Positions 1 to 64,000 of a DNA stretch of 64,000 bases are shown here, in pieces. A program made the translations under genes and the position numbers. Origin of the DNA: Marinirhabdus gelatinilytica (GTDB lineage Bacteria; Bacteroidota; Bacteroidia; Flavobacteriales; Flavobacteriaceae); contig NZ_QRAO01000002.1 of NCBI RefSeq assembly GCF_003353425.1, positions 296,496 through 360,495 of the forward strand, read 5' to 3'. The notes beneath the pieces were generated by a model, which was not told where the DNA came from, did no database searches, and saw only the letters and a list, made by a program, of their open reading frames with translations. Numbering within the stretch: position 1 is the stretch's first letter; every line of letters begins with the position of its first letter.

Positions 1-570
1 GTAACGGTCTACCCCAAGGCTGTCCCATATATACATGGCTTGTTGGTACAGGTCCAAAGCTTTATCGTAGTTGCCCTTATTTTTAACTCCTATGGCATAG
101 TCGCTAAGGGCTAGAGCGTGGTTTTTGGGGTCATCGCGTTCTTTTGTAATAGTGACTACCTGTTTAAAAATGGCCTGGGCACTATCTGGTTTTCCAAGCC
201 GTACCAAGGCTACTGCTTTATTTTTGAGCAGCCTATACGTAATAGGGTGGGTTTCTGGAATGTCTCGATCGTATTCCAAACCTTTTTCAAAGTTTGTTAT
301 CGCCTCCCTAAAATCACCTTTCAAGTATTCTGAATAGCCCAACATAAAGTAGCCTTCCAAAAATCCTTTTTGCAATGTATGCTTTTTGGCGTGTGCAATG
401 GTCTTGTTCCCAATTACCAAAAGGCTATCTGAATTATTCGTGTTTTTTCTTGCTCTTTGTACATACCCCTCAATCACCGGATCTGTGAAGGTTTGCGCTA
501 GCATTGTTGAATATGAAGAAAAAACCAAAAGGAAAAAAATTGCCGATGGCAAAAAGATATTACGGAACAT
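1..570 (-). CDS. TPR-repeat protein, N-terminal part (cut by window edge)
   Basis: The reverse strand is open from an ATG at 570 to the window edge, giving 190 residues in frame. It begins with a signal peptide (MFRNIFLPSAIFFLLVFSS, cleavage near MLAQ). Tetratricopeptide-like helices follow, with visible pieces such as EGYFMLGYSEYLKGDF, AITNFEKGLEYD and NKGNYDKALDLYQQAMYIW. In Bacteroidota, exported N-terminal TPR arrays of this kind often precede a transmembrane helix and a histidine kinase or LuxR-type output domain, but that part lies outside the window, so its role is not known. The start was chosen because the signal peptide begins directly at this ATG. The TPR assignment is good; the function is open. 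Confidence 0.8.
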   Translation of the reverse strand, partial: MFRNIFLPSAIFFLLVFSSYSTMLAQTFTDPVIEGYVQRARKNTNNSDSLLVIGNKTIAHAKKHTLQKGFLEGYFMLGYSEYLKGDFREAITNFEKGLEYDRDIPETHPITYRLLKNKAVALVRLGKPDSAQAIFKQVVTITKERDDPKNHALALSDYAIGVKNKGNYDKALDLYQQAMYIWDSLGVDRY

Positions 571-705
571 AAATTGGGGAGGGCTTCGCTAATTAATTTT
601 CATAAAGTTAGAAAAAATATACCGGTATTTTCACCTAAGGTGCAAAAATTGAATTTTGTAACAGCTAACAGTTTGATATTTTGTTGTTTACCTAAAGCTG
701 TGTTT

Positions 706-1515
706 CTATTGTTCTGGATACCAATCTAATTGTACAACCTCGATCTGGTTGGATACACTGGATTTTTTGATCAAATCCCGGAACACCCCAACATCGCTCA
801 TTCCCTCTGCGCCTCTGTAGTGGTAGGGGTATACTTTTTTCGGCTTAAAAGCTACCACGGCACTGGCAGCGCTCTGGACGGTCATGGTGTAAGGAAGGTT
901 CATACATACAAAGGCAATATCTATATTTTCCAGCGAACGCATTTCGGGTATATCTTCGGTATCTCCTGAAATATAAACCCGCTTGTTGCCATCGTCAATT
1001 ACATAACCGTTACCTCTTCCCTGGGGATGGAACTTTAAAGCTTCTTCCCGGAGATTGTACATAGGAACGGCATGGAACTTAACCCCCAACATCATCTTTA
1101 GCTCAGTGGAAGTCCCATTGTTCAAGATACTTGTTTGGGACTGTAGGGAGGGATTCATTTTTTCCATAACGGCCTTGGGCACTATAATAACAGTTTTTTC
1201 GGTTATAACGGCCTCTAGGGTTTCTTCGTTAAAGTGGTCGCCGTGGATATCGGTCACCAATATTACATCAGGGCTGGGTTGCCCTTCAAAAGCTTCGGCA
1301 CCGCCTACGGGATCTACATATATTACATTCTCGTTCCATTGCAGTACCATAGTGGCGTGGGAGATTGGGGTAATAGCTATGCTAGTTTCAATCGCTTCAA
1401 TTGTGTTTTCAGGAGTGGTGGTCTTTTCCAGTTGGGCTTCAGAAGTTTTTTGATTTGTGTCCTTGCAAGAAAAGAACACTAACAACAACAGTGAAAATAG
1501 TACGGGAGTCTTCAT
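706..1515 (-). CDS. Metallo-beta-lactamase-fold hydrolase, lipoprotein (UlaG-like)
   Basis: 269 residues. The N-terminus is a lipoprotein signal (LLLLVFFSC, lipidated Cys at about residue 17), so it is probably anchored in the envelope. The fold is the Lactamase_B_2/UlaG type: the early HATMVL strand is followed by the metal-binding stretch DIHGDHFNEE (HxHxDH variant), a later VYISGDTEDIPEM giving the bridging Asp, and YPYHYRG near the C-terminus giving the last His. Family members are metal-dependent hydrolases (lactonases and phosphodiesterases); the substrate cannot be read from sequence. It stands alone between the partial TPR gene and the hut genes. Fold assignment is strong; the specific activity is unknown. 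Confidence 0.85.
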   Translation of the reverse strand: MKTPVLFSLLLLVFFSCKDTNQKTSEAQLEKTTTPENTIEAIETSIAITPISHATMVLQWNENVIYVDPVGGAEAFEGQPSPDVILVTDIHGDHFNEETLEAVITEKTVIIVPKAVMEKMNPSLQSQTSILNNGTSTELKMMLGVKFHAVPMYNLREEALKFHPQGRGNGYVIDDGNKRVYISGDTEDIPEMRSLENIDIAFVCMNLPYTMTVQSAASAVVAFKPKKVYPYHYRGAEGMSDVGVFRDLIKKSSVSNQIEVVQLDWYPEQ

Positions 1516-1559
1516 AACGTGGGTTTTGTATAAAGGTACAAATCAAAACCCAATAATCC

Positions 1560-2558
1560 CTAATGCGCAATGATATCTGAAACCAAATAGGCTATCGTCT
1601 TCCCTACTTGTCCCGCAAACAGTTCTCTGTTGGGCGCTCCTTCGCAAATGTGGATGTAGGAGCAGTGTTTCTTTTCTGAAAAATAACGAACAAACCGCCT
1701 ACAGTCTTCCACACTAAAGCCACTGGGACCTATAGCACTACTACCCATCCCTGCAATGGCGTCCATATCTATTTCAAGACCAAAGGATGCTGTACAGCAG
1801 AACCCTTCAGCTTCCTGCATTGCTTCAGCAAAGCTCTTTTTTTGTGTTACTGAAATATCCTCAAAAAATGAAAACCGTACCTTTTCAGCAACTTTTGCCA
1901 TGCGGTCCAATTGTACTTGGGAGGTATAATTGCGATGCAAACCAAAGATAAAATACCGCTCTAAAAACCCTTCTTGTGCAGCATAACTGAAACCATTTCC
2001 GCTGTGGCGATGTTCCAAGGCGCGAAAATCGGTATGGGCATCAAAATTTATACAGTTTATAGGGATTCCCAATGCTTTTGAAGCACCTTTTAAATTCCCA
2101 AAACTATTATTGTGCCCGCCACCAACCACAATGGGAACCTTCCCGAAGGAAACAATAGTTTCAATAATTTCAGCAAGTAGATGATCTATCTGCGAGACCA
2201 GCTCACCCAGTTTTTCAACATAATGTGTTTCACTTGTATCCAGTGCTGCTGCTTGTTGCATTTGCTGTGTACAGTCTAGCTCACCCAACACGATACAGCT
2301 GTTTGCTTGGCAATATTGGGTTTGTTGTATGTTGCATAGGGCTGATAGTAAAGCTTCCCAAGCTTTTGAAGCACCTGGTTTTCCATGATTGGCACGTACG
2401 CCAATATCTTCAGGAATGCCTAAGAGTATATATTTTTGTGGGGCATCCTTTAAGTCTTCCAACGACGAAACCGTTAGCGTAACCTGTCCAAACTTGAGTT
2501 CCCCACGGCGGGCGTTGGTGTAAGATAACAAATCTTCCTTCGTGTAAATTTTCAGCAT
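1560..2558 (-). CDS. hutG: Formimidoylglutamase
   Basis: 332 residues of the arginase/agmatinase/formiminoglutamase superfamily. It hydrolyses N-formimino-L-glutamate to glutamate and formamide, the last step of one histidine-degradation route. The binuclear Mn site is visible as GGGHNNSFG (His), NFDAHTDFR (DxHxD) and EIDMDAI (DxD). The assignment to hutG rather than arginase rests on the neighbour: its ATG overlaps the stop of hutI by one base (TAATG), so the two are translationally coupled. The N-terminal 60 residues carry the family's substrate loop (IPEDIGVRANHGKPGA). hutH and hutU are not in this window. Confidence 0.92.
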   Translation of the reverse strand: MLKIYTKEDLLSYTNARRGELKFGQVTLTVSSLEDLKDAPQKYILLGIPEDIGVRANHGKPGASKAWEALLSALCNIQQTQYCQANSCIVLGELDCTQQMQQAAALDTSETHYVEKLGELVSQIDHLLAEIIETIVSFGKVPIVVGGGHNNSFGNLKGASKALGIPINCINFDAHTDFRALEHRHSGNGFSYAAQEGFLERYFIFGLHRNYTSQVQLDRMAKVAEKVRFSFFEDISVTQKKSFAEAMQEAEGFCCTASFGLEIDMDAIAGMGSSAIGPSGFSVEDCRRFVRYFSEKKHCSYIHICEGAPNRELFAGQVGKTIAYLVSDIIAH

Positions 2559-3796
2559 TACTCGATTGTTTTTCCGTTTATAATTACGGTTTCAATATTG
2601 TTGTTACCAAAGTCGTAGGGTAAATACGCGTAGCTAGGAATCTCTTTTGTAACCATGACACTGGCATTTTTTCCTTTGGTGATACTTCCGTGGGTATCGC
2701 TCAACCCCATTGCGTAGGCACCGTTCAGAGTTGCAGCGTTGATTGCTTCTTCTGGGGTAAGCTTCATTTTTATACAAGCGGTAGCAACTACAAAATTCAT
2801 ATTTCCGCTAGGGGTAGAACCTGGATTATAGTCGGTAGCCAGGGCCAAGGGCAAGCCTGCATCTATCAATTCTCTTCCCGGGGTATAGGGAATGCTCAAA
2901 AAGTAAGAGCAGGAGGGAAGCGCCACGGGCATAGTATCGCTGTTTTGGAGTACCGAGATATCCGCATTGGTCAATACTTCTAGATGGTCCACGCTAAGTG
3001 CATCGTGTACCACCCCTGCTTTAACGCCTCCTATAGCATTAAACTGGTTTACGTGAATTTTGGGCATCAAGCCATAGCTGTTGCCAGCTTGCAGTAATTT
3101 GTGGGTATCCTCAACACTAAAGTATCCTTTTTCACAAAATATATCGATATAGTCTGCAAGGTTCTCCTGGGCTACTTTTGGGAGCATATTGGTTATAATA
3201 TGATTTAAATACCCATCTTTATCTCCTTTAAATTCAGCAGGTACGGCATGTGCGCCCAAGAATGTTGTTTTTACGGTTACAGGAAAGTTATCCCCCAATT
3301 TTTTGGCCACCCGTAGCATTTTCAGTTCGGCTTCGGTTGTAAGGCCATAGCCACTTTTAATCTCAATGGCACCTGTGCCCATTCGCATGACCTGCTCCAA
3401 TCTTTGGGCAGATTGTTTATATAGATCCTCTTCGTGTGTTTCTTGCAATTTTTTGGCGCTGTTCAGGATACCACCACCTTTTTCGGCAATTTCTTGGTAG
3501 CTCAATCCATTTATCCTATCTACGAATTCCTGTTCGCGGTTACCGGCATATACAATGTGGGTATGGCTATCGCACCACGTGGGAAGTACCATTTTTCCAG
3601 TACAGTCTATGGTTTTTTCTGCTGAAATATCTGCCAAGGAATCCATTGTCCCAAAATCCTTGATCGTATTATCTTCCAGCAGCAACCAAGCATTTTTTAG
3701 CGAGGGGAGTTCCTTCATAGCCCCACCGGCTATTTTTTTGGTGTCTTGTTCGCGGATTTGGAGGAGTTCCTTTATATTAGTTAACAATAATTTCAT
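2558..3796 (-). CDS. hutI: Imidazolonepropionase
   Basis: 412 residues, the normal length for HutI. It opens the ring of 4-imidazolone-5-propanoate to give N-formimino-L-glutamate, which the overlapping downstream hutG then hydrolyses. Metal ligands are visible: the HxH of CDSHTHIVYAG, His in TTFLGAHAVP and in MPKIHVNQFNAIGG, and Asp in ALATDYNPGS. KSGYGL is the family's substrate-binding stretch. The enzyme is cytoplasmic with no signal peptide. The gene is divergent from the PLP enzyme at 3857; a weak TATATTTA -7-like element lies just upstream of its ATG on the minus strand. Confidence 0.95.
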   Translation of the reverse strand: MKLLLTNIKELLQIREQDTKKIAGGAMKELPSLKNAWLLLEDNTIKDFGTMDSLADISAEKTIDCTGKMVLPTWCDSHTHIVYAGNREQEFVDRINGLSYQEIAEKGGGILNSAKKLQETHEEDLYKQSAQRLEQVMRMGTGAIEIKSGYGLTTEAELKMLRVAKKLGDNFPVTVKTTFLGAHAVPAEFKGDKDGYLNHIITNMLPKVAQENLADYIDIFCEKGYFSVEDTHKLLQAGNSYGLMPKIHVNQFNAIGGVKAGVVHDALSVDHLEVLTNADISVLQNSDTMPVALPSCSYFLSIPYTPGRELIDAGLPLALATDYNPGSTPSGNMNFVVATACIKMKLTPEEAINAATLNGAYAMGLSDTHGSITKGKNASVMVTKEIPSYAYLPYDFGNNNIETVIINGKTIE

Positions 3797-3856
3797 AGGC
3801 TAAATATAGCAAACCTTCATAGTATTTGATACCTTAGAACCCTAAAAATTGAAGTA

Positions 3857-5026
3857 ATGGCAAAAACCGAAAATATGGGCGTAAACACAATTTGTACGCA
3901 CGTGGGAGAAGTAGCGGACGAACAATTTAAAGGAGCTATTTCACCTTTGTATATGAGCAGTTCGTATGCGTATGAGAATGTGGATATTAAGCGCTACCCG
4001 AGGTATTTTAACACTCCCAACCAAGAAGCTTTGGGAAAAAAAATAGCTGCGCTGGAACATACCGAAGCAGGAATGATCTTTGGTAGTGGTATGGCAGCCG
4101 TAAGCCATTGTTTGTTGGCGTTTCTTCAAAAAGGCGACCATGTTGTATTACAAAAAACACTCTATGGCGGCACATACAATTTTGTGGTGGAAGAGTTTGG
4201 GAAATTTGGGATTGAATATACGTTTACGAATGGTTTTGCCGAAGAGGATTTCAGAAATGCACTACAGGACAACTCTAAGGTTATTTATGTTGAGACCCCC
4301 AGCAACCCGTTGATGCTCATTACAGATTTGGAGATGATAACCAGATTGGCCAAAGAGCACGATCTGGTCTCCATGATAGACAATACGTTTGCTTCGCCCA
4401 TCAACCAAAACCCGGCAGACTTTGGTATAGACATCGTTATCCATAGTGCTACAAAATATATGGGAGGCCACAGCGATATTTGTGCAGGGGCCGTTGCCGC
4501 GAGCGATGAGCATATTGAACAAATTTGGAACCTCTCTAAAAATATAGGAGGTAGTTTGAGCGATTATACCGTGTGGCTCTTGGAGCGTAGCCTAAAAACG
4601 TTGGCACTTCGCGTAAAAGCCCAAAACCGAAATGCAAAGAAAATGGCCAAATGGTTACACAAGCACCCACTTGTAAAAAAGGTATATTACCCAGGATTGA
4701 AGGATCATCCAGACTATACTTTGGCAAAAAAGCAAATGAAGGGCTATACGGGTATGCTATCTTTTGAATTGATCCCCACGGTAAATGCGGAGACATTTAT
4801 GCAATCACTACAATTAATAAAACAATCTATGAGTCTGGCAGGGGTAGAATCAACCATCTTATCCCCCGCAAAAACAAGCCACACACTACTTTCTGCTGAA
4901 GAAAGGACCCATCAGGGAATAAGTGACGGGTTGTTGCGTTTTTCGGTGGGAATTGAAGAGAAGAAAGACCTCATAGCAGATTTTGAACACGCTTTTGAAG
5001 TTGCCGCAAAAAAAGAAATAGCATAA
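3857..5026 (+). CDS. Trans-sulfuration family PLP enzyme (cystathionine gamma-synthase / methionine gamma-lyase type)
   Basis: 389 residues of the Cys/Met metabolism PLP-dependent family. The PLP-binding lysine lies in SATKYMGGHSD. Other family marks are the phosphate-binding stretch FGSGMAAVSH near residue 75, YGGTYN, the ring-stacking region ETPSNPLM and the cofactor Asp in MIDNTFASP. Members are cystathionine gamma-synthase, cystathionine gamma-lyase, O-acetylhomoserine sulfhydrylase or methionine gamma-lyase, and these cannot be separated reliably by eye. The next gene is bshB1 of bacillithiol synthesis, 29 bp downstream on the same strand; that would fit a role in cysteine supply, but this is only an inference from position. 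Confidence 0.9.
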   Translation: MAKTENMGVNTICTHVGEVADEQFKGAISPLYMSSSYAYENVDIKRYPRYFNTPNQEALGKKIAALEHTEAGMIFGSGMAAVSHCLLAFLQKGDHVVLQKTLYGGTYNFVVEEFGKFGIEYTFTNGFAEEDFRNALQDNSKVIYVETPSNPLMLITDLEMITRLAKEHDLVSMIDNTFASPINQNPADFGIDIVIHSATKYMGGHSDICAGAVAASDEHIEQIWNLSKNIGGSLSDYTVWLLERSLKTLALRVKAQNRNAKKMAKWLHKHPLVKKVYYPGLKDHPDYTLAKKQMKGYTGMLSFELIPTVNAETFMQSLQLIKQSMSLAGVESTILSPAKTSHTLLSAEERTHQGISDGLLRFSVGIEEKKDLIADFEHAFEVAAKKEIA

Positions 5027-5055
5027 ATGTGCCGAACCATAAAATTGAATTTTAG

Positions 5056-5772
5056 ATGAAATTAGATATACTCGCAATAGGTGCACACCCCGACGACGTT
5101 GAGATGAGTTGTGGAGGTACGTTGGCAAAAGAAATAGCCAATGGGAAAAAAGTTGGAATCCTTGACTTAACAAGGGGAGAGCTAGGTACAAGGGGGAATG
5201 CCGCGATACGTGAAAAAGAAGCAAAGACAGCTGCTGAAACTTTAGGGATTTCGGTTAGGGAGAATCTAGAGTTTGGTGATGGTTTTTTTGTGAATAACCA
5301 GGCTACCCAACTGGAAGTGATTAAAATTATACGTAAATACCGTCCTGAAATTATTCTGTGCAATGCCATTGACGATAGGCATATAGACCATGGTAAAGGA
5401 AGCAAACTGGTTAGTGATGCTAGTTTTTTAAGCGGTTTGGCAAAAATTGAGACCATCCACCAAGGAAACCACCAACATCCGTGGAGACCTAAACAGGTTT
5501 ACCATTACGTACAGTGGAAAGAACTCACCCCAGATTTTGTTGTGGATATCACGGGCTTTGAGGACAAAAAGATGGAAGCTATTTTTGCTTACAAAAGTCA
5601 ATTCTTTGATGAGAATTCCAGAGAGCCCAATACACCCATTTCTTCAAAAAATGCAACGGATAGTATGTTGTACCGAAATAGAAACCTAGGTAGGTTAATA
5701 GGCACAGAAGCAGCTGAAGGTTTTACGGTAGAACGATTACCTGCAGTGTCTTCAATTTTCGATTTGATTTAA
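5056..5772 (+). CDS. bshB1: Bacillithiol biosynthesis deacetylase BshB1
   Basis: 238 residues of the LmbE-like zinc deacetylase family. It removes the acetyl group from GlcNAc-malate to give GlcN-malate in bacillithiol synthesis. Diagnostic motifs are AHPDDVEMSCGGTLA (Zn ligands His, Asp, Asp) at residues 11-25, LTRGELGTRG, and IDDRHIDHGKGSKL, whose second His completes the site. Both length and N-terminus match BshB1 proteins of Bacteroidota. It follows the PLP enzyme by 29 bp and probably shares its transcript. The tRNA-His promoter begins 17 bp after its stop. Confidence 0.93.
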   Translation: MKLDILAIGAHPDDVEMSCGGTLAKEIANGKKVGILDLTRGELGTRGNAAIREKEAKTAAETLGISVRENLEFGDGFFVNNQATQLEVIKIIRKYRPEIILCNAIDDRHIDHGKGSKLVSDASFLSGLAKIETIHQGNHQHPWRPKQVYHYVQWKELTPDFVVDITGFEDKKMEAIFAYKSQFFDENSREPNTPISSKNATDSMLYRNRNLGRLIGTEAAEGFTVERLPAVSSIFDLI

Positions 5773-5788
5773 AAATTTTTACTTCTTA

Positions 5789-5819
5789 TTGTACAACCGT
5801 GATAATTGAAGTATATTTG
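5789..5819 (+). promoter_or_regulatory. Bacteroidota-type promoter of tRNA-His
   Basis: A TTG (-33) at 5789-5791 is followed after 20 bases by TATATTTG (-7) at 5812-5819. This matches the flavobacterial consensus TTG-N17-23-TAnnTTTG and sits about 29 bases before the mature tRNA 5' end. Confidence 0.6.
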
Positions 5820-5847
5820 CATCCGCTTTTCGAATGAAAAGCAATAT

Positions 5848-5923
5848 GGTGGTTGTAGCTCAGTTGGTTAGAGCGCCTGATTGTGGTTCAGGAGGTCGTC
5901 GGTTCGAGACCGATCTTCCACCC
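5848..5923 (+). tRNA. tRNA-His (GTG anticodon)
   Basis: A cloverleaf can be drawn: acceptor GTGGTTG (5849-5855) preceded by the extra G-1 at 5848 typical of tRNA-His, D arm GCTC/GAGC, anticodon arm CCTGA-TTGTGGT-TCAGG with anticodon GTG, and T arm GTCGG-TTCGAGA-CCGAT. G-1 would pair with the discriminator C at 5922. The 3' acceptor strand is CTTCCAC (5915-5921), so two of the seven acceptor pairs, 53/17 and 54/16 (last two digits), are T-T oppositions. No complete CCA is encoded. The part from 5908 onward is duplicated downstream. Identity is sure; whether the mismatches are normal for this lineage is not. Confidence 0.93.
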
Positions 5924-6210
5924 AAAAATACAAGTCCTTCAGCAATGGGGGACTTTTTTTGTCGTACTGGGTTCATAAAGATAGAATAGGTCGAGAAGTT
6001 TATACTGAGCGTGCAGCAGTCGAAGTAAGACCGATCTTCCACCCAAAAATACAAGTCCTTCAGCAATGGGGAACTTTTTTTGTTGTACTAAGTTCACAAA
6101 TAGGTCGAGAAGATTATGCTGAACGCCAAGTAAGGTCAACCTGCCACTGGAACAAAAAGGGAGGGGGTTTCCATACAAAAACACAAGTCCTTCAGCAATG
6201 AGGGGCTTTT
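5908..6210. repeat. Tandem repeats of the tRNA-His 3' end plus terminator
   Basis: A unit starting inside the T loop of tRNA-His (5908) repeats at 6029, an offset of 121 bp. Both copies begin GACCGATCTTCCACCC, then carry ACAAGTCCTTCAGCAATGGG, a T run, GT(C/T)GTACT, a shared AGGTCGAGAAG and end with AAGTAA. The second copy is slightly shorter and diverged. A third, partial copy at 6173-6210 keeps only the terminator-like part. The two longer copies end in the tRNA's own T-arm/acceptor strand, so copy 2 is a fragment that cannot be a tRNA. No integrase or transposase is nearby. This region has no credible protein gene. Confidence 0.9.
5932..5960 (+). terminator. Rho-independent terminator of tRNA-His
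   Basis: AAGTCC at 5932-5937 pairs with GGACTT at 5950-5955 and runs into a T tract ending at 5960. Repeated copies lie at about 6053-6081 (one stem mismatch) and 6185-6212 (one G-T pair). Confidence 0.65.
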
Positions 6211-7011
6211 TTATGGAGCAGTGTTAACGGTGCCCAATACGTACAGTTGTGATAGGGTTGGTGTTTCGCTTCCGCCTTCAGGTTCTAGTGTTATCCCAAA
6301 GCCTTCTGCTTCTGGGAAATTTTCTAATTTATAGAGGCCGGTATCAACGAGTGAAGCTTCATCTAACAGTCCCATACTTGTAGGTGTTAATGGTTCCATG
6401 ATCAAGGACCACACTTGGTAAACTTTTCCTCTTGGGGGTGTTGGCAGTTCCTTGGTGTCTATGTACGCAACTTGCTGGTCTTTGTTGTAGAAAATTTTGG
6501 CTTTTGCTTCAGGAGCCACGTTTTGGTTTCCTGGTAGGGATATAGGTGTAAACGCCTCACTCCTTATATCTGCCAAGATAGTTTCGGTTTTTATCTTTTG
6601 TTCTGTTACGTCTTCGAGCTGTTCTTTTACGTTATTGGTTTCGGTAGTGGTAATTTCCAGTTCTTCCTGGAGTGCATTGTTCTCATTTAGAAAATAGAAG
6701 AGACCACATAGGAGCAAAATAGCTGCTGCCCATCCAGAAATTGCTTTCCAGTTGGTTGTGTCGCTGGTTTCTTTTGTGATGTTCCGTACATTTTTAATGC
6801 TGTTTAAAATATACGTCCAAACCATTGCAGAGAGTGGTGGGGCTACTCCTTCGGCAAGCTGGATGAGGGAGGATTCTATTATTTCAATTTCCTTTTTTAA
6901 ATTGGGATATTGTGCAATAGCGTCCTCAACTTCCTGTACCTCATTTTCGGGCAAGGAACCGCAAACGTATAATTCTAATTTTCCGGATGCTATTAGTTCT
7001 TGTTCTGTCAT
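6211..7011 (-). CDS. Anti-sigma factor (RskA-like)
   Basis: 266 residues. The N-terminal cytoplasmic part (MTEQELIASGKLELYVCGSL) resembles the anti-sigma zinc-finger-like/RskA N-domain. One membrane helix lies at about residues 91-108 (AISGWAAAILLLCGLFYFL). A coiled stretch rich in E and T follows, then an RskA-type C-terminal domain outside the membrane (GKVYQVWSLI, FGITLEPEGGS). Such proteins hold an ECF sigma factor inactive until a signal triggers release. The gene starts one base after the stop of the sigma gene at 7013, so the two are a coupled pair. The third tRNA-derived terminator copy runs into its stop codon from the other side. Confidence 0.88.
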   Translation of the reverse strand: MTEQELIASGKLELYVCGSLPENEVQEVEDAIAQYPNLKKEIEIIESSLIQLAEGVAPPLSAMVWTYILNSIKNVRNITKETSDTTNWKAISGWAAAILLLCGLFYFLNENNALQEELEITTTETNNVKEQLEDVTEQKIKTETILADIRSEAFTPISLPGNQNVAPEAKAKIFYNKDQQVAYIDTKELPTPPRGKVYQVWSLIMEPLTPTSMGLLDEASLVDTGLYKLENFPEAEGFGITLEPEGGSETPTLSQLYVLGTVNTAP

Positions 7012-7012
7012 G

Positions 7013-7552
7013 TTATTGTGGGCCTAATACTATTAAACGTAAATCGCTTAAACAATTTCTATTCCTTGTTTTTAATGTTCCCAATGGCATTTCAAGTTTT
7101 TCTGCGGCGTCCTTTTGCGTAAAACCTTTAAAAAACAGTAGGTCTATTATAGAGATACAAACTGGTTTCAGCTTGTCTACAAATTTTTTTAGACCTATTG
7201 CGTTGGTTTTTTTGTTTAGGTTATCAGAGGACGACAAAATATCTACGAAATTAGTAGTGCTCAGGTTTTTTTTACTGTTCTTAAAACTCTTGGAGCGTGT
7301 TTTGTCAATCGCGCTATTCCTAGCAATATTGAGTATCCACGTGAAAAAACGACCTTTTGTATTATCGTAGGATGAAGCGTTGTCCCAAATTTTTATAAAT
7401 ACGTCCTGAAGCACTTCTTCTGCAATGTCCTCGTCCAGAACAATGCTGTAAATTATTCCGAAGATCGCTTCGGAGTACATCATATACAGTTTCGAGAAAG
7501 CACGTTCGTTGCGTTCTTTCAATAAATCAATCAAATAATCCGGTTGCTCCAT
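7013..7552 (-). CDS. ECF-type RNA polymerase sigma factor
   Basis: 179 residues. Region 2 (AFSKLYMMYSEAIFGIIYSI, then EVLQDVFIKIWDNASSYD) and region 4 (FFKGFTQKDAAEKLEMPLGTLKTR, a helix-turn-helix) have the layout of ECF sigma-70 factors. It recruits RNA polymerase to its own set of promoters. It is followed after one base by its RskA-like anti-sigma factor. The 220 bp upstream (7553-7772) separate it from the divergent M36 protease; nothing there shows a clear shared operator. Target genes are unknown. Confidence 0.93.
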   Translation of the reverse strand: MEQPDYLIDLLKERNERAFSKLYMMYSEAIFGIIYSIVLDEDIAEEVLQDVFIKIWDNASSYDNTKGRFFTWILNIARNSAIDKTRSKSFKNSKKNLSTTNFVDILSSSDNLNKKTNAIGLKKFVDKLKPVCISIIDLLFFKGFTQKDAAEKLEMPLGTLKTRNRNCLSDLRLIVLGPQ

Positions 7553-7772
7553 GTAAGGTTATAAAATTTAAGAGCACTAAGTTAATTAATTCTTGAATTA
7601 AAAACTTCAAATTTATTATTAATTAAAAAATATATAACAAAACTGGTATTAAATTCAAGAAATGTTAAAAAAAACGAGTTTCAGTTTAAATATTTGTTAA
7701 AAATTAAAAATTGTATATTTTTACATCCTTAACTTAAAATTACTTATCCTACACTTTAAATCAATTTTTTCT

Positions 7773-10700
7773 ATGAAAAAAATAACTTTTGGAATACTAT
7801 GTGTATTTCTTTCTTTTTTAATTGGCACATCGCAGGCGCAAACTTCTGCGAGTCAAATAGAAGCAGTTGTTGATCAATTGCTTGAGAATAACGAACTGCA
7901 ATCCAACGATACACAATGGGTTGTTACAGACCAATCTACAAGTACAATTAGCGGCGTAACCCATGTCTACTATAGGCAAGTTGTAAATGGCTTAGAGGTT
8001 TATGGAACCGAATCTGGTATTCACCTTACAGCTTCTGGTGATGTACTTACACAAAACAATCACTTTATAAACCAAGCTACAAATAGAGCGGTTTCAGGGA
8101 ACACACCCTCTATAAGTGCTGCACAGGCCGTACAAGCAGTTGCAGACCAACTAGGGTATAACATAAATGGTGGTATTTCGGTTGTAGCATCAAAAGAAGG
8201 TGTAGCACAGGAGACGCTATTGTCAAAAAGTGGAATCTCCCTAAGTGAAATTCCAGCAAAACTAACCTATCAACTTAATGATAACGACGAGCTTGTATTG
8301 GTTTGGGACCTTTCCATTCAGGAAATATCAGGTCACGATTGGTGGAGTTTACGAGTAGATGCAAACACAGGTAATATAGTAGACAAAGTTAACTGGATAG
8401 TAAGCTGTAATCTTTCACACGACCATAGTGCCGATGAAGCGGAAATATTGGACTACAACAAAAACTTGTACAATATTCCCAATTATACCGAAGCAGTTGA
8501 AACCGAAAACATGCCCCCCAATAGTTATGAGGTTATCGCAATTCCTACCGAAAGTCCTTACTTTGCACCAAGGACTATAGTAACAAGCCCCGAGGATTTA
8601 ACGGCCTCTCCTTTTGGATGGCATGATACCAATGGTGTCCCAGGAGCAGAATTTACCACTACACGTGGAAATAATGTTAATGCTTACGAAGATGGGGACA
8701 ACCAAGGTTTTCAACCAGATGGTGGTATAGACTTGGACTTTACTGGAGCAGGATTTCCGTTTGATCAAAACTATAGCAATGCAACACAATACGAAGCTGC
8801 AGCTATAACCAACCTATTTTACTGGAACAATATTATTCACGATGTTCTTTTCCAATATGGATTTGATGAAGCTTCAGGAAATTTCCAAGAAACCAATTAT
8901 AGTGGAGCTGGTGCAGGAAGTGATTCTGTAAATGCTGAAGCTCAAGATGGCTCAGGGACATGTAATGCAAATTTTGGCACCCCGCCAGATGGTTCAAATC
9001 CAACAATGCAGATGTATGTTTGTGGCGACAAGGATGGCGATTTTGACAACTTGGTTATCGTGCACGAATATGGTCACGGAGTATCCAATAGATTGACAGG
9101 AGGCCCAAGCCAATCGGGATGTCTTGGAAACTCAGAGCAAATGGGTGAAGGATGGAGCGATTATTTGGGAGCTATCTTAACTATGAACCCAGGCGATATG
9201 GCTACAGATGCCCGTCCAGTGGGTACGTATCTTTTTGGTCAAGGACCTACTGGTGGTGGGATTAGATCATTTCCATATAGCACAGATTTTAGCATAAACC
9301 CTCAAACGTACGACTATATTAAAACTGAATCTGTTCCTCACGGTGTTGGTTCTGTTTGGGCAACAATGCTCTGGGAGCTTACTTGGGAACTTATTGCCGA
9401 ACATGGCGTAGACAACAACATTTATAATTTTACTGGAGACGTAAACCTGGATGCAGGTAACGTACAAGCTCTTGCACTGGTTATGGAAGGGATGAAACTT
9501 CAACCCTGTAGCCCAGGTTTCGTAGATGGCCGTGATGCCATTTTTGCAGCAGACCAAGCCCTTTATGGTGGCGCTAACGAATGTCTTATCTGGGATGCTT
9601 TTGCACGTCGTGGTTTAGGGGTAAGTGCAGATCAAGGCTCTTCAAATAGCCGTAGCGACGGTACAGAAGCTTTTGACACACCTACTGGTGTGGCTAGTTT
9701 TGTAGCACCAGAAGACGTATGTGCATCGGCAGATGTTCTTACAGGATTATCTGGTGGTACTCCGTTTGGAGGGATGTATAGTGGACCTGGTGTAACAGAC
9801 GATGGTAACGGAAATACATATTCTTTCGACCCTGGAGCTGCTGGAGTTGGTGTACACAGTATAACTTATACTGTTCAAGCTAACGATTGTACCGTGGCTT
9901 CTTCAGATTCTGATACTATTGAAGTATTGGCAATACCCAACAGTCCAACAACAACTGGAGATATGGATATTTGTGTTGGAGATGCTGCCACAGTAACCGC
10001 TACACCGGTAGATCCCGCTAATGTTATTAGATGGTACGATGCCCAAAATGGAGGGAACTTCTTATTTGAAGGCACAGACTATACATTCAATCCAACAGGA
10101 AATACTACTGTATACGCACAGGAAAACCCTCCTGGACCACTTTCGCAATTGGTGATTTCTGAACTTACACTGGAAACCCCAGATAGGCTTGAAATCCAAA
10201 ACGTAGGTATTGCTCAAGATTATTCAGGTTACACTGTTGCTGTGAGCGAACAGCCTTATACTAATATAAACACCCAAAACAGTGTTGAACAAACATTGGG
10301 AGCTATGGGCGCAGATTCTGTTGTCACGTTCAGTGACGAGTCTGGTAATGCAGATTACTGGGGCGATAATATTTGGTGGGATAACGATGGTACCGGATGG
10401 ATCATAGTTATCGACGATGCCGGTAATGTTGTAGACTCTGTATTCTGGAACTTCACTGCTGCCGAAATTTCTGGCCTCAATGTTACGATAAATGGATTTA
10501 ATATCACTGCGGCAGATCTAGATTGGTCTGGTCCTGGTGCTGCACTTACTGCAGATTGTGGTGAATCCTTCAAGAGATTTGGTGAAACAGACTCTAGTGC
10601 AGATTGGTCTAATACGTGTGATGATGAAACCTATGGTGTGGCTGGAGATGTAGGCCTTGGCTTTGCAGGCTGTCTTGCTGAAAGAGCTCCTGCCCAAGTA

Positions 10701-11225
10701 ACAGTAGATGCTGTTGACCCTACCATTACTTGCCCAGCAGACGAAACTGTAACGGTTAACCAAGGTGAACAATACACGTTGCCAGACTATACAGGGGTTG
10801 CAACTGCTACAGATAATTGTGCTGCTACACCTGTAATCTCACAAAACCCAACAGCGGGAACACAGGTAGGTCCTGGCGTTACACAAATAACCATGACAGC
10901 TACTGATGCTGCTGGGAATGAGGCAACCTGTACTTTTGATGTTACGGTTGAAGAGAATATACTAAGTATTGAAGAACTTTCGCTTAAAAACGGAATCGCT
11001 TTGTATCCTAACCCAACCACAGGAATGGTTACTATTAGCAACAATAGCGAGCAAGTATTGACCAATGCTGTAGTTACCGACGTAAACGGTCGAACTATTT
11101 ACACAATAGATCTCTCCGGAGCAAATGCAACTACACTATCATTGGAAAATGTTGCAACTGGTTTGTATTTTGTTAGGATTAATTCTGAACAAGCAAGCAT
11201 TATAAAACGAATTATCAAAAGGTAA
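7773..11225 (+). CDS. Secreted M36 (fungalysin) metalloprotease with T9SS sorting domain
   Basis: 1150 residues. A signal peptide (ending TSQAQT, about residue 24) precedes an FTP-type propeptide (about 30-200) and an M36 catalytic domain with zinc motif HEYGH near residue 430 and downstream Glu in GEGWSDYLGA. After the protease come an Ig-like region, a lamin-tail-like segment (LVISELTLETPDRLEIQNVG), and a HYR-type domain (ITCPADETVTVN to ATCTFDVTV). The last 80 residues are a type IX secretion sorting domain (LYPNPTTG, GLYFVRI, ending IIKR). It is thus predicted to cross the outer membrane and digest extracellular protein. A possible promoter (TTTG at 7693, TATATTTT at 7714) lies upstream. 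Confidence 0.95.
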   Translation: MKKITFGILCVFLSFLIGTSQAQTSASQIEAVVDQLLENNELQSNDTQWVVTDQSTSTISGVTHVYYRQVVNGLEVYGTESGIHLTASGDVLTQNNHFINQATNRAVSGNTPSISAAQAVQAVADQLGYNINGGISVVASKEGVAQETLLSKSGISLSEIPAKLTYQLNDNDELVLVWDLSIQEISGHDWWSLRVDANTGNIVDKVNWIVSCNLSHDHSADEAEILDYNKNLYNIPNYTEAVETENMPPNSYEVIAIPTESPYFAPRTIVTSPEDLTASPFGWHDTNGVPGAEFTTTRGNNVNAYEDGDNQGFQPDGGIDLDFTGAGFPFDQNYSNATQYEAAAITNLFYWNNIIHDVLFQYGFDEASGNFQETNYSGAGAGSDSVNAEAQDGSGTCNANFGTPPDGSNPTMQMYVCGDKDGDFDNLVIVHEYGHGVSNRLTGGPSQSGCLGNSEQMGEGWSDYLGAILTMNPGDMATDARPVGTYLFGQGPTGGGIRSFPYSTDFSINPQTYDYIKTESVPHGVGSVWATMLWELTWELIAEHGVDNNIYNFTGDVNLDAGNVQALALVMEGMKLQPCSPGFVDGRDAIFAADQALYGGANECLIWDAFARRGLGVSADQGSSNSRSDGTEAFDTPTGVASFVAPEDVCASADVLTGLSGGTPFGGMYSGPGVTDDGNGNTYSFDPGAAGVGVHSITYTVQANDCTVASSDSDTIEVLAIPNSPTTTGDMDICVGDAATVTATPVDPANVIRWYDAQNGGNFLFEGTDYTFNPTGNTTVYAQENPPGPLSQLVISELTLETPDRLEIQNVGIAQDYSGYTVAVSEQPYTNINTQNSVEQTLGAMGADSVVTFSDESGNADYWGDNIWWDNDGTGWIIVIDDAGNVVDSVFWNFTAAEISGLNVTINGFNITAADLDWSGPGAALTADCGESFKRFGETDSSADWSNTCDDETYGVAGDVGLGFAGCLAERAPAQVTVDAVDPTITCPADETVTVNQGEQYTLPDYTGVATATDNCAATPVISQNPTAGTQVGPGVTQITMTATDAAGNEATCTFDVTVEENILSIEELSLKNGIALYPNPTTGMVTISNNSEQVLTNAVVTDVNGRTIYTIDLSGANATTLSLENVATGLYFVRINSEQASIIKRIIKR

Positions 11226-11376
11226 GTCTATATAGGATATAGATTCAATAAAGCCCTGACTCTTTAGCCGGGGTTTTATTTTTGGTATTGTCTTTGTATT
11301 ATATGTACCGTAGTATTGAAACATACAGTAAACACGACAGCTTACCGTGTCCCTAAAAAGAAACAAGACTATATAC

Positions 11377-11407
11377 AAAAGCCTCTAGTGTATCACTAGA
11401 GGCTTTT
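11377..11407. terminator. Bidirectional terminator between M36 protease and sodC
   Basis: A perfect inverted repeat, AAAAGCCTCTAGTG, loop TAT, and its complement. A-rich and T-rich ends let it work on both strands, which fits its place between convergent genes. A second, decayed hairpin (AAAGCCC to GGGGTTTT, about 11252-11279) lies closer to the protease stop. Confidence 0.8.
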
Positions 11408-11430
11408 TATGTATAAATAGTTGTTGTGTC

Positions 11431-12027
11431 TTACTGAATTATCCCTCCGCAGCTCACTCGGGCTCCTGCGGCTCCAGAAGGTTGTGAGGTGAAATCGTCA
11501 GCTCCTTTGTGTACTATAATGGCTTTACCAATGATGTTCTTGGTATCATCGTCACAGCCTATGCACCACTCATTGGTAGTCATTGTGATAGAGCCATTCC
11601 CATCGCTATCTGCTTCAAAGTTACCTATGTCCCCTTTATGGTATCCATCTGCATCTCCCCACTTTCCGTGATCTTCAAATGTAGGGTTCCAGTGACCCCC
11701 AGAAGATGTTGCATCTGCTGCTGAGCAGTCTGCTTCTTCGTGGATATGTATGGCGTGCGTACCTGGTTCCAGTCCGCTTATTTCAGCAACCATTTTTACG
11801 TTTCCACCCGTTTCAGTAAACTGGACCTTTCCGGTTGCGTTGCTATTGCTCTTCGAATCAAGGCGCAAAGTTACCTCCTTGGCAGTTAGTGCTTGTGCTT
11901 TCTTGGTTTCAGTTTGCTCAATTTCTTGTTTAACATCTTCCTCTTTTTCAGAATCTTTAGTTTCGTTCTTACAGCTTACCAACCCCAAAATTGCTACGCT
12001 CAGACAGGTTATAAATATTCGTTTCAT
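11431..12027 (-). CDS. sodC: Cu/Zn superoxide dismutase, lipoprotein
   Basis: 198 residues. A lipobox (AILGLVSC) places it in the envelope. After an acidic linker (about residues 20-50) comes the SOD fold with the copper and zinc ligands HIHEEADC, SGGHWNP, DHGKWGDADG and the late copper His in AIIVHKGADDF. The Cys pair of the fold is present (DCSA, RVSCGG). It turns superoxide into peroxide and oxygen outside the cytoplasm. It is a single gene with its own promoter-like sequence. Confidence 0.95.
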   Translation of the reverse strand: MKRIFITCLSVAILGLVSCKNETKDSEKEEDVKQEIEQTETKKAQALTAKEVTLRLDSKSNSNATGKVQFTETGGNVKMVAEISGLEPGTHAIHIHEEADCSAADATSSGGHWNPTFEDHGKWGDADGYHKGDIGNFEADSDGNGSITMTTNEWCIGCDDDTKNIIGKAIIVHKGADDFTSQPSGAAGARVSCGGIIQ

Positions 12028-12054
12028 AATTATTGTTTTTAAGTTATTGTCCTA

Positions 12055-12085
12055 TAAATGTACAGTCTATTAAGCGTAACAACAA
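12055..12085 (-). promoter_or_regulatory. Putative promoter of sodC
   Basis: Read on the minus strand: TTG (12085-12083), 20 bases, then TACATTTA (12062-12055). This is one base off the TAnnTTTG consensus and lies 28 bases before the sodC ATG. Confidence 0.45.
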
Positions 12086-12109
12086 ACTTTTAAAACAATC
12101 TTAACGATG

Positions 12110-12589
12110 CTATTTTGTAAGTAGTTTAAGATCTGTAAGCCCTTTTTTTAAATTTTCAGAAATCAACAAAGCTCTGTCCACTCTTTTTTGGGTGTCCTTG
12201 ATACGTATGATATGATAGATGAGACTTCGTTTTTTTCCATCGGGCAATCTTTCAAAAAGCTGTAATGCCTCGTAATCTGTTTCAATAACTGCCTTAAACT
12301 CTTCGGGCATTTCAACCCCGTATTTAGTAGTGTTTTCAAGAATCTGTAGTTGAAAATACTCTGACGTGGTAACCCCCAGTTCTTTTTGGTACCGTTTTCC
12401 GAAGCTGATCAATACCTCATCGTTTCGCTTATGCAGTTTTCCGTGAAAACTAATTGTATTGCCCTTGTAAAATGCTTTGAGTGCCACACGAGAATGTTTA
12501 TCCTCAATAAAAGGTTGCGCATAAGTATACGGAACTATAACCGAGTGGGTTCCAGTGATGTTTACTTCAAATTTGGGAGATTGTAACAC
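12110..12589 (-). CDS. DUF1905 / YdeI-OmdA family protein
   Basis: 159 residues. The first half is a DUF1905 domain (strands around FEVNITGTHSVIVPY and VALKAFYKGNTISFHGKL); the second half is the helical YdeI/OmpD-associated domain (MPEEFKAVIETDYEALQLFERLP, then KRSLIYHIIRIKDTQKR). Biochemical function is unknown for this family. The start codon is GTG at 12589, one base after the TAG stop of the upstream hydrolase gene, so it is probably translated by coupling. Cytoplasmic; no signal peptide. Confidence 0.82.
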   Translation of the reverse strand: MLQSPKFEVNITGTHSVIVPYTYAQPFIEDKHSRVALKAFYKGNTISFHGKLHKRNDEVLISFGKRYQKELGVTTSEYFQLQILENTTKYGVEMPEEFKAVIETDYEALQLFERLPDGKKRSLIYHIIRIKDTQKRVDRALLISENLKKGLTDLKLLTK

Positions 12590-12590
12590 G

Positions 12591-13808
12591 CTATTCTATA
12601 ATGCTGGTGATTATTTGGGTTTCGCTGTGCAAGGTTTTGTGGACGGGACATTTATCGGCAATTTGAAGCAATCGTTTTACTTGTTTTTCATTTAGGTCTC
12701 CTATTAGTTTAATTTCTCTTGTAAAAGTGTCAATCTTTGCATTCTCGTTTTCACAATCATCACAATCTATAGCATGTTTTTTCCCATAGCTAACGTGTAC
12801 TTCTACATTTCTAATTTTCCACCCTTTTCGCCTTGCGTACATTTGTAGGGTCATTGCGGTACAGGATGCCAATCCTCCAGAGACCAACTCGTATGGTGTA
12901 GGGCCATAATCGTCACCTCCCAAGCGCACTGGTTCATCGGCTTTAGAGTAATGATTTCCTAGCTTTAGAAGAGTTGTAAACGTATCCTCATCATCCAAGC
13001 TGGCAACAACTTGATGGCTGCTCTTAATTTCTTCTTGTAAAGGTATATCAATATATCTTGCTGCCCATCCAGCTACTACCTTGCCTACATAGGCTGCATT
13101 TTTTTTATCAATAAGTAAATGTTCCGAGCCGTCCAATGTCACAAAACTCTTAGGGTGTTTTGCAGCATGGTAGATTTCTTCGGCATTTTTAATAGAAACC
13201 GTGGCATCTTGTGGTGAGTGCATAATAAGTAGCGCTTTTCCGTCCAGTTTTGCAGCTGCTTGTTCGCAAGATTGTTTTTCAAGGTCGTCCAAGAATTGTT
13301 TTTTGAATGTAAAGTCACGACCGGCAAGGCTTACCGTGGCTTGTCCGTCTTCGACGATAGTTTCAGCTTTTTCACCAAATTGTTTTTTTACATGAATAGG
13401 ATTGCTGGGCGCACCAATAGTAGCCAGGGCTTGGATACTTTCAATCTCGCTTGCGGCAAAAATCGCTGCGGCTCCTCCCAACGAATGGCCCACGAGTAGG
13501 GAAGGGGCTTTATATTCTTTTGCAAGGAAGGTTGCGGCACTTACCAAATCGTCCACATTGCTGGAAAAGTTGGTGTCTGCAAAATCGCCCTCGCTATCAC
13601 CAAGACCGGTGAAATCGAACCGTAAAACACCAAATCCTTGGCTGGCCAAGGCCTTGCTTACATTCCTCACGGCACTAAAATCCTTGGTACACGTAAAACA
13701 ATGCGCAAAAATGGCGAAGTTGTGCGGGTCTTGCTCCAACGGTAAATCCATACGCCCAGAAAGGGTAGCCCCGTTATGGTTGGTAAAGGTGATTTTGCTG
13801 CTTTTCAT
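12591..13808 (-). CDS. Alpha/beta-hydrolase fused to OsmC domain
   Basis: About 405 residues from ATG at 13808; a longer reading from 13841 adds 11 residues that do not look like the domain start. The N-terminal 250 residues are an alpha/beta-hydrolase with nucleophile elbow GHSLGGAA, Asp in HSPQDATVS and His in DGSEHLLID. The C-terminal 130 residues are an OsmC/Ohr-like domain: GLASCTAMTLQMYAR holds the first redox Cys and DKCPVHKTL the second. OsmC proteins reduce organic peroxides with paired cysteines. The fusion is known in several bacteria; the joint substrate is not established. It runs with the DUF1905 gene downstream. Confidence 0.9.
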   Translation of the reverse strand: MKSSKITFTNHNGATLSGRMDLPLEQDPHNFAIFAHCFTCTKDFSAVRNVSKALASQGFGVLRFDFTGLGDSEGDFADTNFSSNVDDLVSAATFLAKEYKAPSLLVGHSLGGAAAIFAASEIESIQALATIGAPSNPIHVKKQFGEKAETIVEDGQATVSLAGRDFTFKKQFLDDLEKQSCEQAAAKLDGKALLIMHSPQDATVSIKNAEEIYHAAKHPKSFVTLDGSEHLLIDKKNAAYVGKVVAGWAARYIDIPLQEEIKSSHQVVASLDDEDTFTTLLKLGNHYSKADEPVRLGGDDYGPTPYELVSGGLASCTAMTLQMYARRKGWKIRNVEVHVSYGKKHAIDCDDCENENAKIDTFTREIKLIGDLNEKQVKRLLQIADKCPVHKTLHSETQIITSIIE

Positions 13809-13919
13809 ATGAAGGGAATAAAGAGTAAAGACCGTACGCAAGCTCTCTGAAAAAACAAAGGCTTACTCATTGGATCTTATAATTATTAATAATCTTTTTT
13901 TATTCGTCAAGATTTTCCT

Positions 13920-14615
13920 CTAACTCCCATTATCACCTTTTGTAAAATCCAGACTAAAATGTAACTGAACCAACAATCTATCAAAATCCGGTCCGTCCAA
14001 GTGGATTCTTTGGTAGCCCACGCGTGTCTTCAGCAAATCACTTATGGTATAGCTTAGTCCAACACCCAGCCAGTTTTGTGCAAAAGTAGGCTCATCGCCT
14101 ACATTTAACCATATTTCGTTATAGATATCGGCACTCCACTTGTCGTAAAAAGGATACACCAATTTTCCCATATAACGGAACCAATGGCGGGTATCTGTAT
14201 TGCCATTATTTACAATAAACCTATTTTCCAGCCTCGCACGGTGATCTACCTTCACTTTCCCGAGATTATGGTCTAGATAAATATCCTCTACAATCCGGTG
14301 CTCATCAAAAGAGGGCGGAATGTCACTAAGGTACGAAAAATCATTTCTGAAATACGCATATCCCAAACCAACAGATAGTCCTTCCATTATACGGTATTTT
14401 GCTCCCGTGCGGACCTTGAACTGTTGGATTTCACTGGTCAGTTCAAAAAAGCGAACTTGTGTTTGCAACCCAATAGAAAGTTTTTCTGAAGCTTTACTGC
14501 TTGACGAAAGTATATACCAAGCTCCAAATTCTTCAAATTCATTTGGTGTTTCTTGTGCTGTACTATTTGCGAATGCGAGTAGGGCCATAACGATCCCTAA
14601 CAGTAATTTTCTCAT
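13920..14615 (-). CDS. DUF2490 family outer-membrane-like protein
   Basis: 231 residues with a signal peptide (cut after ANSTAQ). The rest is a run of alternating strands with aromatic girdles (WYILSSSSKASEKLSIGLQ, FKVRTGAKYRIMEGLSVGLGYAYF, HRARLENRF), ending in HFSLDF, as in DUF2490 proteins, which are predicted small outer-membrane beta-barrels. Function is unknown. It lies 28 bp after the large propeller gene at 14644 on the same strand and may be on its transcript. Confidence 0.82.
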   Translation of the reverse strand: MRKLLLGIVMALLAFANSTAQETPNEFEEFGAWYILSSSSKASEKLSIGLQTQVRFFELTSEIQQFKVRTGAKYRIMEGLSVGLGYAYFRNDFSYLSDIPPSFDEHRIVEDIYLDHNLGKVKVDHRARLENRFIVNNGNTDTRHWFRYMGKLVYPFYDKWSADIYNEIWLNVGDEPTFAQNWLGVGLSYTISDLLKTRVGYQRIHLDGPDFDRLLVQLHFSLDFTKGDNGS

Positions 14616-14643
14616 AAAATGTAATGATTTTTTTATTATAGTC

Positions 14644-17600
14644 TTATTTTTCTAATGTAAAGGTTTTTGTCTCTTTGAACCTATCGAGTGTGATGTTTTC
14701 CATACGGGTTCTATATGCGGCCCACTCCTTATTAAAGAATGCATTGGTTTTTTGGAGTGCACTCTGTAACTCGTCCTCGGCCTGTTGGATCAAGGTGCGT
14801 TCGGTTTTCGTTAAACCGTTGGGGCGGCTCCCGCTGTACCAATTGGCCTGGCCAATACGTTGCATAACCGTAATCTCGGGGTTACGGGTTATACCTTGAC
14901 GTTTGTCTTCTTTACCAATGAAGAAAGCAATGACAGAATCTATTTGTTTCACGATTTCTTTTGAAGCCTTAATCTCTTCCTTGTATCTTTTCTTATCCTC
15001 TTTTGAAAGTTTTTTGCTAAAATCTTCAGCAGAATTTTTGCTCTCCACTAGTTGTTTTACAGCATCGGCAGCGGTTTGGGTCATTTTTTCCAAGTCTTTG
15101 GAAGCATTGTAACTATCAATTATGGCTTGCTGCGGAATATCTAACCTTGGATCACTTTCTACTTTCACCGTGGTTGTGGTTGTATTACCATCAAACTCCA
15201 TATCTATACGATACGTTCCAGGCTTCACCTGCGTCCCACGGGGTTCACTTTTACGCTTTTGTATTTTTCTAGATGGTCTGTCCACACCCGCTTCGTCCAT
15301 ACGCCAGTGCCAAGTGTAAATACCTGTACTGTCTGGTTTTTTCTGCTTTAGGGTACGTATCAACTTGGTTCCGTCATAAATCTTCATATAAATGGAGTCC
15401 TTGCTTGGTTTGCTATCTTCCATATCATCGTCGTCTTGTGCTTCTGTACCTGTCGAGCTATCATCTTCATTAGCATCTTTTTCTTCACTATCCTTTTCAT
15501 CTTCGGGAGCATTAAAGTAATAGCGAATTCTTGCACCACCCGCTCTGTTTTCTGCATTGTACAACGCATCGCCACCAAAACGGCTTCCTGTGGGTTGTTG
15601 GTAGGCAGCCTGATAAGCCGTAGGCGGATCGAAAACCTTGATAGTTTCATTAAATACTGAAGAATTTTTAGCAATTTCCCGTAAAGGTTTTATATCGTCC
15701 AATACCCAAGCGGAACGGCCAAAGGTTCCTATCACCAAATCGTCCTCCCGTTCTTGAATCACCAGGTCTTTTACCGAAACCGTTGGGAAACCATTGGTCC
15801 ATTTCATCCAATCGCTACCTGCGTTTGTGGAAACGTACAACCCATCATCAGTTCCCAAGAAGAGTAGATTTTTTTCTTTCGGGTCTTCCACAATACTCAG
15901 GGTATAGCTCTCAACATCGTTTTCATCAACAATACGGTTCCACGTTTTTCCATAGTTGGTTGTTCTATAGGCGTATGGGGTATAATTGAACCTTCGGTAA
16001 TCGTTGGCCACCAAAAGAGCTTCGCCTTTGTTTTTGTTACTGGCCTTGATTTGCACTATCCAGCTTCCTTCTGGCAATCCAGGAAGATTCTTGGAGACAT
16101 CGGTCCAGCTTTGTCCGCCATTTTGGGTGTAATGTACCCGGCCATCATCGGTTCCCGCCCAAAGCATATTTTGCTCTAGGGGAGAGGGTTCAATCACTAA
16201 AATAGTAGTATGGTTTTCTGCTCCGGTGGCATCCATTGTTAAGCCACCGCTTTCGCTCTGTTTTTGCTTTTCGGGATCGTTGGTAGTAAGGTCTGGCGAG
16301 ATTACTTCCCAGGTCAAGCCCTTATTGGTAGACTTATGCACAAATTGACTTCCGAAGTAAATGGTACTAGTATCAAACGGATCGATATTTATGGCACTGT
16401 TCCAGTTAAAACGAAGAAATACCTCTGGGTCAGGATGTGTTGGCTTTACGGTATAGTTATTACCGGTTTTCCAGTCGTAACGGCTTACGAAACCTTGCTG
16501 GCTCATACTCCACCCATAGCGGCTGTCGTCACGGTCTGGCACTACGTCAAACCCATCACCAAAACTGATTTCCTGCCAATAGCTGTTACGAATACCCTGC
16601 GCTTTCCAAACATAGGCAGGCCCGCGCCAGCTTCCGTTATCCTGCATCCCGCCATAGACGTTGTAGGGAAATTCGTTATCTACATTGATATGGTAAAACT
16701 GGGCCACGGGAAGGTTGCCCACAAAACGCCAGGACTTTCCTCCATCGTGGGTGATGTTAAGACCCCCGTCGTTTCCGTCCATCATGAAACTACCATCGGT
16801 GGGATGGATCCACCAGGCGTGGTGGTCTGGATGCACACCGTTGTCCACACCGTAAGCGGGCATTAATTGTTTGAAGTTATTTCCGCCATCTTCGGAAACA
16901 TTCACATACGTAAATACCGAATAGACCCTGTTTTCATTTTCGGGATCTACAAAAATATCGCTGTAGTAAAAGGGACGGTTGCCTATGTCGTTCTTGTCGT
17001 TAATTTTTTTCCAATTGAAGCCACCGTCTTCAGATTTATAAAGTGCGTTTTTCTTGGCTTCTACCAGTGCATATACAATATTGGGTTTGTTGGGAGCTAT
17101 GGCAAGACCAATACGGCCTAGTTCACCTTTCGGCAAACCATCGGCATCAGTTCGCTCTTCCCAAGTTTCTCCACCGTCGTGGGTAATAAAAAGTCCAGAA
17201 CCTTCTCCACCCGAATTAAAAAACCACGGGTCGCGTTTGTGTTCCCACATGGCCACGATCAATTTGTTAGGGTTGGTGGGATCCATCACCATATCGGCTA
17301 CACCTGTTTTTTCATTCTGAAACAGAATTTTCTTCCACGTTTTTCCACCATCGGTTGTTTTGTAAACGCCACGCTCTGGGTGTATGCCCCAGGGAGAGCC
17401 AATGGCACCCACGTACACGGTATTGGGATCGGTAGGGTCAATGATGATTCGGTGGATGTGGCGGGTGTTCTGTAGTCCCATTTCCATCCAGTTTTTTCCA
17501 CCGTCCAAACTTTTATACACACCGAAGCCACCGTTCAGGCTGTTTCTAGGGTTTCCTTCGCCAGTCCCAACCCAGATCACGCTGGGGTTGCTCTGCTGGA

Positions 17601-17874
17601 TAGCTACCGCACCAATACTAGCGGTTTTTTCATTATCGAAAATGGGCTCCCACTTTATGCCGCCACTGGTACTTTTCCAAAGTCCACCCGATGCCGTGCC
17701 CACATACATTACATCAGGATTTTCGGTTACCACATCAATCGAGGTAACGCGACCGGACATTCCCCCTGGGCCAATATTGCGGGGTTTTATATCTTTTAGC
17801 ATGTCGTTGGTGAGTTGTTGGGCCGAAAGGCTGCTAACAACCAATACAAAAATTAGGGTGAGAATATGTTTCAT
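14644..17874 (-). CDS. Exported BNR/sortilin-type beta-propeller protein (VPS10/glycosyl-hydrolase-like)
   Basis: 1076 residues with a signal peptide (ending SSLSAQ). Residues about 30-720 hold many BNR/Asp-box repeats of the S-x-DxGxxW type (KSLDGGKNWMEM, KTTDGGKTWKKI, THDGGETWEE, STNAGSDWMKW). They form large beta-propellers like those of sortilin/VPS10 and xyloglucanase-type glycosidases. The C-terminal 330 residues include an acidic linker (DEKDSEEKDANEDDSS), an Ig-like strand region (RGTQVKPGTYRIDMEFDG) and a helical tail. Bacteroidota carry many of these proteins; most have no known substrate. No T9SS tail is visible. Antisense open frames inside it are artefacts. Confidence 0.85.
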   Translation of the reverse strand: MKHILTLIFVLVVSSLSAQQLTNDMLKDIKPRNIGPGGMSGRVTSIDVVTENPDVMYVGTASGGLWKSTSGGIKWEPIFDNEKTASIGAVAIQQSNPSVIWVGTGEGNPRNSLNGGFGVYKSLDGGKNWMEMGLQNTRHIHRIIIDPTDPNTVYVGAIGSPWGIHPERGVYKTTDGGKTWKKILFQNEKTGVADMVMDPTNPNKLIVAMWEHKRDPWFFNSGGEGSGLFITHDGGETWEERTDADGLPKGELGRIGLAIAPNKPNIVYALVEAKKNALYKSEDGGFNWKKINDKNDIGNRPFYYSDIFVDPENENRVYSVFTYVNVSEDGGNNFKQLMPAYGVDNGVHPDHHAWWIHPTDGSFMMDGNDGGLNITHDGGKSWRFVGNLPVAQFYHINVDNEFPYNVYGGMQDNGSWRGPAYVWKAQGIRNSYWQEISFGDGFDVVPDRDDSRYGWSMSQQGFVSRYDWKTGNNYTVKPTHPDPEVFLRFNWNSAINIDPFDTSTIYFGSQFVHKSTNKGLTWEVISPDLTTNDPEKQKQSESGGLTMDATGAENHTTILVIEPSPLEQNMLWAGTDDGRVHYTQNGGQSWTDVSKNLPGLPEGSWIVQIKASNKNKGEALLVANDYRRFNYTPYAYRTTNYGKTWNRIVDENDVESYTLSIVEDPKEKNLLFLGTDDGLYVSTNAGSDWMKWTNGFPTVSVKDLVIQEREDDLVIGTFGRSAWVLDDIKPLREIAKNSSVFNETIKVFDPPTAYQAAYQQPTGSRFGGDALYNAENRAGGARIRYYFNAPEDEKDSEEKDANEDDSSTGTEAQDDDDMEDSKPSKDSIYMKIYDGTKLIRTLKQKKPDSTGIYTWHWRMDEAGVDRPSRKIQKRKSEPRGTQVKPGTYRIDMEFDGNTTTTTVKVESDPRLDIPQQAIIDSYNASKDLEKMTQTAADAVKQLVESKNSAEDFSKKLSKEDKKRYKEEIKASKEIVKQIDSVIAFFIGKEDKRQGITRNPEITVMQRIGQANWYSGSRPNGLTKTERTLIQQAEDELQSALQKTNAFFNKEWAAYRTRMENITLDRFKETKTFTLEK

Positions 17875-17923
17875 TTGTGTGGAAGTTTAAGGGGCCTAAA
17901 GATACCATTCTTATACCACAATT

Positions 17924-17958
17924 GAAAAATCCCTTTAGGGAAGCAGTTAAAGGGATTT
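17924..17958 (-). terminator. Terminator of the mscS gene
   Basis: Stem AAATCCCTTTA at 17927-17937 pairs with 17948-17958 around a 10-base loop. On the minus strand it ends in GGGATTTTTC, just downstream of the MscS stop. Confidence 0.7.
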
Positions 17959-17977
17959 AGGTGTTGCAGGTAGAATA

Positions 17978-19000
17978 TTATTTTTCTTCTGAATTTGATG
18001 TATCCTCAGCTTCTTGTGCTTTTTTGGATTTGGTTTTCTTGTGTGTAGTGACCTTATTTTCCAAATCTTCTCTTGCCTCTTTCAAGTCATGGGCATTTTG
18101 AATTTCAACTTGGGTTGGGAACGGTAAATCTATACCGGCATCGTCCATGGCTTTTTGTGTATCGTGTAATACCTTGCTCCATACATGTACAACACTAGCT
18201 CTATCACTTTTGGTCCACCACCTAACGCGTATGGTTAACCAACTATCGGCCTGGTCCCAAACTAAAGTTTCTACTGGTTTTTCGGAGGTAACCCCTTCTA
18301 CCTTTTCAATGGTTTCCTTCAATATTTTCATAGCCTCCATGTAGTTTTCGTCATAGCCTAATCCTACATCGTATTGGGAACGAATATATTCGTGGGCCGT
18401 TTTCACTACTACCGATGTATTGTAAACCGTATTGTTTGGAATTACCACTCTTTGTCCGTCGTAGGTTTTGATTATGGTGGCTCTGGTTTTAATCTTTTCA
18501 ACAGTGCCCTCATAATTATTCACGATGATCTGGTCGCCAATTTCAAACGGTTGGCGTAGTAGTATAAGGATTCCTGCCAACCAGTTTTGCAAAATATCCT
18601 GAAATGCAAAACCAATCGCTACAGACGAAACCCCCATACCTGCAATTAAATCTGCAGGACTTAAATTGGGCGCCATAATAGTTAGCGCAATGGCAATACC
18701 ACCTATCATCACTAAGTATCTTGTGAAAGCTCCCAATAAATCACCAAAGTTGGCGCGCCCTTTATTTTTAAGCAATCTTTTTACCAACCTTCCAAGCCAT
18801 CGAGAAATGTAAATGAAAGCGATGAGTACTGCAATTCCAATAAGGATGTTAGGAAGGGCTTTTATAAAACTATCCAGCCATTTGTCTAATTTTTCAATTA
18901 TAGATGTTGGATTTACATCTATTTCACCTTCTCTATCTTTGGGACCTGTTACATCTTCTTGTAGCAAAAGAAGATGTATGAAAAGTTTGTTTAGTAGCAT
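17978..19000 (-). CDS. mscS: MscS-type mechanosensitive ion channel
   Basis: 340 residues. Three membrane helices lie at about 48-68, 88-108 and 118-150; the last is the pore helix followed by the family signature GFAFQDILQNWLAGILILLRQ. Beta-domain residues (PFEIGDQIIVNNYEGTVEKI, then VVIPNNTVYNTSV) and an alpha-beta C-terminal vestibule follow. The tail is charged (KKTKSKKAQEAEDTSNSEEK). It opens under membrane tension to release solutes during osmotic downshock. Single gene with its own terminator. Confidence 0.93.
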   Translation of the reverse strand: MLLNKLFIHLLLLQEDVTGPKDREGEIDVNPTSIIEKLDKWLDSFIKALPNILIGIAVLIAFIYISRWLGRLVKRLLKNKGRANFGDLLGAFTRYLVMIGGIAIALTIMAPNLSPADLIAGMGVSSVAIGFAFQDILQNWLAGILILLRQPFEIGDQIIVNNYEGTVEKIKTRATIIKTYDGQRVVIPNNTVYNTSVVVKTAHEYIRSQYDVGLGYDENYMEAMKILKETIEKVEGVTSEKPVETLVWDQADSWLTIRVRWWTKSDRASVVHVWSKVLHDTQKAMDDAGIDLPFPTQVEIQNAHDLKEAREDLENKVTTHKKTKSKKAQEAEDTSNSEEK

Positions 19001-19134
19001 ATTGTTGAAGTTTTCAGCAAATTAAAGCTTCAGTTTGGCACTTGTTCTTAACAAATTCGTAAATTTTTATCTTCTAACTTTTGTTTAACAAATTACCATA
19101 GCTGCTTCAACGTAATATTCCGTATTTTTAGAAG

Positions 19135-20274
19135 ATGAAAAAAAGTCCTCCCAAGACAGGTTTTGTATTTACTAAGCACAATCCCAAGGAACAATCTATT
19201 TTCGATAGGCTTTTTGAGATATTCCAAGAGCTTATCACACATACTTCGGGCGATTTTGACGAAGCCATAGATTGGTTGCGCCAGTTGGACGAGGAATACA
19301 AGCTGACCACACCAGACTATACCATAGACGATTTTATCCAAGAGTTGAAAGATCGTGGCTTTATTCGTGAAGTGTTTAGGCCTGACGGTTCGGGTAATGG
19401 TAAGGGTGACGGCAAGGTTTCTATTACTGAAAAGTTAGAGCGTGCCCTCAGGAAACGTTCGTTGGAACAGATCTTTGGAAAACTGAAACGTGCTGCCAGT
19501 GGAAACCATAAAACGAAATATCGTGGCAAGGGAGACGAGCAATCGGGTGAGTTCCGAAGCTATCAGTTCGGCGATGCCTTGGAGCGAATCTCGATGACTG
19601 AAAGTTTGAAAAATGCACAGATCAATCACGGGTTTGAAAATTTCAGAATGACCGAAAATGATTTGGTTGTCGAAGAAACCATGTTCAAGGCACAAATGAG
19701 TACGGTATTGATGATCGATATTAGCCACAGTATGATTCTTTACGGTGAAGACAGAATCACCCCCGCCAAAAAAGTAGCAATGGCCCTGGCCGAACTTATT
19801 ACCACCAGATATCCAAAGGACACCTTAGATATTTTGGTTTTTGGAAATGATGCTTGGCCCATAAAAATAAAAGACCTTCCGTATTTAAATGTTGGCCCCT
19901 ATCACACCAATACCGTAGCTGGACTACAGCTCGCTATGGATATGCTGCGCCGGAAAAAAAACACCAACAAACAGATTTTTATGATCACCGATGGTAAGCC
20001 CAGCTGCCTGAGGTTGCCCGATGGGCGATATTATAAAAACAGTGTTGGTTTGGACGAGTATATCGTGAACAAATGTTATATGATGGCTGCACAGGCCAGA
20101 AAATTACATATCCCCATTACCACGTTTATGATTGCCAGCGATCCCTATTTACAACAGTTTGTGGACCATTTTACCGAAGCCAACCAAGGCAAGGCATTTT
20201 ACACAGGACTGCAAGGTTTGGGAGAAATGATCTTTACAGATTACGAGAATAACAGAAAACGAAAAATAAGATAA
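19135..20274 (+). CDS. VWA domain protein (CoxE-like), partner of MoxR-type ATPase
   Basis: 379 residues, cytoplasmic. The N-terminal 170 residues are helical and charged (RGFIREVFR, ALRKRSLEQIFGKLKRAA). The C-terminal VWA domain carries a complete MIDAS: DISHSM (DxSxS), then TNTVAGLQLA with the conserved Thr, and TDGKPS. VWA proteins of this kind bind Mg and work with an AAA+ ATPase in metal insertion or protein remodelling. The ATPase gene follows 91 bp downstream on the same strand, supporting a pair. The target complex cannot be named. Confidence 0.88.
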   Translation: MKKSPPKTGFVFTKHNPKEQSIFDRLFEIFQELITHTSGDFDEAIDWLRQLDEEYKLTTPDYTIDDFIQELKDRGFIREVFRPDGSGNGKGDGKVSITEKLERALRKRSLEQIFGKLKRAASGNHKTKYRGKGDEQSGEFRSYQFGDALERISMTESLKNAQINHGFENFRMTENDLVVEETMFKAQMSTVLMIDISHSMILYGEDRITPAKKVAMALAELITTRYPKDTLDILVFGNDAWPIKIKDLPYLNVGPYHTNTVAGLQLAMDMLRRKKNTNKQIFMITDGKPSCLRLPDGRYYKNSVGLDEYIVNKCYMMAAQARKLHIPITTFMIASDPYLQQFVDHFTEANQGKAFYTGLQGLGEMIFTDYENNRKRKIR

Positions 20275-20281
20275 TAGAATT

Positions 20282-20328
20282 CCCCTGAGGGGAGTAGGGG
20301 GATGTAGCATTTGAGTGGGCATCCCACT
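20282..20328. repeat. GC-rich small inverted repeats between VWA and MoxR genes
   Basis: CCCCTGAGGGG (20282-20292) and AGTGGGCATCCCACT (20314-20328) are perfect short palindromic hairpins in an otherwise noncoding 91-bp gap. They resemble the short G/C-rich intergenic elements common in Bacteroidota. No T run follows, so a terminator is unlikely. Confidence 0.5.
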
Positions 20329-20365
20329 AACTTACCTCAAGAGGAGCCCCCATTTTTAGTAAGAT

Positions 20366-21832
20366 ATGAAAACACAAAACATAAAAACCTTAGCCCAACT
20401 TAAAAAAGCTGGCTACAGCTATAAACCAATCAAAGAAGAACTGCGCCAAAACCTGCTTCAGAAATTAATGCGCAAAGAAGTGGTTTTTGAGGGTATCCAC
20501 GGTTATGAATATACCGTAATACCCGAGCTGGAACGCGCTATCCTCTCTAAGCACAACATCAACCTGTTAGGGTTACGAGGACAGGCCAAGACACGCTTGG
20601 CCCGGCAAATGGTATCGTTGTTGGATGAAATTGTACCTATTGTGGAAGGAAGCGAAATAAATGATGATCCTTTGCAACCAATTTCCCGTTATGCCAAGGA
20701 ACTGATTGCTGAAAAAGGTGACGATACTCCCATTGCGTGGTTGCACCGTGACGATCGTTTTGCTGAAAAGCTTGCAACCCCAGATGTTACAGTGGCCGAT
20801 ATTGTTGGCGATGTGGACCCCATAAAAGCGGCTAACCTGAAATTAACGTATGCCGATGATCGTGTGATCCATTTTGGGATGATCCCACGTGCCAACCGTT
20901 GTATTTTTGTGATCAACGAGTTGCCTGATTTGCAGGCCCGTATCCAAGTGGCGTTGTTCAATATTTTACAGGAAGGCGACATACAAATTCGAGGGTTTAA
21001 ACTACGGTTGCCCATGGATATCCAGTTTGTGTTTACCGCAAACCCTGAAGACTACACCAATCGTGGTAGCATTGTAACACCACTCAAAGACAGGATTGGT
21101 TCCCAGATCTTGACGCACTATCCGGAAAGCTTAGAGATAGCCCGCACCATTACCGAACAGGAAACCGCTGTTGCCCAAGCTGAAAAGCCGAATGTATATG
21201 TCCCAGATTTAGCAAAAGATATTTTGGAACAGATAAGCTTTGAAGCCCGTGAAAGTGAATTTATAGATTCAAAAAGTGGGGTGAGTGCAAGGTTAAGTAT
21301 TACGGCATTTGAAAACCTCTTGAGTACTGCAGAACGTCGCGCTTTGATGAATGGCGATAAAGAGACCACCGTGCGACTGAGTGATTTTATGGGCATAGTT
21401 CCAGCAATTACCGGAAAAGTAGAACTGGTATATGAAGGTGAACAGGAAGGCGCCAGCGAAGTGGCCAAGCAGCTCATTGCCGATGCTGTAAAAACCGAAT
21501 TTTTAAATTATTTCCCTAAAATTGAAAAGTTACAAAAAGAAGGCGACCCAGACGCTTATGAAGACGTAGTGGCCTGGTTCTTTGAACAATCTGGCGGGTT
21601 TGAGCTATTGGACACCCACGATGACAACGAATTCAGGATGCAGCTGGATAGGGTAGAACCCTTGGATGAAGTATTGGATGCTTTTGTTGACGACGTTTCT
21701 AAAGAAGAACGAGCCTTTTTTAAGGAAGTCATCCTTTGGGCATTGGTGGAATTCAAGAAATTGAGTAAATACAGTTTGAGTGATGGACTTCGGTTTAAGG
21801 ACGTGTATGGGGGGTATATAAGTGGGCTGTAA
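20366..21832 (+). CDS. MoxR/Mg-chelatase-like AAA+ ATPase
   Basis: 488 residues. Walker A is the variant GLRGQAKTRLA near residue 70; Walker B is CIFVINELPDL; the sensor region FTANPEDYTNRG follows. This matches the magnesium-chelatase subunit I/MoxR branch of AAA+ proteins. The C-terminal 200 residues are helical, with a lid-like domain. It works by ATP-driven remodelling together with a VWA partner, here the gene immediately upstream. Cytoplasmic. The cargo is unknown. Confidence 0.9.
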   Translation: MKTQNIKTLAQLKKAGYSYKPIKEELRQNLLQKLMRKEVVFEGIHGYEYTVIPELERAILSKHNINLLGLRGQAKTRLARQMVSLLDEIVPIVEGSEINDDPLQPISRYAKELIAEKGDDTPIAWLHRDDRFAEKLATPDVTVADIVGDVDPIKAANLKLTYADDRVIHFGMIPRANRCIFVINELPDLQARIQVALFNILQEGDIQIRGFKLRLPMDIQFVFTANPEDYTNRGSIVTPLKDRIGSQILTHYPESLEIARTITEQETAVAQAEKPNVYVPDLAKDILEQISFEARESEFIDSKSGVSARLSITAFENLLSTAERRALMNGDKETTVRLSDFMGIVPAITGKVELVYEGEQEGASEVAKQLIADAVKTEFLNYFPKIEKLQKEGDPDAYEDVVAWFFEQSGGFELLDTHDDNEFRMQLDRVEPLDEVLDAFVDDVSKEERAFFKEVILWALVEFKKLSKYSLSDGLRFKDVYGGYISGL

Positions 21833-21926
21833 TATAGCAGGTAGTTGATAAATGGTAGGAAGACCGCCGCAACAGACTAGTAGGATATGGGCTGTTGTAG
21901 CATTTCGCCTAACGTTTTTTCGATTT

Positions 21927-23000
21927 CTATTTTCTGCTTATGTGTTGAAATGCTTCTATTAAAACCGAATCGTGCTTGTCCTTAACGTCTTGTAAGGTAT
22001 TTTTAACCTCGATATCCACTGGAGTACCGTAGCCTTCAAAATTGTTTTTTTGTGAGTCTAAATAGCGTTGATAACTCAACGTGACTACCCAACCATTAGG
22101 TAACTTTTTTGGCTTCATATTACTATAGCTACCATTAGAGGATTCTCCAATTAACGTAACATTATCTAAAGCGCTCATGACCATGGTCAATTCATCTGCA
22201 GCACTTACTGTTTGGTCATTCAATAATACCACTACGGGTTTGTTCGTAAACCGATAACGGCCTCTTGGGCCAAAATAATTGGCTCTTAGCTTGCCAAAAC
22301 TGCCATTCTTTCTGTTTTGTTTGTAGTTGCCTAAAATACGTTCTTCTAAAAAGCGGCCTATCACATTATTGGTAAAGCTGGTGTCGCCACCCATATTGAA
22401 CCTAACATCTAAAATTACTGCATCAAGATCCTCAAATTCTTTGAAAATTTTATTCAGCAAAGAAGAAGTCAATTCAAAATTGAAACTTTTGTGAGAACTG
22501 AAACTACGAGTATAGCGTAAGTACCCCATAGTTTTACTCTTTGCATAAGCGAAAAGCTCTCTTCCTTTATACTCCGGACCGATATATTTTAATGAATCAA
22601 AACCTTTCTCAATGAGGGTATGCTCGGTCATTTCGTTGAACTTAACACGTCTATTTTTTGCAGGTATGGGGCCCAATCGATCGATTATTTCAGAATTTCT
22701 ACCTGCATTGAAAAAAGAATCTATACTTGGAGCACGTAGGTTAACATGATCGTCACGAAAATCTGAAAGCATTGTCTTCATATATCTGAACAACGTAGTG
22801 TCGGCCGTCTGCGGATTTATTTGCACGTGGTATTTTTCATAACGAGCTTTCCAATCAATGTTCTTTTCTTTAAAACTTGCGTAATTGTTATTGAAGAAAT
22901 TCCAGAATTTCTCGAAAGATTGAACGGGTTTATTTTCGTTTGTTTGGGCCTTTACAGGATACGTCATTAGAAATACGGCTATAAAAAAACACTTTTTCAT
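21927..23000 (-). CDS. S41 family (C-terminal-processing-like) peptidase
   Basis: 357 residues from the ATG at 23000, which gives a clean signal peptide (MKKCFFIAVFLMTYPVKAQ); the frame is open 12 codons further but that extension breaks the signal. The helical N-terminal part (FWNFFNNNYASFKEKNIDW) and the catalytic domain are typical of S41 proteins: DLDAVILDVRFNMGGD, and VVLLNDQTVSAADELTMVMS, where the nucleophile Ser follows TV. ESSNGSYS and a late Y-rich strand complete the fold. It probably acts on periplasmic peptides. The upstream TauE gene ends 25 bp away. Confidence 0.88.
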   Translation of the reverse strand: MKKCFFIAVFLMTYPVKAQTNENKPVQSFEKFWNFFNNNYASFKEKNIDWKARYEKYHVQINPQTADTTLFRYMKTMLSDFRDDHVNLRAPSIDSFFNAGRNSEIIDRLGPIPAKNRRVKFNEMTEHTLIEKGFDSLKYIGPEYKGRELFAYAKSKTMGYLRYTRSFSSHKSFNFELTSSLLNKIFKEFEDLDAVILDVRFNMGGDTSFTNNVIGRFLEERILGNYKQNRKNGSFGKLRANYFGPRGRYRFTNKPVVVLLNDQTVSAADELTMVMSALDNVTLIGESSNGSYSNMKPKKLPNGWVVTLSYQRYLDSQKNNFEGYGTPVDIEVKNTLQDVKDKHDSVLIEAFQHISRK

Positions 23001-23025
23001 AGTTCTAAAGTACAAATTTTGATTT

Positions 23026-23787
23026 TTATAGTTCACTTACTGCTTTAATTATCAAAACAACCCCACTAATCACCATTATGGCAATGAGCCAGCGTCTAAA
23101 CTGTAATTTGCTCATACGTTTCAGCAGCCATTTTCCTATTAGGTTTCCTAAAATTGCTCCCAATCCTACGGCACTGCCCAAGATCCAGAGTTCTTTTGTC
23201 ATAAGCCCAAAAAAAGTATAACTACCTAGTTGCGCGATACCCAAAAAGAAACTCTGCGCGCTTTTGGTACCTATGAGTTCTTCCTTGTCGATACCAACAT
23301 TCAGTAGAAAGGGATTCAGGATTGGTCCCATCCCGCCCGTAAAGGTGCCAATTACCGAAATAAAAAAGCCAAGTGGGATAAAATACCATAGCTCTACCTT
23401 GAATGAGCGGTCTTTTTTCCCAAACCTATACTGGAAGAATGTGCTTATCAAGAACAATCCCACTACAATCTGTATCCAGTATATCTTCACCTCTGCAAAC
23501 AGCCAAGCGGCAGTTAGCGCCCCTAGCATTGCCGAGGGTACATAATACCAGAAGACCGTCCAGTTTATATGCTTCCAAAATATAATGATACGGGAAGGAC
23601 GGCTTATAAAACTCCCCAAGTTAATTACCTGTGCTGTTTTTGATGTTCCAATTAGAAAGTTGAGGATAGGTATTTGCATTAAGGCCCCACCACCACCACT
23701 AATGGTAGATAGGGTAAAGGCAGCTGCTCCTAAGAAGAAAAGACCGAGCAATAACCAGATAGATATTTCAGCAAAAAAATGTTCCAT
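23026..23787 (-). CDS. TauE/SafE family sulfite/anion exporter-type membrane protein
   Basis: 253 residues with about eight hydrophobic helices (IWLLLGLFFLGAAAFTLS, FWYYVPSAMLGALTAAWLF, IVVGLFLISTFF, LWYFIPLGFFISVIGTFTGG, ending in WLIAIMVISGVVLIIKA). The glycine-rich stretches GTFTGGMGPILNP and FTLSTISGGGGALMQIP are the internal-repeat signatures of TauE/SafE. Members export sulfite, sulfoacetate or other small anions. The substrate is not predictable. The terminator of the upstream LysM gene ends immediately before its ATG. Confidence 0.88.
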   Translation of the reverse strand: MEHFFAEISIWLLLGLFFLGAAAFTLSTISGGGGALMQIPILNFLIGTSKTAQVINLGSFISRPSRIIIFWKHINWTVFWYYVPSAMLGALTAAWLFAEVKIYWIQIVVGLFLISTFFQYRFGKKDRSFKVELWYFIPLGFFISVIGTFTGGMGPILNPFLLNVGIDKEELIGTKSAQSFFLGIAQLGSYTFFGLMTKELWILGSAVGLGAILGNLIGKWLLKRMSKLQFRRWLIAIMVISGVVLIIKAVSEL

Positions 23788-23812
23788 AAAAAATCCCGCT
23801 CAGGGCGGGATT
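23788..23812 (-). terminator. Terminator of the LysM gene abutting the TauE start
   Basis: AATCCCGC (23792-23799) pairs with GCGGGATT (23805-23812). On the minus strand the hairpin is followed by a T run that joins the ATG of the TauE gene (TTTTTTATGG). Confidence 0.75.
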
Positions 23813-23835
23813 AAAATTACAATTTTTTATGTGTT

Positions 23836-24213
23836 CTATAAGTTTGGGATTACCAGTTCTTGTCCAGGGTGGATCATATCTGGATTATCCAGTTTATCAC
23901 GGTTGGCCTCGAATATAGCATTATACTTCATAGGATCACCGTAGTAATGCTTAGCTATTTTACTCAACGACTCTCCACTTTCAACTTCGTGACGGGCATA
24001 AACTGTAGTATCTGCTACATCTATATCGGCCATAATATCATTCGGATTTTCGCCGCCCGACTTTTTTATCTCGTCCCATAAAAGGTTTTTTTCATATTGT
24101 GTGTTTGCCACTCCCTTAATGTGGAGCTTGTCCCCTTCTACTTTTACGTCGCCATTTTGGATTTTTAGTTTTTCCCCAAGATTCAGAACGTTTTGATATT
24201 TTGCTTTTACCAT
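23836..24213 (-). CDS. LysM domain protein (Kbp/YgaU-like)
   Basis: 125 residues. The N-terminal 60 residues look like a shortened BON-type segment (NGDVKVEGDKLHIKGVANTQYEKNLLWDEI), and the C-terminal 50 residues are a LysM domain (HEVESGESLSKIAKHYYGDPMKY to HPGQELVIP). The closest architecture is E. coli Kbp/YgaU, a small cytoplasmic BON-LysM potassium-binding protein. No signal peptide is present, which agrees with that comparison. Single gene with its own terminator. Confidence 0.88.
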   Translation of the reverse strand: MVKAKYQNVLNLGEKLKIQNGDVKVEGDKLHIKGVANTQYEKNLLWDEIKKSGGENPNDIMADIDVADTTVYARHEVESGESLSKIAKHYYGDPMKYNAIFEANRDKLDNPDMIHPGQELVIPNL

Positions 24214-24383
24214 GATTTTAATGTTTGATTATGACTTTAAATATACAAACTTTGGTGGTTATTTGTAGGCTTTGGGATTACTTTTACGTTAAACTTTGTT
24301 AAAGAGCCATAGAGGCAAATAAAATGGTAAATATTTAACTAAAAATTAGTGAAACCTTAATATCGAATACAGAACCCTAGACA

Positions 24384-24391
24384 TATATTTG
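24384..24391 (+). promoter_or_regulatory. Probable -7 element of the fasciclin gene
   Basis: TATATTTG, a perfect TAnnTTTG, lies 29 bases before the ATG. No clear TTG is seen at the right distance upstream (a TTA lies at 24357). Confidence 0.4.
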
Positions 24392-24420
24392 TTCCATTAA
24401 ATCTTAAAACCAACATTATT

Positions 24421-25050
24421 ATGAAATTGAATAAAATTTTTATGTCATTGGCTGTAGTAGCATTTTTGTTTGCATCTTGTGACGATACTAAGAAAAAAGA
24501 AGCTGAAGCCAAGGCAGAAGCCGAGAAAATGGAAATGGAAGCCATGAAAAAAGCTGAAGAAGAAGCTGAGGCTATGGAAATGGAAAAAATGGAAATGCAA
24601 AAGAATTCTATTGCTTCCAAAGCTATGGCAAACCCAAACTATTCAACTTTGGTAGCTGCTTTAAAACAAGCTGATCTAGCACAAACATTTATGGAACCAG
24701 GTGAATATACAGTATTTGCCCCAACCAACGATGCTTTTGCAAAAGTACCAAAGGCAACAATGGACAATTTAATGAAGCCAGAAAATAAGCAACAGCTACA
24801 AAACTTGTTAAAGTATCACGTAGTTAAGGGTGAGTGGAAAGCCGATGCCGTTGTAAAAGCAATTAACGATAACGATAACGCTTACAATGTAACTACCCTA
24901 GCTGGAGAAAACCTAGTATTATCCTTAAAAGATGGTAATGTAATGGTTAAGGACTCTAAAGGAAAAATGGCTATGGTTGAAAACGCAGATATGGACGCTT
25001 CTAATGGAGTTATCCACGGAGTGAACACTGTGTTGATGCCAAAAATGTAA
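24421..25050 (+). CDS. Fasciclin (FAS1) domain lipoprotein
   Basis: 209 residues. A lipobox (AFLFASC, Cys near residue 20) is followed by a strongly charged helix of about 40 residues rich in K, E, A and M, a likely coiled coil. The FAS1 domain then spans about 70-208, with both conserved boxes: YTVFAPTNDAFAKVP, and DASNGVIHGVNTVLMP. FAS1 domains mediate adhesion or surface binding. The charged stalk probably holds the domain away from the membrane. Own promoter and strong terminator. Confidence 0.93.
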   Translation: MKLNKIFMSLAVVAFLFASCDDTKKKEAEAKAEAEKMEMEAMKKAEEEAEAMEMEKMEMQKNSIASKAMANPNYSTLVAALKQADLAQTFMEPGEYTVFAPTNDAFAKVPKATMDNLMKPENKQQLQNLLKYHVVKGEWKADAVVKAINDNDNAYNVTTLAGENLVLSLKDGNVMVKDSKGKMAMVENADMDASNGVIHGVNTVLMPKM

Positions 25051-25073
25051 GAATTTTAAACTTGTTTAAATGT

Positions 25074-25103
25074 AACCGCTTAATATACTTAAGCGGTTTT
25101 TTT
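25074..25103 (+). terminator. Terminator of the fasciclin gene
   Basis: AACCGCTTAA (25074-25083), loop TATAC, TTAAGCGGTT (25089-25098), then a T run: a textbook intrinsic terminator. Confidence 0.9.
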
Positions 25104-25197
25104 GTGACAAAATTTTGTTATAAAGAGCTATTCATCTATACTCAATTTTACACATATTTTAATACCTTAGAAGAAATTAAACCTATACACAAAAATC

Positions 25198-26256
25198 ATG
25201 ATGGGAAAAAATAAGAAAATACTATACACGTGTACCGCTTCTTTGCTGCTATTAATCCTTATTGTGTATGTTTTAGTTGTTGCTAAATCCTTCTTAGCGC
25301 CCTTAACTGTTGCGATTATATTAACCTTGTTGTTGGCACCCATAGTGAGAAAACTGGAGCAGTGGAATGTTCCTAAAAACCTAGCTGCTTTGCTCACAAC
25401 CTTAGCATCTTTACTAGTGTCTTTCGGTTTTTTCCTTTTGGTAATCGTTCAGACCAATAATGTTGTTGAACAGTGGGACACCATACAGGAAACCATGCAG
25501 CCCAAGATTGTAAACGCTACAGATTTTTTAATCGAAAACACCCCCGTGACACAGAAAAAAATTGATGGGTTAAAAAATAAGTTGAGCAGCTTCAGGATTT
25601 TGGGATCTACAAAACAAGCCAATAGTGCTGTAACCTATTTGTCCAGTATCGTTAACTTTTTGGGGATCTATTTGCTGGTGTTTATTTATATATTTTTTAT
25701 GCTCAGGTTTCGGTTGAAATTTAAGAAATTCATATTAAAATTTTTTGATGACGAACAGCAGAGCGAGGTGAAATCTACCTTACAGCAAATTACCAATGTT
25801 GCGCAAGGATACCTTATTGGAAAATTGAAACTAATAGGTATCCTGGCAGTGGTGTATAGTATAGGATTGGGGATTTCGGGGGTAAATAATTTTATTCTGG
25901 TAGCGCTTATCTCTGCACTTCTTACAATTATTCCTTACTTAGGAAACGTAATAGGTTATTGCTTGGCATTAATATTTGGTTACCTAGTTCAAGGAGATAT
26001 GTCCGTTTTAATTGGGGTGAGCGTCACCTTTGTAGTAGCACAGTTTATTGAAAGTTATATTTTGCAACCCTACATTATTGGAAACGATGTAGATGTAAAT
26101 CCGTTTTTTGTGATTCTTGCGGTAATCGCATCCAATTTAATATGGGGTGTGGCGGGCATGGTGGTTGCCATTCCCATATTGGGCATTATCAATGTGGTGT
26201 TCCTTCATGTGCCAGGTTTAAAACCGTTTGGATTCTTGATCAAGAAAACCGAATAG
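25198..26256 (+). CDS. AI-2E family transporter (PerM/YhhT-like)
   Basis: 352 residues with the family's helix pattern: two helices at the N-terminus (LLLLILIVYVLVVAKSFLAP, TVAIILTLLLAPIV), a third (LLVSFGFFLLVIVQ), a soluble loop, then several helices to the end. The family segment ALISALLTIIPYLGNVIGY is clear, and VNPFFVILAVIASNLIWGVAGMVVAIP forms the conserved end. Some members export the AI-2 signal, others act as Na/H antiporters or are uncharacterised. ATG at 25198 or 25201 both fit. Confidence 0.88.
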   Translation: MMGKNKKILYTCTASLLLLILIVYVLVVAKSFLAPLTVAIILTLLLAPIVRKLEQWNVPKNLAALLTTLASLLVSFGFFLLVIVQTNNVVEQWDTIQETMQPKIVNATDFLIENTPVTQKKIDGLKNKLSSFRILGSTKQANSAVTYLSSIVNFLGIYLLVFIYIFFMLRFRLKFKKFILKFFDDEQQSEVKSTLQQITNVAQGYLIGKLKLIGILAVVYSIGLGISGVNNFILVALISALLTIIPYLGNVIGYCLALIFGYLVQGDMSVLIGVSVTFVVAQFIESYILQPYIIGNDVDVNPFFVILAVIASNLIWGVAGMVVAIPILGIINVVFLHVPGLKPFGFLIKKTE

Positions 26257-26262
26257 AGACTA

Positions 26263-26916
26263 TTAGTTTCCCTTTTTATAGTCTGCCAAGAACTTTTCAA
26301 GGCCTATATCCGTTAATGGGTGTTTGAGCAACCCCTCAATAGAGGATAGGGGGCCTGTCATTACATCGGCACCTATTTTGGCACATTCCAGCACGTGCAT
26401 AGTATGGCGTATGGAGGCTGCTAGTATTTCAGTCTCGAAGCCGTAGTTGTCGTAAATCAATCGTATTTCGGCAATGAGGTTAAGACCGTCTGTCGATATA
26501 TCGTCTAAACGTCCTATAAATGGGGAGACATATGTGGCCCCAGCTTTAGCGGCCAATAAAGCTTGACCCGCCGAAAATACCAAGGTGCAATTGGTCCTTA
26601 TCTCGTTATCGCTAAAATATTTTATAGCCCTTACCCCTTCCTTTATCATGGGTATTTTTACTACTATTTGGTCGTGGAGTTCGGCCAATTGTTCTCCTTC
26701 TTTTACCATTCCGTCAAAATCTGTAGCAATTACTTCGGCAGAAACATCCCCATCCACGATATTACAAATATCCACATAGTGCTTCAGGATATTGTCGCGT
26801 CCCGTAATCCCTTCTTTCGCCATGAGCGATGGATTTGTAGTTACGCCATCCAAAACCCCCAATTCTTGGGCTTCACGTATCTGGTCTAAATTTGCGGTAT
26901 CTATAAAAAATTTCAT
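26263..26916 (-). CDS. fsa: Fructose-6-phosphate aldolase / small transaldolase
   Basis: 217 residues, the size of the FSA/TalC subfamily rather than full transaldolase (over 310). The start [33 protein letters not shown], the Schiff-base Lys in VVKIPM, and [20 protein letters not shown] with PFIGRLDD are diagnostic. It either cleaves fructose-6-phosphate to dihydroxyacetone and glyceraldehyde-3-phosphate or acts as a transaldolase in the pentose phosphate pathway; the two are hard to tell apart by eye. It converges with the AI-2E gene, 6 bp away. Confidence 0.92.
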
Positions 26917-27036
26917 GCTACGATTTTAAAGTTTCAGTAAAAATAAGGAAGATAATCTTCCCTTGAAAATAATGTCAATAAGTTGTGATAAGTAGCTTTA
27001 TGGGAATGGAAGATATAGGTTTCAGCAAACCAAAAT

Positions 27037-27843
27037 TCATAATTTATAATGCCTCATCAACATTTTTTCGTACATCTTTCCAGGCAGTACACGTTTTAGC
27101 ACAATTGAAAATTTTTGAAGAAAGGCACCCACCTTATAGTGTGTCTTTGGGTGCTTGGTCTCGATGATCCTGTGGATCGCTCTGGCCATTTCGGTTGGAT
27201 CTTTCCCTTCGTCTACGTGTTGGTTCATCATCTGTAGTGTATTACCATAGGCTTCCTTATAGGGGGAACCTTCCATAAGAGGCGCGTGGTAACGTCCCGA
27301 TGCTATGTTCGTAGCAAAGTCGCCAGGGGCAATATTGGTCATTTCTACCCCAAACTGTTTTGTTTCCATCCGGTAGGCTTCGGTGGTGACTTCCAGTGCA
27401 GCCTTGGTAGCGCTATAGATACCGCGGTAGGGAAGCCCCATATAGCCCGCGATAGAAGTTACATTAATGATGTGCCCGTTACCTTGTTTACGCATTTGTG
27501 GAAGCACAGCTTTTATCACATGTAACGGACCATAGAAATTGGTCTCAAAAGCATTTCGTATTTCTGGAGTTGGAGTTTCTTCAATTGGGCCCGTGATACC
27601 AACCCCTGCATTATTCACCAACACATCGATAGCTCCTTTTCGACTGATTATTTCGCCAATAGCATTAGCTATGGAATCAGGGTGGGTTACATCCAATTCC
27701 AACAAAGGAAAGGGAACTTCATCCTTATATTTTTCAGGACTCCTACTCGTGCCAAAAACCTGGTATCCTTTATTGTGAAGATACAATCCAACGGTCCTTC
27801 CAATTCCTGAGGATGCACCCGTGATAAAAACAACTTTTGACAT
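27037..27843 (-). CDS. Short-chain dehydrogenase/reductase
   Basis: 268 residues, classical SDR. The NAD(P)-binding motif TGASSGIG is at residues 8-15, NNAGVG at about 87, Ser in VTSIAGYMG and the catalytic pair in YSATK. The cofactor strand is followed by GTSRSPEK, whose basic residues hint at NADPH. The C-terminal part (HRIIETKHPKTHYKVGA, FLQKFSIVLKRVLP) is like the 17-beta-HSD/retinol-dehydrogenase-like group. The substrate is unknown. Confidence 0.9.
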   Translation of the reverse strand: MSKVVFITGASSGIGRTVGLYLHNKGYQVFGTSRSPEKYKDEVPFPLLELDVTHPDSIANAIGEIISRKGAIDVLVNNAGVGITGPIEETPTPEIRNAFETNFYGPLHVIKAVLPQMRKQGNGHIINVTSIAGYMGLPYRGIYSATKAALEVTTEAYRMETKQFGVEMTNIAPGDFATNIASGRYHAPLMEGSPYKEAYGNTLQMMNQHVDEGKDPTEMARAIHRIIETKHPKTHYKVGAFLQKFSIVLKRVLPGKMYEKMLMRHYKL

Positions 27844-27970
27844 AGAAAAATACTAAGTGGCAAAGATGCACAGTTGCGGGTAGTATTCCAAATTTGCTCT
27901 TAAAAAAGATATACTGGATTAATTTGGTATTCGGTAAACGCAAATTAATAATTTCCGATAGAATTAACAC

Positions 27971-28321
27971 TGAAAATATCCTTGGCACATACTACCTAAT
28001 TGATACCTGTTGAGAACAGCTAATTTTGGTAGGAAAGGAGTAGGGTTTTGCTATTGAAACATCTGGGTTTATTCCACAAAAAATGGCAAGCTACCTACAT
28101 CACACCGCTACGACCGCGTACCCTTGCTGCTGGGGAGCGGCGAAATTTATAATTAAAAGTTTGAAAATATCCTTGGTGCATACTACCTAATTGATACCTG
28201 TTGAGAATAGCTAATTTTGGTAGGAAAGGAGGATGGTTTTGCTATTGAAACATCTGGGTTTATTCCACAAAAAATGGCAAGCTACCTACATCACACCGCT
28301 ACGACCGCGTACCCTTGCTGC
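27971..28321. repeat. Direct repeat pair carrying the 3' half of the SRP RNA gene
   Basis: About 160 bp at 27971-28130 is repeated at 28162-28321, an offset of 191 bp, with only a handful of differences (for example GGCACA/GGTGCA, GAACAGC/GAATAGC, GAGTAGGG/GAGGATGG). The repeats hold the 3' half of the SRP RNA with its T run and about 100 bp of downstream sequence. Identity stops sharply at CCTTGCTGC, just inside the SRP loop region. Between the copies lie about 30 bp of unrelated sequence. No transposase or terminal inverted repeat is visible. The rest of the 27844-28457 gap holds no gene. Confidence 0.92.
28084..28130 (-). pseudogene. Truncated SRP RNA copy (3' half only)
   Basis: This matches the 3' 47 nt of the SRP RNA at 28275-28321, from GCAGCAAGGGTA to CTTGCCA and its T run. 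It lacks the 5' arm, the GGAA loop and the promoter, so it cannot fold into the Ffh-binding hairpin. It is a relic of a tandem duplication. Confidence 0.8.
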
Positions 28322-28370
28322 GTTCCCGCCCTGGGGGATTAAGCAGGAGCTGGTTGTGTAGGACTTGCCA
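28275..28370 (-). ncRNA. ffs: Signal recognition particle RNA (small bacterial type)
   Basis: Read on the minus strand, 96 nt. The ends pair (5' TGGCAAG with 3' CTTGCCA), the next helix is CCTACA/TGTAGG, and the tip is CAGG-GCG-GGAA-CGC-AGCA. This is the conserved domain IV seen in E. coli 4.5S RNA as CAGG-3bp-GGAA-3bp-AGCA. That motif is where Ffh binds; with FtsY the particle targets nascent membrane proteins. A T run (GCCATTTTTTG) follows and a consensus promoter precedes. I saw no other SRP RNA in the window. Confidence 0.93.
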
Positions 28371-28373
28371 CTG

Positions 28374-28404
28374 CAAAGATAAGGTACTTTTAAGGCACTC
28401 GCAA
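28374..28404 (-). promoter_or_regulatory. Promoter of the SRP RNA gene
   Basis: On the minus strand: TTG (28404-28402), exactly 20 bases, TATCTTTG (28381-28374), a perfect Bacteroidota TTG-N20-TAnnTTTG promoter ending 3 bases before the RNA 5' end predicted from pairing. Confidence 0.75.
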
Positions 28405-28457
28405 GCATTTTTGGCATCAATTATTTTGGCTATCTTGCGTTTAAATTAACTACAATT

Positions 28458-29495
28458 ATGAAACGTTCCAAAATATTCATATTCATATTTTTAGCATTTG
28501 CCCTTATAGGTTGTGAAGAGGAAATAAAAAATGTGGACAACTATTTCTCTATTGAAATAAGCGAGGGTAAAACGCTATTTAGTCCTAATGAAAGCGTTTC
28601 GGTATCTCTTACAAACAAGAAAAATTTGGAAATACGCAGCACACAATTTGTTTTTGACGGTAAGAATGTTGAAACAGCAAACATACCTTTGGCACAACAA
28701 AGAATGGGTAAGCATATTATAGAGGCTGTGGTAGATGTAGAGGGGAAAGAGTATACGGTTTCAAAAAAGATTACCGTAGTGGCACCAAAAAAACCCGTAG
28801 TGTATAGCTATACCATTCTTGAAACTTATCCGCACGATCCCAAGTCCTATACCCAGGGATTGGAGTTTAGCAACGATACCCTTTATGAGAGCACGGGCAA
28901 ATACAAAGAATCCACACTACGAAAAACCAACTATCTCACAGGCGAAGTCCTTGAACAAATAGCCCTTGGTGACCAATACTTTGGCGAAGGCCTTACGGTC
29001 TTGGACGATAAGATCTACCAACTCACCTGGCGAAGTGGCAATGGCTTTATTTACAATAAGGATACCTTTAAAAAAACCGGGACATTTGTGTATGGTGATA
29101 GTAAACAGGGATGGGGACTGTGCAACGATGGCGAAAACATCTATAAAAGCGACGGTACACACAAGATATGGACATTGGACAAGGAAACCCTAGCTGAGCA
29201 GAAGTTTATTGAGGTATACACCAACAAAAGCAAGATAGACACTATTAACGAGCTCGAGTGGGTAGATAATAAGATTTATGCCAATATATATCAAAAAGAT
29301 GCCATTGCCATAGTGAACCCCGAAAACGGTGCGGTAGAAGGCGTAATAAACCTAAAGGGACTAAAAAGTAAAGTCTCCCAATCTGCAGAGCTGGACGTCC
29401 TCAACGGGATTGCCTATAAGGGCGAACCCAACATACTGTATGTTACTGGAAAAAACTGGGACAAGCTATTTAAGATCGAGGTGGTGAAGAAATAG
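28458..29495 (+). CDS. Glutaminyl-peptide cyclotransferase, lipoprotein
   Basis: 345 residues. A lipobox (FALIGC) is followed by an Ig-like region of about 80 residues and then a five-bladed beta-propeller of the plant/bacterial QC type (Glu_cyclase_2). Marks are ETYPHDPKSYTQGLEF, YESTGKYKESTLRK, EGLTVLDDKIYQLTW, GWGLCNDGENIYKSDGTHKIW and NELEWVDNKIYANIY. The enzyme turns N-terminal glutamine into pyroglutamate on exported peptides. In Bacteroidota, where many signal-peptidase sites are followed by Gln, this modification is common. A promoter-like TATCTTGC lies at 28431, divergent from the SRP RNA promoter. Confidence 0.92.
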   Translation: MKRSKIFIFIFLAFALIGCEEEIKNVDNYFSIEISEGKTLFSPNESVSVSLTNKKNLEIRSTQFVFDGKNVETANIPLAQQRMGKHIIEAVVDVEGKEYTVSKKITVVAPKKPVVYSYTILETYPHDPKSYTQGLEFSNDTLYESTGKYKESTLRKTNYLTGEVLEQIALGDQYFGEGLTVLDDKIYQLTWRSGNGFIYNKDTFKKTGTFVYGDSKQGWGLCNDGENIYKSDGTHKIWTLDKETLAEQKFIEVYTNKSKIDTINELEWVDNKIYANIYQKDAIAIVNPENGAVEGVINLKGLKSKVSQSAELDVLNGIAYKGEPNILYVTGKNWDKLFKIEVVKK

Positions 29496-29599
29496 GTTTT
29501 GAATATCCATTTAATTACTTTAACAAGTTTACTCCCCAAACAATATTACCCTAGTAAAAAAGTTATATTTTTACTCGATAATCGAAATTCAAATATTCC

Positions 29600-29664
29600 G
29601 GGGCTTGCCTCGATGCTGAAAAAATATTTTCCAACCGATACCTCGCTGGCTTGTCCCGAGGTGA
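29600..29664. repeat. Related GGCTTG(C/T)C inverted-repeat elements upstream of the beta-helix gene
   Basis: GGGGCTTGCCTCG at about 29599 and TGGCTTGTCCCGAGGT at about 29648 are imperfect copies; the second forms ACCTCG to CGAGGT with an 11-base loop. The 155-bp gap otherwise shows no feature. Confidence 0.35.
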
Positions 29665-29683
29665 TTTGCTAAAATTAACTTTA

Positions 29684-31234
29684 ATGAAGTATTTATACTC
29701 ATTGGCCCTTCTTGCCAGCGTTGTTCTTTGGAGCTCCTGCCGAAACGATTTTGAAACAGTCCCAAGTACGGGTAATCTGGAATTTTCCCAGGACACCGTT
29801 TTTCTGGACACTATATTTTCAAACATTGGTTCCAGTACGTATAACTTGAAGGTTTATAACCGGAGTGACGAGGATATCAGCATCCCTACCGTTGGTTTGG
29901 CCAGGGGAGAAGCTTCCAAATACCGCTTGAACGTTGATGGCTTGCCGGGAAAGAACTTTGAGGACGTTACGGTTATGGCTCAGGACAGTATCTTTATTTT
30001 TGTTGAAACTACCTTCGATATTACCACCGCAACCAATGAGAATGACTTTTTGTACACGGACCAGATAGTGTTTGATGGTGCTGGCAACCAGCAAGAGGTC
30101 GAGCTTGTTACCTTGGTGAAGGATGCCGTTTTTCTGTTTCCAGACGATTTGGGCAACGGGATGGTAGAGACACTTACCATTGGAGAGGGTGAAGATGCTT
30201 TTGAAATTGAAGGTTTCTTTCTGGACGATAGCGAACTTACATTTACCAATGAAAAACCCTATGTAATCTATGGGTTTGCAGCAGTACCAAGTGATAAAAC
30301 CCTAACCGTAGAAGCAGGTGCCCGTGTACATTTTCACGCCAATAGCGGGATTTTGGTAGCAAACGGAGGTTCTATGAAAGTAAATGGCGAACCCAGCATA
30401 GATCCAGAACTGTTGGAAAACGAAGTGATTTTTGAAGGAGACCGCCTTGAACCTAGCTTTAGCGATGTGCCCGGACAATGGGGGTTTATTTGGCTTACGG
30501 CGGGTAGCACCAATAACGTATTTAATTATACCACCATTAAAAACGGAATCGTAGGTATACGTATGGATAGTAACGATGGAAACGAAACACTTACCCTTAG
30601 AAATGTCCAGATCTATAACAGTGCCGTAAATGGTATATTGAGTTTAACTGGTGATATTTATGGTGAAAATGTGGTGATAAACAACTGTGGAGAATCCTCT
30701 TTGGCACTAGCATTGGGAGGCCGGTACAATTTTAACCATTGTACGTTTGCCAATTACTGGACCAACGGTTTTAGAGATGCCACGACGGTTAGTATTTCTA
30801 ATTTTGTGGCAAGTGCTGACGGAGCGATTGCTTCAGACTTAATTGAAGCTAACTTCACGAACTGCATTATCTACGGAAATGAACAACGTGAATTGGGACT
30901 TGGGAATGTGAATGATCCATCGGTTTCATTCAACTTTAATTTCAGCAATTGTTTGATAAAGTTTGAAGATCCCAATGGCGATTTTGAAGGAATTCCTGAA
31001 TATAACTTTAACAACGATACACTTTATACCAACAGTGTTTTAAATGAAGATCCAGTTTTTCAAAACACAAACCTAAACAACTTCAATATTGAACAAGGTG
31101 CTTCTGGAGCCGAAGGTATCGGGCTGGGGGGGGTACAACCCCAACAGGATTTAAACGGTGTAAACCGTGATGAGAACAATCCAGATGCTGGTGCTTATGA
31201 AGCAACCGTTTTTCCCGATCCCAACGGTGGTTAG
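29684..31234 (+). CDS. Right-handed parallel beta-helix lipoprotein (choice-of-anchor Q type)
   Basis: 516 residues from the ATG at 29684, where a lipoprotein signal starts (LLASVVLWSSC); the open frame extends 11 codons upstream without sense. An N-terminal region of Ig/abnormal-spindle type (YNLKVYNRSDEDISI) is followed by repeated strand turns (NNVFNYTTIKNGIVGI, TLRNVQIYNSAVNGIL, GENVVINNCG, FNHCTFANYW, FTNCIIYGN) of a right-handed beta-helix, and the end VNRDENNPDAGAYE is the choice-of-anchor Q tail. Surface or periplasmic; ligand unknown. Confidence 0.85.
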   Translation: MKYLYSLALLASVVLWSSCRNDFETVPSTGNLEFSQDTVFLDTIFSNIGSSTYNLKVYNRSDEDISIPTVGLARGEASKYRLNVDGLPGKNFEDVTVMAQDSIFIFVETTFDITTATNENDFLYTDQIVFDGAGNQQEVELVTLVKDAVFLFPDDLGNGMVETLTIGEGEDAFEIEGFFLDDSELTFTNEKPYVIYGFAAVPSDKTLTVEAGARVHFHANSGILVANGGSMKVNGEPSIDPELLENEVIFEGDRLEPSFSDVPGQWGFIWLTAGSTNNVFNYTTIKNGIVGIRMDSNDGNETLTLRNVQIYNSAVNGILSLTGDIYGENVVINNCGESSLALALGGRYNFNHCTFANYWTNGFRDATTVSISNFVASADGAIASDLIEANFTNCIIYGNEQRELGLGNVNDPSVSFNFNFSNCLIKFEDPNGDFEGIPEYNFNNDTLYTNSVLNEDPVFQNTNLNNFNIEQGASGAEGIGLGGVQPQQDLNGVNRDENNPDAGAYEATVFPDPNGG

Positions 31235-31238
31235 ATAG

Positions 31239-32603
31239 TTAATCGCAGCCTAAATCTATACGGGACTGTTCATCGTTATTGGGAATACAATTACCAGAAA
31301 GTACTGCCGCTGGTGCGTAACGCGCAATGGTTGGGTCGTACAGGCCATTTTCCAGGAAATCTACAAGATAGCTTATTTCCTCTTCGGTAAGATCTAGGGC
31401 TCCAAATTGGGTTGCTATTTGCGCATCAGGCACATTTGGATTTTGTTTTACCCCAGCGTTTTTATATTCCACTACTTCACGTATACTGGTTACCGATCCT
31501 CCGTGACCGTAAAATTTGTTCATCTTTAGATTATAGAGGGTAGGTACTTTAAACTTATAATCATCTTCGGCCCTACCGGTAAATTCTCCACGACCTCGTT
31601 GTGTTTCAATATTAAAGGATTTCCTTCCTCTTCCGCCAGAAAAGATAATGGTTTCTTCAGGGTTGAAATCCAACAATCCCCAAGCGTGGAATTCGTTCGA
31701 TTTTAAAGCGGGTCCAGTGTGGCATTCGTAACACTTTCCTTTATCAAAAAATACAATAGCTCCTTTTTTCTGGTTCTCAGTCAAGGCATTAACATCTCCT
31801 TTGAGCCATTCCTGCCAAGGCGCTTGGTTGGTTAAAATGGTACGGTTAAAGGCTGCAATGGCCAGGGCTGCGTTAACCTGTGAATACCGTTCCTCTTCAG
31901 GAACCGATGGGAAAGCTGCATTGAAATAGGGCTTGTAGCCAAACATTTCGGCAAATTCCTCATCAATTTTTAAACGGTGCAATGTTTGTCCAGCAATTCC
32001 CTGCGTTTCCAAGCCTTGGAAACCAAAAAGGTTTTCTGGCACCACACTGGCATTTTGTTGTACGTAAGGAGCGTTTATTCCCTGCGCGCCCAAAGCCCCG
32101 TTCCAAAGTGCAACTTCTTGATAGGCAACATTAAGGAGCGTAGGTGGTTTAATGGGCTGCACGTCTATACTGTCTCGTGGCATAGAGTTCTCGTCCATTG
32201 GAACCCTGCCTTCACCCTTAAAGCCAAAACCAATGCCTCCTTCTCCAATGCCTTGTCGTATGCCTGCCGAAAAGCCAGATGCTGCGGGATGGCAACTCGC
32301 ACACGCATAGGTATATTTATTGTTTGGCATTTTAGGGTTTCCACCTGTAGCAGTTTCGTGAACCAGCAAGCGTCCCAATCTTACTTTTTCTTCGGTGATT
32401 GGATTTAAGGGATCCTGCGGTATGCTGGCGTAATCTTTTTCGTTGGGTAATATAAAATAGGAAAGGCCTTGGCCTTGAGAGTTATTCTCCAGGAGGTCTG
32501 CCAGCTCTTTGTCCAGATTTGTGGGCGCATCAGTATACTCGTCTGTCTGGCAAGAAAAAAATAGCACAGCGAGTAATAGCAATAAAAATTTAGGGTTGGT
32601 CAT
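31239..32603 (-). CDS. Di-heme cytochrome-c peroxidase (MauG/CCP family), lipoprotein
   Basis: 454 residues from the ATG at 32603, giving a lipobox (LAVLFFSC); 7 extra codons upstream are possible. Two c-type heme sites are visible: CASCHPAA at about 100 and CYECHTGP at about 300. KVPTLYNLKMNKFYGHGGSV is the family's end signature with the distal ligand region. The sequence ends with a Cys pair. It reduces peroxide using electrons from small cytochromes, or acts as a MauG-like oxidase; both live in the envelope. It converges with the beta-helix gene, 4 bp away. Confidence 0.92.
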   Translation of the reverse strand: MTNPKFLLLLLAVLFFSCQTDEYTDAPTNLDKELADLLENNSQGQGLSYFILPNEKDYASIPQDPLNPITEEKVRLGRLLVHETATGGNPKMPNNKYTYACASCHPAASGFSAGIRQGIGEGGIGFGFKGEGRVPMDENSMPRDSIDVQPIKPPTLLNVAYQEVALWNGALGAQGINAPYVQQNASVVPENLFGFQGLETQGIAGQTLHRLKIDEEFAEMFGYKPYFNAAFPSVPEEERYSQVNAALAIAAFNRTILTNQAPWQEWLKGDVNALTENQKKGAIVFFDKGKCYECHTGPALKSNEFHAWGLLDFNPEETIIFSGGRGRKSFNIETQRGRGEFTGRAEDDYKFKVPTLYNLKMNKFYGHGGSVTSIREVVEYKNAGVKQNPNVPDAQIATQFGALDLTEEEISYLVDFLENGLYDPTIARYAPAAVLSGNCIPNNDEQSRIDLGCD

Positions 32604-32751
32604 TACAGTAGTTGTTAGTCCCATAAAATTAAGAATTTTTTAAGAAACAATTCAAATTTCTAAAAAATCAACTTATGGGTCAAACAACATGACCATATAA
32701 AACGGTCTTCGCTAGGGGTATAGCGCTATATTTCAAAAAAAACTGTATGCT

Positions 32752-33765
32752 TTACAACTTGTCTGCAGTGATACGCTCTTCTTGGTTGGCAATTTCCCAA
32801 GCAGTGTGGAAGATTAGCTTGGCCCTTTTTTCCATAAGCTCGTATTCAATTTTGTCTGGCGTATCGGTAGGTTTGTGGTAATCTTCATGCACCCCGTTGA
32901 AGTAAAAAATAATTGGGATGTTGTTCTTTGCAAAGTTATAGTGGTCGCTTCGGTAATAAAAACGGTTGGGATCGTTCTCGTCGTTAAAAGTATAGTCCAA
33001 TTCCAGATCGCTGTATTGTTCTGCAACCCTTTCAGAAAGATCGTGTAACCCTTGGCTCAACTTATCGCTACCTATAAGGTAAATGTAGTTAGGATTTTCT
33101 TTCTTTTCGGGAGCGATACGGCCTATCATATCGGTATTTAGATTGGCAACCGTGTTCTCCAACGGAAAAATTGGGTTTTCGGTATAGTACCTTGAACCAT
33201 ACAACCCGATCTCCTCACCAGTAACGTGTAGAAAAAGAATGGAGCGCTTAGGGCCTTGTCCATTTTTAACTGCTGTTTGAAATGCTTGTGCAATTTCCAG
33301 CATGCTTACGGTCCCGCTACCATCATCATCGGCACCATTGTAAATTTCGCCATTTTCCATCCCCACGTGGTCGTAATGGGCAGAGAGTACGATAATTTCG
33401 TCGGGTTTTTCACTTCCTTTTATAAATGCCACTACATTTTCTGAAGGCAACGGATTTTGTGCGCGGGTAAAATATTCGGCTGGGATGGGCTGGTAGTAGT
33501 TGTTCTTTTCTACCGGGGCTTGAATTTCTTCATCCATATAGAAATTCCTAAGGTATTCTGCGGCCATCTTTTGCCCATCGGTACCGGTCATTCTTCCTTC
33601 CATCTTATCATCGGCAAACTGGTAGAGGTGTGTTTTCAATTCCTCGGCGGTAATAGTATTGGCGTATGTTTCTGGGGTTGACTCTTTTTGTGCGGAGTCT
33701 TGGTTTTTTACGGCATTGCAGCCTGAGGCAAGAATTATTAATGCAGAAATAAGTAAAGCTTTCAT
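32752..33765 (-). CDS. M28 family zinc aminopeptidase, lipoprotein
   Basis: 337 residues with a lipobox (IILASGC). The zinc ligands of the M28 family can be followed in order: LSAHYDHVG, NGADDDGSGTVSMLEIA, VTGEEIGLYGSRYY with the catalytic Glu, NTDMIG and SDHYNFAKN. The N-terminal part (LKTHLYQFADDKMEGRMTG) is typical of these Bacteroidota lipoproteins. It removes N-terminal residues from peptides in the envelope. Single gene. Confidence 0.93.
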   Translation of the reverse strand: MKALLISALIILASGCNAVKNQDSAQKESTPETYANTITAEELKTHLYQFADDKMEGRMTGTDGQKMAAEYLRNFYMDEEIQAPVEKNNYYQPIPAEYFTRAQNPLPSENVVAFIKGSEKPDEIIVLSAHYDHVGMENGEIYNGADDDGSGTVSMLEIAQAFQTAVKNGQGPKRSILFLHVTGEEIGLYGSRYYTENPIFPLENTVANLNTDMIGRIAPEKKENPNYIYLIGSDKLSQGLHDLSERVAEQYSDLELDYTFNDENDPNRFYYRSDHYNFAKNNIPIIFYFNGVHEDYHKPTDTPDKIEYELMEKRAKLIFHTAWEIANQEERITADKL

Positions 33766-33886
33766 CTATAAAATTTTAAGTGTGGTAAAGATACGTGATG
33801 GTAGTATGTTGTGGGCAAATTTTCAGAAATTATTAAGAAATTGAAACGTATCTTTTGTGGGTAGAGTGGACTATTGTTGAGGGTAA

Positions 33887-34615
33887 TCAATCCACCACCT
33901 GAGCTGTTATGTACACATTTTGCAAGGGCCATTCACCATCATCACTTTCTAGTTTTGAGATTTCCTCCACTACCTCCATTCCCTTGGTTACTTTTCCAAA
34001 GACCGTGTAATTTCCGTTTAAATGACTCGTGGAGGTAAGGGGCCCCAAGAATATAAAAAACTCGAAGGGAGCCGATTTCTTATCTGGGTTTTCCCTGTAT
34101 TCCTTTGCGCCTGAAACGCTACCATAAAAATGGTCCCTTCCGTTTATTTCTGCTGGTAATAGGTACGTGGGGCCTATGGCAGCACGTTTTTTGTTGGTGC
34201 TGGCAAGATCGCTGTTACCGCCTTGGATTATAAAATTTGGCACGACCCTGTGGAAAAAAGTATCGCTAAAATACCCGTTCTTTACCAAAAATATAAAATT
34301 GGCACGGTGCAGGGGCGTATCTTGGTAGAGTGAGATATAAATATCGCCAAGGCGTGTAGAGAGTTTTACTTTGGTCTCGGGATTCTCCTTGCCATACTGG
34401 GTAAAGAACCCAACCACGTTCTCGTTTGTTATTGTTGGATAGTTTGCAAAGGGATTGGTTTTTTTATTTTCTTGGGCGGATTTTTCTACTGGTGCTTCGG
34501 TGTTGGTGGTAGTTTCAGTTTTTGGAAGAATTTTTTCTTTTCCCTGGGAAGTGTTTTTGGTATCTTCACAGCTCCAAAAAAGGCCTATTAGTACTATGGC
34601 AAACAGTGTTCTCAT
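33887..34615 (-). CDS. Cyclophilin-type peptidyl-prolyl isomerase, lipoprotein
   Basis: 242 residues with a lipobox (IGLFWSC). A linker rich in T, E and K leads to a cyclophilin domain from about residue 90: LGDIYISLYQDTPLHRANFIFLV, FFHRVVPNFIIQGGNSD (catalytic Arg in FHRV, Gln in IQGG), and GNYTVFGKVTKGMEVVEEI. It speeds proline isomerisation in exported proteins. Its ATG lies only 2 bases from the ATG of the divergent NUDIX gene. Confidence 0.93.
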   Translation of the reverse strand: MRTLFAIVLIGLFWSCEDTKNTSQGKEKILPKTETTTNTEAPVEKSAQENKKTNPFANYPTITNENVVGFFTQYGKENPETKVKLSTRLGDIYISLYQDTPLHRANFIFLVKNGYFSDTFFHRVVPNFIIQGGNSDLASTNKKRAAIGPTYLLPAEINGRDHFYGSVSGAKEYRENPDKKSAPFEFFIFLGPLTSTSHLNGNYTVFGKVTKGMEVVEEISKLESDDGEWPLQNVYITAQVVD

Positions 34616-34617
34616 AC

Positions 34618-35259
34618 ATGGAATTTTCAGTATTTAAAGATAAGATAGCAAAAATAGAAAAATTGGAGTTGCCCGGTGAGCAGTTTCATCTTAAAATGGC
34701 ACCCATCGAACGATTGCTGGAACTCAAAAAAAAGGCCCGGCAGGCAAAAACTGCACGCAAGGCAGCTGTGATGGTATTGTTTTATCCTTCTATTGAGAGT
34801 AAAACCCGATTTGTCCTCATATTAAGAAAAACCTACAAAGGGGTACACTCTGCACAGGTAGGGTTTCCGGGTGGGAAATGGGAAGAGGGCGATACAGACT
34901 TTGAAGCCACAGCGCTGCGGGAAACCCACGAGGAGGTAGGAGTACATCCACAAAGCGTACGGGTATTGAAACAACTTACCGAAATATACATCCCACCCAG
35001 TAATTTTTTCGTGCAACCTTATCTGGGTTTTACCCACGAGTATCCCACGTTTGTCCCTCAGGAAAAGGAGGTGGAGGCTATTATTGAAGTACCCTTGGAA
35101 CGTTTTATGGAAGATGCCGTAAAAATTTCAAAAACCATTACCACATCGTATGCAAAGGATATACAAGTCCCAGCATTTTTATTGGGCGGCCATGTGGTCT
35201 GGGGAGCTACTGCTATGATGCTCAACGAGGTGCGCGAAATACTGAAAAAGCTCTTGTAA
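34618..35259 (+). CDS. NUDIX hydrolase (CoA pyrophosphatase type)
   Basis: 213 residues from the ATG at 34618; the frame is open further upstream but that stretch is antisense to the cyclophilin signal peptide and is not family-like. The Nudix box GKWEEGDTDFEATALRETHE plus EVG is complete (GX5EX7REUXEEXGU). The upstream QVGFPGGK and downstream PPSNFFVQPYLGF fit the CoaX/NudL CoA-pyrophosphatase subgroup. It probably hydrolyses CoA or its derivatives. Divergent from the cyclophilin gene with 2 bases between start codons, so its promoter must lie inside that gene. Confidence 0.9.
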   Translation: MEFSVFKDKIAKIEKLELPGEQFHLKMAPIERLLELKKKARQAKTARKAAVMVLFYPSIESKTRFVLILRKTYKGVHSAQVGFPGGKWEEGDTDFEATALRETHEEVGVHPQSVRVLKQLTEIYIPPSNFFVQPYLGFTHEYPTFVPQEKEVEAIIEVPLERFMEDAVKISKTITTSYAKDIQVPAFLLGGHVVWGATAMMLNEVREILKKLL

Positions 35260-35280
35260 GGGCTTAATTTTGTATCTTTG
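35254..35280 (+). promoter_or_regulatory. Putative promoter of the acyltransferase gene
   Basis: TATCTTTG at 35273-35280 is a perfect -7 motif; a TTG at 35254 lies 16 bases upstream, slightly close. It overlaps the end of the NUDIX gene. Confidence 0.4.
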
Positions 35281-35337
35281 CATTTCGGTTCAAGTAGAAT
35301 TACTGCTTACTGATTACTGAAAACTGAATACTTATCT

Positions 35338-36141
35338 ATGGGGCTTTTTAAAAAGAATCCATTTGGACATATACTTTTCCTGAAACGTTGGCTCATCAGG
35401 ATTTTGGGAGCTTTAACCCACAGACGTTTTAAGGGCTTTAACAAACTTGAAATAGACGGGAGTGAGGTGATCCGTGAATTGCCGGATACCAATGTGCTCT
35501 TTGTCTCCAACCATCAAACCTATTTTGCAGATGTTGTGGCAATGTTCCACGTGTTCAATGCCAGTCTTAGTGGTAGGGAAGACAGTATTAAAAACATTGG
35601 CTACCTCTGGAACCCAAAACTAAATCTCTATTTTGTGGCTGCCAAGGAGACCATGCAGTCCGGGTTGCTGCCCAAGGTTTTGGCGTATGCAGGCTCTGTG
35701 AGTATAGAGCGTACTTGGCGTGCCGAAGGAAAAGAAGTACAGCGGCAAGTTAAGATGAGCGACGTGAGCAACATAAAAAAAGCCTTGGATGATGGTTGGG
35801 TAATTACTTTCCCGCAAGGAACTACAAAACCCTGGAAGCCCATTAGAAGAGGAACAGCCCACATCATAAAAAAGAATAAACCAATTGTAGTGCCTATTGT
35901 TATTGACGGTTTTAGACGTTCTTTTGACAGGAAAGGATTACGCATAAAAAAACGTGGTATCCTCCAGTCCATGGAAATTAAAAAACCATTGGATATAGAT
36001 TACGAAAACGATACGATTGAGCAAATAGTTGAAAAATTGGAATTTGCCATAGAGCAACATCCCTCTTTCCTAAAAGTAATTCCCCAAAAAGAACTCCAAA
36101 AAGAAGAGGAACTCAACAAGGAACGGCAGTGGAGGTATTAA
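35338..36141 (+). CDS. 1-acylglycerol-3-phosphate acyltransferase-like protein (PlsC family)
   Basis: 267 residues. The acyltransferase HX4D motif is NHQTYFAD near residue 58; the later EGT-like block is FPQGTTKP (a Q replaces the usual E) and PIVVPIVIDGF fits block IV. A hydrophobic N-terminal helix (FLKRWLIRILGAL) holds it at the inner membrane. It should transfer an acyl chain in phospholipid or related lipid synthesis. The FPQGT in place of FPEGT is seen in some Bacteroidota members. It converges with the 36148 gene. Confidence 0.88.
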   Translation: MGLFKKNPFGHILFLKRWLIRILGALTHRRFKGFNKLEIDGSEVIRELPDTNVLFVSNHQTYFADVVAMFHVFNASLSGREDSIKNIGYLWNPKLNLYFVAAKETMQSGLLPKVLAYAGSVSIERTWRAEGKEVQRQVKMSDVSNIKKALDDGWVITFPQGTTKPWKPIRRGTAHIIKKNKPIVVPIVIDGFRRSFDRKGLRIKKRGILQSMEIKKPLDIDYENDTIEQIVEKLEFAIEQHPSFLKVIPQKELQKEEELNKERQWRY

Positions 36142-36147
36142 GGTTTT

Positions 36148-36795
36148 TTAAACCTCTATCTTTTTAAGCTCTCTGTAATTACGTTTCAGTCTCTTCAGTA
36201 GTAGCCCGTAAATTAAATAATAGAAGAGCATCAATAGCCCTATAAAAACAACACCTACAATTAACTGTGCCGTAAAAAACACAGTAGTGGCCTGCTCTGG
36301 CGAAATATTATTGTAGCCATAATGCGCATCTGCCAACAATCTTTGCAGTTTATCTTGGTTAAAATAAAAATAGAGGTTTGCTCCCAATAGCGTAAGTGCC
36401 GTACCTGCAATATTGTAGTATACAAACCAGCGTACGGTTTTTCGTGTTTTTAGGATATTCTTCATCAATTCTTTTACATTACTGGTAACGCTAATGTTCT
36501 TGTAATTTTTATAGAACAGATACATAAAGACTGCAAAAACAGCGTAATTGAGGATGGTGATAGCCCAAAAAACATTTTTGAGCCCCATTTGTTCATTGAA
36601 CTCTTTGCTGGAATCCGGCACCAAAAACGAAATAAAAATCCATAACAATAGTTCGGCTATGCTAATAATAAATATCCACTTAACAATTGAAGAGGATTTT
36701 TTCAGTAGCATGCTGTAAATTTCTTTATAAGTTAGCTTGGGCAGGGTATCTTCCTGCTTCTGCCAATCTTTTTTAAGTGTATCTAAAACATCCAT
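36148..36795 (-). CDS. Four-helix membrane protein, possible anti-sigma partner
   Basis: 215 residues. I recognise no named family. A cytoplasmic N-terminal segment of about 35 residues (MDVLDTLKKDWQKQEDTLPKL) is followed by four hydrophobic helices at about 38-58, 75-95, 120-140 and 170-195, and a basic tail (LLKRLKRNYRELKKIEV). It starts 4 bp after the stop of the ECF sigma gene at 36800, the place usually taken by an anti-sigma factor. An anti-sigma role is inferred from position only; no zinc-finger or RskA motif is visible. Confidence 0.75.
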   Translation of the reverse strand: MDVLDTLKKDWQKQEDTLPKLTYKEIYSMLLKKSSSIVKWIFIISIAELLLWIFISFLVPDSSKEFNEQMGLKNVFWAITILNYAVFAVFMYLFYKNYKNISVTSNVKELMKNILKTRKTVRWFVYYNIAGTALTLLGANLYFYFNQDKLQRLLADAHYGYNNISPEQATTVFFTAQLIVGVVFIGLLMLFYYLIYGLLLKRLKRNYRELKKIEV

Positions 36796-36799
36796 ACGC

Positions 36800-37294
36800 T
36801 TACGGATTAAGTATTTTTCTCAATTTTTCTTTAATTCGGTTCATTTTCACCCTTGCATTAACTTCAGTAATACCAAGGGTTTCAGAAATTTCCCTATAAT
36901 TTTTGTCTTCTAAATACAGGAATACCAAAGCCTTGTCAATATCATTCAAATCCTTTACGGCATCGTACATCAGTTTTAGCTGTTGCTCTATGGTATCGTC
37001 GTATTCTTCGGCTTTAATCTTAAAGCTCACACCCTCAAAATCTTGTGTTTGTACCCTGCGTTTAGACTTTCGGTACAGCGTGATGGCGGTATTCAATGCC
37101 ACACGGTACATCCATGTACTAAACTTGGAGTCTCCCCTAAATTTGGGATAAGCCTTCCACAACTGTATGGTCACTTCCTGAAACAAATCGTTGTGCGAAT
37201 CTGCATCGTTGGTGTACAAACGGCAAATTTTATGCACGATGTTCTGGTTCTCCTCCAGTTGGGTTACAAACTTATGTTCAAGTTCTTTGTTCAA
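36800..37294 (-). CDS. ECF-type RNA polymerase sigma factor
   Basis: 164 residues. Region 2 is NIVHKICRLYTNDADSHNDL plus FQEVTIQLW; FRGDSKFSTWMYRVALNTAI follows, and region 4 holds DIDKALVFLYLEDKNYREIS with the helix-turn-helix. The only start that keeps region 2 intact is a TTG at 37294; no in-frame ATG is found upstream and the next internal Met is deep inside. A TTG start would keep levels low. It is followed by the four-helix membrane protein. The signal is unknown. Confidence 0.9.
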   Translation of the reverse strand: MNKELEHKFVTQLEENQNIVHKICRLYTNDADSHNDLFQEVTIQLWKAYPKFRGDSKFSTWMYRVALNTAITLYRKSKRRVQTQDFEGVSFKIKAEEYDDTIEQQLKLMYDAVKDLNDIDKALVFLYLEDKNYREISETLGITEVNARVKMNRIKEKLRKILNP

Positions 37295-37409
37295 TGGTTG
37301 ATTGCTAGTTGAAACATTAGTGGGTGGGTATAGCGGTTTGTTACAAAAATCACGAATTAAAACCGAAACTTTTTACGAAGTGTTGTATTTTTAGGGATAG
37401 AAACTCCTT

Positions 37410-38684
37410 ATGAACATTCCCAACACTTCCAAACCCCGTATCGTCATTATTGGTGGCGGTTTTGCGGGCATTTCCTGTATCAAGCAATTGCAAGGGCAGG
37501 ATGCACAATTGGTGCTTTTCGATAGGCATAACTACCACACTTTTCAACCACTATTATACCAAGTCTCCACAGCGGGACTGGAACCAGATTCCATTGCATA
37601 CCCGCTGCGGAAGATTTTCAGAAAAAATAAGGATTTCCATTTTAGATTGGCACAGGTTACCAAGATCAATGCTGCCGAAAATATAGTTGAAACCAATATT
37701 GGCCCTTTGAAGTATGACTATTTGGTCATTGCCACAGGCACCCGAACCAATTTTTTTGGCAATGAGGAAATGGAACAAAACAGTATGGCCATGAAAACCG
37801 TTCCGCAGGCTTTGGACATACGCAGTTTAATGTTGCAGAACATAGAGGATGCCGACAAGACCGAAGATCCCGAAGCACGTAAACGGCTACTCAATTTTGT
37901 CGTGGTAGGGGGTGGTCCTACTGGTGTTGAGCTGGCAGGTGCCTTGGCAGAATTCAGAAAGGGAATCTTGGAAAACGACTACCCCGAACTGGAAGAAGAA
38001 CAAATGCACGTACACCTTGTGGAGGGAATGGAAAAAGTACTTGGCTCCATGAGCGAGCACGCCTCCAAAAAAGCACAACAATTCCTGGAACGTCTTGGGG
38101 TGGAAATCCATTTAAGTACACAGGTAAAAAGTTACGATGGGAAACTCGCTGTTACTGAAAGCGGAAAGGAATTTGCCACCGAAACCTTGATCTGGGCAGC
38201 TGGTGTGACAGGAAATCCCGTAGCAGGACTAAAGGAGGCAGTATATGTGGAAAAATCAAGGCGATACCGTGTAGACCGTTTCAATAAGATTGAAGGATAC
38301 GACACTATCTATGCCCTGGGCGATATTGCCCTTATGCAAACAGGGGAATATCCAAACGGTCACCCACAAGTAGCCCAACCGGCCATGCAACAAGGAAAGG
38401 CCCTGGGAAAAAACCTAAAAAGAAAACTGAACAACAAATCCATGAAGCCTTTTGAATATACAGACAAAGGCAGCATGGCCACCATAGGCCGCAACAAAGC
38501 GGTGGTAGATATCAAGAAGCTACGCTTTGCTGGTGCTTTTGCGTGGTTTGTATGGATGTTTATCCACCTTTGGTTTTTGGTAGGGTTTAGGAACCGGGTG
38601 ATAACTTTTTTTAATTGGACGTATAGTTATTTAAACTACGACAGGGCCGCACGGCTCATTATCCGTCCGTTTAAAAAAAACTAG
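37410..38684 (+). CDS. ndh: Type II NADH dehydrogenase (NDH-2)
   Basis: 424 residues. The FAD-binding motif VIIGGGFAGISC is at the N-terminus; the NADH-binding motif VVGGGPTGVELAGALAEF lies at about 170; the second FAD contact is YALGDIA. A hydrophobic, basic C-terminal part (FAWFVWMFIHLWFLVGFRNR) serves as membrane anchor. It passes electrons from NADH to the quinone pool without pumping ions. Its TAG stop shares CTAG with the stop of the convergent gene at 38681. Confidence 0.93.
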   Translation: MNIPNTSKPRIVIIGGGFAGISCIKQLQGQDAQLVLFDRHNYHTFQPLLYQVSTAGLEPDSIAYPLRKIFRKNKDFHFRLAQVTKINAAENIVETNIGPLKYDYLVIATGTRTNFFGNEEMEQNSMAMKTVPQALDIRSLMLQNIEDADKTEDPEARKRLLNFVVVGGGPTGVELAGALAEFRKGILENDYPELEEEQMHVHLVEGMEKVLGSMSEHASKKAQQFLERLGVEIHLSTQVKSYDGKLAVTESGKEFATETLIWAAGVTGNPVAGLKEAVYVEKSRRYRVDRFNKIEGYDTIYALGDIALMQTGEYPNGHPQVAQPAMQQGKALGKNLKRKLNNKSMKPFEYTDKGSMATIGRNKAVVDIKKLRFAGAFAWFVWMFIHLWFLVGFRNRVITFFNWTYSYLNYDRAARLIIRPFKKN

Positions 38685-39043
38685 TCTATTTTTACCTTTA
38701 AGGGGCCTCCGGAAGAAACATAATAACCGCCTACCTCATCAATGTTCACGTCCAGCTCGTCTGAGGTGTCAATGCTTTTGATGTTCACTTTCATCTCGTC
38801 GTAACTGTCTATGCTCTTTACGTTCACGTTCAACTCGTCGTAGGTGTTTATATCTACGATGCGAACGTCCATAGTATTCATTTCTGAAACGGGAACGAGC
38901 TGGTATTTTGTGGAGATTTCAGGAGCAACCGTTTTTTCTGAAGCTTGTACAGTAGGGATCCAATCAACCTCTCTCACAACATTTATGGTTAGACAGATGG
39001 CGATGATGGTCAGGATTATTTTTGTGTAGTTGTCGGTTTTCAT
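38681..39043 (-). CDS. Small exported protein with internal IDxYDExxVN repeats
   Basis: 120 residues; no family recognised. One N-terminal hydrophobic helix (IILTIIAICLTINVV) is a signal or anchor. The second half contains four repeats of about 14 residues: VRIVDINTYDELNVNV, KSIDSYDEMKVNI, KSIDTSDELDVNI and DEVGGYYV. This pattern suggests a small solenoid or strand-repeat surface. It overlaps ndh tail to tail by 4 bp and lies before the cyclase gene. Similar short repeat proteins are common in Flavobacteriia, with no known function. Confidence 0.7.
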   Translation of the reverse strand: MKTDNYTKIILTIIAICLTINVVREVDWIPTVQASEKTVAPEISTKYQLVPVSEMNTMDVRIVDINTYDELNVNVKSIDSYDEMKVNIKSIDTSDELDVNIDEVGGYYVSSGGPLKVKID

Positions 39044-39108
39044 GGAAATTGATTTTAGGTTATTTTTCTATTGAACAGTATGGTTAGCACCAAAAACAAT
39101 ACCGAAAA

Positions 39109-40221
39109 TTAAGCCCTTACATAGGTAACCAGCCCGGTCTCTTCGGCTTTACCACGTAAGCTCTCATCGCCCAGTTCCTTTTTTATGATGCCTTTGGGTA
39201 AGGTATAGCAAAGGTCTGCAAAGGTCTCAGAAGCAAGAATCTCTACATTGTACACTTTGCACTGTTCTTGGATACGGGAAGTAGTGTTAAGCACATCTCC
39301 GGAGAACGCAATCTCTCTTTTTATCTTCCCTATTTCGCCCACCATTACACTTCCGCAGTGAATACCAACTTTAAACTCGGGAAAATAGCCATAGCGCTGC
39401 ATATAGCGTTTTCTACGGTAGCGGAGCATACGTTTCATATTATAAAAACAACGTACGGTGTTCCCGCCCTTCAATCCATGTTTCATTTTCCATGAAATCA
39501 CGATCTCATCACCCACATATTGATACACCTCGCCACGGGACTGTACAATGGCAGGGGCAATGTCCCGAAAGAAATCCTTTAAAAAGTTAAAATACTTTTT
39601 CTCTCCCAAAGCTTCGGCTATTCCTGTTGCGTTCTTGATATCGGCAAACATAAAGATGCGGCGCTCTTTCTTGGGTCTGAAATATCTACCCAACAAATAA
39701 TCCGGGAACACCCCCGGGCCGTATTTTTCGTTTACCATCAGCACGATTAGGGTACCGATCACAATGAACAACCACACCACAAAATTTTTGATAAAGAGCC
39801 ACGTCCTGAAAAACGCCTTGAACCGTTCCATGACCGCTGGATCGTAAAAGGGCAGCCCGAGCTCTTCGCTATAATAGTACAGCGCGCCAATGGTACTCAC
39901 CACCAGTGCTCCAATTATATAAGTAATAGTAATGTACAAAAGAGCTTTCCAAAATGCGTTGTTGCGCAACCAACGGTCCATAAGGTTCACTGTTAGGGTC
40001 CCGCCTATAATGCCAGCCGTGAGCCCAACAATAAAGTTGGACCAGAATGCTTGCGAGAAGTCGTAATTGGAATCTAATATACCGTTGCTGTACAGCGTTA
40101 AAAACTCGTAAAAGAAAAGGAGGTTGGAGATAAGCAGCCAAGCAATTAGGATGTAGAGTGCCCGTTTTGTATAAAACCAAAACTGCCTTTTGCTATATCG
40201 TTTAAATCTTGGTTTGCCCAC
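39109..40221 (-). CDS. Membrane-bound class III adenylate/guanylate cyclase
   Basis: 370 residues. The start codon is GTG at 40221, directly behind the TAA of the upstream gene. Four membrane helices fill about 15-165 (YILIAWLLISNLLFFYEFL, FIVGLTAGIIGGTL, ALLYITITYIIGALVVS, FVVWLFIVIGTLIVLMV). The catalytic domain follows: FADIKNATG and QYVGDEIVISW carry the two metal Asp residues, and VLNTTSRIQEQC gives the transition-state Asn and Arg. It makes a cyclic nucleotide in response to an unknown membrane cue. It is coupled to the DUF1801/YdeI gene. Confidence 0.9.
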   Translation of the reverse strand: MGKPRFKRYSKRQFWFYTKRALYILIAWLLISNLLFFYEFLTLYSNGILDSNYDFSQAFWSNFIVGLTAGIIGGTLTVNLMDRWLRNNAFWKALLYITITYIIGALVVSTIGALYYYSEELGLPFYDPAVMERFKAFFRTWLFIKNFVVWLFIVIGTLIVLMVNEKYGPGVFPDYLLGRYFRPKKERRIFMFADIKNATGIAEALGEKKYFNFLKDFFRDIAPAIVQSRGEVYQYVGDEIVISWKMKHGLKGGNTVRCFYNMKRMLRYRRKRYMQRYGYFPEFKVGIHCGSVMVGEIGKIKREIAFSGDVLNTTSRIQEQCKVYNVEILASETFADLCYTLPKGIIKKELGDESLRGKAEETGLVTYVRA

Positions 40222-40821
40222 TTAGCAGTTTTTATATTTATCGTGCAGTCCTTTCCCTTCCAAGATCATTGGGGTTATTTTTTGCAATCTACTTATCTGG
40301 GTGCTCTCCCGTTTTGCCGAAGCTATATGCTCGGCATATTCCCTCTGTTTTCCTGGGGTAAGTGCATTAAAAGCATCCTTTAATTTTTTGTTTTTGGTAA
40401 AGGCATCTTCTAAGAGGGGGTGCAACGTTACGGGTTTCTTCTTTCGTTCGGGCTTCAGCTCTTTTCCTGCTTTGCAATTCTCAATGGCTTCGTTAATGTA
40501 GGAGCGCAACACGTCTTTGTTTATCGTGTCCCCTTCTTCAAAGCGCCATTGCCGTAATGCCTTTGTTTTTCCTTCTTGGGCATTTTGCAGTTTGTTGTGT
40601 TCATCCTTAAGGAACACCCCTTGGTGGAACCAGATGCCCATATGGTTTTTGAAACCGGCCAGCCCGACCAGTATTTTTTTGTTGAAGGTATATGCTGGCG
40701 CACCCCATTTTACCTCTTCGGTGAGGGGAGTGGTGAGGAGTACTTCCCTTATTTCTGTAAGGAGCTCATTCCATTTGGAATTTTTATGGATGTATGCGGT
40801 GACTTTTTCTGAAGTTGTCAT
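40222..40821 (-). CDS. DUF1801 / YdeI-type protein
   Basis: 199 residues. The N-terminal 110 residues are a DUF1801 fold (WNELLTEIREVLLTTPLTEE then KWGAPAYTF and GIWFHQG), and the C-terminal part is the helical YdeI/OmdA tail (LKDAFNALTPGKQREYAEHI, with ASAKRESTQISRLQK). Function is not known biochemically; the YdeI group has been linked to stress and antimicrobial-peptide tolerance in Bacillus and Salmonella. The gene is joined directly to the cyclase gene (TAA then GTG). Confidence 0.85.
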   Translation of the reverse strand: MTTSEKVTAYIHKNSKWNELLTEIREVLLTTPLTEEVKWGAPAYTFNKKILVGLAGFKNHMGIWFHQGVFLKDEHNKLQNAQEGKTKALRQWRFEEGDTINKDVLRSYINEAIENCKAGKELKPERKKKPVTLHPLLEDAFTKNKKLKDAFNALTPGKQREYAEHIASAKRESTQISRLQKITPMILEGKGLHDKYKNC

Positions 40822-40899
40822 TGGATATTGGATGTTTTATACCGTGAAGATAAAACATCCAAAACCATTTTACCAATAAAGATTTGTTAATTGAAAAGG

Positions 40900-41907
40900 T
40901 TATCGCTTCACAAACCGAAGCACCCTTTCCCCATGTTGTGTAGCTATTTTTACAAAGTACACTCCATTTTGTAAAGCTGAAACGGGAATGGTTTGTTTTC
41001 CGTTCGGGGCCTGCATATTGGCTTGGCTGTACACTCGTTTCCCTTGTATATCAAATAATTCAATATATAAAAATTGCACAAAGCTCTCTGCTGAAATTGT
41101 AATGACATCTTCCGCTGGATTTGGGAACAAGGTAATGCTCACTGCCAAATCATTTTCAGAAACCGAAAGAAACTGGTTGTATAGGTTCTGCAGTATGTCA
41201 ATAGGTTCGGTACCGCTGGGTTGTTCGCCCACGTTCAACCTTAGGTAGGGGTCATTGGGATCGTCGTCTTCTTTATACACCAAAAGGTAGGCAGTAGTGG
41301 AGGAGGTCCCAGCATTGAGACAACGGGCATCGGCTCCCGCAAAATTAGCTCCTTGCAAGGCGGCCATCAGCTTATCGGCCAAAGTACCGTTGGTATTGTT
41401 AAAATTATCCTCCATATTGTCTATCACGGTTTGGTTAAGCAGGATATTTCCTTGTATGCTAAAGGTTGCACCTTGGCGGTCTTCTTTATAGTCGTCTGCC
41501 ATACTGCCCGTAAAGCCTGCTACCCGTGGGTCTCCGTTGGTGTCAAAATCGGCAATGCCGTATTGCCTGAATTCCGGATTGAAGTTTTGCGAGGCGCAGG
41601 AATCGTTTGCGAGCAGGAAATCAATGATCTCCTGTGGCGATGCGCCCATTTCCATTTGGTCTATGGCGTTGTTAAGATTGCTGTTGGGTATGCATACGTA
41701 GGCTTGGGAGTTCACACCACCGCGGCCGGGGATAATATCGGTAATAATATCTATGATGCCCTGTGCGCCAATTCCCGTAACACAGGAAGCACCGGCGGAG
41801 CCAATCTCGCCCGTGGCAGGATCTACGGCGATGATGGAAAAGGTATCTTGCGAAAATGTGGTAAAACTCAGTAGGCCGGCTAGGGCGAGCGTGTATAGTT
41901 TTTTCAT
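40900..41907 (-). CDS. DUF1028 protein with T9SS sorting domain
   Basis: 335 residues. A signal peptide (ending FTTFSQ) is followed by the DUF1028 domain from DTFSIIAVDPATGEIGSAGA; the Thr/Ser after the signal fits its predicted Ntn-hydrolase-like fold. Conserved blocks are PGRGGVNSQAYV, LLANDSCASQNFNPEFRQYG and GNILLNQTVIDNM. The C-terminal 75 residues are a T9SS sorting domain (LFPNPAEDVITI, YFVKIATQHGERVLRFVKR). It is therefore secreted to the surface or medium; substrate unknown. It is divergent from the TonB receptor and shares the intergenic region holding a LytTR-type operator. Confidence 0.9.
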   Translation of the reverse strand: MKKLYTLALAGLLSFTTFSQDTFSIIAVDPATGEIGSAGASCVTGIGAQGIIDIITDIIPGRGGVNSQAYVCIPNSNLNNAIDQMEMGASPQEIIDFLLANDSCASQNFNPEFRQYGIADFDTNGDPRVAGFTGSMADDYKEDRQGATFSIQGNILLNQTVIDNMEDNFNNTNGTLADKLMAALQGANFAGADARCLNAGTSSTTAYLLVYKEDDDPNDPYLRLNVGEQPSGTEPIDILQNLYNQFLSVSENDLAVSITLFPNPAEDVITISAESFVQFLYIELFDIQGKRVYSQANMQAPNGKQTIPVSALQNGVYFVKIATQHGERVLRFVKR

Positions 41908-41964
41908 GATTTACTTTTTTTATTTAAAAATAAAGATACTTAAAAATTGATTAGTGGCTATGAT

Positions 41965-41994
41965 TACAATTCAACCCAACGAAACTACAGTTCG
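41965..41994 (+). promoter_or_regulatory. LytTR-type operator 1 (upstream of the TonB receptor)
   Basis: TACAATTCA (41965-41973) and TACAGTTCG (41986-41994) are direct repeats whose starts are 21 bp apart. This is the form of known LytTR-domain sites (two ACAGTT-type 9-mers spaced by 12). A CATTTTTG -7-like element starts 36 bp after the second repeat. Confidence 0.7.
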
Positions 41995-42074
41995 GTTTTG
42001 TTTTTTAGCATGGTAAGGTTTACAAAGTGCATTTTTGAAGTGAATTTAAAGGCCAACCCATAAAATTTCAGTAT

Positions 42075-44237
42075 ATGTCACGCATCCACTTCATCATTAT
42101 TATTACGCTCACATTGTTTTCTTTTGGTCCACTCAGGGCGCAGCAAACTATCTCAGGTACAGTGCTCCAAAAAAACGGCACACCCATCTTTGGTGCCAAT
42201 GTATATCTGGAAGGTACCTACGATGGCGCCTCTACCGACGAGCAGGGTAATTTCAGTTTTAAAACTTCCGAAACGGGAGTACAAACCTTAGTGGTGTCCT
42301 ATGTTTCCTTTCAACCGTTTATGATGGCGGGCGATGTGTCCCAATTGAGAGGGGTTACCATTACGTTAAAGGAAGATTTTAATTCCTTGGATACCGTGGT
42401 AATTAGCGCAGGAAGCTTGGAGGCTAGCGATAACAGTAAGGTTTCGGTATTAAAACCGTTGGATGTGGTGACCACGGCTAGCGCCTTGGGGGATTTTGTA
42501 GGGGCTCTGCAAACGTTGCCTGGAACCACAACAGTTGCCGAGGACGGCCGCCTATTTGTACGTGGTGGCGATGCGGGCGAAACACAGATCTTTATAGATG
42601 GAATCCGCGTGTTTACGCCTTACACACCCACGACCAACAATATCCCCACACGGGGGCGGTACAGTCCGTTTTTGTTCGATGGGATTACGTTTTCCACTGG
42701 TGGATACTCGGCCGAATATGGGCAGGCACTTTCTTCCGTATTGCTCTTGAACACCGTGGACGAGCCCGACCAAGAAAAGACTGAAATTGCTTTGATGACC
42801 GTGGGCGGCGGTCTGGGAAACACCCAAAAGTGGGAGAACAGCTCGTTGAGTGTAAATGCGAGCTATATTAACCTAGCGCCATACATAGCCGCGCTCCCCG
42901 GTAGGAACGATTGGCAGAAGCCCTTCGAGTCTATTGCTGGGGAAACCGTTTTCAGAAAAAAATTGAAAAACGGACTCTTTAAACTCTACGCAGCGTACGA
43001 CACCACAAATTTTGAACTTACCCAAGAGGATATTGATGTAGCCGAAGGAGTCTCTTTTAAACTGAAAAACAACAACTTTTACACCAACGCCAGCTATCGA
43101 GGGGATTTGGGCCGTACTTGGAAAATACAGACCGGAGGAAGTTTTACACATTCCAAGAACGAGTTGGGAATAATTGGCTCGGACATAGACAATACTGAGA
43201 ATTCCTTTCATTTTAAACTGAAATTCAGAAAGCGTTTCAGCAACCAAGTGAAATTGAGCTTTGGAGCCGAACAGTTCCTTACTGATTTCTCTGAAGACTT
43301 CAGCAATCCTTCCGTGAGTGCTAATTACGGGTACAACAGCAGTATTTCAGCAGCCTTTGCCGAAACCGATATTATTTTCAGTAAAGAGTTTGCGCTCAAG
43401 GCAGGGGTTCGTGGAGAGTACAGTGAACTGTTCAACCAGTTTACCGTTTCTCCTAGGGCTTCGGTGGCGTATAAAACTGGAAAGGATAGCCAATTGTCCG
43501 TTGCCTATGGTGACTTTTACCAGCAACCGTTTCAGGATGTACTAAAGTTTCAGCAAGACTTGGAGGCACAAAAAACGCAGCATTACATTTTGAACTATCA
43601 ATACGTGGCCAACAACCGTATCTTTAGAGCCGAAGCCTACCAGAAGCAATACAGCAACCTTGTTACCTTCAATACCCCAATGCCAGGATTTGAAAGCAAT
43701 TTTACCAATAACGGCGATGGTTTTGCCCAGGGGATAGACTTATTTTGGAGGGACAACCAGAGTATAAAAAATGTGGACTATTGGGTAAGTTATTCGTTGC
43801 TGGATACAGAGCGTTTGTACCAAAATTTTCCCACTGCCGCCACGCCCTCGTTTGCCAATACGCACAACGCATCGGTGGTTACAAAATACTGGATAGAGGA
43901 CTGGAAGAGCCAGTTGGGTTTCAGTTACCAATACGGTAGCGGGAGGACGTACACCAATCCCAATGTGGAGGGGTTCCTTCAGGAAAAAACGAAAGATTTT
44001 AACAGCTTGAGTTTGAACTGGGCTTATTTGATTGACCCACAAAAAATCCTGTATGTATCGGTGAACAATGTGTTCGGTTTCAATAACATCAATGGGTACC
44101 AATACGCCAGTACCCCGGACGCCAGCGGTAATTTCAATAGGAGGGCGTTAAGACCCGCTCAGGATCAGTTTTTCTTTGTAGGTTTCTTTTGGACCATTAG
44201 CGAGGATGGAACCGACAACCAACTGGATAATTTGTAG
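42075..44237 (+). CDS. TonB-dependent outer-membrane receptor
   Basis: 720 residues. Signal peptide (about 1-22, ending RAQQ), then a carboxypeptidase-regulatory-like beta-sandwich (ISGTVLQKNGTPIFGANVYL to ITLKED, about 24-108), a plug domain (LQTLPGTTTVAEDGRLFVRG, FIDGIRVFTPY), and a barrel of alternating strands to the aromatic end (FFVGFFWTI). It is short for a SusC-type receptor and no SusD partner is next to it. TonB-energised uptake of an unknown ligand is expected. It is the first unit of the LytTR-linked cluster, with operator 1 in front. Inferred: it imports or senses the cue handled by the downstream two-component system. Confidence 0.92.
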   Translation: MSRIHFIIIITLTLFSFGPLRAQQTISGTVLQKNGTPIFGANVYLEGTYDGASTDEQGNFSFKTSETGVQTLVVSYVSFQPFMMAGDVSQLRGVTITLKEDFNSLDTVVISAGSLEASDNSKVSVLKPLDVVTTASALGDFVGALQTLPGTTTVAEDGRLFVRGGDAGETQIFIDGIRVFTPYTPTTNNIPTRGRYSPFLFDGITFSTGGYSAEYGQALSSVLLLNTVDEPDQEKTEIALMTVGGGLGNTQKWENSSLSVNASYINLAPYIAALPGRNDWQKPFESIAGETVFRKKLKNGLFKLYAAYDTTNFELTQEDIDVAEGVSFKLKNNNFYTNASYRGDLGRTWKIQTGGSFTHSKNELGIIGSDIDNTENSFHFKLKFRKRFSNQVKLSFGAEQFLTDFSEDFSNPSVSANYGYNSSISAAFAETDIIFSKEFALKAGVRGEYSELFNQFTVSPRASVAYKTGKDSQLSVAYGDFYQQPFQDVLKFQQDLEAQKTQHYILNYQYVANNRIFRAEAYQKQYSNLVTFNTPMPGFESNFTNNGDGFAQGIDLFWRDNQSIKNVDYWVSYSLLDTERLYQNFPTAATPSFANTHNASVVTKYWIEDWKSQLGFSYQYGSGRTYTNPNVEGFLQEKTKDFNSLSLNWAYLIDPQKILYVSVNNVFGFNNINGYQYASTPDASGNFNRRALRPAQDQFFFVGFFWTISEDGTDNQLDNL

Positions 44238-44277
44238 AAAAAGCTAAGTGCTCTTGAATTATCGAGTAAAGCCGGGG

Positions 44278-44307
44278 TACAGTTCAACCTTAAAAAACTA
44301 CAGTTGG
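44278..44307 (+). promoter_or_regulatory. LytTR-type operator 2 (upstream of the DUF2141-kinase operon)
   Basis: TACAGTTCA (44278-44286) and TACAGTTGG (44299-44307), starts 21 bp apart. A GATATTTG -7-like element begins at 44342, 35 bp after the second repeat, and the ATG follows 26 bp later. Confidence 0.75.
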
Positions 44308-44375
44308 GTAATACATATTTTAATCACCAGCAATTTCAGAAGATATTTGACCCCATAACTTAAAACACAGAAACC

Positions 44376-44789
44376 ATGCAAACACTTATCAATTATTTTG
44401 CGCTCTTGCTCACGGGAATGGTGCTCAACGCACAGAACAATGTGGAGGTAACCATGACAAATTTTAGTAACGATAAAGGAACCGTAAAGGTTGGTCTTTA
44501 CAACAACGAGGGAGATTGGTTGGAGAAAGAGTTCAAGATAGTGGGTTCCAAGATTGAAAACAACACAGCAAAAGTTACCTTTACCAATGTGCCAGACGGT
44601 ATCTATGCCGTATCTTGCTTTCACGACCAGGATAACGATGGCGTTTTTGATATGTATTTGGGGATGATCCCTGCCGAAGATTACGCCTGTAGCAATGGGG
44701 CAACGGGAATGTTTGGCCCTCCCAAATGGAGCGATGCCAAGTTTGAGACCAAAAACAACGAAACCAAACAAATCACATTGAAGCTTTAA
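44376..44789 (+). CDS. DUF2141 periplasmic protein
   Basis: 137 residues with a signal peptide (ending MVLNAQ). The rest is one DUF2141 domain, a beta-sandwich with the marks GTVKVGLYNNEGDWLEK, PDGIYAVSCFHDQDNDGVFD and KWSDAKFETK. The Asp-rich loop DQDNDG looks like a calcium-type site. Function unknown. It is the first gene of the operon running DUF2141, TPR-like protein, kinase, starting 69 bp after operator 2. DUF2141 genes are often near TonB receptors in Flavobacteriia, so it may bind or present the same ligand (inference). Confidence 0.88.
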   Translation: MQTLINYFALLLTGMVLNAQNNVEVTMTNFSNDKGTVKVGLYNNEGDWLEKEFKIVGSKIENNTAKVTFTNVPDGIYAVSCFHDQDNDGVFDMYLGMIPAEDYACSNGATGMFGPPKWSDAKFETKNNETKQITLKL

Positions 44790-44831
44790 GGTATTTTACA
44801 ACTAGCTATTATTATATTTAAACTGAAACCA

Positions 44832-45458
44832 ATGAAACATCTATTCAACATCACCGCATTATTTTTCCTCACCATCGCTGCCACCGCTCAGACCCCGTAC
44901 CAAAAGGGGATGCAAAAAGCCTTTGACATGTGGAAAGCGGGCGAGGCCCAAGAAGCCGGGAACCTTTTTGAACGAATTGCACAAGCAGAGCCGGACAATT
45001 GGTTACCACCCTTTTACGCGGCCCAGGTACTTGTGTTCGATAGTTTTTCTGAAAAGGATGAAAACAAGTTGGTGCCGCAATTAAAAAAAGCACAGGACTT
45101 GGTGAACGATGCCAAGGCAATCTCAAAAGATAATGCCGAAATCTTAGTGTTGGAAGCACAATTGCTAACGGCTTGGATTGTGTTCGATGGGCAAAAGTAT
45201 GGGATGAAGTATAGCGGTAAAGTTTCAGAGTTATACAACAAGGCAAACCAGCTGGCTCCGGACAATCCACGTGTGGTACTAGGTAAGGCAGAGTGGGATA
45301 TGGGTGCCGCAAAGTGGTTTGGCAAATCTACCGAACCCTATTGCAAGGATATAAAAAGAGCCATAGAACTTTTTGCTACCTTTACTCCGCAAGGCGAATT
45401 TCACCCCAAGGGTGGGCTGGAACACGCGCAGGAGGTATTGGCCCAAAACTGTAAATAA
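44832..45458 (+). CDS. Exported TPR-like protein
   Basis: 208 residues with a signal peptide (ending AATAQ). Helix pairs resembling TPR units are visible (MQKAFDMWKAGEAQEAGNLF, KLVPQLKKAQDLVNDAKAI, SELYNKANQLAPDNPRVVLG). A Cys close to the end (CKDI, NCK) may form a disulfide. No enzyme motif. Its TAA overlaps the kinase ATG by one base (TAATG), so the two proteins are made together. A periplasmic protein tied to the sensor kinase is a plausible co-receptor; that is inferred. Confidence 0.78.
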   Translation: MKHLFNITALFFLTIAATAQTPYQKGMQKAFDMWKAGEAQEAGNLFERIAQAEPDNWLPPFYAAQVLVFDSFSEKDENKLVPQLKKAQDLVNDAKAISKDNAEILVLEAQLLTAWIVFDGQKYGMKYSGKVSELYNKANQLAPDNPRVVLGKAEWDMGAAKWFGKSTEPYCKDIKRAIELFATFTPQGEFHPKGGLEHAQEVLAQNCK

Positions 45459-46795
45459 TGAGTGCAACCACTTTTTTAAAGGAATTTTTAAAGGCCGGAT
45501 TTATAGGGACACTTATATTTCTGGTCTTGGCGCTTATACAATTTGCCACTGGAAATTTCAGGCTTACTTGGGATACATTTTGGTACGAGTACGGAATCAA
45601 TCAGATGTATTCTATATCCCTGTACCTGGTCAATGTACCCTTTTTCAATTATATGATCTCAAAGTACGGAAGCGATCTATTTAAATTTAAAAGGCTATCG
45701 CTTGCCTTTTTGGGGACCATCACTATTACCTTATCCTGCTTGTTTTTTGTAAACATGTTTATTGTTACCATTATTCGAGGCGGGACGGTTACAGGGTTTT
45801 TGGAAAATCAGCAATTGGATTATTATTGGGTGGGGTTGCTAATTGCGGTTGTGGTTACAGGTATTTTCTATGCTGTGTACTACTATAAGCACAAAAAGGA
45901 GACACAAGTACAACAGCAAAAGATTATTGCCAAGACAGCATCGGCACAGTTCGATGCGCTCAAGAACCAGTTGGATCCACATTTTTTGTTCAACAGTCTT
46001 AATGTGCTCACCAGTTTGATTGAGGAAAATCCGCAAGCTGCCACAAAGTTCACCACAGCGCTTTCTAAGGTGTACCGCTATGTTTTGGAACAAAAGAATA
46101 AAGAACTGGTCACCGTTGAAGAAGAACTGAAATTTGCACGATTGTACATGTCGCTCATAAAAATGAGGTTTGAGGACAGTATATCCTTTACTGCCCCTGA
46201 AAACGTGAGTAATCCTGAAGCAAAAGTGGTTCCCTTATCGTTACAGTTGTTGCTTGAAAATGCCGTGAAGCACAACCAGGTTACACCTTCCAAAAAATTG
46301 CATATCTCCATATTTGAAAAAGACGGTAATTTGGTGATACAGAACAACCTTCAGCCAAAAAAGATTTTACGGGAAAGTAGTGGTGTGGGGCTTCAAAATA
46401 TTTATCAGCGTTACGGACTATTGACCCAAAGACCTGTTTTGGTAGAGAAATCTGCTGCCCAGTTTACGGTTACAATCCCTATGCTTACCAATGTTTCGGT
46501 AGTCCCCCAAAACCAAGAAACATATATTTCTGAAAAACGTATGGAACGTGCCAAGGAATATGTTGAGAAGTTAAAAGGCTTTTACATACACTTAACCATA
46601 TACTGCATTTTCATTCCCGTGTTCATTTGGTTAAATTATAGATCTAACGCTGGTTTCCCTTGGGCTATTTTTCCCATCGTGGGATGGGGCTTTGGGGTAA
46701 TGGGACACGCCTCAGAAACCTTTGACTGGAACCCCTTTTTTAATAAAAGCTGGGAAGAGCGCAAGATAAAACAGTTTATGGACGATGAGAACTGA
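45458..46795 (+). CDS. LytS-type sensor histidine kinase with C-terminal 2TM domain
   Basis: 445 residues. Four membrane helices (about 13-33, 50-66, 82-105, 123-143) precede the HisKA_7TM/LytS-type kinase core: QLDPHFLFNSLN with phospho-acceptor His175, helix to about 235, and an ATP-binding part with N box LLLENAVKHN and G box SGVGLQNIYQRYG. Unusually, after the ATPase domain comes an 80-residue 2TM domain (AKEYVEKLKGFY to WEERKIKQFM, about 365-443), adding two helices and placing the C-terminus back inside. The same domain is encoded alone by the next four genes. The cognate regulator is the LytTR protein at 49360. Confidence 0.93.
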   Translation: MSATTFLKEFLKAGFIGTLIFLVLALIQFATGNFRLTWDTFWYEYGINQMYSISLYLVNVPFFNYMISKYGSDLFKFKRLSLAFLGTITITLSCLFFVNMFIVTIIRGGTVTGFLENQQLDYYWVGLLIAVVVTGIFYAVYYYKHKKETQVQQQKIIAKTASAQFDALKNQLDPHFLFNSLNVLTSLIEENPQAATKFTTALSKVYRYVLEQKNKELVTVEEELKFARLYMSLIKMRFEDSISFTAPENVSNPEAKVVPLSLQLLLENAVKHNQVTPSKKLHISIFEKDGNLVIQNNLQPKKILRESSGVGLQNIYQRYGLLTQRPVLVEKSAAQFTVTIPMLTNVSVVPQNQETYISEKRMERAKEYVEKLKGFYIHLTIYCIFIPVFIWLNYRSNAGFPWAIFPIVGWGFGVMGHASETFDWNPFFNKSWEERKIKQFMDDEN

Positions 46796-46802
46796 GAGCA
46801 AT

Positions 46803-46832
46803 TACATTTCAGTATACAAAATCTACAGTTGG
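46803..46832 (+). promoter_or_regulatory. LytTR-type operator 3 (upstream of the 2TM operon)
   Basis: TACATTTCA (46803-46811) and TACAGTTGG (46824-46832), starts 21 bp apart. TACTTTAG (46867-46874), a -7-like element, begins exactly 35 bp after the second repeat, as in operator 2; the ATG is 68 bp away. Confidence 0.75.
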
Positions 46833-46899
46833 GTGAGTCTCTTTTTAATTTGTGTACGTATCAGGGTACTTTAGTCCTGTAATTAGAAAACAAACAATT

Positions 46900-47184
46900 A
46901 TGGAAACTTTCAACACATCTCAAGAAACAAAACTACAAATGGCCAGAGAGCACGTAGAGAAGCTCAAAGGCTTTTACTCACACCTTACGGTGTACTTAAT
47001 TTTTGTGCCCATCTTTATAACGATCAATATCCTTGGTGGAAGTAATTTTCCGTGGGCTATTTTTCCAATAGTAGGTTGGGGCATAGGAATAGCTGGTCAC
47101 GCTGCAGAAACCTATAACTGGAGTCCTTTCTTCGGAAGGAATTGGGAACAGCAAAAAATAAAGGAATTTATGGACGCCCAATAA
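46900..47184 (+). CDS. 2TM-domain protein 1
   Basis: 94 residues from the ATG at 46900; the frame is open 16 codons upstream but that covers the promoter. A basic helix (MAREHVEKLKGFYSHLT) leads to two membrane helices (VYLIFVPIFITINIL, AIFPIVGWGIGIAGHAAET) and a charged end (WEQQKIKEFMD). It is nearly the same as the C-terminal domain of the kinase upstream, sharing FPWAIFPIVGWG and GHA-ET. First gene behind operator 3. It could compete with or join the kinase's own 2TM domain. Confidence 0.88.
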   Translation: METFNTSQETKLQMAREHVEKLKGFYSHLTVYLIFVPIFITINILGGSNFPWAIFPIVGWGIGIAGHAAETYNWSPFFGRNWEQQKIKEFMDAQ

Positions 47185-47204
47185 GTTGAAACCCTTAAAA
47201 AACA

Positions 47205-47513
47205 ATGATCATGGAATCTAATCTAAAAAAGCAAAACAAGTACCTACGTGCCAAAGAACGCGTAGCCGAACTGAAGAAATTCTACACCAGCTTGATAGGA
47301 TACGTTTTGGTAATCTCTATGCTTGCCGCACTTAACTATTATACCAACGGGTGGAGCTACATGTGGTTCTTATGGGCAGCATTTGGCTGGGGAATAGGGT
47401 TGCTGTTCCAAGCCGCAAAGGCGTACCAGTGGAGCCCATTTATGGGCAAGAACTGGGAAGAGCGTAAACTTAAAGAATTTCTGGATGAAGAAGAGAAAAA
47501 CCAATGGCGATAA
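47205..47513 (+). CDS. 2TM-domain protein 2
   Basis: 102 residues (or 100 from the second ATG at 47211). Same pattern as its neighbours: RAKERVAELKKFYTSLIGY, first helix VLVISMLAALNYY, WFLWAAFGWGIGLLFQAAKAY, then WEERKLKEFLDEEEK. The aligned His of the second helix (GHA in protein 1) is replaced by Q here. It starts 20 bp after protein 1. Confidence 0.85.
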   Translation: MIMESNLKKQNKYLRAKERVAELKKFYTSLIGYVLVISMLAALNYYTNGWSYMWFLWAAFGWGIGLLFQAAKAYQWSPFMGKNWEERKLKEFLDEEEKNQWR

Positions 47514-47537
47514 TACTCGATATTTAAAAACACAACC

Positions 47538-47867
47538 ATGAAAACCAAAACGACCACACCCTACGAGCGCGCCCAGAAAAAGGTGTCCGCGATAAAGAAC
47601 TTTTACAAACACTTGCGGGCGTATCTCATCATAAACGTATTTTTGTTGCTGTTACGGGCAAAGATCTTCAGGGTTTTTGAAGATGGTAACCTTTCCGACG
47701 TACATTTTGAGCGCTGGTTGGACCTCAACACCTACGGTACTAGCATCGTTTGGGGTGTAGCGCTGCTCATTCACGGATTGTATGCGTTTCAGTACAAATT
47801 CAATTTTTTAAAAAAATGGGAAGCGCGTAAACTAAACGAAATACTGGAAAAAGATGAACTCGAATAA
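47538..47867 (+). CDS. 2TM-domain protein 3
   Basis: 109 residues. RAQKKVSAIKNFYKHLRAYL, then helix IINVFLLLLRAKIF, a longer loop than its neighbours (EDGNLSDVHFERWLDLN), TSIVWGVALLIHGLYAF with a His, and KKWEARKLNEILEKDELE. It lacks the WAIFPIVGWG block of protein 1, so it is the more diverged type shared with protein 4. Its end overlaps the start of protein 4 by 14 bp. Confidence 0.85.
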   Translation: MKTKTTTPYERAQKKVSAIKNFYKHLRAYLIINVFLLLLRAKIFRVFEDGNLSDVHFERWLDLNTYGTSIVWGVALLIHGLYAFQYKFNFLKKWEARKLNEILEKDELE

Positions 47868-48195
47868 TTTCTCAAACAAAGAACTTACCCAAAAGCAAAA
47901 GCTCGAAAAGGCTAAAAAACGAGTTGAAAAAATAAAGGGCTTCTATTCACATGCTATTGTGTATGCCATTGTTAACCTTCTCATATTATTGTCCTCAATG
48001 GGTTTCTTCACAAATGGTTTTGTAAACCTGCACATGCCAAGTTGGGGTTATTTTACCACACCTTTTTTCTGGGGCATTGGGCTTTTTTTCCACGGATTGA
48101 GCGTATTTAAAACAGGGTTTCTGAAAAAATGGGAGCAACGTAAAATCCAGGAGTATCTCGAAAAAGAAGAAAGGGATTTTGAAAAATTCAACTAA
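47854..48195 (+). CDS. 2TM-domain protein 4
   Basis: 113 residues. AKKRVEKIKGFYSHAIVYAI, helix VNLLILLSSMGFF, loop with PSWGYFTTPFFWGIGLFFHGLSVF and KKWEQRKIQEYLEKEERDF. Like protein 3 it keeps a His in the second helix and has the KKWE ending. The ATG lies inside the end of the preceding gene, indicating coupled translation. The amidohydrolase gene follows after 17 bp. Confidence 0.85.
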   Translation: MNSNNFSNKELTQKQKLEKAKKRVEKIKGFYSHAIVYAIVNLLILLSSMGFFTNGFVNLHMPSWGYFTTPFFWGIGLFFHGLSVFKTGFLKKWEQRKIQEYLEKEERDFEKFN

Positions 48196-48212
48196 CTCTT
48201 AAAAACCAACGA

Positions 48213-49349
48213 ATGAAAATAGTACTACACATAACAATGCTGTTCTTTGCTACAGTTCTCTCGGCACAAAGTTTCGTGATAACCAACGTAACCTTGTTCG
48301 ATGGGGAAACAGTTACTGAAAATACATCAGTACTTATTGAAGACGGGGAGATTACAAAAATTTCAGAAGAAATAAGTACCACCGCCACAATAATTGATGG
48401 AACAGGTAAATTTCTTATGCCAGCAATGACCAATGGTCACGTACACGCTTGGAGTCCGCAAAGCCTTAAGGAAGCAGCACAAGCAGGAGTGTTGAACGTT
48501 CTGGATATGCACGGAATAGAGACCATGCAGGGAATGATGAAGCAATTGAGCGATTCTACCAACTATGCCCGCTATTTTGTGGCTGGAGCTGCAGCAACAG
48601 TGCCAGGGGGTCACGGAACGCAATACGGCTTCCCAACACCTACGCTCACCAAGACAGAGGAAGCAACAAAGTTTGTTGAGGATAGACTGAAGGCTGGAGC
48701 CAATTACCTAAAAATTATTGTAGAACCCTGGAAAGAAACACTCTCCCACGAAACCGTAAAAGCACTTATAGATGCCGCGCATGAAAAACAAAGTGTTGCT
48801 GTTGTGCATATCTCCAAGGCAGATGACGCAAAAAAGGTGATGGCAAACGGCGCCGATGGACTGGTGCATTTATGGTGGGACACCTTGCTCACTTCCAGCG
48901 AACTCAACGAATGGAAAAAGAACAGCAACGCTTTTATAATGCCCACCCTCCTTACCAGTAAATTATTTTTGGAGAATATCCGTCCAACAGCTCCTAAAGA
49001 AAGTATGCTGAGCGATGAGGACTTGCTCTTACAGGTAAAGAATGTGTATGAAGCAGGAATCCCTCTCTTGGCCGGTACCGACCCCCCAAACGCAGGGATA
49101 AATTATGGCACCGATCTTTACAAAGAATTGGATTTGCTCTCAAAAGCAGGAATCCCAAACCTTGAAGTACTAAAGACCGCCACATCGTTGCCACCAAAAC
49201 ATTTTAAGCTTGGTACTTTTGGAATGATAAGGGAAGGCTATAAGGCAGATTTGTTGCTTCTTGGTAAAAACCCGATTTTGGACATACAAAATATTGCCAG
49301 TATCGAGACTATCTGGAAAGAAGGGAAAGTTGTAGCTCAAACCAAATAA
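48213..49349 (+). CDS. Exported amidohydrolase
   Basis: 378 residues. A signal peptide (ending TVLSAQ) is followed by an amidohydrolase-type TIM barrel. The N-terminal sandwich strand ITNVTLFDGETVTE and GTGKFLMPAMTNGHVHAW carry the HxH metal pair. YLKIIVEPW has Lys in the place of the bridging carbamyl-Lys; VVHISKADDAKK and DGLVHLWWD give the next His residues; LLAGTDPPNAG gives the final Asp. Substrates of such exported enzymes are often cyclic amides or peptides. It is unusual to find it between membrane signalling genes and a response regulator, which suggests that it makes or destroys the signal (inference). Confidence 0.88.
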   Translation: MKIVLHITMLFFATVLSAQSFVITNVTLFDGETVTENTSVLIEDGEITKISEEISTTATIIDGTGKFLMPAMTNGHVHAWSPQSLKEAAQAGVLNVLDMHGIETMQGMMKQLSDSTNYARYFVAGAAATVPGGHGTQYGFPTPTLTKTEEATKFVEDRLKAGANYLKIIVEPWKETLSHETVKALIDAAHEKQSVAVVHISKADDAKKVMANGADGLVHLWWDTLLTSSELNEWKKNSNAFIMPTLLTSKLFLENIRPTAPKESMLSDEDLLLQVKNVYEAGIPLLAGTDPPNAGINYGTDLYKELDLLSKAGIPNLEVLKTATSLPPKHFKLGTFGMIREGYKADLLLLGKNPILDIQNIASIETIWKEGKVVAQTK

Positions 49350-49359
49350 AGAACCGCTT

Positions 49360-50118
49360 ATGAGAGTACTTGTAATAGAAGATGAAAAACCAGCGGCAAG
49401 GCGCTTACAACGTATGCTCGAGCGACTGGATGTTTCTGTAGACCATCTTCTCCACAGTGTTGAGGAGGCCATGACCTATTTTAAAAGCAATCCACACCCA
49501 GACCTTATCTTTTTGGATATACAGTTGAGCGATGGGCTTTCTTTCGAAATTTTTGATGAAGTTGATATAAAGAGCGCCATCATATTCACTACGGCCTACG
49601 ACGAATATGCACTCCAAGCATTTAAGTTGAATAGTGTGGACTACCTCCTAAAACCTATTGATGAGGAAGAATTGGAAAGCGCTGTAAAAAAATATTCCAA
49701 CCTGCACACCAAGCCCCAGCAGGTACAATTGAATTTTGAGGACATCAAAAAACTATTGGGCAGCAGCCCTGTGGAACGCGAATATAAGAAACGCTTTACC
49801 ACAAAGATTGGGCAGCACATTAAAATGATCTCGATAGATGAGGTGGAATGTTTCTATTCTGAAAATAAGGGAACCTATGCCCACACCCTTGATGGTAGGG
49901 ACTATTTGCTGGACACAACCCTGGAACAACTGGAAGACGAGCTAGAGCCCCAAACCTTTTTTAGGGTAAGCCGAAAATTCTACGTAAACATTAATGCCAT
50001 AAAGGACATTATAAGCTACACCAACAGTCGTTTGCAATTAAAACTGAACAATTATAGGGAACAAGAAGTGATCGTAGCTCGAGAGCGCGTTCGAGATTTT
50101 AAACTGTGGCTGGAATAA
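49360..50118 (+). CDS. LytTR-family response regulator
   Basis: 252 residues. Receiver domain 1-115: acidic pair at IEDEK (residues 7-9), phospho-acceptor Asp53 in IFLDIQLSDG, Thr in FTTAYDEYA and Lys in YLLKPI. The LytTR DNA-binding domain covers about 140-250 (IKMISIDEVECFYSENKGTY, FFRVSRKFYVNINAIKDII, ending VARERVRDFKLWL). LytTR proteins bind paired direct repeats about 21 bp apart, as found in front of three units of this cluster. Its partner is the LytS-type kinase at 45458. It is the last gene of the 2TM operon and abuts the convergent gene at 50119. Confidence 0.95.
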   Translation: MRVLVIEDEKPAARRLQRMLERLDVSVDHLLHSVEEAMTYFKSNPHPDLIFLDIQLSDGLSFEIFDEVDIKSAIIFTTAYDEYALQAFKLNSVDYLLKPIDEEELESAVKKYSNLHTKPQQVQLNFEDIKKLLGSSPVEREYKKRFTTKIGQHIKMISIDEVECFYSENKGTYAHTLDGRDYLLDTTLEQLEDELEPQTFFRVSRKFYVNINAIKDIISYTNSRLQLKLNNYREQEVIVARERVRDFKLWLE

Positions 50119-50850
50119 TTAAAAGGGATTGTACCTAGTGAGTACCAAGGCTACGCTTTCATCTTTTAATAGCGTTCTCACTATCCTAAAATCCCCAATT
50201 TTAGAATGCCTTAAGCACCATACATACTTGGTACGCTTCGGAAAGTGCTGCTGAAGGATTTCATAGTCAAAATGTTCGGTGGAGATGGCTACAGCTGGTT
50301 GGTCTGTAAGAACCTTTTGTATCTTTTCAATTTCTGAAGCCAAGCTACTGGGTTTCAGTTTGTGCAAGCTCTGTTTTAAATAGTAACTGGTCTTGTATCC
50401 TTCGGTTGAAAAAAGCGATAGTTTTTCAGGAAATCTCGTTTCAATTAAGATCTGCTCTTTCGGGAAGTTGTGCTTTTCTACCGTAAGGTTTAACCGCTTT
50501 AAAACCCCTTCAGCATTCGTACTGTCCAAATTTTTTATATCTAACCACACAAAAGGGTGTTCCGTACCCAGTGCAGCCATATATTCTGAAAAATCCAACC
50601 CGATTGAAGGAGCCGGCGGGTGGTTCACATCAAGGATGTTGGTTTCGGCTTGGTACACTAGGTCCAGTTCAATGGCGTCGAAGTACTTCAGCGCACTTCC
50701 TAATTTTTCGAGATCGTTTACACGGTGGGCGCCAATTTTATCGTAATAGCCCATAAATTCAATTTTCCGAGGGCTGTACTTGTACAACCAAATGCCCAGC
50801 ACCGCAAGGCAGAGTATTATTGCAGTCTTTAAAAGTTTACCTTTGGTCAT
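50119..50850 (-). CDS. Membrane-anchored FAM151/GDPD-like protein
   Basis: 243 residues. One N-terminal helix (TAIILCLAVLGIWLY) anchors it. The soluble part resembles the FAM151/menorin and glycerophosphodiesterase-like TIM barrels: GAHRVNDLEKLGSALKYFDA, IELDLVYQ, DVNHPPAPSIGLDFSEY and FVWLDIKNL. The H, E/D and H positions are present. The assignment is tentative; no biochemical function is established for bacterial members. It overlaps the phosphoethanolamine transferase gene by 14 bp, so both are probably envelope-lipid or glycan functions. Confidence 0.65.
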   Translation of the reverse strand: MTKGKLLKTAIILCLAVLGIWLYKYSPRKIEFMGYYDKIGAHRVNDLEKLGSALKYFDAIELDLVYQAETNILDVNHPPAPSIGLDFSEYMAALGTEHPFVWLDIKNLDSTNAEGVLKRLNLTVEKHNFPKEQILIETRFPEKLSLFSTEGYKTSYYLKQSLHKLKPSSLASEIEKIQKVLTDQPAVAISTEHFDYEILQQHFPKRTKYVWCLRHSKIGDFRIVRTLLKDESVALVLTRYNPF

Positions 50851-52465
50851 AATCCACCGTATCTTTAACTATTCTTTTTCTTGCCACAAAAGTACTGTCC
50901 AGCACATTTTTAGAAGCGTCGTAACCATTAAACTGAATTCCGCTAAGCCCAGCGAACGTATGCGGAAAATGCTCCAGGCTGTATTTTCTATGTTCAAATT
51001 TTTTAAAGTTCACGGGCATTTCCCTTTTATATTTTTCTGAAAACCAAAAGAGGAAAGGAACCTCGAACATGGGGCGCGTGCCGTGATATTCGTTGTGGCC
51101 CAGAAAATCCATGGTGTCGTACACCTCGTCACCGTGGTCCGAAAGATAGGTGAGCCAGGCCGTTGTATCTTCTTGTTCCAGCAATTGGATTAGTTTTCGT
51201 ATTACCATATCGTTATACCGAGTGGCATTGTCGTAAGCGTTTGTTTGAATGATGGCTTTTTCTGAAGTATATTTTAAGTGTTCGTAGGGTGCGGTAAAGT
51301 GTTCAGAATTTTTGGGGTATCTTTTTTCGTACCTAAGGTGCGTCCCTATAAGGTGTACGAAGATTATTTTTTTTTCAGTTTTATGTTCCTTCAAGATTTT
51401 TTGTACGGTGGGGATGAGGTGTTCATCATAAATGTTGAAATTATAATCATCGGTAGCCAAAAAATGCCGATGGGTCGCAGCACTGCCCAAAATCGTGGGA
51501 ATGCTTTCGTAAAGGCCCACTGGCTTTTGGTTGGACACCCAATAGGTTGTAAATCCTGCTTGGTTTGCCAGTTGGATAATGGAGCCGTTGGGGGAGGGTT
51601 TTGGTGTTTCTGAATCGGTTAGCGTAAGGATTTTTTCAAGAGCCAGTATGGTGTGTACGTGTGGAGAGATCACACTGTCCATAACCACAAGGTCCTTTTC
51701 AATCTTGGTGAGTTCTGGGTTCGTTTCCCTGGGATAACCGTAGAGTTGCATATGCCAGGACGAAGTGGATTCTCCAAGAACCACAATATAGGTTTGCTCT
51801 TTTTTTTGTGATGAAACATTACTAAAGGCATCACTTGTGGGCTGGGCGAGGTTGTTCTTTAAGTTTTGCTTTGCTGTTTTATATTCGTCCCATGTAGCCA
51901 AGGCAGCGTAAGGGATATTGTGGGTTGCAACGTATTTTTTTATCCCGTAGAGACAAATTACTGAAATGAACAGCAGTACGGCACATGTCCACAATTTCTT
52001 AAAAAAAGGCGTTTTGGTTGTGTTGGGTACATTTCTATTTCTTTTGAAGCTTTGCCAAAGCATTATAAAAAAAGCCACGAGCAATATACCGGCCAGTAGG
52101 ATGGTTGTTGAAGAAAAATAATGCGATAAGTAATCTGAAGCCTCGGTACTATTGGTCTCAAAAATCACAAATAGAGCAGAAGCACTTATAGGGACTCCAT
52201 ATTGGTAGTAAAAGCTGAGTTTTAAAAATGCAAAGAATGCCAAGAACAAATATCCAAAAAGAGCCGCCAACTTAAAGACCCTAGTATTTTTTATAATTGA
52301 AATGATAGTCACCCCGGCAATGGACATTAATAAAAAGGCCAGCACTTCGTTAATGTACATATCTTGGGAGGGGATAATTATAGAACCCACCAAGAGCACC
52401 ACCACCCAAGGAAAAAACAGTATTACGGTGAGTATACTTTTAAGGGTAGTATGAAATAGCTTCAT
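50837..52465 (-). CDS. Phosphoethanolamine transferase (EptA/sulfatase family)
   Basis: 542 residues. Five membrane helices (about 10-200; for example SILTVILFFPWVVVLLVGSI, LLAGILLVAFFIMLWQS, LWTCAVLLFISVICLY) precede a periplasmic sulfatase-fold domain. VVLGESTSSWHMQLYGYPRE carries the nucleophile Ser/Thr and family GES/GY pattern, FVHLIGTHLRYEKRYP follows, and TYLSDHGDEVYD holds the metal Asp and His. Enzymes of this family put phosphoethanolamine on lipid A or other glycans, raising resistance to cationic peptides. It sits in an overlapping operon with the genes on both sides. Confidence 0.9.
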   Translation of the reverse strand: MKLFHTTLKSILTVILFFPWVVVLLVGSIIIPSQDMYINEVLAFLLMSIAGVTIISIIKNTRVFKLAALFGYLFLAFFAFLKLSFYYQYGVPISASALFVIFETNSTEASDYLSHYFSSTTILLAGILLVAFFIMLWQSFKRNRNVPNTTKTPFFKKLWTCAVLLFISVICLYGIKKYVATHNIPYAALATWDEYKTAKQNLKNNLAQPTSDAFSNVSSQKKEQTYIVVLGESTSSWHMQLYGYPRETNPELTKIEKDLVVMDSVISPHVHTILALEKILTLTDSETPKPSPNGSIIQLANQAGFTTYWVSNQKPVGLYESIPTILGSAATHRHFLATDDYNFNIYDEHLIPTVQKILKEHKTEKKIIFVHLIGTHLRYEKRYPKNSEHFTAPYEHLKYTSEKAIIQTNAYDNATRYNDMVIRKLIQLLEQEDTTAWLTYLSDHGDEVYDTMDFLGHNEYHGTRPMFEVPFLFWFSEKYKREMPVNFKKFEHRKYSLEHFPHTFAGLSGIQFNGYDASKNVLDSTFVARKRIVKDTVDYDQR

Positions 52466-53652
52466 TTTTTGTCAATTCTGTTCTCATGAAATGCCGAAGG
52501 TAACAATTGTGGGATAAACTTTATGAGCAAGGGCAACAATAACGAACCTCCGGGCAATAAAAATATGGTGAGTGAGGGGATGGTTTTGCAAATGTCCAAA
52601 ATTTGTTCCCGTACCTTGTGTTTTTCGTCTTTAGTGAGGTCTCGGGTTGTAGATTTGCTCAATAGCATTACCAGTTCTCCGCTCTCTTCTAATTCCTTCA
52701 TAAGTCGATACCTGTTTTTTAGGATAAGGGTTTTTACGGTATTGGCAGATTGTTTATAAAATTGGCGTACGGGGTGGGTGTACTCAAAAAGTTTGATCTT
52801 TTTGTTATTTCTTTCGGTTAGAAATACAAGCGCTTCAATGCTCTGTGCCAGTTGTTGGGTCGGAAATTGAAGGGTTTCACACAATTCGAGTAAAAAGGCT
52901 TCCTCATTTTGGTCCATAGTGTGGTCGTCCCAAACGGCAAGACAACAAAGGTCCAATATATAGGCACGTTCCTTATGCGATAGGGGAACCTTTAACGACG
53001 GTATTTTCTCTTCGGTTTTAAATTGTGTAGCTATAGGGGTTGCTTCAAAAAGATCTAATAACAAGCGATCGTACTTGTTTTTTTTGTGCTTGCTGTTCAA
53101 TGCAGCATAACAATAGTTCAGCAAGGTTGTTTCAATGGTAACTATGTATTCCTTTAATTGTTTACTACCCGTAAGAAATTTTTCATAGGCAAGGACATCG
53201 AGATAGAGAAACCCATAGGTTATTAAGGAGGTAAAGTTTTTCTTTAACAGAGTATTGTTGTGTTGCAATCTAGTTGCCAGTACACGCTCCAATTGGGAGG
53301 TTTCACTTTTATAATTTGAAAACTGCTCTAACCAGCCTTTTTTGTTCTTATCAATCTTCTTGTAAAATGAGAGTATAGTGGGTATGGCCTCTTTGGCCTC
53401 TTTGTTGGGAAAATGCTTGCAAAAGGTATTTACTAACAAGTGTAAGAGGTTCAACTTCGAAAGCTCGAAGGTTGTCAGGGGTGAGCTTATGTGTACTTCT
53501 TTAAGTAGGGAAGCTACAGATGCACCATATATAAAACCAATTTCCTGGATTTTTTGGTAGGATATGTCTTCGGTATCGGGGTTCTCTCTAGGTGATTGAT
53601 GTTCCCAAAGATGGTAAAACTTCTGTATCCAACCATTTGCCGAGGGGTTCAT
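52462..53652 (-). CDS. LETM1-related protein (biofilm-associated type)
   Basis: 396 residues. No signal peptide. Mostly helical; about 225-265 looks TerB-like (LSHKERAYILDLCCLAVWDD plus an acidic DQNEEAFLLELCETL). The C-terminal 50 residues match the LETM1-like core, SLTIFLLPGGSLLLPLLIKF, ending in PQLLPSAF. Proteins of this layout in Bacteroidota are named LETM1-related biofilm-associated proteins. Mechanism unknown. First gene of the operon with the phosphoethanolamine transferase, whose ATG overlaps its end by 4 bp. Confidence 0.78.
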   Translation of the reverse strand: MNPSANGWIQKFYHLWEHQSPRENPDTEDISYQKIQEIGFIYGASVASLLKEVHISSPLTTFELSKLNLLHLLVNTFCKHFPNKEAKEAIPTILSFYKKIDKNKKGWLEQFSNYKSETSQLERVLATRLQHNNTLLKKNFTSLITYGFLYLDVLAYEKFLTGSKQLKEYIVTIETTLLNYCYAALNSKHKKNKYDRLLLDLFEATPIATQFKTEEKIPSLKVPLSHKERAYILDLCCLAVWDDHTMDQNEEAFLLELCETLQFPTQQLAQSIEALVFLTERNNKKIKLFEYTHPVRQFYKQSANTVKTLILKNRYRLMKELEESGELVMLLSKSTTRDLTKDEKHKVREQILDICKTIPSLTIFLLPGGSLLLPLLIKFIPQLLPSAFHENRIDKK

Positions 53653-53814
53653 TAGGGATTTATGAGTGTTTTAAGGTTAGTTAACATAAGATTAACTGCA
53701 ATGCTAAAACCATACCTATAATTTAGACGTAAATAAAATTGATAAGTAAAAATAGCCAAATTAATCAGCCATTTAAACTTTCGATAAAATAATTAATAAT
53801 TTAAAAAAACTTTT

Positions 53815-54534
53815 ATGAAACCAACAAAACTTTTTGCAGTACTAGGTGGAGCGGCAGTAGCCATACTATCTATTTTCCTAATCGCTGCAGATCACGTAGA
53901 CGCACCTGCGGTTGCGCAAACTACTACGGACATTGCAGATGTGTACGCATTTGAAGGGTCTAACCCGAACAACACAGTATTAATTGCAACTATTCAGGGA
54001 CCATTGACGCCAGGTAACGTTACCGAAATGGCAGAGTTTCCCGAAGACGTATTAGTAGAATTCAATATAGACAACACTGGAGACTTTGTTGAGGATCTTG
54101 TGATTCAAGCAATTAGAAGAGGAGACTCTATGTATTTTTTTGGCCCTGCGGCTCCAGCCCAAACAGGTCTTAACAGTACCATACAAACAACTGCTCCTAT
54201 GAACAGTGTGAAGATTTCCTCTACTAGCGAAACTGAAGTTACAACCAATAATAATATGTCTTTCTTCGCTGGGCCTAGAAGAGACTATTTCTTTTTCGAT
54301 TTTGATAGATTTAATCAAGTTGCAAGTGATACGCCTCCAACAGAAGGATTTCTTCCTGCGGGACAAGCAACCGACTTTTTTGAAGACTTGAATGTATTAG
54401 CTATTACGGTAGAAGTACCAAACAGTATGTTGGGTACCGCACCTGCACACGCAGCTAAGGCAACTGGTTTGCCGCAGTTCGATAACTTCCCAAATGCATA
54501 CAATGTTTGGGTTTCGGCAAAAAGAAAACAATAA
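53815..54534 (+). CDS. DUF4331 protein, N-terminal-type half
   Basis: 239 residues with a signal peptide (AAVAILSIFLIAADH). DHVDAPAVAQTTTDIADVYAF is the hallmark of DUF4331, followed by FNIDNTGDFVEDLVIQAIRR, FFGPRR-like AGPRRDYFFFDFDRFNQV, and the ending DNFPNAYNVWVSAKR. DUF4331 proteins are usually longer; here the N-terminal part stands alone and the remaining part seems to be encoded by the next gene. Exported, function unknown. Confidence 0.88.
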   Translation: MKPTKLFAVLGGAAVAILSIFLIAADHVDAPAVAQTTTDIADVYAFEGSNPNNTVLIATIQGPLTPGNVTEMAEFPEDVLVEFNIDNTGDFVEDLVIQAIRRGDSMYFFGPAAPAQTGLNSTIQTTAPMNSVKISSTSETEVTTNNNMSFFAGPRRDYFFFDFDRFNQVASDTPPTEGFLPAGQATDFFEDLNVLAITVEVPNSMLGTAPAHAAKATGLPQFDNFPNAYNVWVSAKRKQ

Positions 54535-54567
54535 ATAGCTAATCTGAAAAATTTAAAAATCAATAAT

Positions 54568-55284
54568 ATGAAAACAATATATAGAACATTAATAATGGCT
54601 GTCATAGCCTTGTGTACCACGACAATGTTTGTACAGTGTGCAGACGATGATGATAATGGTAACGCAATAAACGAACCCACCTGTGACGATGGAATCATGA
54701 ACGCAGATGAAGAGGGAATTGACTGTGGTGGTACGTTTTGCGAACCTTGTGCAGTAGTACTAGATTTCTCTGGAACATATACTCAAGAAGACCATATGGG
54801 TAGACCAGGAATTAACACTGTATTTGGAGGATCTGATCAAGTAAAAAATAGTTTTAACGTATCAATTACTAGTGATAGAGCAACTTTCCAACCAATTTTC
54901 GAAAGTACTCTTGAAAATTATTTTGATGAATACGCGGTTGAACTAGGACTTGATCCTGCCAATGTAAACTACGAAACTAATATATTAGGATTGGATGCAA
55001 CGGTATTTACCACTGTATTGGCTCAGTTTGATGCTTTGCAGGTAGCACCGGATGGAGAGACAACTTATTTCAATCCAGGTACTGGAGCTGCACTTACGGG
55101 ACGTAACCTAGCAGACGATGTAATTGACATTTCGTTGATACTTATGTTTGGTGGAGATGACCTGATGAATCTGAACTTCGATGGTGACCCAGCAGGTGAA
55201 CCTTTGCTTATCACAGATGGTGTAGACGCGGGAGATCGTGATTTTTCACTTGATTTTCCATACATGTCTACGGTTAATCAATAA
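54568..55284 (+). CDS. DUF4331-associated lipoprotein (C-terminal-type half)
   Basis: 238 residues. A lipobox (TTTMFVQC) is followed by an acidic linker and a Cys-rich piece (CDDGIMNADEEGIDCGGTFCEPC) like those in T9SS-associated or surface lipoproteins. The domain from YTQEDHMGRPGINTVFG to GRNLADDVIDISLILMFG matches the part of DUF4331 that follows the DHxDAP region. It is encoded 33 bp after the first half with the same strand and a shared terminator, so the two likely work together. Confidence 0.8.
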   Translation: MKTIYRTLIMAVIALCTTTMFVQCADDDDNGNAINEPTCDDGIMNADEEGIDCGGTFCEPCAVVLDFSGTYTQEDHMGRPGINTVFGGSDQVKNSFNVSITSDRATFQPIFESTLENYFDEYAVELGLDPANVNYETNILGLDATVFTTVLAQFDALQVAPDGETTYFNPGTGAALTGRNLADDVIDISLILMFGGDDLMNLNFDGDPAGEPLLITDGVDAGDRDFSLDFPYMSTVNQ

Positions 55285-55302
55285 CCCACATATAAATAAC
55301 CT

Positions 55303-55334
55303 GAAAAGAGCAATATCCCTATATTGCTCTTTTC
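55303..55334 (+). terminator. Terminator after the DUF4331 pair
   Basis: GAAAAGAGCAATAT, loop CCCT, and a perfect 14-base complement ending in a T run; it lies 17 bases before the next ATG. Confidence 0.9.
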
Positions 55335-55350
55335 TTTTACCCTTTAATTT

Positions 55351-56637
55351 ATGAAACCAAGATACATTTTACTGCTATTGGCGTTTGCACTATTCTCTTG
55401 TGCCGAAGAAAAAACAGAGGTAGCGGTTACTAACCCTGAAGACTACAACAAATATTTAGCTACAGACAACCAGACTACCCATACCAATGCAATGGCAGAG
55501 AGGGATTTTTGGAATAACAAGCTCTCGGTAGATACCACGGGAGTTGGTAGCCTGGGACCTCTGGCAGGTGCTTATAGTACACTTTTTGAAACAACAGGCA
55601 ACGCAAAAAATCTTTATAAAGCCGAAGAGCTCTATAAGAAAGCCATTGAAAACTCTGCCCATAACAAAGATGCTTACGTAAGAGGATTGGCGCGGAACTA
55701 TATAAGCCAGCATCGTTTTAAGGATGCCGAAACCATACTCGAAAAAAGCTATAATGGCATCTCTAACAAAAAGGCAACAAGGTTGATGTTGTTCGATGTG
55801 TACATGGAACTAGGGAAATATGCTGAAGCTCAAGAGATGTTGGAAAAGATCAAGAACATGTCAGATTACAACTATCTAATCCGTCAAGCAAAATGGAACG
55901 ATTACAAAGGCGATCTGGATGGGGCCATAAATTTTCTTGAAAAAGCACGTGATATAGCCGATTCCCGAAAAAGCCGCCCCCTACAACTATGGACCTACAC
56001 CAACTTAGGAGATTATTACGGTCATGCCGGAAGGATTAAAGATGCATATAACCAATATATCAAAGCACTCAATATACAACCGGATAATGCATACGCACTC
56101 AAGGGAATTGCTTGGATTACCTATTCAGCTGAAAAGGATACGGCCGAGGCTGTACGAATTTTAGACAGTATCTCAACCCACCACGATGTGCCGGATTATT
56201 TATTATTGCGTTCAGAAATGGCCGAATTTGAAGGCGATACCCAAGCTAGCAACCAATATGCAGATCAATTTTTGGAAAAGATAAACGCTGGCGATTATGG
56301 TGCTATGTACAATGCGTACCTTATTGAAGCTTATGCTTCTAGCAATCCTGAAAAAGCTTTGCAAATAGCAAATACCGAGGTTGAAAACCGTGCAACACCA
56401 GAAGCTTACCATTTGTTGGCTTTGGCACAATTAAAAAATGGCGATAAAGAAAAGGCACTTACAACTATAAAAAATCATGTGAAGGGGAAAACCCATGAGC
56501 CTATGGCGTTGTACCACACAGCATTAGTGTATAAGGCCAACGATATGCCAGAAGCAGTGAAGCCCATAAAGGAAGAGCTCATGGAAGCTTCTTTTGAACT
56601 TGGACCCATAATGCACAAAAAAATACAAGCTTTGTAA
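55351..56637 (+). CDS. TPR-repeat lipoprotein
   Basis: 428 residues. Lipobox (LLAFALFSC) then a series of TPR-like helix pairs through the whole protein (KNLYKAEELYKKAIENSAHN, AYVRGLARNYISQHRFKDAE, KYAEAQEMLEKIK, DAYNQYIKALNIQPDNAYAL). No enzymatic motif. Periplasmic scaffold; partner unknown. It follows the DUF4331 pair after a strong terminator and has its own strong terminator. A role with the DUF4331 proteins is possible from position only. Confidence 0.88.
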   Translation: MKPRYILLLLAFALFSCAEEKTEVAVTNPEDYNKYLATDNQTTHTNAMAERDFWNNKLSVDTTGVGSLGPLAGAYSTLFETTGNAKNLYKAEELYKKAIENSAHNKDAYVRGLARNYISQHRFKDAETILEKSYNGISNKKATRLMLFDVYMELGKYAEAQEMLEKIKNMSDYNYLIRQAKWNDYKGDLDGAINFLEKARDIADSRKSRPLQLWTYTNLGDYYGHAGRIKDAYNQYIKALNIQPDNAYALKGIAWITYSAEKDTAEAVRILDSISTHHDVPDYLLLRSEMAEFEGDTQASNQYADQFLEKINAGDYGAMYNAYLIEAYASSNPEKALQIANTEVENRATPEAYHLLALAQLKNGDKEKALTTIKNHVKGKTHEPMALYHTALVYKANDMPEAVKPIKEELMEASFELGPIMHKKIQAL

Positions 56638-56741
56638 AACCGAATACTGAGTTCCTTCGTAAATATAGGTACAATGGTTGGTTTTCTAGTTTGATTATAC
56701 AAAACTGGATCACCAGTTTTTCAGAGTTTTTTTGTTAGTTG

Positions 56742-56772
56742 AAGCACCCTTCGTAAGAAGGGTGCTTTTTTT
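56742..56772 (+). terminator. Terminator of the TPR lipoprotein gene
   Basis: AAGCACCCTTC (56742-56752), loop GTAA, GAAGGGTGCTT (56757-56767), then a T run. Confidence 0.9.
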
Positions 56773-56827
56773 GTAGTATACTGCAAGTTTCATCTTAAGA
56801 TGATTCATACAGTAATTCTTAAACTAT

Positions 56828-57499
56828 TCAGGGCGATAAGTGATTAACATAGTCTAATTGCTGCAAATCCTGTTTGGTTGTAATGGGATGGGATAACCCC
56901 TCTTTCAGTAAAAGCGCCTTGTCTGAGATATCCAGTACATCGTTATAATAATGGTCCGTAAGCAGTAATCCTTTTGTAGCTTTCAGCTTCAGTAAAAATT
57001 CTTTTAATTTTTCTTTGTGAAGTGGTTCCAGCATAGAAAAGGGTTCGTCCATAAAAATAAAGGGATGTGGTAGATACGACAAAAGCAGTACTTCCAGATA
57101 CTTTAGCTCTCCCAGAGACAGAACCCCTGTTGGTTTGTGGGTCATGGAAGCGATATATGGATCGTAAAATATAGCATCTTGGGTTGCTTCAGTTTTATGG
57201 AACAAGGGGATGGTGTCCCTAACTTTTAAATGCTTGGGTAGAAAATGATGCTGCGGCAAATAGGCAATGATCTGTTTTGGGATTACCTCATTGGGCAATA
57301 TTGGAATACCATCTAGCTTCAAAGAAATTTCATTTGCTTTTAAAGTGCCAAAAAGAATTTTCAGCAAGGTGGATTTTCCAGAACCATTTCGGCCAAAAAG
57401 TCCCAAGATTTCTCCTTTGTTCAACGTAAATGATACGTCCCGAAGCACCTCTTTCTTCTTAAAAGATTTTGAAACGCTATATAATTGAAGTTTTTCCAA
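56828..57499 (-). CDS. ABC transporter ATP-binding protein
   Basis: 223 residues. Walker A GLFGRNGSGKST, signature LSLGELKYLEV (a variant of LSGGQ), Walker B PFIFMDEPF and the H-loop in LLLTDHYYND. The start codon is TTG at 57499, the only start in frame that keeps the first strand (KLQLYSVSKSF); it overlaps the upstream small membrane-protein gene by 23 bp. The transport direction is unknown; an exporter or lipid-related role would fit the absence of a binding protein. Confidence 0.93.
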   Translation of the reverse strand: MEKLQLYSVSKSFKKKEVLRDVSFTLNKGEILGLFGRNGSGKSTLLKILFGTLKANEISLKLDGIPILPNEVIPKQIIAYLPQHHFLPKHLKVRDTIPLFHKTEATQDAIFYDPYIASMTHKPTGVLSLGELKYLEVLLLSYLPHPFIFMDEPFSMLEPLHKEKLKEFLLKLKATKGLLLTDHYYNDVLDISDKALLLKEGLSHPITTKQDLQQLDYVNHLSP

Positions 57500-57788
57500 A
57501 GAGTAGCAGAAATAACGATAGGAACACCAAAAATATGGGCAATCCTATAATGAGATTGATCGCGAAAGAAATTTTAAAAAGTTTCAGCTTGGTAATTCCC
57601 AGATTGTAATAGGTGTACAGTTCATTTTTCCTGAAATTTTTGAAACCTACAACCCCAATCACCAAGCCTAAAGTGCAGAACAAAAAATACCCCCAAACCA
57701 CCCCAAACAAAGCCAGGGCAACCAACCCTGTTGCCATAACAAAGGGGAAAACAGCCTTGTAAAATTGCCAATAGGGACGAATACTCAT
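57477..57788 (-). CDS. Small membrane protein, possible permease partner of the ABC ATPase
   Basis: 103 residues; no family recognised. Three hydrophobic helices (AVFPFVMATGLVALALFGVV, FLFCTLGLVIGVVGF, FAINLIIGLPIFLVFLSLFLL). Its end overlaps the start of the ATPase gene by 23 bp, so the two are translated together. At 103 residues it is much smaller than a normal ABC permease, so it may be an accessory subunit. Confidence 0.75.
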   Translation of the reverse strand: MSIRPYWQFYKAVFPFVMATGLVALALFGVVWGYFLFCTLGLVIGVVGFKNFRKNELYTYYNLGITKLKLFKISFAINLIIGLPIFLVFLSLFLLLFGKTSII

Positions 57789-57859
57789 ACTGAATTGTGA
57801 ATTATTGAAAGTGACCCCTACGCTCTAAGGAATTTTTAAAGGCGGTGCCGGATTGGTCG

Positions 57860-60800
57860 CTAGTGGTTACAACCACTGTGCATAAAGCTATTGCTTTCTT
57901 GGTGCCACGGGAAAGCTTCGCTCTGTTTACTGTCTTCCCACCAAAATTGTTTACGCTCCTTGGGATTGTTGCCAATCTCGTTCATAGTGTCAGCATCGTA
58001 AAGACGCCCGTTTATCATTACCATTTCAACTGTGTTGGTATTTTCGATATCTTCCAAGGGGTTTTGCTCTAAGATAATTAAATCTGCCAGTTTCCCGGCC
58101 TTGAGGGACCCAACGTCTTCTCCTGCGCCTATATATTCTGCAGCATTGATAGTAGCGGTCTTTAACGCTTCAAGGTTGCTCATTCCACCTGCCGCGAGCA
58201 TCCAAGTTTCCCAATGGGCTCCTAGCCCTTGCAATTGCCCGTGGGCGCCCATATTTACTTTAACGCCAGCATCGCTTAGCTGCTTAGCTGTTTTGGAAAC
58301 CAAAATATGACCGTTTTCGTATTCCTTTTGGGGCACCATGGTCCTATGGCGAGAGCGGCTATCTATAACAGATCTGGGTGTGAAGGTCAATAATTTTTCG
58401 TTTTCCCAAACGTTGTCGCGCTGGTAATAATAATATTCACCATTCAATCCTCCATAATTAACGATAAGGGTAGGAGTGTAGCCTGTTCCGCTCTTGGCCC
58501 AAACTTCCAGAATGTCCTTATAAACGGGTGCTACGGGAATATTGTGCTCTACTCCTGTATGTCCATCAATCACCATAGAAATATTATGGAAAAAAGTAGA
58601 GCCACCTTCCGGCACTACATTGATTCCCTGTTCTCGAGCTGCTTGCAATACTTGCTGGCGTTGCTCACGGCGCGGTTGGTTGTAGCTTTTTACACTCTTG
58701 GCACCAAAGGCCTTGGTACGTTTAATACTGCTTCTGGCATCTTCAATATTGTTTATCACGGCTTTAAAATCACCATCGGCTCCATAGAGGATAAAGCCAG
58801 TGGAGAACAACCTGGGGCCTACCAAACCACCTGTCTTTTGTAGTTCAGAAAGAGTAAAAACCGTTTCGGTATTTGCGGAGGGGTCGTGCGCTGTGGTAAC
58901 TCCGTACGCAAGATTTGCCATAAACTGCCAGTTTTGTTGTGCTGGAATTCCAGGCCTAAAAGCCCCAATGTGTGCGTGGGCATCTACCAAACCGGGCATA
59001 ATTGTTTTGCCTTGTACATCGTAGATTTTTGCTCCTGCAGGGATGCTTATTTTTTGGCCTATATTTTTTATCATGTTATTCTCAATAACTATGGTAGCAT
59101 GTTCCAGAACTTCATCACCTTCCATGGTAATAATTGTGGCATTGGTAAAGGCTATGGTACCAGTAGGTTTGTCTGCTGAGGCCTCCAGGCCTATCTTTAA
59201 TCCACTCTCAGGCATTTCAGAAGGTGTTTCAGCTCCGCCTTTCACAAAACTGAATTTTTCCTGGAGCGTATTGTTGAAATATTCATCCCCCAGCGTCCAC
59301 ATCACTTTTTTGCTATTGGGTGACCAGTGTATATTAACCCCAGCATCCCTTGCAACTTGCTGCACGGGGACTGAATTGCTTTTTCCGTCAAGTGTTATGG
59401 GCTTTCCGTTCAGGACAAGAGGCGCCACATATACCTTGTGAAGATTTGAAAACGCCACCCACTTGTTATCCGGACTGGGGACGATACGGTTAGCATATTT
59501 GGAAATAAGGTGTTCTTTCTCATCATTTCCCTCAAGGTTTACGCTTATCAATTTTTTGGTGAGTTCCCCGAAATAGGTACCGCCTGTTTGTAAGAAAATT
59601 CTTTTCCCATCGCTGGAGTAGGAAGGATGTTCTCCTTTTTCAGTAATAAATCTTTCGTTTTTTCCATCTACATCAATACTGTAGATTCCTGGTTTTTTAC
59701 TGAAGGTAAACCCTTGGTCACCGTTCCCTTTTTCTTTTCTGAAGAGTAATTTTCTACCATTCTGTGAGAAGGAAGGGGTACGATAAATACCTTTTGAAGA
59801 CGTAATTTTAGTAGGACTTCCCCCTGCAGTAGGGGCCATAAAAATGGCACCTTTCTCAAGATCGTTCCAACTGACGTAAGCAATCTTGCTTCCATCTGGG
59901 GAGATGGTTGGTTCAAACTCAAAATCGGTGCCTGTGGTAATTCTTTTGGGAGTACCGTCCGGTAAATCCTTTCGCCAAATATAGCCCAAAGCATTGAAAA
60001 TTAAAAATTTTCCGTTAGGTGCAGTTACTGCGTCCCTTATAACTTTTGGAGTGACGGATTCAGTATTTATTCGGCTTTTTGTGTAGACGGTTTCGGCAAG
60101 ATCTATCTTTACTTTTGCTGTAAAGGGTATTTCAGCGACATTTAGGGTGTTGATGTCTATTTTATTGATTTTTCCTCCGCTCCAAAAAACAATTTCGGTA
60201 TTGTTGGGCATCCAGTCGAAATTTGGATATACTCCAAAAATGGCCCAGGCCTCTTGTTGGTCTTTGTTCAGTTTGTCGTATAGAGGCCATTCCTCTCCAC
60301 TTTCCAAGTCGTGTACATACAGCACGCTTTTTTCACGTACCCGTTTTACAAAAGCCAGTTTCTTGCCATCTGGCGAAAGGGTAGGGCGGGCTGCACCTCC
60401 AGGACCTCCAGTGATGGTCTCAGTGGTCCCATCTTCAAAATTGTAGCGCTTAATCACATAAATTTGGCTATTGGGGTCTTTGTTGTACTTAAAAAAACCA
60501 CCGGGGTACATATCTTCGGAGTAGTAGAGATATTTCCCATCGTTGGATACATAGGGCTCGTTTACATCCTGCTGGTCGTTCTTGCGCTCTGTTAATTGCA
60601 GGCCGCTGCCTCCCGTGATGTGATATTGCCAAAGTTCACCAGCTCCAAGACTTCTTCCAGAAGTAAAGTGTTTTCTGGCGATTAGGTAATTTCCGTCTGG
60701 CATCCATACGGCATTGTTGAGTAGCCTGAAATCCTCTTCGGTCACTTGTTTGGGGTTGCTACCGTCTGTGTCCATCACCCAAATATTGTCACCGCCCCCT

Positions 60801-61153
60801 GCATCGCTGGTGAAGGATATCTTGTTCCCATCTGGACTAAATCGAGGCTGCACCTCAAAAGGAATCCCGCTACGTAAAACGGTTGCCTTACCTCCTGTAA
60901 TGGGTAGTGAATAGATATCTCCCAACATATCGAAAAGGATGGTCTGCCCATCTGGGCTCACGTCCAGGTTCATCCAAGTACCTTCGTCTGTGGTAAAAGT
61001 GTGTGTCTTAAAATTGAAATCTTTTCCTGGGTTGGCTACGTCCCACTCGGTTTTTTGCTCGTCTTTATCTTTATCTTTTTTCTTATTTTTTTGGGAATAC
61101 CCAGCAGTGATGATACAAAGGGAGAAAATTAAAAAGGAAAGAGTGTGTTTCAT
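57860..61153 (-). CDS. TolB-propeller amidohydrolase, exported
   Basis: About 1097 residues from the ATG at 61153, which starts a signal peptide (FLIFSLCIITAGYS); a longer frame to 61183 is not used. Residues 30-640 hold several TolB/WD40-like PD40 repeats (FSPDGNKISFTSDAGGGDNIW, LSPDGKKLAF, ISPDGSKIAYVSW, SPNSKKVMW). From about 670 comes an amidohydrolase barrel with VDAHAHIG (metal HxH), VTTAHDPS, GVEHNIPV and DLIILEQNPLEDI. It probably cleaves peptides or cyclic amides outside the cytoplasm. The combination is common in Bacteroidota; substrate unknown. Confidence 0.92.
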   Translation of the reverse strand: MKHTLSFLIFSLCIITAGYSQKNKKKDKDKDEQKTEWDVANPGKDFNFKTHTFTTDEGTWMNLDVSPDGQTILFDMLGDIYSLPITGGKATVLRSGIPFEVQPRFSPDGNKISFTSDAGGGDNIWVMDTDGSNPKQVTEEDFRLLNNAVWMPDGNYLIARKHFTSGRSLGAGELWQYHITGGSGLQLTERKNDQQDVNEPYVSNDGKYLYYSEDMYPGGFFKYNKDPNSQIYVIKRYNFEDGTTETITGGPGGAARPTLSPDGKKLAFVKRVREKSVLYVHDLESGEEWPLYDKLNKDQQEAWAIFGVYPNFDWMPNNTEIVFWSGGKINKIDINTLNVAEIPFTAKVKIDLAETVYTKSRINTESVTPKVIRDAVTAPNGKFLIFNALGYIWRKDLPDGTPKRITTGTDFEFEPTISPDGSKIAYVSWNDLEKGAIFMAPTAGGSPTKITSSKGIYRTPSFSQNGRKLLFRKEKGNGDQGFTFSKKPGIYSIDVDGKNERFITEKGEHPSYSSDGKRIFLQTGGTYFGELTKKLISVNLEGNDEKEHLISKYANRIVPSPDNKWVAFSNLHKVYVAPLVLNGKPITLDGKSNSVPVQQVARDAGVNIHWSPNSKKVMWTLGDEYFNNTLQEKFSFVKGGAETPSEMPESGLKIGLEASADKPTGTIAFTNATIITMEGDEVLEHATIVIENNMIKNIGQKISIPAGAKIYDVQGKTIMPGLVDAHAHIGAFRPGIPAQQNWQFMANLAYGVTTAHDPSANTETVFTLSELQKTGGLVGPRLFSTGFILYGADGDFKAVINNIEDARSSIKRTKAFGAKSVKSYNQPRREQRQQVLQAAREQGINVVPEGGSTFFHNISMVIDGHTGVEHNIPVAPVYKDILEVWAKSGTGYTPTLIVNYGGLNGEYYYYQRDNVWENEKLLTFTPRSVIDSRSRHRTMVPQKEYENGHILVSKTAKQLSDAGVKVNMGAHGQLQGLGAHWETWMLAAGGMSNLEALKTATINAAEYIGAGEDVGSLKAGKLADLIILEQNPLEDIENTNTVEMVMINGRLYDADTMNEIGNNPKERKQFWWEDSKQSEAFPWHQESNSFMHSGCNH

Positions 61154-61240
61154 GTTAGTATAGATTGGGTGTCTAAAGTACACATTCCTAAGCTATTGTT
61201 AAAATTTAAAATCTAAGTGGTTTATATCGAATTTTTTAGC

Positions 61241-61248
61241 TATATTTA
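61241..61248 (+). promoter_or_regulatory. Possible -7 element of the TPP riboswitch transcript
   Basis: TATATTTA lies 5 bases before the first base of the aptamer's closing helix. It is one base off TAnnTTTG; no good TTG is seen at the usual distance. Confidence 0.35.
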
Positions 61249-61252
61249 TAAT

Positions 61253-61330
61253 GTTGTATTGGGGTGCTTATTATAGCTGAGAACATACCCATTGAACTTG
61301 AAGGGATAATGCCCGTGCAAGAAATACAAT
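61253..61330 (+). ncRNA. TPP (thiamine pyrophosphate) riboswitch aptamer
   Basis: All parts of the THI element are present in order. P1 is TTGTATT (61254-61260) with AATACAA (61323-61329). P2 is GGGGT with ACCC. P3 is a short GCT/AGC hairpin leading to CTGAGA, the invariant pyrimidine-binding loop. Then TTGAACTTGAAGGGATAA and TGCC follow, with P4 CTTG/CAAG and P5 GGG/CCC. P4 and P5 differ in sequence from the E. coli thiM aptamer but still pair. The aptamer binds TPP and normally controls thiamine genes. Here the next + strand gene is 2.2 kb away; recG lies opposite. Confidence 0.92.
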
Positions 61331-61333
61331 ACG

Positions 61334-61387
61334 CAAAGGGAACGTAAATTTCATATCTTGAAATTTGGTTCCCTTTGTTTCTTCTTA
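61334..61387 (+). terminator. Riboswitch expression platform terminator
   Basis: CAAAGGGAAC (61334-61343) pairs with GTTCCCTTTG (61368-61377), with an inner AAATTT/AAATTT helix, and a T-rich tail (TTTCTTCTT). It starts 4 bases after the aptamer P1. The T-rich side is on the + strand only, so it serves the riboswitch rather than recG. The aptamer segment TGAAGGGA could pair with TTCCCTTT as an antiterminator (inferred). Confidence 0.75.
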
Positions 61388-61401
61388 AGCTCGCCAACTC
61401 A

Positions 61402-63507
61402 CTAACTTATATAATTCCAGATATTCTTAAACTTCACCAACTCTGCATAGGTTTGTTTTATAGATTGGTTTTGGGGTTGCTCCAATTTTGGATCGGCTTT
61501 TAAGGTTTGAAGGGCGTAGCTCCTGGCAAGTTTTAAAATTTCGCTGTCTTTTACAATATCGGCTATACGCAGGTTAAGTACACCACTTTGCTGTGTCCCC
61601 ATAATATCGCCGGGGCCACGCAGTTTTAGGTCTACTTCACTAATTTCAAAACCATCGCTGGTGTGTACCATTGTTTGTAGGCGGGTCTTGGCATCGGCAC
61701 TCAGTTTATGGCTGGTCATGAGGATACAGTAGCTCTGTTCGGCACCACGGCCCACACGGCCCCGCAATTGGTGTAATTGCGACAGCCCGAAACGTTCGGC
61801 ACTTTCAATCACCATTACCGATGCATTTGGAACATTCACCCCAACCTCAATTACCGTAGTAGCTACCATGATTTGGGTCTCACCACGTACAAAACGATCC
61901 ATTTCAAAATCCTTATCGGCCGCTTTCATTTTTCCGTGAACGATGGAAATTTGGTACTTGGGCTGCGGAAAATCACGTACAATACTTTCGTACCCGTCCA
62001 TAAGATCCTTATAGTCCAAGGCCTCACTTTCCTGAATAAGTGGATATACAATATATACTTGCCGCCCTTTTTCAATCTCGTCTCGTAAAAACCGGAATAC
62101 TTTTAACCTATTGGCGTCGTAACGGTGTACGGTAGTAATCTCTTTACGGCCTGGAGGAAGCTCGTCTATGATGCTTATATCCAGGTCACCGTAAACACTC
62201 ATGGCGAGGGTGCGGGGGATGGGGGTGGCGGTCATGACCAAAACGTGTGGGGGCAATTTGTTTTTATGCCACATTTTGCTGCGCTGTGCTACCCCAAAAC
62301 GATGCTGCTCGTCTATAATAGCAAGTCCTAAATTTTTAAACTTAACCTTATCTTCCAGCAATGCGTGCGTACCGATTAGGAGCTGCAATTCGCCATTTTC
62401 CAGATTTTGATGAATCTCTTTTCTTTGTGAAGCATTACTTGAGCCAGTTAATAACGAAACACTGATTTTCAGTTTATTACATAATTCAAGTAGGCTGTTG
62501 TAGTGTTGCACTGACAAAATTTCAGTAGGCGCCATTAAAGAGGCTTGAAAACCGTTGTCAAGTGCCAGTAGTATTGACATGAACGCAACAATAGTCTTTC
62601 CAGACCCCACATCACCCTGAAGCAAGCGGTTCATTTGTGCGTTGCTTCCCAAGTCTGCACGGATTTCTTTGATGACCCTTTTCTGTGCCTCCGTTAAATT
62701 GAAGGGTAAATGCTTGCTAAAAAACGTATTGAAATAATCGCCCACCTGTACAAAAGGATACCCTTTTATCTTCGCCTTATGTATCATGTTCTTCCGAAGC
62801 AACTGTAACTGGATGTAAAATAGTTCTTCAAATTTCAGTCTGTATTGTGCCCGTGCTAACATTTCAGTATTCTGCGGAAAATGTATGTTGAGCAGTGCTT
62901 CGTTTTTGGGCAATAGTTTTAGCGATTGTAATATAGGTTGGGAGAGGCTTTCGGCAAAGTTATTTTTGGTCTCGGCAAACAATTGCTGCAACAGGGTGTT
63001 AATTACTTTGTTGGTAATCCCGCTCTTGGAAAGCTTTTCGGTATTGGGGTACACGGGTTGCATAGCACTACGCAGGCTATTTTCATGGTCTTTCAGCAAT
63101 TCCATTTCTGGGTGGGGCATGGAGAAAGTTCCATTAAAGAAATTGGTCTTTCCAAAAACTACGTAGGGTGTGTTCAGTTTTAGGTTTTCCCGAATCCATT
63201 TATGCCCACGGAACCATACCAGTTCCATGACTCCGGTTTCGTCCCTAAAAGTAGCCACAAGGCGTTTACCACGTTTTTGTTCTACAGTTTTTATGTGGGT
63301 GATCTTTCCTATTACCTGCACTTCTGCACTGGACTGCTGTAGTTGGGTGATTTTGTAATATTTGGTACGGTCCAGGTAGCGGTTTGGATACAGATTCAAT
63401 AAATCCTGAAACGTATGTATACCGAGCTCTTTTTTGAGCAAATCGGCACGGTTTGGCCCAACACCTTTTAGGTAATCTATGGGAGTTTGCAGGAAATTAG
63501 GGTTCAT
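61402..63507 (-). CDS. recG: ATP-dependent DNA helicase RecG
   Basis: 701 residues, full length. An N-terminal wedge/OB domain (YLKGVGPNRADLLKKELGI, then GKITHIKTVEQKRGKRLVA) precedes the helicase: Q-motif region FNLTEAQKRVIKEI, Walker A LLQGDVGSGKT, DEQH (IIDEQHRFG), TATPIPRT, then VATTVIEVGVNVPNA and HQLRGRVGRG, and the TRG-motif-like tail (GDIMGTQQSG). It drives branch migration and fork reversal during repair. Its 3' end faces the + strand riboswitch terminator 15-25 bp away. Confidence 0.97.
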   Translation of the reverse strand: MNPNFLQTPIDYLKGVGPNRADLLKKELGIHTFQDLLNLYPNRYLDRTKYYKITQLQQSSAEVQVIGKITHIKTVEQKRGKRLVATFRDETGVMELVWFRGHKWIRENLKLNTPYVVFGKTNFFNGTFSMPHPEMELLKDHENSLRSAMQPVYPNTEKLSKSGITNKVINTLLQQLFAETKNNFAESLSQPILQSLKLLPKNEALLNIHFPQNTEMLARAQYRLKFEELFYIQLQLLRKNMIHKAKIKGYPFVQVGDYFNTFFSKHLPFNLTEAQKRVIKEIRADLGSNAQMNRLLQGDVGSGKTIVAFMSILLALDNGFQASLMAPTEILSVQHYNSLLELCNKLKISVSLLTGSSNASQRKEIHQNLENGELQLLIGTHALLEDKVKFKNLGLAIIDEQHRFGVAQRSKMWHKNKLPPHVLVMTATPIPRTLAMSVYGDLDISIIDELPPGRKEITTVHRYDANRLKVFRFLRDEIEKGRQVYIVYPLIQESEALDYKDLMDGYESIVRDFPQPKYQISIVHGKMKAADKDFEMDRFVRGETQIMVATTVIEVGVNVPNASVMVIESAERFGLSQLHQLRGRVGRGAEQSYCILMTSHKLSADAKTRLQTMVHTSDGFEISEVDLKLRGPGDIMGTQQSGVLNLRIADIVKDSEILKLARSYALQTLKADPKLEQPQNQSIKQTYAELVKFKNIWNYIS

Positions 63508-63553
63508 AACACGAATTTACTTATTTTGGCAAAACAATTGATGCTACTGTTTT

Positions 63554-64000
63554 ATGAAATATATCTTCGCCTTTTTGTTAGCAACCACATTTTGTTTTTC
63601 ACAACAAACCGAAAATGTCGATTTTCAGAAAATTTCAGCAACCGTTCAACCTTTAACAGCCACCGAAAGTGTAAAGGGTTCCCTAACCGTAACGTTTCAA
63701 ACCAAAAAGAGGACCGATAGTGTTTTTCTGGATGCTATCAATATGAAACTCATTACAACCGATCTTGAAGTGGGTACTATTTCAGCAACTCAGGATAAAA
63801 TTTGGTTTACAGGAAAATTTCAACCCAACTCAACCTATACGGCTTCTTTCGATTATGAAGCCACTCCAAAACAGACCCTTTATTTTACGGGCGACCAAAT
63901 ATGGACGCAGGGACAGGGCAAATACACCTCCCACTGGCTCCCCAGTATAGATGATATGAACGATAAGATTGAATTTGATTTATCTTTTGTTATACCATTT
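63554..64000 (+). CDS. M1 family aminopeptidase, N-terminal part (cut by window edge)
   Basis: 149 residues are visible from the ATG at 63554. A signal peptide (MKYIFAFLLATTFCFSQ) leads to the M1 N-terminal beta domain: LTVTFQTKKRTDSVFLDA, FTGKFQPNSTYTASFDYE and LYFTGDQIWTQGQGKYTSHW plus LPSIDD, the last being the typical M1 segment before the catalytic domain. The HEXXH zinc site lies beyond the edge. Exported zinc aminopeptidase, probably peptide scavenging. Divergent from recG with 46 bp between starts. Confidence 0.85.
   Translation, partial: MKYIFAFLLATTFCFSQQTENVDFQKISATVQPLTATESVKGSLTVTFQTKKRTDSVFLDAINMKLITTDLEVGTISATQDKIWFTGKFQPNSTYTASFDYEATPKQTLYFTGDQIWTQGQGKYTSHWLPSIDDMNDKIEFDLSFVIPF

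Follow-up and report, generated by a model that had tools for sequence, protein, structure and literature searches.

Candidate LytTR operators upstream of a TonB-dependent receptor, a LytS-type kinase operon and a regulator operon in Marinirhabdus gelatinilytica and other Flavobacteriaceae

Genes, repeat pairs and promoter elements of the locus

The window, that is, the whole 64-kb stretch of M. gelatinilytica DNA analysed, contains a cluster of forward-strand genes assigned by Pfam matches. A TonB-dependent receptor of 720 aa with CarbopepD_reg_2 and Plug domains (42075..44237) is followed by a DUF2141 protein (137 aa; 44376..44789), a TPR-like protein whose TPR matches lie under the curated cut-off (208 aa; 44832..45458), and a LytS-type histidine kinase (445 aa; 45458..46795) in which a PF06580 domain is accompanied by a C-terminal 2TM domain (PF13239), recognized from Pfam and hydrophobic segments. 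Downstream lies an array (46900..48195) of four stand-alone 2TM-domain proteins (46900-47184, 47205-47513, 47538-47867 and 47854-48195), the first of which is 59% identical (BLASTP) to the kinase's own 2TM domain. An amidohydrolase-family protein (378 aa; 48213..49349) and a response regulator with receiver and LytTR DNA-binding domains (49360..50118), the presumed ligand of the operators, complete the cluster. Both regulator domains score above their curated cut-offs (PF00072, 56.9 bits; PF04397, 79.5 bits), and the best NCBIfam matches, BtsR and LytR, are both under cut-off. The PF06580 kinase is encoded with the regulator, as in a LytS/LytTR two-component system. Ten LytTR domains are encoded in the genome.

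Pairs of direct repeats with a 21-bp period occur at 41965/41986, 44278/44299 and 46803/46824, the positions given in the original prediction, and one pair stands upstream of each of the three predicted transcription units (receptor; DUF2141-TPR-kinase; 2TM array-amidohydrolase-regulator). These are the sole exact matches to TACANTT-N14-TACANTT on both strands of the window, where 0.01 would be expected, and three pairs were reached by none of 100 dinucleotide shuffles of the window, in agreement with the earlier view that the arrangement is hard to get by chance. All three operators lie on the forward strand. Operator 1, ACAATTCAA-N12-ACAGTTCGG (41966..41995), precedes the TonB-dependent receptor and is kept there in relatives; it is situated between the receptor gene and a divergent DUF1028 gene. 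Operator 2, ACAGTTCAA-N12-ACAGTTGGG (44279..44308), precedes the DUF2141-TPR-kinase genes, and operator 3, ACATTTCAG-N12-ACAGTTGGG (46804..46833), the 2TM array.

The 9-mers occupy offsets 0-8 and 21-29, with period 21 dominant, which is the layout of a LytTR operator; an extract of one paper gives repeats of 9-11 nt and spacers of 11-13 nt for published LytTR sites (PMC4847170). In the profile of relatives, in which the ACANTT bases are preset by the search pattern, the second repeat has G as its fourth base in 65%, A or G as its eighth in 100% and G as its ninth in 94%. The operators belong to the LytTR 9-mer type, which Nikolskaya and Galperin are said to have described in 2002 as [TA][AC][CA]GTTN[AG][TG], with a partial departure in the first repeat, whose fourth base is A in 61% and G in 24%.

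A -7-like element follows each pair, as had been predicted: CATTTTTG (42030-42037) in the receptor promoter, GATATTTG (44342-44349) in that of the kinase operon and TACTTTAG (46867-46874) in that of the 2TM operon, all on the forward strand. Spacing in relatives is tighter than had been claimed, with AnnTTT exactly 64 bp from the first operator base in 137 of 142 sites. Two of the three sites in the window are off this family rule; the receptor element is 1 bp further from its operator, and the 2TM element has TTA in place of the relatives' TTT. In relatives, the element of the receptor class is mostly CAnnTTTG, and the first T has been lost from the -7 element in both the receptor and the kinase promoter class. 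The column profile is most informative at the two 9-mers, at a T patch and at the -7 element; from the second repeat it is 9 bp to the T patch and 33 bp to the -7 element. The operator position, upstream of the -33 region, would fit an activator-type promoter; according to part of a published account, most LytTR regulators bind upstream of the -35 and activate (PMC11347149).

Conservation, extent and association with the regulator

Among 72 loci of relatives, from which L110 and L114-L120 with their distant kinases are left out, ACANTT pairs on the same strand number 142 at period 21 versus 0-12 at every other spacing. In 71 of these loci the operator stands ahead of the kinase operon's first recognized gene, the 72nd locus being truncated by a contig end, and it stands ahead of the 2TM array in 57/57 loci that have at least 60 bp of room. 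A position weight matrix (PWM) was built from 141 of the 142 sites; L064:10070, inside a 2TM coding region, was left out. The 60 family stretches were hand-chosen from among the matches listed and are not a random sample. Of 149 Flavobacteriaceae genomes, 120, which represent 119 of 148 sampled genera, have the operator together with the -7 element, versus 12 for the reversed control.

In the 3.29-Mb genome of M. gelatinilytica, the 9-mer form ACANTT[CG][AG]N-N12-ACANTT[CG][AG]G has exactly four perfect matches, three inside the window and one outside, and four further sites have one mismatch. When the operator alone is searched with up to two mismatches, 125 matches are found versus 78 in the reversed control, so matches other than the four perfect ones are mostly due to chance. 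With the -7 element included, there are 22 matches at exactly three mismatches versus 15 control matches at three or fewer. The genome contains two more exact TACANTT pairs (L011 and L016), which were rejected because their PWM scores are below the thresholds used. The pairs are conserved in relatives and are not scattered at random through the genome; neither outcome named in the original prediction as refuting it was observed.

The fourth perfect operator is about 19.6 kb to the left of the window, unlinked to the cluster, and precedes a second DUF2141 gene. Across the family, the module also precedes genes for DUF2807 lipoproteins, DUF2141 genes that are not linked to the cluster, and further genes. 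The suggestion that the three units form a closed regulon therefore fails, because of both this fourth site and the many unlinked targets in the family. Instead, the module appears to be a switch common to most sampled Flavobacteriaceae, controlling its own sensor as well as a receptor and further proteins of the cell surface.

Occurrence of the operator plus -7 pattern follows that of the regulator. It is present in 115 of 118 genomes with an orthologous regulator versus 5 of 31 without, many of the latter being small (Fisher p 7e-21), and in 4 of 21 genomes that are without the orthologue but have other LytTR proteins (p 2e-15); these p-values overstate independence, since the genomes are related by descent. 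The orthologue cut of E 1e-65 was chosen after the list was seen, the next matches being at 4e-57 and weaker. The three regulator-positive genomes without the strict pattern have diverged sites beside the kinase. Regulator and kinase share the fetched locus in 57 of 72 cases. Where the regulator is outside the fetched stretch (15/72), it was located elsewhere in all eight of the genomes searched; operators therefore persist with the regulator acting in trans. In one assembly, G006, the regulator orthologue was not found although two good sites are present, one preceding a DUF2141 gene and the other a DUF2807-like gene. Scans of 1.5 kb on either side of the other nine LytTR genes of M. gelatinilytica revealed no site, and the same scan at the cognate gene was equally empty; the evidence on where sites lie within the genome comes from the genome-wide searches.

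Proposed regulation and rival explanations

Conservation, co-occurrence with the regulator and a position upstream of the -33 region argue strongly that each of the three units is preceded by a LytTR operator and is probably activated by the regulator encoded at 49360, as the original prediction held. Each site is, very probably, an operator-promoter module of LytTR type that this regulator binds and activates. Two regulator molecules would occupy the two 9-mers, at about -75..-67 and -54..-46 from the predicted transcription start; as 21 bp is two turns, both 9-mers would be on one face of the DNA. Sequence searches of solved structures, one covering the best 60 of 78 matches, revealed no DNA-bound LytTR structure. 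The bound regulator would lie directly upstream of the -33-like T patch and the -7 element. Because the first T is lost from the receptor and kinase -7 elements, transcription from these presumably weak promoters should need it.

The LytS-type 2TM kinase would phosphorylate the regulator upon an envelope signal. The phosphorylated regulator would raise the receptor and the putative DUF2141-TPR-kinase operon, and also the putative 2TM-amidohydrolase-regulator operon and the unlinked second DUF2141 gene; since both the kinase and the regulator operons would be raised, this suggests positive autoregulation of both signalling partners. The explanation draws on observed sequences, spacing, conservation, gene context and co-occurrence. 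As a whole (three operators with core promoters, a kinase-driven regulator, activation of four units and autoregulation) it is given a probability of about 0.88.

It is unlikely that the regulator uses these operators to repress, or to repress as well as activate, for example with an unphosphorylated form blocking the promoter. LytTR proteins that repress do exist, CoxC being one according to part of a published account (PMC11347149), and operator 1 could also affect the divergent DUF1028 gene. However, the CoxC operator overlaps the -35, whereas the distances here of 9 bp to the T patch and 33 bp to the -7 element place the operator in an activator position, and loss of the first T in two -7 classes suits activator-dependent promoters.

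The chance that another factor, either a different LytTR protein or an unrelated regulator, binds the repeats, with the local regulator a mere neighbour, is smaller still. The ten LytTR domains of the genome and the sites in G006, where no orthologue was detected, would favour it, but the sites track the regulator orthologue and not LytTR proteins generally (the 4/21 above), and the association persists when the regulator gene is elsewhere. In addition, the genome contains only four perfect operators, and about 18.5 kb separate the unlinked one from the closest of the other LytTR genes. A role as a sigma-factor or promoter element, and not as an operator, is hardly credible for the repeats; a constant distance to the -7 element would be consistent with this, but a T patch and a -7 element exist separately from them, the genome has no more than four promoters of this kind, and both the 9-12-9 LytTR layout and strong sites beside LytTR genes in other families argue against it.

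Related systems and sites outside the family

The operator type is already known. The pln bacteriocin regulon of Lactobacillus plantarum is under the control of a LytTR pair, PlnC/PlnD, which acts on several operons, its own among them, through direct repeats of 9 bp whose distance from the core promoter is conserved. The present system would share this design but differs in phylum, in its -7/-33 promoters and unlinked targets, in having a LytS-2TM kinase in place of a peptide-pheromone kinase, and in the association with envelope genes rather than bacteriocins. YpdA/YpdB and BtsS/BtsR (YehU/YehT) of Escherichia coli likewise combine a LytS-type kinase with a LytTR response regulator; they are not known to have a 2TM domain and have one main transporter target, whereas the putative regulon here is larger and family-wide. 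Tandem repeats in their target promoters are described in an extract of one paper (PMC4847170). LytTR regulatory systems (LRS), which are mentioned in part of another (PMC11347149), combine a LytTR regulator with an inhibitory membrane protein. Here, by contrast, the regulator contains a receiver domain and has a partner kinase. A 2TM domain, which occurs fused to this kinase as well, takes the place of the membrane protein, and an inhibitory role for it is a guess. HdrRM/BrsRM of streptococci are examples of LRS.

No description of the regulon was found in the literature searched (LytTR, 2TM, DUF2141 and flavobacterial topics), and the extracts of two further papers do not treat the system (PMC11237479; PMC5395568). 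A single pattern assigns targets to a LytTR two-component system in the 119 of 148 genera noted above and places DUF2141, DUF2807 and 2TM proteins, for which Pfam names no role, in a regulatory context. It also provides a defined promoter set for testing activation at TAnnTTTG-type promoters, and the existence of the kinase's membrane domain as stand-alone copies hints at a feedback design that can be tested.

A broader and more tentative reading, which we consider possible though somewhat doubtful, is of an ancient, feedback-bearing envelope-response regulon of the Flavobacteriaceae. Under this, a single operator-receptor-TPR-kinase-regulator operon, an arrangement that persists in a genus belonging to another family (L300-L302), may have split into separate units, every one retaining the module, which might later have been acquired by DUF2141, DUF2807 and further envelope genes. 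The regulator-induced 2TM proteins, as copies of the kinase's own 2TM domain, might pair with the kinase and damp or gate it.

Outside the family, 28 matches were compared with LytTR genes found by searching 18 whole genomes with PF04397. A LytTR gene is located within 8.5 kb of 8/8 best-scoring sites versus 3/20 others, the score cut between the two groups having been set after the result was seen; without a score cut, rank tests of LytTR proximity give p 4e-5 when genes on any side are counted and 1e-5 for downstream genes on the same strand.

Operator sequence, geometry and conservation

The operator module of this cluster has a recognizable sequence and geometry, is conserved in relatives and is associated with the regulator. 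The three pairs of direct repeats in the original prediction, with a period of 21 bp, were confirmed at window positions 41965/41986 (before the TonB-dependent receptor), 44278/44299 (before DUF2141-TPR-kinase) and 46803/46824 (before 2TM array-amidohydrolase-regulator). The window contains three copies of TACANTT-N14-TACANTT, counting both strands, compared with a mean of 0.01 in 100 shuffles. Across the 3.29-Mb assembly of 24 contigs, which is 99.9% complete, ACANTT[CG][AG]N-N12-ACANTT[CG][AG]G is matched perfectly four times, and four further sites differ from it at one position. The operator plus its -7 element gives four matches at two or fewer mismatches and 22 at exactly three, and its reversed control 15 at three or fewer. 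The four best genome matches are the three in the window and a fourth operator (L012; G000:C2:276832-276861, minus strand), approximately 19.6 kb to the left of the window, upstream of a second DUF2141 gene (Pfam). The gene after this one resembles, by eye, an OxyR-type LysR regulator.

The kinase protein, used as a query against public genomes, recovered 80 loci, of which 72 were used (L041-L113 without L110). On the cluster strand these contain 142 ACANTT pairs with a period of 21, other spacings from 8 to 44 yielding 0-12 each; the opposite strand and backwards-read sequence yield 0-8 in the same survey. The sites again stand upstream of the receptor, DUF2141/TPR/kinase and 2TM array genes. 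Scored with a position weight matrix whose leave-one-locus-out median is 46 bits and minimum 16, 71 of the 72 loci carry a site of 26 bits or more before the kinase operon; the remaining locus is cut by a contig end. In front of the 2TM array, all 57 loci with at least 60 bp after the kinase gene have a site of 15 bits or more (56 at 25 bits or more), while in the remaining 11 of 68 loci the array comes immediately after that gene. For the receptor, the exact pattern is present in 49 of 58 loci; five others, when re-scored, have matrix sites of 28.6-38.3 bits, and in the remaining four (L054, L076, L078 and L088) the receptor match begins at a contig edge. In L052, L066, L079 and L113, at locus positions of about 12.8-14.4 kb, a second DUF2141 gene with its own operator lies on the opposite strand just 3' of the cluster.

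The gene at window 40900-41907 (minus strand), divergent from the receptor gene, encodes a DUF1028 protein carrying a type IX secretion tail (Por_Secre_tail), and its start codon lies 59 bp from the start of operator 1. The two genes have this divergent arrangement in 14 of the 72 loci (L041-L047, L049, L059, L070-L072, L075 and L097), and the DUF1028 gene may have a control region in common with the receptor. Also near the cluster is a gene (39109-40221, minus strand) whose product carries an adenylate/guanylate cyclase catalytic domain.

Promoter anatomy

Counting from the first A of the operator as column 0, conservation falls on columns 0-8 and 21-29, which form two 9-mers, on columns 39-42 (TTTT) and on the -7 element at 63-70; the AT-rich middle of the module also has conserved columns, though weaker ones. 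This layout fits published LytTR operators (PMC4847170; PMC11347149), for which the former gives repeats of 9-11 nt and spacers of 11-13 nt. AnnTTT begins at column 64 in 137 of 142 sites. One study places the Flavobacterium psychrophilum -7 box, TAnnTTTG, at -12 to -5 (PMC9723704). On this basis the predicted start is at column 75, where 123 of 140 sites in the three classes have a purine, and the repeats would lie at approximately -75 to -67 and -54 to -46.

The core is intact in 136 of the 140 sites, only four of which have a perfect TAnnTTTG. The first T is missing in all 47 receptor sites and in 57 of 58 kinase sites, while the final base is A in 27 of 31 2TM sites. In the regions preceding the remaining genes of the loci and window, enrichment relative to coding sequence is 3.0-fold for TAnnTTTG, 0.90 for CAnnTTTG, 0.45 for GAnnTTTG and 4.1-fold for TAnnTTTA, a contrast somewhat inflated by upstream AT-richness. 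The receptor and kinase forms therefore do not resemble ordinary -7 boxes, and the 2TM-class promoters may not be weak. In two Dokdonia loci (L101 and L104, near 7260), the perfect palindrome TACGCTTTCGCGAAAGCGTA lies within the stretch that separates operator and -7 element, and this stretch is unchanged in length.

Association with the regulator

Of 149 Flavobacteriaceae genomes, representing 148 genera, 120 contain the combined operator and -7 pattern at one or no mismatch, and 12 contain its reversed control (15 matches). A regulator orthologue, defined by a best E of 1e-65 or lower, a cut chosen after the list was seen, is present in 118. Both occur in 115 genomes, the regulator alone in three (G011, G061 and G094), the pattern alone in five (G006, G041, G043, G051 and G092) and neither in 26. 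The co-occurrence (Fisher p 7e-21) holds against genomes with other LytTR proteins and no orthologue (pattern in 4/21; p 2e-15), both values being optimistic because the genomes are related. In the three genomes with the regulator alone, diverged sites of 17.8-26.6 bits lie beside the kinase genes. G006 has two good sites, upstream of DUF2141 and DUF2807-like genes, and G051 one plausible site; those of G041, G043 and G092 look like chance.

The regulator gene lies outside the fetched stretch in 15 of the 72 kinase loci. An orthologue, 75-84% identical, was found elsewhere in all eight of these genomes that were searched (L041, L052, L064, L066, L079, L101, L103 and L113); the operators were therefore retained after the regulator gene moved away, and these split loci are putative natural examples of regulation in trans.

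In a phylum sample, matches occur in 51 of 296 genomes, comprising 28 of the 30 Flavobacteriaceae and 23 of the 266 genomes from elsewhere in the phylum. The reversed control gives 10 in the 266, so most out-of-family matches are expected to be chance. When all 28 out-of-family matches were scored, 11 had a LytTR gene within 8.5 kb: all eight top-scoring matches (at least 18.7 bits) and three of the other 20 (rank test of score against proximity, p 4e-5). In seven of the top eight this gene is downstream on the same strand; in G164 it is divergent, 2.5 kb away. Of the lower-scoring three, one (G419b) has it 2.5 kb downstream and two (G417a, G417:C23:174439; G419a, G419:C1:254133) lie directly 3' of it. 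Operator-like matches also occur 2-4 kb from paralogous LytTR regulators of 43-45% identity in L223 (G026:C2) and L236 (G086:C18). These, like the two weak 3' matches, may belong to regulons controlled by other LytTR proteins or may have arisen by chance.

Regulon membership and proposed regulation

The regulon had been predicted to be closed. This was not borne out: the genome that contains the window has four units of the regulon, and a survey of 60 sites distant from the regulator gene indicates that it is open in the family. All but two of these sites are on another contig or approximately 15 kb or more away (L192, ~9 kb; L197, ~6 kb). A candidate target gene, taken as a frame of at least 60 codons beginning 70-320 bp after the operator, is present in all 60 stretches, at 75-160 bp. 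By BLAST, the candidate targets comprise 16 DUF2807 lipoproteins, 15 DUF2141 proteins (one fused to a TPR-like part), 13 receptor orthologues, three beta-lactamase-family serine hydrolases, three DUF4440-like proteins (below cut-off), two ABC ATPases, two DUF2306 proteins and six singletons; Pfam was run on one to three members of each group other than DUF2141 and receptor, plus L208.

Binding of the operators by the regulator, with activation of the targets, is predicted and likely. The LytS-type kinase, with its membrane domains, would probably sense an envelope condition and phosphorylate the regulator. The regulator would in turn bind both repeats of a pair on the same face of the DNA, recruiting polymerase to weak promoters, among them its own and that of the kinase. 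The first stand-alone 2TM protein has 59% identity to the kinase's own 2TM domain, which suggests feedback through pairing with the kinase. Outside the family, three genomes of one genus (G255, G222 and G336) have a single operator before a receptor-TPR-kinase-regulator gene string, in which the kinase has no 2TM domain (Pfam checked for G255). In G191 an operator is followed by a 2TM protein encoded on its own, a kinase lacking the 2TM domain and then the regulator. The occurrence of the 2TM domain as its own protein in one genome and as part of the kinase in another suggests that the two may function jointly. No description of this system was found in the literature searched, which did not cover most subscription journals or any preprints, and we rate it as a new regulon with a known operator type.

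In one genome (L232/L233; G104:C3:117799-117957), two back-to-back operators lie between divergent receptor and DUF2141 genes. Two likewise lie back-to-back at G032:C1:3463460-3463618, the flanking genes having been checked in G104 only.
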